Positions 1-22,079 of a stretch of DNA of 22,079 nt are shown here, piece by piece (the first letter of the stretch is position 1; every line of letters begins with the position of its first letter). The stretch is from a virus. Both the position numbers and the translations under genes were made by a program. The stretch lies in the IMG/VR virus record IMGVR_UViG_3300022072_000152, positions 1 to 22,079 of that record. One strand, 5' to 3'. The notes under the pieces were generated by a model. That model was not told the origin of the DNA. It did not search any database and saw only the letters and a list, made by a program, of their open reading frames with translations.

Positions 1-2
1 CA

Positions 3-3000
3 GTTGCTAAGATGAAGAAGGCTCCAGTGCTTACTGACGCCTTCCCTCACTTGAAGAACAAGTTAATGTCTGCGGGACAATTCCAGTCTCCAGCAAGTCT
101 TCTTGAGGAAGAATCCTACTCACTAGAGGTAGAGGAATCCATGAAGGACGTGACCAAACGGACTCCAGAGGTCGTTGAAGCCGCTGCCCAGTATGGTGCT
201 GGCAAGATCACTTTAGATGAGTATAACGAGATCGTCGCCAAGGCAGACCCTATCGAGCCATTTACTGAGGTTCCTGCCGCAGCAACTGAAGAGGAGATCA
301 TAGGCGCTTTAAAGAAGGACAAGGTTCCGTTCGTCGGCACAGAGAACTTCACTCGCACGCTCAGTAGCGGTGATCGTGTAGGCGCTCGTCTTGATATACC
401 CGCATACAAGAATCACGGCGTGTGGGTGGCATCTGTCCATGAGCCACGCAGCGGAGTATCGACTGGCGGGGCTGGGGCTAAGGTCGGATACGTTCCAACA
501 GTTCGACTGAGCAACGTGAACTTTGCGACCAACCCATTTGTGGCTTTCAAGATCGCAACAGGACAGAGCGATAAAACCACCATCGCAACCGTAGAGGGGG
601 ACTGGGTAGAGCAGTCAGGTGGAATGTCTGAAGCTGAAGCCAAGGACGTCTTCAACGACCCAAGCTGGGTGCAGGTCGGGATGAACCCATTCCGTCACAG
701 TTATTTCTACGACCGCAGCCGCAACACTGGAGCGCCAGTGGTATCAGCGGAGGAAGTCATCCAAGTCGGCGGTCTGGTTCTAGCTAAGAACCCAGTTTAC
801 GCACCAAAGAACGACCCTAGGTTTAAGATCATGCAGGGCAAGATCAAGCCTGCTGCGCTTGAGCGAGCTGGTGTCACCGACTTAGATGCAACATTCTCAC
901 TAGAGCAGGATGCCGCCTACTTATCAGCAGTAGAGTCCGACAACATGGAAGCCGCACAGGAGATGGTGGACGAGCAGGCCCGTATGCGTGGGTATAATCC
1001 ACTAATGCGATTGTTTCACGGCACTAAAAAGCGTTTCGATAAGCTTAAAAGCACACGCGATCCCAATGGGCTGATCTACTTTTCTACTAACGAGGAGATG
1101 GCACAGACATACCCTAGAGGTAGCGGCGGCCACAGAACACCTGAGGCTGATGTTCAAGCTAGAATTGACAACGCTCGACTCAAGAGTCGGGAATACACCA
1201 ACCCAGCATTTGAAAAGCTAGAGGCAGAATACGGCAACGACATCCCAATGAATTTGGCAGACGAAGTGTTCGCCAAAGAAAAGGAGATCCAGCGGTCGCT
1301 ACTTGATGGCATGACGGTTCCTGAGGCTGACATGGGCATGGGCATTCGTGTTATCGGTGGATACATTAAAGCCAAGGATATCTTTGAGCCATCCAACTGG
1401 AGAGAGTTCAAGGACGTCATCATGGAATCCATAGGCGTAGAGTCCGAGGCAGAAATCCTTCCTCAAATGATGGATGCTATTGAAAGCGGAAACTACATCA
1501 TCTGGGAAAAGAAAGCGGTAGTCGATGCTGTCCTCAGCAAGTATGACGCGATGACTATCCAAGAGACATCTGGCAAGCCAGCGGAAACAATAGCTTTTAG
1601 AGATCCATCCCAGATCAAGTCTTCCGACCCAGTAACATATGATGCCGACGGCAACGTCATACCACTTTCAGAGCGATTCGACCCAACACGTGACGAGGTC
1701 AACTACTCACTAGAGCCACTCTCCGAGCAGGACGCAGATGCAGAGGCTACAGTAGCCGCTGAAGAGCGCCAGTCACGCACACCAGAGCGTCAGGCATTCA
1801 TCGACTACCAGCGTGAGCTGCGCAGGACACAGCTTGACAACACTGAGGAGGAGAAAGAGAAGCTCCAGAAGCTGTTGCAAGTTGCTACAGATGCAGACGA
1901 GATCGAGGCACTCAAGCAAGCGGGCGACGAGAAGATCATCCGTGTGGTTGAACAGAAGGTTAAACAGATCCGCAAGCAGGCTGCTGAACGTGAGGACGTC
2001 ACAGAGTCCGTGAAGGCCCTTGAGAGGCTCATCAACAGCCCTGAAGTCCCAATGGAGGTCAGAGCGCGTATGCGTGGGTTCGGTCGCTTAGCGGAGCGTA
2101 AGACGACACAAGGCAAAGCGCGCTGGGTTGAGCAGATGGCCAACAAGCTAGAGGCTGAGATCGACAGACATTATCGGACACGCAACGTCCGCACACTTCG
2201 CAGCCTACTGCGTCCCTTCGCAACTGAGTATGCACCAAACCGCAGAAAGCTCAGAGAGCGAGTAGGCGAGGAGGCACGTGCTGACCTTAACTTTGCACAG
2301 CGACTACTCAACAACAGCGAGGCAACCCCACCAGAGGGCATGACAGACGAACGTCGTGACGAACTTGTGGACATCTTCGGTGACGTGGGTAACCGCCAGT
2401 CGAACCCTACCCGCGTAAAGGCTGCACTAGAGATCGCTGGCAGTATTGCCAAGGGCGGTCGCACTTCACGTGACGACTTCAAGGAAAATCGCAGGCAGCG
2501 CAACGAGCAGGTCGGTGACTTAGTTCGTGAAGAGGTCTTGAACGGTGAGGAGGCAATGGGCAAGTCCCAGATTGCGGCACGTGAGAAGCAGCGAAACGTA
2601 TTCAAGAAGGGCTACAACTATATGCGCTCACGGCTCATCCGTGGCATGGAAGGCTTCCAGCAGCAGCTCAACAAGATGGACAGTGTCAAGGGAGGTATCC
2701 TTGAGGATCTATTCCTGCCAGCAGTCTACCAAGCAGACCAAAACGAAAAGGCACTCAACCGTGAACACGTGGAGCGTGTCAACGAAGACTTCAAGACAGT
2801 TCTCGGAACAGATGACAGGCAAGCAGCATCTTGGTATAAGAACAGCCATGAGCTTCACGACACAGACATCGAGTGGATTGAGGACAGGGCAATTGGAATG
2901 GAGAAGCGCACGATCAGCAAGCAGCAAGGTGTTGCGCTATTCATGCAGTGGCTCGACCCTTCCCTCCGTTCTACGTTCTCCAACATGGGGATCAACGAGT

Positions 3001-4616
3001 CAACCATCGAGCAGGTCAAAGAGTTCATCGGTGAGATCGGTGTTTCCGAGGCTTACTACTTCCGCGAGAGATACGCAGAGATGGGTATCAAGTTGAATGC
3101 CAAGCACATGGAGGTCGAGGGCATCCCTCTAGACATGATCGACGGTTACGGTGGACGTGCGCGTCGCATCAACTCTGTCGGCTCAAGACAGGATGACATG
3201 CAAATGTTCTCAACGAACTCCGCTGGCCGTCCAACAGTTAAGTCTGGCAGCATGAAGGAACGGACAAACTCTACTGACTACCTTATATTCCAAGACGCTG
3301 CGATGGACTTCTCGGCACACGCCAAGGAGGTCAACCACTACATCAGCCACGCAGAGCTAGCCAAGAACCTGTCTGCCGCTTTCCTTAACAATGCCAGAGC
3401 GAGAAACGCCATCACACAGAAGCATGGTGCTGACTTCTACGAGTCGCTACGGGATCAGGTTGAGGCTATCATTGAGGGAGATCCAAAAATTACCAACAAG
3501 ACCGATAGGGACTGGAACAGGATACGCTCAAACGTAACCAAGGCTCAGTTGATGGCTAAGCCTGCCATCCTCATCAAGCAGCTCACATCTGCACCAGCTT
3601 TCGTCGAGGAGATCGGGCCAGTAGCGTACGCAAAAGCAGCCGCATCCCTTACGCGCAATGCCCGTAAGTTTATGCCAATGATCTGGGGCAGTGAATACGT
3701 GAAGAACCGTATGAGCAACTCCCAGTTCGCTGACATCCAGCAGCAACTCGACCAGCGTGACAACACGCTCAAGGGACTGCGCTGGGATGACTACGCAATG
3801 ATGAACGTTAAGTGGGGTGACATCGGTGCTGTCATCGCAGGTGGCGCTCCAGTTTATGTCCACGCATACAACGAGGCTAAGGCTGCTGGCATGACAAACG
3901 ATCAGGCACAGACCAAGGCTGAGGAAGTATTCGGTCTTGCTTCAGAGCGAGCGCAGCAGTCCAGTGCTACACACGCCAAAGGTGCGTTCCTTAGGGGCAA
4001 GGGGGCAGCTCGTACGTGGTTCATGTACCTGACATCACCTCTCCAGTATCAGCGCAACGTCAACACTGGCATTGCCAACCTCGTAGCTAATGTCTTTGAG
4101 AAGAAGGCTGGCCGCAAGTCTGATGTCAAAAAGGCTGCCAACCAAGCACTTAGGGCAATCGTCATCTATCACGTCATACTGCCGCAGATATTCCAAGCGG
4201 TCGCTTCTGGCCTAGTGGGCTTTACGGATGACGAGGACTACATCAAGGAGCAGTTCTGGGCAAAGCAGCGACGTGCAGCCTACGCAGGCAACCTTAACGC
4301 CATCCCACTGGCTGGTCAGTTGATCACGGTTCTCGCTAACTTAGCTGCTGGGACTGGTGAAAGCTGGGACTCCTCGGGGTCTCCAATCATTGACCTAGTC
4401 GGTGAAATTAAGCAGGACTTCGAGAAGGCAGTTAAGAATGGTGATGACCTGAGCAAATGGCTCGAGCTGAGTTCAAGTGCTGGATTAGCCGCAGGTATTC
4501 CCGTTAAGACCATCAACAACTACTACGACGCCATCACGGACATCTCCGAGGGCAACACTGAGCATCCCTTCCTCCGCGCAGGTGGCTGGTCTAAATGGTC
4601 AATCTTCGAGGACTAA
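3..4616 (+). CDS. Large polyvalent virion protein with ADP-ribosyltransferase-like domain (5'-partial)
   Basis: The reading frame is open from the left edge; the first ATG is at 12, with no A/C-rich leader, so the true N-terminus is probably outside the window. From ATG 12 there are 1534 residues. Around residues 334-360 the string LFHGTKKRFDKL followed by GLIYFST matches the core of ART-PolyVal domains (H336, then Y356/F357/S358), and DPSQIKSSDPVTYD near residue 534 supplies the usual C-terminal Q/E position and tail. Residues about 60-270, including HSYFYDR and EEVIQVGGLVLAKNP, look like a conserved associated domain I cannot name. Residues about 570-740 are charged and probably coiled coil. 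The C-terminal third (STDYLIFQD, MAKPAILIKQLTSAP, FMYLTSPLQYQRN) resembles the tail of internal or ejection proteins. A hydrophobic segment lies near residues 1378-1402 and a weaker one near 1430-1450. Inferred role: a virion-internal protein ejected with DNA that may ADP-ribosylate host targets. Recognised from motifs only. Confidence 0.8.
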   Translation, partial: VAKMKKAPVLTDAFPHLKNKLMSAGQFQSPASLLEEESYSLEVEESMKDVTKRTPEVVEAAAQYGAGKITLDEYNEIVAKADPIEPFTEVPAAATEEEIIGALKKDKVPFVGTENFTRTLSSGDRVGARLDIPAYKNHGVWVASVHEPRSGVSTGGAGAKVGYVPTVRLSNVNFATNPFVAFKIATGQSDKTTIATVEGDWVEQSGGMSEAEAKDVFNDPSWVQVGMNPFRHSYFYDRSRNTGAPVVSAEEVIQVGGLVLAKNPVYAPKNDPRFKIMQGKIKPAALERAGVTDLDATFSLEQDAAYLSAVESDNMEAAQEMVDEQARMRGYNPLMRLFHGTKKRFDKLKSTRDPNGLIYFSTNEEMAQTYPRGSGGHRTPEADVQARIDNARLKSREYTNPAFEKLEAEYGNDIPMNLADEVFAKEKEIQRSLLDGMTVPEADMGMGIRVIGGYIKAKDIFEPSNWREFKDVIMESIGVESEAEILPQMMDAIESGNYIIWEKKAVVDAVLSKYDAMTIQETSGKPAETIAFRDPSQIKSSDPVTYDADGNVIPLSERFDPTRDEVNYSLEPLSEQDADAEATVAAEERQSRTPERQAFIDYQRELRRTQLDNTEEEKEKLQKLLQVATDADEIEALKQAGDEKIIRVVEQKVKQIRKQAAEREDVTESVKALERLINSPEVPMEVRARMRGFGRLAERKTTQGKARWVEQMANKLEAEIDRHYRTRNVRTLRSLLRPFATEYAPNRRKLRERVGEEARADLNFAQRLLNNSEATPPEGMTDERRDELVDIFGDVGNRQSNPTRVKAALEIAGSIAKGGRTSRDDFKENRRQRNEQVGDLVREEVLNGEEAMGKSQIAAREKQRNVFKKGYNYMRSRLIRGMEGFQQQLNKMDSVKGGILEDLFLPAVYQADQNEKALNREHVERVNEDFKTVLGTDDRQAASWYKNSHELHDTDIEWIEDRAIGMEKRTISKQQGVALFMQWLDPSLRSTFSNMGINESTIEQVKEFIGEIGVSEAYYFRERYAEMGIKLNAKHMEVEGIPLDMIDGYGGRARRINSVGSRQDDMQMFSTNSAGRPTVKSGSMKERTNSTDYLIFQDAAMDFSAHAKEVNHYISHAELAKNLSAAFLNNARARNAITQKHGADFYESLRDQVEAIIEGDPKITNKTDRDWNRIRSNVTKAQLMAKPAILIKQLTSAPAFVEEIGPVAYAKAAASLTRNARKFMPMIWGSEYVKNRMSNSQFADIQQQLDQRDNTLKGLRWDDYAMMNVKWGDIGAVIAGGAPVYVHAYNEAKAAGMTNDQAQTKAEEVFGLASERAQQSSATHAKGAFLRGKGAARTWFMYLTSPLQYQRNVNTGIANLVANVFEKKAGRKSDVKKAANQALRAIVIYHVILPQIFQAVASGLVGFTDDEDYIKEQFWAKQRRAAYAGNLNAIPLAGQLITVLANLAAGTGESWDSSGSPIIDLVGEIKQDFEKAVKNGDDLSKWLELSSSAGLAAGIPVKTINNYYDAITDISEGNTEHPFLRAGGWSKWSIFED

Positions 4617-4633
4617 AAGTATTAATTTGTAAA

Positions 4634-4650
4634 GAGGCGACTCTCGCCTC
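4634..4650 (+). other. Short perfect hairpin in intergenic leader
   Basis: GAGGCGA and TCGCCTC form a perfect 7-bp stem with a CTC loop, between the stop of the polyvalent gene (4616) and the next ATG (4675). No T-run follows, so it is not a classical intrinsic terminator. It may protect or process the mRNA, or act as a weak pause site. Confidence 0.45.
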
Positions 4651-4674
4651 AGATTCAACCCAACCCCATATATT

Positions 4675-4950
4675 ATGTTAAATTTCACAACAGGTTCAAC
4701 GCCAGCAGTATCAACAGTAAACGGCACTAAGTTCGTAGCAGTCGAGGGCGACCTCGGCACGTCAGTCACCGTAGAGTGGAGCGAGAACGGCGTAGACAAG
4801 TGGCTTCCACTGGTCAGCGAGGTCAACGTCCCAGCGGCACTTACGACCGCACAGGGCGTCTTGTACACGACTGGAGCAGGCAATGTGCGTCTGACTATGG
4901 TCGGCACGGGTAACTGCAACTACGCTATCACAGACATCCGCCAACGCTAA
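4675..4950 (+). CDS. Small beta-rich phage structural protein, function unknown
   Basis: A 91-residue protein, rich in Thr, Val and Gly, with alternating hydrophobic residues (TKFVAVEGDLGTSVTVEW) and no signal peptide or membrane segment. The pattern suggests a small beta-sandwich, as in head-decoration or fibre-accessory proteins, but I do not recognise the family. The ATG is preceded by the guanine-free leader CAACCCAACCCCATATATT and no Shine-Dalgarno, like other genes here. It begins a tightly packed set: the stop TAA at 4950 is followed two bases later by the next small ORF, which overlaps the 311-residue gene. Position between the internal protein and tail-fibre genes suggests a virion component. 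Confidence 0.7.
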   Translation: MLNFTTGSTPAVSTVNGTKFVAVEGDLGTSVTVEWSENGVDKWLPLVSEVNVPAALTTAQGVLYTTGAGNVRLTMVGTGNCNYAITDIRQR

Positions 4951-4952
4951 GT

Positions 4953-5105
4953 ATGATCTCTGGCACAATAACATCCACCATAAGCACAACACTTCGACCA
5001 ACTATACCAACGTCGGCTGGTGGATCGGTGGTTGGAGCATCACTTTCTTTCAACGGACAGCCATTGGTTTTCAATGGCACTAACTTAACTTACAACGAGG
5101 CATGA
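4953..5105 (+). CDS. Very small translationally coupled ORF (50 aa), probable virion accessory protein
   Basis: ATG at 4953 lies two bases after the upstream stop, and its TGA (5103-5105) overlaps the next ATG (5102) as ATGA, so it tiles the gap exactly and looks translationally coupled on both sides. The product starts MISGTITSTISTTLRP and ends SFNGQPLVFNGTNLTYNEA. It is Ser/Thr-rich at the N-terminus, and the C-terminal half repeats an F-N-G pattern (SFNGQ, VFNGT) suggesting beta-hairpins. There are no Cys residues, membrane segment or charge clusters. I know no named family. The exact packing is the main argument that it is real. Confidence 0.6.
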   Translation: MISGTITSTISTTLRPTIPTSAGGSVVGASLSFNGQPLVFNGTNLTYNEA

Positions 5106-6037
5106 GCATTGATCTAGGAAACGCACCAGTAGGAACACCACCTACCCTCACAGAACAGGCACAACTGCGCGAGTCGTTCGGGCTTGGAACATCAAACTTC
5201 ACTCTTGCCGCCAAAAGATCAACACCAATAAGCTTTGAAGATATTGGGATTGTGGCTAATTTCTCTGAGAGTGCGGGGGGAGACATGAACGGCATCCCGT
5301 ATGACTCGACATATTTAAATCACCTACTGCAAAACTCCGCACAGATTGCAGTATGGGACGCAACACCACCAGAGGATGCAGGGCAACAGCTCGCCGCTGC
5401 TAGATACACATGGGTAACTAGCGGAGCGCCAACTGATTTGAGATTCTATGAGAGCATTAGCGGCGGGGCAACTCCGTTCTTAAAGTCGGATAACTTTTTA
5501 TCATCGGTTCAAAGCTTTGCGGTTACAAGTACTCTGTCAAAGTATCTTACCCAGCAACACCGTGGCGACTACGTAATTCCCCAAGGGTCCACAAGCAAAG
5601 TGCCAATAGCAACACTGAACCTTGAGGCGGGTCGAGACCATTATCTTGAATACGAAATCCTTTGCTTCTACGCTCAGGGCGGCCCAGCGTTTGACCCTGA
5701 GTTTTTGCTAACTTCCGCCACTGCTGGAATGGATGTGCAATTATCAATTAGTGCGGTCAACGAAACAACCATGCACAACACAGCGTCCCAATGGCGCAGC
5801 GGGTGGACTGCTCGGTCGTGGGACATATCGGCGGCCAGCAATTACAATTCAACATACACATCTTTCGGCACAATCGGAAGTGAGTTGGGTTTTGCTGATG
5901 GGCGTCCATACTCAATTAGGTACATTGTAAAAGCGCGGCTAAACTCCACGGAGACTACTGACTGCACTCTCAATTACTACAACTCATCTGGGGCCAACGA
6001 TAGCTTAATCGACATCATGTCCTTTAAATTCCAATAA
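5102..6037 (+). CDS. Putative tail or fibre-associated structural protein
   Basis: A 311-residue protein whose N-terminus (DLGNAPVGTPPTLTEQAQLRESFGLG) has the short Pro/Gly segment and ALGLG-like helix often seen at the start of phage fibre or appendage proteins. The remainder is rich in Ser, Thr, Tyr and Asn with few charges (for example SISGGATPFL, AASNYNSTYTSFGT), typical of beta-structured surface proteins. No catalytic motif is seen. The start overlaps the preceding 50-residue ORF by ATGA and has GAGG just upstream. It sits directly before the holin-like ORF and the tailspike, supporting a tail role. The exact function is not recognised. Confidence 0.7.
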   Translation: MSIDLGNAPVGTPPTLTEQAQLRESFGLGTSNFTLAAKRSTPISFEDIGIVANFSESAGGDMNGIPYDSTYLNHLLQNSAQIAVWDATPPEDAGQQLAAARYTWVTSGAPTDLRFYESISGGATPFLKSDNFLSSVQSFAVTSTLSKYLTQQHRGDYVIPQGSTSKVPIATLNLEAGRDHYLEYEILCFYAQGGPAFDPEFLLTSATAGMDVQLSISAVNETTMHNTASQWRSGWTARSWDISAASNYNSTYTSFGTIGSELGFADGRPYSIRYIVKARLNSTETTDCTLNYYNSSGANDSLIDIMSFKFQ

Positions 6038-6085
6038 ACACACTGTCACAGTTGGTGATCTATCATCTTATACAACCTATTAACA

Positions 6086-6250
6086 ATGCAGGATATTCTT
6101 TACAAATCAACCATAGGCACAGGGGGCTTTGTCGCTACCATCGAACTGGGAAATCTTCATGCATTATCTGGAACACTTGCTGGTCTTGCCACTTTTGTGT
6201 ACATGACTATTGCAGCTATTAAGCTTATTAAAGAACTACGGAACAAATAA
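6086..6250 (+). CDS. Small single-span membrane protein, candidate holin
   Basis: A 54-residue ORF with ATG at 6086 and TAA at 6248-6250, two bases before the tailspike start. Residues about 28-46 (LSGTLAGLATFVYMTIAAI) form one clear membrane helix, preceded by a weakly hydrophobic segment rich in Gly and Ala and followed by a basic tail, KLIKELRNK. Short length, a Gly/Ala-rich membrane helix and a cationic C-terminus are the features of small phage holins, and a holin next to the tail fibre gene matches T7-like gene order (17 then 17.5). No endolysin is adjacent; the secreted SleB-like hydrolase lies far away at 16809. It could instead be another small membrane protein. Confidence 0.6.
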   Translation: MQDILYKSTIGTGGFVATIELGNLHALSGTLAGLATFVYMTIAAIKLIKELRNK

Positions 6251-6252
6251 TC

Positions 6253-8418
6253 ATGGCATACTCATCAATCACCTACGCAGACAAAGTCGAGAACAACGGA
6301 GCAACTCCAGCTGGACGCTTCGGTGCTGACGACCTTAATGAGATCAAGACAGTAACCAACGCCAACGGAGCAGACTTCGACGGGCGTATTGATGCGCTTG
6401 AGGCTGGTGGCGGTGGCATTAACAACCTGACATCCAGCGGTCACGTAGGAGACGGTACTACGGTCACCTTCCCTTTGAGCTTCACCCCACAGACAGAGGT
6501 TCCCCAAGCTTTCGTTGTAGGCATTGACGGCGTCCTGCAGTCCCCTATAGACGCTTACACGGTGTCCACGACCACAGACGCCATCACGTTCTCTAGCGCA
6601 CCACCAGTGAACGCTGAGATCGTTGTAAGCACAGCGAACGTTCTTACTGGTACTGACATCAGCGCCAGCACTATAATCGCCACAGGCTCCACCACCACTC
6701 GGCTGCTTACTGACCGCTTCGCTGATACAGTGAACGTCAAGGACTTCGGTGCTGTGGGCGACGGGGTGACAAATGATACGGTTGCTATTCAGGCGGCGCT
6801 GGACTCCCTTGACGGTGTAGGTGGCGTAGTGGTCGTCCCTGCTGGAAAATATAAATGCACGGCATCCCTGTTGATACCGAGCGGTGTCATCCTGCAGGGT
6901 GCTGGCATCGGTATGTGGGACACCGTGTTTCATAATAGGCCGAAGCAGTGGTCAGGTACTTCCTTGTTGTTTGCAGGTGCTGGTGCTAAGACGGAGTCCT
7001 TTGACGCTATCACTGACCAGCCTGTAACTGGAGGCTGGCGAGTTGATGGTGGTGACACCTACAAGTTGTCGAACTGGATGAACTCCGATGCTTCTGGTAC
7101 AGTGAAGGCTACTCCCAAGCTCTTCTCTGCGGCAGTCACGCACAAGCAGGTATCCGAAGGCGAAACCTTTCCTGCATACTGGGGCATGTCTAACATTCGT
7201 ATTGCTCCTTGGATGGGAGCTGACGGATATTCAGACTATTCAGACATTGGGAACACTTCCCTCGGTGATGACTGGGACGTAGGTGTTTACTCAAACGGCT
7301 CCCAGTACGAATCATTTAATAATGTGCAGGTCGTAGGCTACTGGCGGGAGGCTGCCATACTCCGTGTTCAATCTGGACTAGCCCAGTATACGCAGGGCGA
7401 GCGTGGTTCCTTTAGGGGAGTGCAGGCACAGGGGTATCGAGGTCTAGTTCTCCGCGCTGACGACTACACTCCAACTACGAACGTGACAAGTTCCACGTTA
7501 GAGATCCCGTGGCACGATTCCCATTTTTGGCCCACATCAGGCTACTTTGAGTTGACAGGTGGTGCTGACTATCAATACACAGGACTTTCCTATGCTGGCG
7601 ACAAACTTACATTTACAGGAGTGACTCCTGCCCTGCCTGCTGGAAATACCCTGATGCGACCCAATAAGCGAGGTACAGGTATCGCAGGTTCTATATTTGA
7701 AAACAGCTACGTGTCGGGACTGTGCCATGTATCGGGTCAATTAGCCACATCTTTAGGGTTCTCTGAAGCAGGGGCGGCTTTTGAGATGAGCGGATTCCCT
7801 TTGCGTGGATATGTGTTTAATAACTTCAAAACACAGAACGCAAACGGCGAGCCATTTAATGCTTTCATAGGTGCTTGCGACGATGCCCAGTTTCTTAACT
7901 GTCAGTTTGAGACAGGGGTTGTTATCGCATCTCCTCGAGCATCAGATCAAGTATGGGCAACCTATGCTGGGGGGGTGGAGACTACCGACTTAAGAATGAT
8001 CTCCCAAGTATGGTCTTCGTCGGACAAGTCATTATTTACTCCACGGACTTATTTTGACCTATTTGATACGTTCAACCCGCTCGACTCCTTCGCGCATGAG
8101 AACGTAATGACCACACAAGTAGGACGGCAGCGTGTGTTTAAGAAAGCAGCGGGGCAGAGTCTTTTCTTTCGAGATGCTGACAACTCGAACATATTAAGTC
8201 TCTACGATTCTAAGAACGTGGAATCGGCTGCCAATATCACTTCTGGGATGGAGTTGGTATGCGGCACGAACGTCAGGCCCCGTGTAGTTGCCGATGGTTC
8301 TAGCGGAGGCACGGTAGGGTCTCCAGCTTATGGGTTCGAGCATATCTACCTATATGACTCAGGGACTCTATCGAACCGCAAGGTGTCTCTAGTGAACGGG
8401 GTCTTTGTTGTAGCATAG
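6253..8418 (+). CDS. Tailspike with pectate-lyase-type beta-helix
   Basis: A 721-residue receptor-binding or depolymerase protein. Residues 1-50 (MAYSSITYADKVENNGATPA...) are an anchor shared with the fibre encoded at 8448. Residues about 60-130 contain FPLSFTP, AFVVGIDGVLQSP and ITFSSAPP, a small adaptor domain common in podovirus fibres. At residue 160 VNVKDFGAVGDGVTND begins the Pectate_lyase_3 signature, followed by AIQAALDSL and GVVVVPAGKYKC, the first rungs of a right-handed parallel beta-helix. The long Gly/Asn/aromatic-rich body fits the helix. Such spikes are trimeric tail appendages that bind and often cleave capsule or surface polysaccharide. Catalytic acids cannot be assigned by eye, and enzyme activity is inferred. 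The start is two bases after the holin-like ORF. Confidence 0.88.
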   Translation: MAYSSITYADKVENNGATPAGRFGADDLNEIKTVTNANGADFDGRIDALEAGGGGINNLTSSGHVGDGTTVTFPLSFTPQTEVPQAFVVGIDGVLQSPIDAYTVSTTTDAITFSSAPPVNAEIVVSTANVLTGTDISASTIIATGSTTTRLLTDRFADTVNVKDFGAVGDGVTNDTVAIQAALDSLDGVGGVVVVPAGKYKCTASLLIPSGVILQGAGIGMWDTVFHNRPKQWSGTSLLFAGAGAKTESFDAITDQPVTGGWRVDGGDTYKLSNWMNSDASGTVKATPKLFSAAVTHKQVSEGETFPAYWGMSNIRIAPWMGADGYSDYSDIGNTSLGDDWDVGVYSNGSQYESFNNVQVVGYWREAAILRVQSGLAQYTQGERGSFRGVQAQGYRGLVLRADDYTPTTNVTSSTLEIPWHDSHFWPTSGYFELTGGADYQYTGLSYAGDKLTFTGVTPALPAGNTLMRPNKRGTGIAGSIFENSYVSGLCHVSGQLATSLGFSEAGAAFEMSGFPLRGYVFNNFKTQNANGEPFNAFIGACDDAQFLNCQFETGVVIASPRASDQVWATYAGGVETTDLRMISQVWSSSDKSLFTPRTYFDLFDTFNPLDSFAHENVMTTQVGRQRVFKKAAGQSLFFRDADNSNILSLYDSKNVESAANITSGMELVCGTNVRPRVVADGSSGGTVGSPAYGFEHIYLYDSGTLSNRKVSLVNGVFVVA

Positions 8419-8447
8419 CTAAATAATATCAACTTAAAAAATAAATT

Positions 8448-9317
8448 ATGTCATACTCAGCAATCACTTACACAGACAAGGTCGAAAACGGCGGAACCAC
8501 AGCCGACGGTCTTGTATCGTCTGCCAACCTCAACGAGGTCAAGGCTGCTGTAAACTTCAACGGTGCTGATGCCGACGGTCGCCTCGGCGTGCTGGAGGCT
8601 TTTCAGCCTACCTATGCCACCGTATCAATAGATGGCCTCATCTCGGCAACCGTCACGGGGGTTAATTTACCCTCAGGAGACGTCACCATGTCGTTACCTG
8701 CAGCGGCTAGTGTTGCGAACCGTCACTTCACGGTAAAGCGCCTCACCAATGGGCTTAATGTGTTGACCATCACATCCACCGATCTGATTGATTCTAATGC
8801 CAATGACATTGTCTTGGGGATCATCCACGAGTCCATCACGTTTTACAGTGACGGCACAAATTACATCATAGTTGAACGCAATACTGCTGCGTATGCTTCC
8901 ATCTCAACAGTTTCACCAGCAACTTTTGCGGCAACCACAAGCCCTCTAAAGCTCGACACTTGGGACACCAACGTAATTAGCACTGCTGGACGCATTACGG
9001 CTGACGAAGCCAACAATCTGGTTAATGTTATTTATGCATCGGGAGATGAGTTTGACAGAATCAAGATTTCAGCGGAGATAAGCATCGAGCTTGCTTCCAA
9101 TGTCATCGCTAGCTTTCAAATTTATTACGCGGGATCGCCGATTGGCCATCCGTTCTCAATTAACGGACTTGGTACTGGGAAGCCCACGACTATGCCAATC
9201 CAAGCCATCCATAGCGCGACAGGTGTTGGTTCTATAGAATTATGGGTCTCAACTGACGCTACTGCTAACATTACCATCAACTCGGCTTTACTATACGTTG
9301 AATCTCTGTCTGAATAA
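8448..9317 (+). CDS. Second tail fibre-like protein sharing the tailspike anchor
   Basis: A 289-residue protein whose first 50 residues (MSYSAITYTDKVENGGTT...) closely copy the N-terminus of the upstream tailspike, including the following helix (NLNEVKAAVNFNGADADGRLGVLEA versus DLNEIKTVTNANGADFDGRIDALEA). After the anchor it has a Val/Thr/Ser-rich beta domain (LPSGDVTMSLPAAASVANRHFTVKRL, ITFYSDGTNYIIVERN) of the type seen in short fibres, then an unrecognised C-terminal domain. The shared anchor implies that both proteins attach at the same virion site or assemble into one branched appendage. No enzymatic motif is seen. The leader before the ATG is A/T-rich, without Shine-Dalgarno. Confidence 0.78.
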   Translation: MSYSAITYTDKVENGGTTADGLVSSANLNEVKAAVNFNGADADGRLGVLEAFQPTYATVSIDGLISATVTGVNLPSGDVTMSLPAAASVANRHFTVKRLTNGLNVLTITSTDLIDSNANDIVLGIIHESITFYSDGTNYIIVERNTAAYASISTVSPATFAATTSPLKLDTWDTNVISTAGRITADEANNLVNVIYASGDEFDRIKISAEISIELASNVIASFQIYYAGSPIGHPFSINGLGTGKPTTMPIQAIHSATGVGSIELWVSTDATANITINSALLYVESLSE

Positions 9318-9320
9318 ATT

Positions 9321-9587
9321 ATGGCCTACAGTAAAACAACCAAGAAAGCGGTGAAGAAAGTAGCTAAGAAGAAGGCCACTAAGAAGCCCGTGAAGGCTTC
9401 CGCGGAGAAAAAGCAGGTCAATACCCCTGCAAAACCCTCAAAGCCCGTACAGGGCATCTCAGAGGCAGTACGGGGCAAGCTAAGCAAGCCACGCCCCAGA
9501 GCCGTTCGACCAACGGACAACCGCAAGGTGTCATCTTCCTACGCCAAGAGCAATCCACGTAAACGTCAACCCAACATCATCGGATGA
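9321..9587 (+). CDS. Lys-rich histone-H1-like small basic protein
   Basis: An 88-residue, extremely basic protein with Lys-Lys doublets spaced by Ala, Val and Thr over residues 1-50 (TKKAVKKVAKKKATKKPVK), then a Pro/Arg-rich segment ending RKRQPNIIG. This composition is that of the C-terminal tail of H1-type or bacterial histone-like proteins. It implies non-specific binding to DNA or another polyanion. It starts three bases after the fibre gene and overlaps the next ORF by ATGA, so it is co-expressed with late genes. Possible roles are condensing packaged DNA or binding nucleic acid at lysis. No enzyme motif is present. The function is inferred from composition only. Confidence 0.7.
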   Translation: MAYSKTTKKAVKKVAKKKATKKPVKASAEKKQVNTPAKPSKPVQGISEAVRGKLSKPRPRAVRPTDNRKVSSSYAKSNPRKRQPNIIG

Positions 9588-9757
9588 CCAGAACTAAAGC
9601 CCAACTCCTTTTTTTCCTAGCAGTTGCGGCAATTTTGTTTTTATCGGGCTGTGCCTATAAGGGGGACGTCTTCATCTACTCTCCACAGGGAGCAGGCAAC
9701 GTCATAGAAAAAGCTGTCTCGACAGACGCTGATATTGATGTTCCACTACTCCCATGA
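9584..9757 (+). CDS. Small phage lipoprotein, possible outer-membrane spanin-like protein
   Basis: A 57-residue ORF overlapping both neighbours by ATGA (9584-9587 and 9754-9757). The N-terminus is a clear type II signal peptide: MTRTK, a hydrophobic core (LLFFLAVAAILFL) and the lipobox LSGC with Cys23. The mature part is only 35 residues, ending TDADIDVPLLP, with no second membrane segment. In late phage modules such small lipoproteins are often Rz1-type spanins or surface exclusion proteins. No inner-membrane spanin partner is visible here, so the spanin role is tentative. Confidence 0.7.
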   Translation: MTRTKAQLLFFLAVAAILFLSGCAYKGDVFIYSPQGAGNVIEKAVSTDADIDVPLLP

Positions 9758-10176
9758 GCGCACATTTCTTCAACGAACTGGACGCCTCTATTTCTCACAA
9801 GCTAGAGGGAGGAGACTATATCCGCACAGTAACTCTTAATGAGGCGCTCGTCTTCTACACCGATAGCGGTGACGAAATTGAAGTGCCAGCAGGGTTCGAG
9901 AGTGACGGGGCAAGTGTCCCCAAGGCATTTTGGTCAAGGTTTCCACCCTTCGGTAAATACCTAGCCGCTGCGGTCGTACACGACCTCCTCTGCGTCCAAG
10001 GACACAAGTGCGAGTGCGTGTACGACTCTACAGAGGCTGCTGACATCTTTAAGCAGGCAATGCTCGTCTGTGGCGTCGGTAAGTTCAAGGCTTGGAAGAT
10101 GCACTTCGCTGTCAGATGGTTCGGGCCGAGGTGGACTAAGCGTCCGTCATCGTCTGATGTGTCACCTCAAAGTTAA
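9754..10176 (+). CDS. DUF1353 family phage protein
   Basis: A 140-residue protein matching the DUF1353 pattern: a beta-rich start (LVFYTDSGDEIEVPAGFESDGASVPKAFWSRFPPFGKYLAAAVVHDLLC), with hallmark FxSDGASVP, W, PP and HD motifs, followed by an Ala/Asp helix (STEAADIFKQAMLVCGV) and a C-terminal aromatic stretch (WKMHFAVRWFGPRW). The family is widespread in tailed phages near lysis and tail genes and has no established biochemical role. It overlaps the lipoprotein gene by ATGA. Its 3' end overlaps the convergent helicase gene by 41 bases, which closes the late rightward block. Confidence 0.85.
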   Translation: MSAHFFNELDASISHKLEGGDYIRTVTLNEALVFYTDSGDEIEVPAGFESDGASVPKAFWSRFPPFGKYLAAAVVHDLLCVQGHKCECVYDSTEAADIFKQAMLVCGVGKFKAWKMHFAVRWFGPRWTKRPSSSDVSPQS

Positions 10177-11464
10177 TCTGGGCGGTGGCTAGGATACCGT
10201 TGCGGCACTTGACCTGTTGCACGGTCTGCCAATACACGTTCTGGCCATCCTCCTGCACCTGACCGCTCTTGTTGCGCTCTGGTCGCTCCAGTCTCCAGAA
10301 GATCGTGGCGTCATTGAAGATCGCACGTGACTCTCTGGCAAATCCATCCTCATTGAGCTGAGTGCCGCTAAATGCAACACACTTGAGGCTCTTCTGTAGG
10401 CGCTGGATGCCACCTGACATTGCGGCCACCTCAGTCTCACGGTTGCCCTTAGTCTTACCCGATGAATCCATGATCTGGATATAGTCAACGCATAGGATGT
10501 CAATCTTGCCACACTTCGCAGCAATCTCACGGCAGCGTGTCTGCACACCTTCAAGGGATTCAGGTGAATCGAACAGGAACAAGCGCTTGTCGGTCTCTTC
10601 CTTGAGCATATTCAAGCACCTGAGGTACAGGGTCTGCTTCCTACCTTCAACTGTGTTGAGAGGCTGGCGTGTGTTGATCTTAGCGTAGGAGCAGGCTGTG
10701 TTGTGCCAGAAGTCTTCCTTAGATGACTCAAGCAGGAACGCAGCGATGACCCAATCCTTGTGCTTGAACAGGTTGTGGACGATGATCTGACGTTTTAACG
10801 CTGACTTACCACGTGAGGATGGGGCTGCGATAATGATGTTGTTGTCCTTCCGACGGCGGTCGATGTAGCCGAGGGTCTCGTCGAGCTGCTTCATGCCAGT
10901 GTGGACACGAAACTCCTCAGGGATACGCTCTTCCTCGCCAGACAGCTCCTTCATCTTCTGACCAATGAAGTCCACGATCTCCTCCTTGGCCGTCTTATCG
11001 TCGTCCGCAAGAGTGAGGGTAGATATCTCGTTCATCGGCTCAGAGATGGCCGACTTGATATCCTCAGAGGACGCCAGTGGCTTCTGGAGGTTCTCCAGCA
11101 TACTGCGTGTGGCGTGGATCATCTTACGCTGTAGGAACAGGTTCTTCACGTTGCGCATGGCTGATACCCATGTGGCCGTGTAGACCATTGGCAACGCCAT
11201 GAGCATCGACATCGCTGTGTCCACATCCATGCGGGCCTTGGCCATGTTAGCCTGAAGGACTGGCAGCACAGACAGCTCTTCGATATCTTGACCAGCATCG
11301 AACACCGAGCGGATGGACTCGAAGATGATCTGGTTGTCGGCTGAGTAGAACCAGTCCTTGGTAATACCTTCGCCAATGATCGAGGCTGCGTCGTGCTGTA
11401 GCATCTGTCCAAGGATTGTGTTCTCGGACTGGAGGCTGTGAGGGTGGTTGTTGGTGTTATTCAT
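10136..11464 (-). CDS. DnaB-type replicative helicase
   Basis: A RecA-fold helicase expected to form a hexameric ring and unwind the phage replication fork. From ATG 11464 it has 442 residues. Residues about 10-65 (HSLQSENTILGQMLQHDAA..., QIIFESI) are the DnaB N-terminal domain. The ATPase domain has Walker A as APSSRGKSAL with K220 (the usual first Gly is Ala), and Walker B as IDILCVDYIQIM with D327. TGMKQLDETLGYI marks the domain start. The frame extends upstream to 11563, but ATG 11464 is preferred: it is preceded by GAACACACAC, the typical leader here, it leaves a clean 22-base gap from the initiator gene, and the N-domain starts just after it. The 3' end overlaps the convergent DUF1353 gene. 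Confidence 0.93.
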   Translation of the reverse strand: MNNTNNHPHSLQSENTILGQMLQHDAASIIGEGITKDWFYSADNQIIFESIRSVFDAGQDIEELSVLPVLQANMAKARMDVDTAMSMLMALPMVYTATWVSAMRNVKNLFLQRKMIHATRSMLENLQKPLASSEDIKSAISEPMNEISTLTLADDDKTAKEEIVDFIGQKMKELSGEEERIPEEFRVHTGMKQLDETLGYIDRRRKDNNIIIAAPSSRGKSALKRQIIVHNLFKHKDWVIAAFLLESSKEDFWHNTACSYAKINTRQPLNTVEGRKQTLYLRCLNMLKEETDKRLFLFDSPESLEGVQTRCREIAAKCGKIDILCVDYIQIMDSSGKTKGNRETEVAAMSGGIQRLQKSLKCVAFSGTQLNEDGFARESRAIFNDATIFWRLERPERNKSGQVQEDGQNVYWQTVQQVKCRNGILATAQINFEVTHQTMTDA

Positions 11465-11486
11465 GTGTGTGTGTTCGGTATTTAGG

Positions 11487-12230
11487 TTAGCTCCAGACAG
11501 TAGGTTTGGAGATCTTTCGTTGTGCTGTGGTGTGTTGGTGACTCCAGTTTGATGCCTTGTCAAGCTCTCCGCTCAAATTATTCAAAAGAGTTGAGAGAGT
11601 CTTGCGGGCGTAGGTCTTATCCTGCGGTGCAGCATAGAAGTCTTCTAGCTCAGTCCACTCACGGTCGGTCATGTCAGCTACGATACCTTTGGCGGATGCC
11701 CAAGCGGATAGCTCAGCCTTGTCCATGGGAGTCGTGACACGTTTACCGAATAGCTTCTCGATGCGAAGTTGATCTTCAGATTTGAAAGGAATAGACCTCT
11801 CTTTTATATTTGAGTTTTCTATCTGTGTTTTATCATTTGGTATAGGTTGGACAGAACTGGTTAATCGATTGGACAAATCTGGTGTATCGATTGGACAAAT
11901 CTGGTGTATCGATTGGACAGAATTGGTTAATGAGTCTAGGAGCGGGCTAGAGTACCATTTGGTCTTATCGTACCCAGCCTTATTGTAGCAGCCAGACTCA
12001 ATTGCACCCTGTCCTTCTAGGCTTAAGAGTATCCTTGCGATCTTACGCTCTTTCCAAAATGGAAACAGTTCAGCGAATGCTGATGCAGAGTTGAATGTCC
12101 AAACCTTACCGTCATGGATATTACTGCCATTAGCCTTATTCTTAGCTAGCCAGAACAGGAGATTGTGAAGCATCACAGCCTCGTCGAGTCCGTATTGAAC
12201 TGCGTGTTGAGTGTTGAATGAGTAGTTCAT
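11487..12230 (-). CDS. Phage replication initiator (winged-helix, O/DnaD-like) containing origin iterons
   Basis: A 247-residue protein upstream of the helicase. Residues about 1-75 (YGLDEAVMLHNLLFWLAKNK..., GKVWTFNSASAFAELFPFWKERKIARILLSLEGQGAIES) form the winged-helix domain of phage replication initiators and replisome organisers that start MNYSFN...A...GL.EA. Residues about 100-129 are a low-complexity linker coded by four DNA iterons. The C-terminal part (EDQLRIEKLFGKR..., AELSAWASAKG, LEDFYA, RKTLSTLLNNLSGELDKA) is helical and could contact the helicase. By analogy to lambda O, it would bind the iterons in its own gene and recruit DnaB. It starts two bases after the HNH gene stop, so the leftward genes are one operon. 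Confidence 0.78.
   Translation of the reverse strand: MNYSFNTQHAVQYGLDEAVMLHNLLFWLAKNKANGSNIHDGKVWTFNSASAFAELFPFWKERKIARILLSLEGQGAIESGCYNKAGYDKTKWYSSPLLDSLTNSVQSIHQICPIDTPDLSNRLTSSVQPIPNDKTQIENSNIKERSIPFKSEDQLRIEKLFGKRVTTPMDKAELSAWASAKGIVADMTDREWTELEDFYAAPQDKTYARKTLSTLLNNLSGELDKASNWSHQHTTAQRKISKPTVWS
11785..11842. other. A/T-rich stretch beside iterons, candidate DNA unwinding element
   Basis: Directly downstream of the iterons in the sense of the initiator gene lies an A/T-rich tract (read on the minus strand: AAATGATAAAACACAG, then AACTCAAATATAAAAG). Iterons followed by an A/T-rich tract is the order found at the lambda origin, where the tract melts. The assignment is by position and composition only. 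Confidence 0.5.
11845..11932. repeat. Four tandem 22-bp iterons, candidate replication origin
   Basis: Units at 11845-11866, 11867-11888, 11889-11910 and 11911-11932 are head-to-tail with no spacer. The core of each is TTGGACARAWYTGGTKWAT; units 2 and 3 are identical, and units 1 and 4 are nearly so to each other. The period of 22 is not a multiple of three, so the encoded peptide does not repeat in frame; the repetition is therefore selected at DNA level. GATT and AATC give each central unit a small dyad. Location inside the initiator gene matches lambda-type origins. Confidence 0.85.
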
Positions 12231-12232
12231 GA

Positions 12233-12751
12233 TTATTTAGCTCCGTGTAGAGGGTGGTAGCCGTATTTGACCTCAGCGGCCTTGCGTACGGCAGTGGCTT
12301 TCGCTAGGGTCTTAAATGTACCGAGGGCAAGGTTCTTGCCTTCCGCTCTAATGCGAACCCTCCAAGTTGTTGCCTTCTTTCCTGCGTACGCGATAACCCC
12401 AGAAACGCCTGTCTTATTTGTTTTTCTCAACGAGTTGTTTTTGGCCTGATCTTCGTAGGATGCATCTCGAAGGTTAGACAGTCTATTATCTAGCTTGTCG
12501 TGATTAATGTGATCTACCGTCAAATTGAAGTGCGGTGTGATGATCTTGTGGATTTGCTTCTGTTTTCCATTGAAGTTTGTCTGTGCGTAACCTGCTCCAT
12601 TGTCGGAACAGCGACCAATTCCTCGGTCAAGTAAATCAAGCCAGACGTCGAGGTCTATCTTCATCTCCGCCTTGGGGAACTTTTTAGTGGAGATATCGAC
12701 TACTGCCATTGTGCCGACTTGCTTGTATGTGTTGAACATTCTCTTTTTCAT
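12233..12751 (-). CDS. HNH endonuclease with AP2-type DNA-binding domain
   Basis: A 172-residue protein, first gene of the leftward operon. The middle has the HNH core: DHINHDKLDNRLSNLR with the paired D-H, the following N of HDKLDNRLSNL, and the later N of AKNNS. It is followed by an AP2/ERF-like DNA-binding fold (KTGVSGVIAY..., TTWRVRIRAEGKNLALGTF, EAVRKAAEVKYGYHP-like end). This HNH plus AP2 order is that of free-standing homing endonucleases in phages. They cut at a specific site in relatives lacking them and so spread their own gene. Whether it also has a role for this phage is unknown. The leader CCCACATAGATT before ATG is part of an inverted repeat described separately. Confidence 0.88.
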   Translation of the reverse strand: MKKRMFNTYKQVGTMAVVDISTKKFPKAEMKIDLDVWLDLLDRGIGRCSDNGAGYAQTNFNGKQKQIHKIITPHFNLTVDHINHDKLDNRLSNLRDASYEDQAKNNSLRKTNKTGVSGVIAYAGKKATTWRVRIRAEGKNLALGTFKTLAKATAVRKAAEVKYGYHPLHGAK

Positions 12752-12754
12752 AAT

Positions 12755-12810
12755 CTATGTGGGCCAAAAAAAGGCCGCCCCAGTTTAAGCTCTAGGACGG
12801 CCTCACATAG
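12755..12810 (-). promoter_or_regulatory. Outer inverted repeat enclosing the leader terminator
   Basis: On the minus strand CTATGTGAGGCC (12810-12799) can pair with GGCCCACATAG (12765-12755): a 7-bp outer stem, one bulged A, and GGCC/GGCC. The 5' GGCC is also part of the inner terminator stem, so the two pairings compete. The 3' arm ends three bases before the HNH start codon. It can form only in RNA that has read through the terminator. Confidence 0.5.
12766..12802 (-). terminator. Rho-independent terminator in the leader of the leftward operon
   Basis: Read leftward: GGCCGTCC (12802-12795), a 14-base loop, GGGCGGCC (12780-12773), then seven T (12772-12766). The 8-bp stem has one G-U pair. 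It lies between the leftward promoter (TSS near 12871) and the first gene at 12751, so it would produce a leader RNA of roughly 105 bases unless relieved. Confidence 0.72.
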
Positions 12811-12877
12811 AGTGTTCATTAATTAGACGAACGGAAAGGTCTGTAAATCTCAGCGGCTTAAAGCGGATTAGAACACC

Positions 12878-12906
12878 ATTAAGCACTAGCTGAATCGGGC
12901 TGTCAA
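12878..12906 (-). promoter_or_regulatory. Leftward promoter for the replication operon
   Basis: On the minus strand a perfect -35 TTGACA (12906-12901), a 17-base spacer and CTTAAT (12883-12878, four of six matches to TATAAT). The predicted start is near 12871, inside the tandem repeat AGCGGMTTA, which could be an operator. Only this promoter candidate precedes the HNH, initiator and helicase genes. Confidence 0.6.
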
Positions 12907-12915
12907 GCGTATTTG

Positions 12916-12952
12916 AAAATAAAACAGCGCCACCCCCGAAAGGATGACGCTG
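12916..12952 (-). terminator. Rho-independent terminator insulating the leftward promoter
   Basis: Leftward RNA folds CAGCGTCATCC (12952-12942) with GGGTGGCGCTG (12935-12925) into an 11-bp stem with two G-U pairs and a six-base loop, followed by TTTTATTTT. It lies just behind the -35 of the leftward promoter, so it stops any leftward transcript arriving from the early region. Confidence 0.75.
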
Positions 12953-13028
12953 AACTATGATAACCGAACGACACACACTTGCCGTAACTCAGAGAATGAC
13001 AGCCATCTCACCTCGGTCAATAAGTTTT

Positions 13029-13065
13029 TTTTCACTTTTATTCGATTTAGGGGTTGACCTATATA
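13029..13065 (+). promoter_or_regulatory. Repeated 37-bp promoter element, copy 1
   Basis: The element begins TTTTCACTTTTATTCGATTT, continues AGGGGTTGACC and ends TATATA. It is 36/37 identical to 15641-15677. A T-rich upstream part resembling an UP element precedes TTGACC (13054-13059). The best -10 at 16 bases is TAAGTT (13076-13081), not canonical. It precedes the small gene at 13134 by a guanine-poor leader. It is interpreted as an early/middle rightward promoter or the site of a phage-specific activator. Confidence 0.6.
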
Positions 13066-13133
13066 GTTCTGCCCCTAAGTTCAGTTGTATCGAAGCGATT
13101 ACCGCAACGAACAACAACCAAAAAACACACATT

Positions 13134-13403
13134 ATGAAGAACTTCACACAACTACTCACCAAACTCCGCTCGGACATCAAAGATGCATCCGACCGTCACG
13201 AACTCAGCGACCTCATGGAAGCACTCGAAGCAATCAATGAGGAGTTTCACGACAACACCTCCGATGAGGAGTTCGCCATCTACAATAAATGCGAAGCTGA
13301 GGCTGCCACAGCCAGTCGCTTCCTCGCCGACGAATACGCTCAAGAAGAGCGCGAAGAAATGATCGATCAAATGCGATACGAGTCATTCAGCTCACAACGA
13401 TAA
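13134..13403 (+). CDS. Small acidic helical protein, unknown function
   Basis: An 89-residue product, first gene of the rightward early block. It is highly charged and helical (LTKLRSDIKDASDRHELSDLMEALEAINEEFH), with an acidic C-terminal half ending EEREEMIDQMRYESFSSQR, probably coiled coil. The frame is open back to 12957, but ATG 13134 is chosen because it follows the guanine-poor leader ACAACCAAAAAACACACATT and lies downstream of the promoter element. No known family is recognised. Acidic small early proteins are often host-takeover factors or DNA mimics, but nothing here proves that. Its last four codons form the start of a 25-bp repeat. Confidence 0.7.
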   Translation: MKNFTQLLTKLRSDIKDASDRHELSDLMEALEAINEEFHDNTSDEEFAIYNKCEAEAATASRFLADEYAQEEREEMIDQMRYESFSSQR

Positions 13404-13416
13404 CCACCAGCACACA
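13392..13416 (+). repeat. 25-bp direct repeat, copy 1
   Basis: TCACAACGATAACCACC followed by AGCACACA spans the 3' end of the 89-residue gene (codons SQR and stop) and its trailer. It recurs at 13624-13648 with one difference. The two copies flank the 62-residue gene. Confidence 0.8.
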
Positions 13417-13422
13417 TATATA

Positions 13423-13611
13423 ATGAAACATAAGAAGAAATTTAAAGAGTTAAGCTTCGAAAAGAGGTGTTCAATTGTTGAATCTATGAACGACCCCCAT
13501 GGGGATATTGAATACAGGTCGATGGTGCAAGACCGTCGAAACAATAAATTGAGAAAGGATAGAGTCAGGAAAAATGCGCTTTCAGCGATAATGAAAATGC
13601 GAAACATCTAA
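13423..13611 (+). CDS. Small basic protein (62 aa), unknown; possible inserted gene
   Basis: A strongly basic, helical product: MKHKKKFKELSFEKRCSIVESM..., with RRNNKLRKDRVRKNA near the C-terminus. The composition fits nucleic-acid or ribosome binding, but there is no family match I recognise. The gene is visibly more A/T-rich than its neighbours and sits between two copies of a 25-bp repeat, suggesting it arrived by recombination or that its leader was duplicated with it. ATG follows the leader CACCAGCACACATATATA, without Shine-Dalgarno. Confidence 0.6.
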   Translation: MKHKKKFKELSFEKRCSIVESMNDPHGDIEYRSMVQDRRNNKLRKDRVRKNALSAIMKMRNI

Positions 13612-13623
13612 GAGACATTCCTT

Positions 13624-13648
13624 TCACAACGATAACCACCAACACACA
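13624..13648 (+). repeat. 25-bp direct repeat, copy 2
   Basis: TCACAACGATAACCACC followed by AACACACA, 232 bases after copy 1, here fully intergenic and serving as leader of the 96-residue gene. In copy 1 the same bases encode SQR-stop, so the intergenic copy looks like the derived one. Confidence 0.8.
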
Positions 13649-13653
13649 ATACA

Positions 13654-13944
13654 ATGAAATCATCCGTAAAATCAGCAATATCTGAGGCCCTAGAGGTCGC
13701 ATTCACAGCAAAAGAACGTGGGCATGAGTGCTCCGTTAATTTCATGTCAGTGAACGACTCCCTTGAGATCATCTACTACCCGAACGGCTTCTGCACTGAG
13801 ACCGCTCAGTACTTCATGGTCTTCACAGGCTCTGACAGTTGCCTAGCACCTCAAGACCCTGCTGCCACCATCCGCGAAATCATGACCCGCATCGTCGAGG
13901 ACATGGATCAGCTTGAGCTTGAAGTGAGAGGGGAGGACTTTTAA
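13654..13944 (+). CDS. Small early protein (96 aa), unknown function
   Basis: An acidic 96-residue product with an alpha-beta look: an N-terminal helix (VKSAISEALEVAFTAKERGHE), strands (CSVNFMSVNDSLEIIYYPNGF, QYFMVFTG) and a C-terminal amphipathic helix (PAATIREIMTRIVEDMDQLELEV). No catalytic or metal motif and no signal peptide. The leader is the guanine-poor sequence ACCACCAACACACAATACA. One base separates its stop from the ribbon-helix-helix gene, so the two genes are co-transcribed with ERF downstream. I do not recognise the family. Confidence 0.68.
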   Translation: MKSSVKSAISEALEVAFTAKERGHECSVNFMSVNDSLEIIYYPNGFCTETAQYFMVFTGSDSCLAPQDPAATIREIMTRIVEDMDQLELEVRGEDF

Positions 13945-13945
13945 C

Positions 13946-14107
13946 ATGAAAGAACTCGATAAGCTAAAGCGTCGCGTACCACTCTACGTCATGGTGTCAC
14001 CTGACACCAAGGACTTCGTAAATCAACTCAACCAAGTAACCAATATCTCCGAGGGCAAAATCATTGATCGCGCCATCGAAGCACTCAAATCAACTAAACT
14101 GAAATAA
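13946..14107 (+). CDS. Ribbon-helix-helix (Arc/CopG-type) DNA-binding protein
   Basis: A 53-residue ORF, ATG 13946 to TAA 14107. The sequence RRVPLYVMVSPDTKDFVNQL, then NQVTNISEGKIIDRAIEAL, fits the RHH fold: a short strand (PLYVMVS) that would lie in the major groove, helix 1, the NISEG turn and helix 2 with IIDRAI. RHH proteins act as dimers and repress or activate phage promoters. It lies one base after the 96-residue gene and four bases before the ERF gene. A plausible local regulator acting on the repeated elements nearby, by inference. Confidence 0.7.
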   Translation: MKELDKLKRRVPLYVMVSPDTKDFVNQLNQVTNISEGKIIDRAIEALKSTKLK

Positions 14108-14111
14108 CATC

Positions 14112-14669
14112 ATGAACAAATCCGAATCAATTAAACACCTCGCAGTCGCACTCAACAAAGCACAGGCAGTAATGTCAGGCGCTAAAAAGTCTGCAGCCAA
14201 CCCGTTTTTCAAATCGAAATACGCTAACCTTGAGGAAGTCATCGCCTGTATCAAGGAGCCATTCGAGTCCAACGGCCTCAGCTTCATGCAGTTCCCTATC
14301 ACCGAGGACGACCGCGCAGGTGTCGAGACAATCGTCATGCACGAAAGTGGCGAGTGGATCTCTGGCAGCTTCATGCTCAAATGCTCTAAGCTCGACCCGC
14401 AGGGGATGGCATCAGCAATCACCTACGCTCGTCGCTACGGCATCCAGAGCATCGCAGGCATCCCTAGTGAGGACGACGACGGCAACGCAGCCTCACAGGC
14501 TCCTAAGCCCGCTGTGTCCTTCCTGAAGCCTAAGGGAGCCATTGCCCTGCTATCCTCAGCGGAGAGCCAGAAGGATCTGGTGGACGTGTGGAACTCATTC
14601 CCCATCGACATCAAGCAGAACGCTGACGTGATCGAACTGAAAGACCAGTTAAAGACTGAGCTTAGCTAG
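14112..14669 (+). CDS. erf: ERF-family single-strand annealing recombinase
   Basis: A 185-residue protein with the ERF superfamily signature: NPFFKSKYANLEEVIACIKEPFESNGLSFMQ (residues about 30-60), HESGEWISGSFML, and DPQGMASAITYARRYGIQSIAGIPSEDDDGN (residues about 95-125). ERF proteins form rings on ssDNA and anneal complementary strands in RecA-independent recombination. They support circularisation or concatemer formation. The C-terminal part (PKPAVSFLKPKGAIALLSSAES..., DLVDVWNSFP) is a divergent helical tail. Neighbours (RHH regulator, RusA-like resolvase, SSB-like protein) make a recombination module. A strong terminator follows 15 bases after the stop. Confidence 0.92.
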   Translation: MNKSESIKHLAVALNKAQAVMSGAKKSAANPFFKSKYANLEEVIACIKEPFESNGLSFMQFPITEDDRAGVETIVMHESGEWISGSFMLKCSKLDPQGMASAITYARRYGIQSIAGIPSEDDDGNAASQAPKPAVSFLKPKGAIALLSSAESQKDLVDVWNSFPIDIKQNADVIELKDQLKTELS

Positions 14670-14683
14670 ACTCACCAGCACTA

Positions 14684-14711
14684 AGCGGCTCCGAAAGGGG
14701 TCGCTTTTTTT
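14684..14711 (+). terminator. Rho-independent terminator after erf
   Basis: AGCGGCTCC pairs with GGGGTCGCT around a GAAA tetraloop (9-bp stem with two G-U pairs), followed by TTTTTTT. It ends the transcript running from 13134 through erf. Confidence 0.9.
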
Positions 14712-14725
14712 GTGCGCATTAACGC

Positions 14726-14755
14726 TTGACCGACCATTCTGGTAACCCATTCTTT
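14726..14755 (+). promoter_or_regulatory. Possible promoter directly before the 14760 gene
   Basis: TTGACC (14726-14731) follows the erf terminator; the best -10 at 17-18 bases is ATTCTT or TTCTTT, poor matches. The predicted start coincides with the ATG at 14760, so the message would be leaderless or nearly so. Confidence 0.35.
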
Positions 14756-14759
14756 AGTT

Positions 14760-14945
14760 ATGCCTGCTTGGGAATTTGAATACACGACACCCATCATGCC
14801 AAGTGCCTGTAGGGTCATTAAGCACGCTGACACCCCCGAGAAAGCCCTAGCGTTCTTCGCGAAGGGTAGCATTAAGGCAGACAATTTAGTCATCATCAGG
14901 TCAAAAGCACCGATGACGTTAACCCAAAAACCGAAAAGATTATGA
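14760..14945 (+). CDS. Small protein (61 aa), unknown function
   Basis: Product MPAWEFEYTTPIMPS... then KHADTPEKALAFFAKGSIKADNLVIIRSK. It looks like a compact alpha-beta phage protein (strand, helix with EKALAFF, strand LVIIRS). Its TGA overlaps the next ATG (14942) as ATGA, and it starts just after a terminator plus promoter-like element, which supports it as the first gene of a new operon leading to the resolvase. No known family recognised. A frame on the opposite strand covers the same bases but lacks such context. Confidence 0.6.
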   Translation: MPAWEFEYTTPIMPSACRVIKHADTPEKALAFFAKGSIKADNLVIIRSKAPMTLTQKPKRL

Positions 14946-15235
14946 TCAAAATGAGAGTCCCAGACCGTCACCTAGCAAGCTTCGTCAATTCAAAGGGCAT
15001 CACCTGTCGTCCACGCACCGAGGAGGAAGAGGAAGCCTACATGGAAGCCCTCCCTGAGTTCGTGCCATACGTTGACCCTGCCAGCCTATTGCCCATCAGC
15101 AAGAACGTCACACGCCTCATCACGTCCAGAATGAAGCAGGAAGGCTGCACACGTGCCGTAGCTTGCCACGAGCAACACGTTACGGTCGGCCAGTATCTAA
15201 AGTCCCTCAAGCGCATCAAGGAGGAAGGACGATAA
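14942..15235 (+). CDS. Small protein (97 aa) upstream of the resolvase, unknown function
   Basis: A charged 97-residue product with an acidic run (RPRTEEEEEAYMEALPEF) and a basic helical C-terminus (VTRLITSRMKQEGCTRAVAC..., VGQYLKSLKRIKEEGR). The C-terminal stretch has a helix-turn-helix-like rhythm but is not convincing. Overlaps of four bases with the upstream gene and one base (TAATG) with the downstream resolvase indicate translational coupling. The Glu-rich stretch is the only striking composition. No family recognised. Confidence 0.65.
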   Translation: MIKMRVPDRHLASFVNSKGITCRPRTEEEEEAYMEALPEFVPYVDPASLLPISKNVTRLITSRMKQEGCTRAVACHEQHVTVGQYLKSLKRIKEEGR

Positions 15236-15636
15236 TGTCGGACGTCGTGATAACGTGTCCTTTATCCGTCATGCTACCACGCAAGACGATGCCCGACCGC
15301 AAGTACATCATCAATAAGAACAATGAGCGGAACTGGCACTTCATCGTCAGCAACAAGATCAAACAGGTGTATAAGGAGGCCCTCCGTGAGCAGTTGGAGG
15401 GCCTCACTTTTACCCATCCGATCAAGCTGAAGCTGGTATATTTTAAAGCCAGCAACAGGCGCTCTGATCGCACCAATGTTCTGTCGCAACATGAGAAGTT
15501 TGCGGCAGATGCGATGGTTGAGTTCGGCTGCATCCCAGATGACAACGATGACGTAATACTAAGCTCTCACTACTCTGGTGGCACGTTAGACAGGGAGAAT
15601 CCGAGGGTGGAAATTAGGGTCGTGCAAGATAATTGA
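15235..15636 (+). CDS. RusA-like Holliday-junction resolvase
   Basis: A 133-residue protein. Strand-forming KLKLVYFKASNRRSDRTN precedes NVLSQHEKFAADAMVEFGCIPDDNDDVI, which has the RusA arrangement of an Asp after the strand (RSDRTN), a helix ending AADAM, and a DDNDD acidic cluster that would bind metal. RusA cuts four-way junctions and resolves phage recombination intermediates before packaging. The frame is open from 15163, but ATG 15235 is preferred: it overlaps the preceding stop (TAATG), and AAGGAGGAAGG upstream is one of few real Shine-Dalgarno-like sequences here. The N-terminus is unusually short on the DNA-binding strands, so assignment is by motif pattern. Confidence 0.75.
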   Translation: MSDVVITCPLSVMLPRKTMPDRKYIINKNNERNWHFIVSNKIKQVYKEALREQLEGLTFTHPIKLKLVYFKASNRRSDRTNVLSQHEKFAADAMVEFGCIPDDNDDVILSSHYSGGTLDRENPRVEIRVVQDN

Positions 15637-15640
15637 ATTA

Positions 15641-15677
15641 TTTTCACTTTTATTTGATTTAGGGGTTGACCTATATA
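15641..15677 (+). promoter_or_regulatory. Repeated 37-bp promoter element, copy 2
   Basis: Same element as 13029-13065 with one substitution (TTTGATTT for TTCGATTT), starting five bases after the resolvase stop. TTGACC is at 15666-15671; at 16 bases the -10 would be CATTGT, weak. Sequence beyond TATATA is unrelated to copy 1, so the conserved part is the upstream block and -35. It precedes the gene at 15744. Confidence 0.6.
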
Positions 15678-15743
15678 ACTTCATGAACATTGTGAGTGAT
15701 GTAGGACAGCAACAAACACACTAACTCAACCGAAAACACACAC

Positions 15744-16004
15744 ATGAAAAAAGTAGACATCAAATACGTAACAATGATTAACGGCGACGACGGATGGACA
15801 ACAGTTCACGCTTATTCTTCCGCTAAAAATGCGATCACAAAGGCTCGCGATTATGTTAAATCTTTCGAGTTCGATTACATCGATGAATATCGATGCGAGG
15901 TTTCCAACTACGGTCAAGTGGTTTCAGTAATGAATCTTAAGCAGTTCGAAGAGCGTTGCGCGTTTAATCTGATCCCAGAATACGAACTTTGCATGGGATA
16001 TTAA
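15744..16004 (+). CDS. Small early protein (86 aa), unknown function
   Basis: Product MKKVDIKYVTMINGDDGWTT... with two strands, a helix (AKNAITKARDYVKSFEF) and a third strand (YRCEVSNYGQVVSVMN), a small alpha-beta fold. Two Cys residues but no metal pattern. Leader CTCAACCGAAAACACACAC, no Shine-Dalgarno. It is the first gene after promoter element copy 2. A 27-bp repeat follows its stop. No family recognised. Confidence 0.65.
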   Translation: MKKVDIKYVTMINGDDGWTTVHAYSSAKNAITKARDYVKSFEFDYIDEYRCEVSNYGQVVSVMNLKQFEERCAFNLIPEYELCMGY

Positions 16005-16012
16005 TCCACTCA

Positions 16013-16039
16013 CTACGGGGCGCAGCATCCTACACTGCA
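16013..16039 (+). repeat. 27-bp post-stop repeat, copy 1
   Basis: CTACGGGGCGCAGCATCC followed by TACACTGCA, nine bases after the stop of the 86-residue gene. Identical 27 bp recur at 16520-16546. GCAG and CTGC could form a weak 4-bp stem. Confidence 0.85.
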
Positions 16040-16065
16040 CTTTTAATTCAACCAAATCACACATT

Positions 16066-16512
16066 ATGAATCTATCAGATTACACACACGACCTTGAAGG
16101 AAAAACCCTTTTTGTCACATTCAACAACCGACCACAGCACTGGCAACAGCATGAATATGTTGTGGTTGGTTCACGTGCTGTTCACGTTGGCGCGCGCAAT
16201 TACTGGTGCAGCGTTCAAGGCAGTTTTGAGCAGCAAGAGGTTGCACACGCTCGCAATATTGAAGTTCGTGATGGTGCGCTTTATGTTGCAAATACATACG
16301 CTGGCGATCTGCCATCATGTGCCGTTCTTAAAGCTGAGCATACCTGCCAAGAATGGAAGTTTTGGGCAGTTGCATATTCAGTTCTCGGCAAGATTATTGA
16401 AGAAAATGTTGGCTTTAAGGGTCGCAAAGCTGCCATTGAATACGCAACCGCATTTGACGAAGACGAAGCAACCTTCCAATTCATTTCCTGCACTGCTAGA
16501 AATTTAGCATAA
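16066..16512 (+). CDS. Early protein (148 aa), unknown function
   Basis: A 148-residue product, aromatic and His-rich (NNRPQHWQQHEYVVVGSRAVHV), beta-rich in the first half and helical in the second (EWKFWAVAYSVLGKIIEENVGFKGRKAAIEYATAF). No signal peptide or membrane helix. A second frame at 16094-16507 overlaps, but this start has the leader TTCAACCAAATCACACATT and the protein has normal composition, so this frame is preferred. Flanked on both sides by the identical 27-bp repeat, as a cassette. No family recognised. Confidence 0.68.
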   Translation: MNLSDYTHDLEGKTLFVTFNNRPQHWQQHEYVVVGSRAVHVGARNYWCSVQGSFEQQEVAHARNIEVRDGALYVANTYAGDLPSCAVLKAEHTCQEWKFWAVAYSVLGKIIEENVGFKGRKAAIEYATAFDEDEATFQFISCTARNLA

Positions 16513-16519
16513 CCCATTC

Positions 16520-16546
16520 CTACGGGGCGCAGCATCCTACACTGCA
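16520..16546 (+). repeat. 27-bp post-stop repeat, copy 2
   Basis: Identical to 16013-16039, seven bases after the stop of the 148-residue gene. The bases between stop and repeat are also similar (TAATCCACTCA versus TAACCCATTC), so the real homology is a little longer. Confidence 0.85.
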
Positions 16547-16570
16547 TCACATCACACCACACCACACACT

Positions 16571-16804
16571 ATGAACTCATTCAAAACCGAACTATTCAAG
16601 ATCTCCTTCGAGGAGCCAACTGGCCAAGACCATCCCTGCGTCACCATCACGCACGTTAAATCCGATCGGTATCTCGACTTCTTCACTCTAGCTTCCCTCT
16701 GCATTGAGGTTGACGATATGATTCAAGATAGATCTATCGACGCTACTGAAGCCATCAAGATCATCCGCAAGTCTGCGTCCTTCTTCATCCTTAACGGAGA
16801 GTAA
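16571..16804 (+). CDS. Small early protein (77 aa), unknown function
   Basis: Product MNSFKTELFKISFEEP... with strand-like CVTITHVKSDRYLDFF and helices LASLCIEVDDMIQD and ATEAIKIIRKSASFFI. The leader is a pure A/C/T run (ATCACACCACACCACACACT). Its stop lies four bases before the SleB-like hydrolase start, so the two are co-transcribed. No family recognised; the adjacent secreted hydrolase gives no clear functional hint. Confidence 0.62.
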   Translation: MNSFKTELFKISFEEPTGQDHPCVTITHVKSDRYLDFFTLASLCIEVDDMIQDRSIDATEAIKIIRKSASFFILNGE

Positions 16805-16808
16805 CACT

Positions 16809-17228
16809 ATGAAAACACTCACACTACTCACGCTCATCCTTGCCACCTGCTCTGTAAGCGCCTACACAGACGAGGAGGTCATCGCCTCTACACTTATCCT
16901 TGAGGCTGGAGGCGAATACGCTGAAGGCAGCATGGAGGCCGTCTATGAGGTTATCTGCAACCGCGCATACAAGCGCAACCTCACACGCAGCGAAGTATGC
17001 CTGCAACGCAAGCAGTTCAGTTGCTGGAACTCAGGCAAGCTTAATGAACTTGTCGCCAAAGCAAAAAAACACTCGCGTTACGGTTATGCACTCGCCATTG
17101 TAAACAGTCGCAGGATCACCAACTACACTAACGGATCAGACCACTACCACGCAGACTACTGCAACCCATACTGGGCAAGCAGCATGACAGTCACCACCAA
17201 GATCGGTCGCCACATTTTCTATAAGTAA
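16809..17228 (+). CDS. SleB-type cell wall hydrolase with signal peptide (candidate endolysin)
   Basis: A 139-residue member of the Hydrolase_2 (SleB) family. Residues 1-18 are a Sec signal peptide (MKTLTLLTLILATCSVSA), so export would be by the host Sec system. Mature features: LEAGGEYAEGSMEAVYEVICNRA with the presumed catalytic Glu E32, then QFSCWNSGKLN, SDHYHADYCNPYWA and KIGRHIFYK, the standard end of the domain. The family cleaves peptidoglycan glycan strands as lytic transglycosylases. Short length fits a catalytic domain alone. It lies in the early region beside a 77-residue gene, far from the holin-like ORF at 6086. An exported enzyme would not need a holin to cross the membrane. Confidence 0.9.
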   Translation: MKTLTLLTLILATCSVSAYTDEEVIASTLILEAGGEYAEGSMEAVYEVICNRAYKRNLTRSEVCLQRKQFSCWNSGKLNELVAKAKKHSRYGYALAIVNSRRITNYTNGSDHYHADYCNPYWASSMTVTTKIGRHIFYK

Positions 17229-17273
17229 CTCTCAGGCACTTCGCCTAAAATAAAACACACAACACACAATACA

Positions 17274-17603
17274 ATGTCAGACTCAGTAAACATCACAGGC
17301 CCAGTAACAGTAATCCAAGAAGAGCAGACCTTCGGTTCTGGCTTCACTAAACAGTCGTTCGTCGTCCAAGTGGGTGACAAGTATCCGCAGGATCTCTGCA
17401 TTGATGCAGTCAAGGATGACTGTGCCAAGGTAGCAGCACTCAGCGTGGGTGACGTGGTTAGCGTGGAAGTTAACCTGCGTGGCCGCGAGTATAACGGGAA
17501 GTACTACACGAACCTCCAGATGTGGAAGCTCGCAGTGACTACCCCAGCTACAGCTACAGCTCCAGTAGTTGACGACCCAGCAGCCGAAGAAATTCCCTTC
17601 TGA
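17274..17603 (+). CDS. DUF3127-like OB-fold protein with SSB-type acidic tip
   Basis: A 109-residue protein matching DUF3127: NITGPVTVIQEEQTFGSGFTKQSFVVQ, then YPQDLCIDAVKDDC, SVGDVVSVEVNLRGREYNGKYYTNLQMWKL. That is a five-strand OB-fold-like order. The C-terminus is an Ala/Thr/Pro linker and DDPAAEEIPF, closely resembling the DDDIPF tip by which bacterial SSB recruits partners. Role inferred: the phage single-strand DNA-binding protein for replication and ERF-mediated annealing. Leader AAAACACACAACACACAATACA-type with no Shine-Dalgarno. DUF3127 is best known to me from Bacteroidota and their phages. Confidence 0.82.
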   Translation: MSDSVNITGPVTVIQEEQTFGSGFTKQSFVVQVGDKYPQDLCIDAVKDDCAKVAALSVGDVVSVEVNLRGREYNGKYYTNLQMWKLAVTTPATATAPVVDDPAAEEIPF

Positions 17604-17604
17604 T

Positions 17605-17661
17605 TTAGAATTAAATTAGAATAATTAGAAGGTTGACACTTTCTAAGTTAGACGGTAGCGT
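17605..17661 (+). promoter_or_regulatory. Promoter with triple TTAGAA upstream motif
   Basis: TTAGAA occurs at 17605, 17616 and 17625 in an A/T-rich run, then GG and a perfect -35 TTGACA (17633-17638). At 17 bases the -10 is TAGCGT. ATTAGAAGGTTGACA resembles ATTTAGGGGTTGACC of the two 37-bp elements, so it may be a diverged third copy. The predicted start is near the ATG at 17669. Confidence 0.5.
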
Positions 17662-17668
17662 TCTCTGT

Positions 17669-18208
17669 ATGGAAAATAAAAAATGTTTTAAATGCGGAGA
17701 ACGCTTACCTTTAACTGAGTTCTACACCCACAAAGGGACGAAGGACGGCCACCTAGGCAAGTGCAAATCTTGCACGAAAAAGGATATGGCAGACAGGAAG
17801 AAGCTAAAAAGCAAAGACCCAGAGTGGGCTTTTAACGAGCGTGAAAGGCATCGCTTAAAGTCAATAAAGCGCAGGGCCGAGGGTAAGGTTAATTACGGGA
17901 GTAAGAAGCAAATGGACGCATCAGACCCCAAGAGACGAGCCAACTCTGCAGCATCACACATCCCAGCCCCTAAGGGGAGTCATCGACACCACTGGAGCTA
18001 CGAGGAAGAACACTGGAAAGATGTTATCATCCTACCAATAGCAGAACACTGCAAAGTCCACCGCTACACAATTTACGATAAAGAACACCTGCAATACCGA
18101 ACAGTTCACGGAGTGCTATTAGACTCAAGGGAGTTGGCCGAGAAGTATTACGCTATCGTGCTGACCATTGAGGACGGCATTTACTCTGAGCTCCAGAAAC
18201 TGTTCTAA
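17669..18208 (+). CDS. HNH-like endonuclease with N-terminal zinc ribbon
   Basis: A 179-residue protein. The start is set at ATG 17669 because the longer frame would begin at a TTG within the -35 box. Residues 5-45 (KCFKCGERLPLTEFY..., GHLGKCKSCTKKDMADRK) hold two CxxC knuckles, a zinc ribbon common in phage HNH proteins. The C-terminal domain has HRHHWSYEEEHWKDVIILP, then HCKVHRYTIYDKEHLQYRT, an HNH-type His-His and His arrangement with a final helix. Likely a site-specific DNA endonuclease, possibly a free-standing homing enzyme. A basic linker joins the domains. Catalytic residues are read by pattern, so activity is not certain. Confidence 0.75.
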   Translation: MENKKCFKCGERLPLTEFYTHKGTKDGHLGKCKSCTKKDMADRKKLKSKDPEWAFNERERHRLKSIKRRAEGKVNYGSKKQMDASDPKRRANSAASHIPAPKGSHRHHWSYEEEHWKDVIILPIAEHCKVHRYTIYDKEHLQYRTVHGVLLDSRELAEKYYAIVLTIEDGIYSELQKLF

Positions 18209-18232
18209 GCGCCAACCATTGTCCCCAATACT

Positions 18233-18264
18233 GCCTCTCAGTTGCCTTCTGGCCGCTGAGGGGC
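18233..18264 (+). terminator. Possible terminator after the HNH-like gene
   Basis: GCCTCTCAG pairs with CTGAGGGGC (9 bp, one G-U) around a 14-base loop. Only CTTTGAG follows, so the U tract is poor. It may be a weak terminator or RNA-stability hairpin between 18208 and the next gene. Confidence 0.45.
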
Positions 18265-18322
18265 TTTGAGGTGTAACCAGCTCAGTAAAATCTGACTCAA
18301 CTAAAATCAACCCACATACATC

Positions 18323-18571
18323 ATGACGAACACTACAGAAACTGAACCAGCATTCCACCACACTAGCCGACGTCCGATCTTCCAGCCATCCGAGCGCAAG
18401 ATCCTGCAGAACGGTCTCAATAGCCTTACACGGGCCTGTGAGGCTCAGGAAAAGCTTATCGAGGTCATTAAGCAGGAACTGGCAGACAGCAAGGAGCGAT
18501 GCCTAAAGTACGCACTACGCAGCAAGCAGCTAGAGGAGCGTGACTACATCAACAAGGGTGAGGTAGAATAG
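18323..18571 (+). CDS. Small coiled-coil protein (82 aa), unknown function
   Basis: The first 30 residues are polar and disordered (MTNTTETEPAFHHTSRR); residues about 32-78 are a continuous amphipathic helix (NSLTRACEAQEKLIEVIKQELADSKERCLKYALRSKQLEERD) typical of a coiled coil. No membrane segment. Leader AAATCAACCCACATACATC without Shine-Dalgarno. It is the last gene of the rightward early block, with the small leftward gene converging on it 32 bases away. No family recognised. Confidence 0.65.
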   Translation: MTNTTETEPAFHHTSRRPIFQPSERKILQNGLNSLTRACEAQEKLIEVIKQELADSKERCLKYALRSKQLEERDYINKGEVE

Positions 18572-18603
18572 GGACGCCTTTCAACTTCCGAAAGCCGTAC
18601 CTA

Positions 18604-18867
18604 CTAGACAGGCTTCACCACAGCGACCACAACTCGGTTGCCTAAACCCTCAGCGAATGGCACAACGCCATCCTCTGTCAACAGCAGCATACCCTTAGAC
18701 GCTTTGACGTTACGGTAGAATATATGGTCACCACTGGCAGCATACACGGTGGTGGCCTTCGCATTTGCGTAGTCGTAAACCTGTGACAACACGTCGACAG
18801 CAGGGTTGCCAAATGATGCTAGAGGTAAGAGCAGTAGTAGTAAGTGTCGCAAGTCCTTATTATACAA
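18604..18867 (-). CDS. Small secreted or periplasmic protein (87 aa) on the opposite strand
   Basis: The only leftward gene in the right half. The N-terminus has a signal-peptide pattern: short basic MYNKDLRH or MRH, then LLLLLLPLASFG and a polar NPAVD. The mature part (VLSQVYDYANAKATTVYAASGDHIFYRNVKASKGMLLLTEDGVVPFAEG...) looks beta-rich. Two TTG starts are possible, at 18867 and 18852; no ATG is available before the signal peptide. A perfect -10 TATAAT (18864-18859) lies over the first start, favouring 18852. Lone position, opposite orientation and own promoter resemble a moron gene, but coding status is uncertain. Confidence 0.5.
   Translation of the reverse strand: MYNKDLRHLLLLLLPLASFGNPAVDVLSQVYDYANAKATTVYAASGDHIFYRNVKASKGMLLLTEDGVVPFAEGLGNRVVVAVVKPV
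18859..18864 (-). promoter_or_regulatory. -10 box for the leftward 87-aa gene
   Basis: Perfect TATAAT on the minus strand just before the TTG at 18852, with no good -35 at 16-18 bases. The predicted start falls at or next to the TTG, so the RNA would be nearly leaderless. Confidence 0.4.
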
Positions 18868-18936
18868 TATCTTGCGGAGCTTTACTATCGAGTGATCAAC
18901 GTATGCACGCTGCGGATATCACGTAGTCGCTAATGA

Positions 18937-18966
18937 TTGCGTTGGCTTGCAATTTTCCCATAAATA
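18937..18966 (+). promoter_or_regulatory. Possible promoter for the terminase operon
   Basis: TTGCGT (18937-18942), an 18-base spacer and TAAATA (18961-18966), with the TerS ATG at 18981. The -35 is weak. It is the only candidate in the 113-base gap, in which nothing else is recognised. Confidence 0.35.
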
Positions 18967-18980
18967 GATGAATTTAGGGA

Positions 18981-19277
18981 ATGAGCGAAGAAATTGAAAC
19001 AATTGCGGCAAAACCCGTGAAGTATATTCCGAACCACGGACTAGGTAGACCAAAGGGAGCTAAGAACAAGGTCACTACGCAAGTCAAGACGGGTTTGCTG
19101 AAGGCTTTGGAAGAAGGAGAAGGCGCTGCGGCTTTCTTTACCAATCTCAAGTATAACGATCCTCGGACGTTCTGCAATGCAGTGGTCAAGCTGATACCAG
19201 TTCAAGTCGAGGCTGACCTAAAAGGACAGATCGACAACAACATCACCGTCACCTTTGTCGGGCCTTCCAATGGGTAA
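18981..19277 (+). CDS. terS: Terminase small subunit
   Basis: A 98-residue protein with NHGLGRPKGAKNKVTTQVKTGLLKALEEGEGAAAFF, the basic GRPKGAKNK motif and following helix common to a family of short TerS or TerS-like DNA-recognition proteins, then DPRTFCNAVVKLIPVQVEADLKG, which matches their KLxPxxVEA ending. TerS binds the packaging site and regulates the motor. It overlaps the TerL gene, as is usual. AGGGA directly before ATG is too close to be a normal Shine-Dalgarno. Assignment rests on motif and position; short proteins of this kind are not all proved as TerS. Confidence 0.75.
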   Translation: MSEEIETIAAKPVKYIPNHGLGRPKGAKNKVTTQVKTGLLKALEEGEGAAAFFTNLKYNDPRTFCNAVVKLIPVQVEADLKGQIDNNITVTFVGPSNG

Positions 19278-20538
19278 TATCTCAGTAACCGTAAACTTCG
19301 TACGCATCCAGCAAGCCAAGGACGATGGCAAGGACGGATGCATCTTACAGGGCTCAGCAGGTTCCTCTAAGACCTTCAGCGTCATGCAGTGGCTCGCACA
19401 GCACGCTAGCAAGACACCAGCACAGCGGATCTCATGCTACCGACAGTTCCGCAGCTCGGTCAAGGAGACGCTGGTGGCTGACTTCAAGCGTATCATGTCA
19501 GAGGATGAGGGCATGATGGGCATCTGGGAGGACAAGTGCTGGAATGCCAGTGACCTGCGCTACGTGTTCCGTAATGGCTCTGTGATAGCCTTCAATGGCT
19601 GCGACAAGGCAGAGAACCGTAAAGGTAAGCGAGATGACATCAGCTACATGAACGAGGTCACAGAGGTGAACTACGAGTCATTCAATCAGATTGCAATGCG
19701 TACGTCATTCGTCATTGCCGACTTCAACCCCAGCTACGATCACTTCATCTACAAGTTCCGCAGCAACCCTGACTACGCATACCACGACTCAACGTTCCGT
19801 GACAACCCTCTGCTGCCTGCTGGTGAGCGTAAGACCATCCTCGGGTACGAGCCTACCAAGGAGAACATCGAGAAGGGTACAGCGGACGACGCTATGTGGC
19901 AGATCTACGGTATGGGCAAGCCAGCTATCCTCAAGGGGCTGATCTTCACCAACTGGACCGAGACTGATGAGTGGCCGTCACTGGATGCCTGCGAGCGTCG
20001 TGGCTTCGGCTGTGACGTTGGATTCGTTGACCCTACCACGCTGATTGAGTGTAGATTTGCACAGAACACGCTGTATTTGCGTCAGCGAGTGTGGGCTACA
20101 GGCATCACAGACCTTCCTAATGCTGAGAGCAGTGACGGTTCGCTGGTCGAGATCATGCAGAGTGAGGAGATACCGAAGGATCAGCCGATCTACGTGGACT
20201 GTGCTTACCCTCAGACTACCAAGGCTTTGCGTACGTATGGATTCAATGCCATCAACTGCACAAAGGGCAAGGACTCCATAGCCGAGGGCATACAGCTACT
20301 CAGGCGCTTCAAGATCAAGATACACTGCAACTCACGTCAGCTCATCAAGGAGTTTGCCAGCTATACATGGAAGGTGAACCCACAGGGCATGATCACGAAC
20401 ACTCCTATCGACAAGTACAATCATGGCATTGATGCCGTCAGATATTGGGCCAAGGCACAGATGCCAGCTGTTGGCACGTCTCACAGGCTCAAGATCAACC
20501 GTGTGAAGGTAGCTGGAGGAGCAATGCCTAGATACTGA
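19270..20538 (+). CDS. terL: Terminase large subunit (PBSX/Terminase_3-like)
   Basis: The DNA-packaging motor: an N-terminal ATPase and C-terminal nuclease that cuts concatemers and pumps DNA into the prohead. With ATG 19270 it has 422 residues; a TTG at 19255 would add five but ATG is preferred. Walker A is QGSAGSSKTFS with K34; the catalytic strand is DISYMNEVTEV with E129 as Walker B Glu. A coupling motif follows (MRTSFVIADFNPSYDHFIYK). The nuclease acids are visible in GCDVGFVDPTTLI (D249), IYVDCAYPQT (D310) and YNHGIDAVRYW (D388). All three RNase-H-like acidic positions are present, so it should be active. Overlaps TerS by 8 bases and the next gene by TGATG. Confidence 0.95.
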   Translation: MGNISVTVNFVRIQQAKDDGKDGCILQGSAGSSKTFSVMQWLAQHASKTPAQRISCYRQFRSSVKETLVADFKRIMSEDEGMMGIWEDKCWNASDLRYVFRNGSVIAFNGCDKAENRKGKRDDISYMNEVTEVNYESFNQIAMRTSFVIADFNPSYDHFIYKFRSNPDYAYHDSTFRDNPLLPAGERKTILGYEPTKENIEKGTADDAMWQIYGMGKPAILKGLIFTNWTETDEWPSLDACERRGFGCDVGFVDPTTLIECRFAQNTLYLRQRVWATGITDLPNAESSDGSLVEIMQSEEIPKDQPIYVDCAYPQTTKALRTYGFNAINCTKGKDSIAEGIQLLRRFKIKIHCNSRQLIKEFASYTWKVNPQGMITNTPIDKYNHGIDAVRYWAKAQMPAVGTSHRLKINRVKVAGGAMPRY

Positions 20539-20963
20539 TGAGTGGAGCATACGAGCTATTCCACGTCACAGACACAGCTACGGTGGACATGGCACTGGAG
20601 CTGGTTGAGCAGGTGCATGGTGACTGTCACCCTTGGCTGCCTGAGGAGTCACGTGCAGAGTATCTGCTGCGGTTCGGCATCTTCCATATCGTGTTCAGGG
20701 ATGGAGAGTACCGTGGCTTCTTCGCTATCATGACGGATGAGGCTGGTGCATTCATTCACATGGGTACTACAGGAGGCCGCTATGCTATCAAGGACGTCCT
20801 CTGGAGTCTTCCTAGGGCTCAGGGTATAGCAGCGAACGTGTACGGCATTACAGAGCTATTCTGCGAGGTTGACGAAGATAGCATAATGTCCAAGCTTGTC
20901 AACAAGTTAGGCTTCACGAGGGAGTCTACTTCAACCTACAAAATTACATATCATGGGCAGTAA
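20538..20963 (+). CDS. GNAT-fold-like phage protein
   Basis: A 141-residue protein between TerL and portal. An N-terminal helix (TATVDMALELVEQVHGD), strands (GIFHIVFRDGEYRGFFAIMTD, AFIHMGTTGGRYAIKDVLWSLPRA) and a C-terminal ELFCEVDEDSIMSKLVNKLGFTRESTSTYKI resemble the GNAT acetyltransferase order, in which ...N.....K.GF... is the last conserved piece. The acetyl-CoA loop (Q/RxxGxG/A) is not clear, so it may be an inactive GNAT-like structural protein. Similar short GNAT-like proteins are known from podovirus morphogenesis clusters. Overlap with TerL (TGATG) and with the next ORF (11 bases) shows operon membership. Confidence 0.6.
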   Translation: MSGAYELFHVTDTATVDMALELVEQVHGDCHPWLPEESRAEYLLRFGIFHIVFRDGEYRGFFAIMTDEAGAFIHMGTTGGRYAIKDVLWSLPRAQGIAANVYGITELFCEVDEDSIMSKLVNKLGFTRESTSTYKITYHGQ

Positions 20964-21126
20964 ACCTAAAGCACCTAAACCAGTCACTCCACCTACGCCT
21001 GTTGCAGCAGTAACTGAGGAGGATCCAACAGCACAAGCAGCGGGTGACGCAGAGCGTCGTCGTATGGCAGCCCAGAAGGGTCGCACTCAGTCGGTAACCT
21101 CACAACGTTCAACAATCCTCGGATAA
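20953..21126 (+). CDS. Small Pro/Ala-rich phage protein before the portal (57 aa)
   Basis: A 57-residue ORF, overlapping the GNAT-like gene by 11 bases and ending one base before the portal start. Product MGSKPKAPKPVTPPTPVAA..., then AAGDAERRRMAAQKGRTQS and RSTILG. A Pro-rich, disordered N-terminus, an AERRR helix and a STILG end form a pattern I recall from small proteins beside the head-to-tail connector in podoviruses, but no function is established to my knowledge. No membrane segment. Confidence 0.72.
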   Translation: MGSKPKAPKPVTPPTPVAAVTEEDPTAQAAGDAERRRMAAQKGRTQSVTSQRSTILG

Positions 21127-21127
21127 C

Positions 21128-22079
21128 ATGGCAAAGCGCAAACCAACATCATATGCGGCATCTGAGGGAACTCAGGATGATCGTGCAGTAAAGATCATAG
21201 CGGCGTATGGTGCTGACAAGAGCGCACGAGCTAATGTGGACACGACGTTTCGAGATATCGAGCGTCTAGTCCTCCCGTCGATGAACGGTAGCAACACGGA
21301 CAACAGGCAGGCAGCTGGTCAAGATCAGCGTCCTGTCAGTTCCGTGGCTACTTCTGAGGCCATCTTGCTTGGCTCCAACCTGTATTCACACAGCTACAGT
21401 AACTCTGACCGCAACTTTGCGCTACGTGCTGCATCTGATGACGACCGTGACTCGATGAAGGAGTGGTTGCAGACTGCTACGGACAAGATCACGGAGTATA
21501 TGCAGAACTCCAACTTCGGGCAAGTGTACGGTGAGTTCACACGTATCTGGGCGAACTTCGGCACAGGCATCTGTGGGGTAGAGTTCGATAAGGACACCTC
21601 AGAGCTCGTATTCACGTCGATACCGATCACAGCGAACGTATACATCACTGAGAACCACCAAGGGCAGGTGAAGGGCTTCAAGCGCCTTCTACAGCTCACT
21701 GCTGATGATGTGGTGGCTATGTTTGGTGAGAGTGCGCTATCTACCGACGGCCAGAAGGCTTACGGTGACATTTCCAAGTCAGGGCAGAAGTTTGACTACA
21801 TTCTATGCGTGTCAGAGAACCCTGACTATGACTATCGTCGTGCAGATGCAGGCTCAATGCGTTTCCGCAGCGAGTATGTGTGCGTAAAGGACAAGCGTAT
21901 CGTCAAGGTTGGCGGCTACCGTTCGTTCCCTTACCCGACAGCTCGGTTCATCAAGCGTCATGACGGGTCACCTTACGGTCTTGGTTGCTGCGAGATGGCG
22001 CTTCCTACTATCCGTGGGTTGAACACAGCCGAGGCACAGATGCAGGACTCGCTACAGATGGCTTCACGGCCTCCTACAG
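21128..22079 (+). CDS. Head-to-tail connector (portal) protein, 3'-partial
   Basis: The frame is open from ATG 21128 to the right edge (317 complete codons, no stop). Motifs of the podovirus head-tail connector family are present: TFRDIERLVLPSM near residue 45, the QDQRPVSSVATSEAILLGSNLYSH region, QNSNFGQVYGEFTRIWANFGTGICGVE around residues 120-150, ENPDYDYRRADAGSMRF, and GSPYGLGCCEMALPTIRGLN near the window end, followed by EAQMQDSLQMASRPP. The protein would form the dodecameric ring through which DNA is packaged and to which the short tail attaches. The order TerS-TerL-small genes-portal is standard. The rest of the gene lies outside. Confidence 0.9.
   Translation, partial: MAKRKPTSYAASEGTQDDRAVKIIAAYGADKSARANVDTTFRDIERLVLPSMNGSNTDNRQAAGQDQRPVSSVATSEAILLGSNLYSHSYSNSDRNFALRAASDDDRDSMKEWLQTATDKITEYMQNSNFGQVYGEFTRIWANFGTGICGVEFDKDTSELVFTSIPITANVYITENHQGQVKGFKRLLQLTADDVVAMFGESALSTDGQKAYGDISKSGQKFDYILCVSENPDYDYRRADAGSMRFRSEYVCVKDKRIVKVGGYRSFPYPTARFIKRHDGSPYGLGCCEMALPTIRGLNTAEAQMQDSLQMASRPPT

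Follow-up and report, generated by a model that had tools for sequence, protein, structure and literature searches.

A conserved, structured leader with a promoter-proximal terminator ahead of the HNH endonuclease and replication genes of an uncultured phage

The leftward operon and its leader

The window, by which we mean the whole 22,079-base virus record that was analysed, comes from a podovirus-like phage carrying head-tail connector, terminase, tail spike, Erf, RusA and SSB genes. Its leftward operon contains three genes, encoding an HNH endonuclease, a replication initiation protein or DnaD-like helicase loader and the DnaB replicative helicase (Table 1), and the rightward operon starts at 13134. 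The HNH protein is known here from its HNH_3 and PHROG 99 matches. In favour of its ATG at 12751, the relative IMGVR_UViG_3300025876_000019 (L002/L031) has a start at the collinear position, and the gene is missing from the corresponding position in L004. In the same relative the N-terminal domain of the helicase loader is replaced and its C-terminal part is kept, which marks a mosaic joint within the gene.

Table 1. Features of the leftward operon and its leader region (positions in the window)
Feature	Position	Strand	Remarks
dnaB, DnaB replicative helicase	10136..11464	-	third gene of the operon
Replication initiation / DnaD-like helicase loader	11487..12230	-	second gene of the operon
HNH endonuclease	12233..12751	-	first gene of the operon
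Outer stem, 3' arm CACATAGA	12754..12761	-	ends at the HNH start
GGCC	12762..12765	-	suggested alternative partner of the 5' GGCC of T2; GGCA in the relative, competitor lost
U7 tract (T7 in DNA)	12766..12772	-	expected 3' end of the terminated leader RNA; U5 in the relative
Terminator T2 hairpin, loop AGCTTAAA	12773..12802	-	four changed pairs, all kept in the relative
Outer stem, 5' arm TCTATGTG	12804..12811	-	pairs with the 3' arm
Hairpin P2, GUUCGU/A(U,C)GAAC	12814..12832	-	G-U to G-C in the relative
5' block of the leader RNA	12835..12871	-	37 nt unchanged in the relative; begins at the predicted +1
Hairpin P1, loop UUUAAGCC	12846..12869	-	predicted from RNA folds; no variation
-10-like CTTAAT	12878..12883	-	4/6 match; 17-nt spacer; TTTATT in the relative
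-35 TTGACA	12901..12906	-	6/6 match; identical in the relative
Terminator T1	12925..12952	-	12-bp hairpin, UUCG loop, then TTTTATTTT; 5' of the leftward promoter

The most prominent element ahead of the HNH gene is the hairpin T2, in which GGCCGTCCTAG pairs with CTGGGGCGGCC over 11 bp (12802-12792 with 12783-12773, minus strand). When both strands of the 22-kb window were scanned for hairpins followed by U tracts, T2 ranked as the most stable site (-20.5 kcal/mol, U7) and the leftward T1 as the second (-19.0 kcal/mol), and these are the two strongest sites of the window. The first-pass annotation had described an intrinsic terminator with seven U before the first gene; it is real, and its stem is longer than the 8 bp claimed. 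T1, the unchanged 5' block of the leader and a 7-nt complementarity of that block to the T2 loop are additional to that annotation. With a G+C-rich hairpin and an immediate U tract, T2 has the sequence hallmarks of an intrinsic (Rho-independent) terminator. An upstream terminator is not a general companion of HNH genes, since none of the 15 HNH loci has one within 180 nt. Several marine phage HNH genes (L016, L020, L023, L026, L027) carry a hairpin some 30-40 nt upstream of their ATG, with stems that change in a compensatory manner (TAGACGG/CCGTCTA, TAGTCGG/CCGACTA, TGGTCGG/CCGACCA).

Upstream of the leader lies a candidate leftward promoter of the sigma-70 type (about 12906-12878). A transcript starting near 12871, as proposed previously, is plausible in view of the perfect -35 and the 17-nt spacing, but the proposal is weakened by an imperfect -10, which is poor in both phages (4/6, no A at position 2). 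With such a -10, which lacks the key A, the promoter is off the list from a strict promoter scan. In the relative the -35 and the spacing are kept, the promoter region is 77% identical and the spacer varies. T1 lies directly upstream of the -35, and its U tract may also act as an A/T-rich upstream element of the promoter. Roseophage DNA (H56-H58) is similar to the leader region only over T1 and the few bases that follow, at a site behind a tape-measure gene; this match was taken as a generic terminator. Further into the operon, a sequence search found no leftward TTG-to-TA...T (sigma-70-like) promoter between 12760 and 11400; a weak internal candidate at 12513-12485 is not conserved in the relative. 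Similarly, the sequence between the hairpin and the HNH gene holds no promoter-like site that could serve as a bypass.

Other repeated sequences occur elsewhere in the window. A 40-nt repeat, 95% identical and ending in TTTAGGGGTTGACCTATATA, is found at 13026-13065 and 15638-15677 on the plus strand, ahead of two rightward gene blocks; two copies are also present in the relative, and none is expected by chance. By eye it resembles the promoters of SP6-type phage polymerases, and a PF00940 search for a phage RNA polymerase gene was negative, though with an uninformative control set. A 27-nt exact direct repeat, CTACGGGGCGCAGCATCCTACACTGCA, is located at 16013-16039 and 16520-16546.

Conservation of the leader in a related phage

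Relatives were sought by scanning viral contigs and genome contigs, and the only other true copy of the leader in them is that of IMGVR_UViG_3300025876_000019, which has the same gene order. Further 17-20-mer matches (L032, L041-L047) are isolated chance matches with no surrounding similarity. A covariance model of the leader likewise recovered only the two known copies among the loci scanned; its sole weak match in 10 virus records (G006, 63162-63248, 21 bits) lies inside an ORF and has no terminator. In Rfam no family matches the leader at the gathering threshold, the weak matches being far below the cut-off.

Between the two phages the leader (12871-12752) is 91% identical, and its 5' 61 nt are 95% identical, whereas identity is 74% at fourfold sites in dnaB and only 62% across the HNH gene (binomial P ~2e-6 for the excess in the leader). 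These differences indicate that the leader is constrained, and not through travelling with the HNH gene. In T2 no pair is lost despite differences at five stem positions (U-G to U-A, C-G to U-A, C-G to U-G and U-G to C-G); in T1 a C-G to A-U double change and a U-G to U-A change also leave every pair intact. Across T1, T2 and P2 together there are nine stem substitutions, none of which breaks a pair, and two pairs are changed on both sides. When these substitutions are placed at random, all pairs survive in 0.15% of trials (P ~0.0015). For T2 alone P is 0.12, so the strength of the covariation lies in the three hairpins together; as it comes from two sequences and few events, the evidence is modest. 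P1 offers no covariation test because it does not vary. The position of the terminator and the conserved stems with their compensatory changes support the earlier proposal of a leader RNA of about 105 nt ended by a promoter-proximal terminator.

The outer stem and competing interpretations

The two arms that flank T2 pair perfectly over 8 bp, a length that shuffled versions of both flanks reach in 0.5% of cases (chance ~0.005). The first-pass annotation had noted this pairing as CTATGTG/CACATAG, ending three nucleotides before the start codon, together with a GGCC that could compete for the 5' GGCC of T2, and had read the arrangement as an attenuator or RNA switch controlling readthrough. Its observations hold: the shared GGCC and the perfect 7-8 bp outer repeat exist in the sequence, and the HNH ATG lies where the distance places it. 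The switch itself is not supported and is rejected here as very improbable. The polymerase reaches CACATAG and the adjoining GGCC only once it has passed the U tract, hence the 3' arm does not exist when termination is decided and the outer stem cannot decide it. In addition, the two helices are compatible, as the minimum-energy folds of both phages contain T2 and the outer stem together, one nested in the other. The forced GGCC/GGCC form is 4.6 kcal/mol worse in the window and is lost in the relative. No mutually exclusive antiterminator that would form before completion of the terminator was found at T2. The same check applies generally, as a pairing whose second arm follows the U tract cannot be an antiterminator. 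Riboswitch and attenuator leaders also have a terminator in the 5' leader, but here no antiterminator arises from RNA upstream of the U tract and there is no Rfam match.

The order of transcription, the nesting and the loss of the GGCC imply that the outer stem can act only on readthrough RNA or as DNA. Its role could thus be start-site caging, processing or stability of the readthrough RNA, or a function of the DNA. The stem is invariant between the two phages, which gives it no support from covariation. A role as DNA would mean that a repressor or the HNH protein uses the inverted copies of TTTAAGC, of CTATGTG or of both as operators. The window has no copy of TCTATGTG outside the inverted pair of the outer arms, TTTAAGC likewise forms an inverted pair, and I-TevI is a known autorepressor (PMC2988022). 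Operators would, however, leave the compensatory changes in the stems unexplained, and a spacing of about 45-65 bp between the arms is unusual for a single operator; this reading is quite improbable.

It is possible, though rather unlikely, that the terminated RNA of about 105 nt functions in its own right, as a trans-acting phage small RNA with its own promoter and terminator, and that the operon is served by incidental readthrough. Conservation is highest from the predicted +1 onwards, unpaired segments included. Three hairpins together with a terminator are typical of such RNAs, and the leader is kept while the adjoining HNH gene has diverged to 62%. Its best predicted duplexes with the start regions of phage genes are, however, no better than those of shuffled sequences (23/60, 57/60), no Rfam family reaches the gathering score, and the search revealed no second leftward promoter from which dnaB could be transcribed. 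A more elaborate proposal concerns TTTAAGC in the P1 loop (12862-12856), which is complementary to GCTTAAA in the T2 loop (7 nt, chance 0.012). The leader would then be a new phage non-coding RNA in which the P1 loop UUUAAGCC pairs with the T2 loop AGCUUAAA in a 7-bp loop-loop contact, and either this contact controls termination in cis or the RNA acts in trans, setting the level of the replication proteins. Neither copy varies, so that the complementarity counts only as a lead, and the proposal is doubtful.

Promoter, structured leader and terminator also precede early or replication genes in the PL-nutL-tL1 region of phage lambda and in putL of HK022. By analogy, the leader could be a nut- or put-like antitermination element, at which the polymerase would be enabled to pass T2 by a bound factor of phage or host origin, or through modification by the RNA alone. 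A structured and conserved RNA that follows the promoter and is itself followed by a strong terminator and the replication genes fits that layout, and CGCTTTAA matches lambda boxA, CGCTCTTA, at 6/8 positions by eye. On the other hand, the resemblance is weak, no boxB-like hairpin follows CGCTTTAA by eye, and no antiterminator gene was identified among the proteins scanned. Rfam and the phage collection likewise revealed no sequence relation to the lambda or HK022 leaders. Antitermination of this kind is unlikely here.

Proposed control of the HNH-replication operon

The interpretation that we favour, at roughly even probability and from sequence comparison and folding, is that T2, as a terminator close to the promoter, holds down expression of the HNH-replication operon and sets free a leader of about 105 nt, and that the outer stem cages the HNH start on the readthrough mRNA. 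The leftward promoter would produce a leader RNA starting near 12871, and most transcripts would end at T2 (12802-12766), releasing the structured RNA. The remaining readthrough fraction would express the HNH endonuclease, the loader and DnaB at a reduced and possibly factor-controlled level. If indeed no promoter lies between T2 and dnaB, then dnaB transcripts must pass T2, which would set or gate the expression of the operon. A point against this interpretation is that the strength of the U tract differs between the phages (U7 versus U5).

On the readthrough mRNA the T2 hairpin would sit inside the 8-bp outer stem, the base of which is 3 nt from the HNH AUG. Most genes of the window lack a Shine-Dalgarno sequence, and their starts are preceded by A/C-rich, unstructured stretches such as ACCACCAACACACA. 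A helix so close to the HNH AUG is therefore likely to lower translation, and the outer stem would keep the endonuclease low, the phage's other unlinked genes mostly starting in open A/C-rich leaders. The start codon itself is mostly open in the fold and has no Shine-Dalgarno sequence. The mean unpaired probability of the HNH start region is 0.58 when folded in its full context, as against roughly 0.3 to 0.99 for other starts folded in shorter windows, and the structure at this start thus exceeds that at other starts only moderately. The other half of the first-pass proposal, that access to the start site may be controlled on the readthrough mRNA, is a plausible possibility.

Hairpins are known on several phage endonuclease genes, including I-TevI, I-TevII, I-TevIII, segB and Aeh1 mobE, while T4 mobE and segF carry terminators, with about 30% termination at mobE; in seg43 of Aeromonas phage 25 a very stable hairpin directly precedes the RBS (reviewed in PMC2988022). 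The present leader resembles these muffled homing endonuclease genes in having a stable start-site hairpin and/or an mRNA-reducing intrinsic terminator before a phage endonuclease gene, and it resembles seg43 in the hairpin just upstream of the translation start. In T4 and Aeh1, however, the hairpins sequester a Shine-Dalgarno sequence and a late promoter bypasses them, whereas here there is no Shine-Dalgarno sequence and no bypass promoter was found. The terminators of mobE and segF lie inside the 5' coding region, and T2 lies in the leader.

To conclude, the leader is real and structured, is conserved in one relative and ends in a terminator close to the predicted promoter; it would be a case of ordinary gene-volume control built from known kinds of parts. 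That it is kept while the adjoining endonuclease diverges points to selection on the RNA itself. If the favoured interpretation is correct, an uncultured phage would use a terminator and a start-site hairpin to quiet both the helicase operon and the HNH endonuclease that it carries as a passenger, as T4-type phages do with their homing endonucleases.
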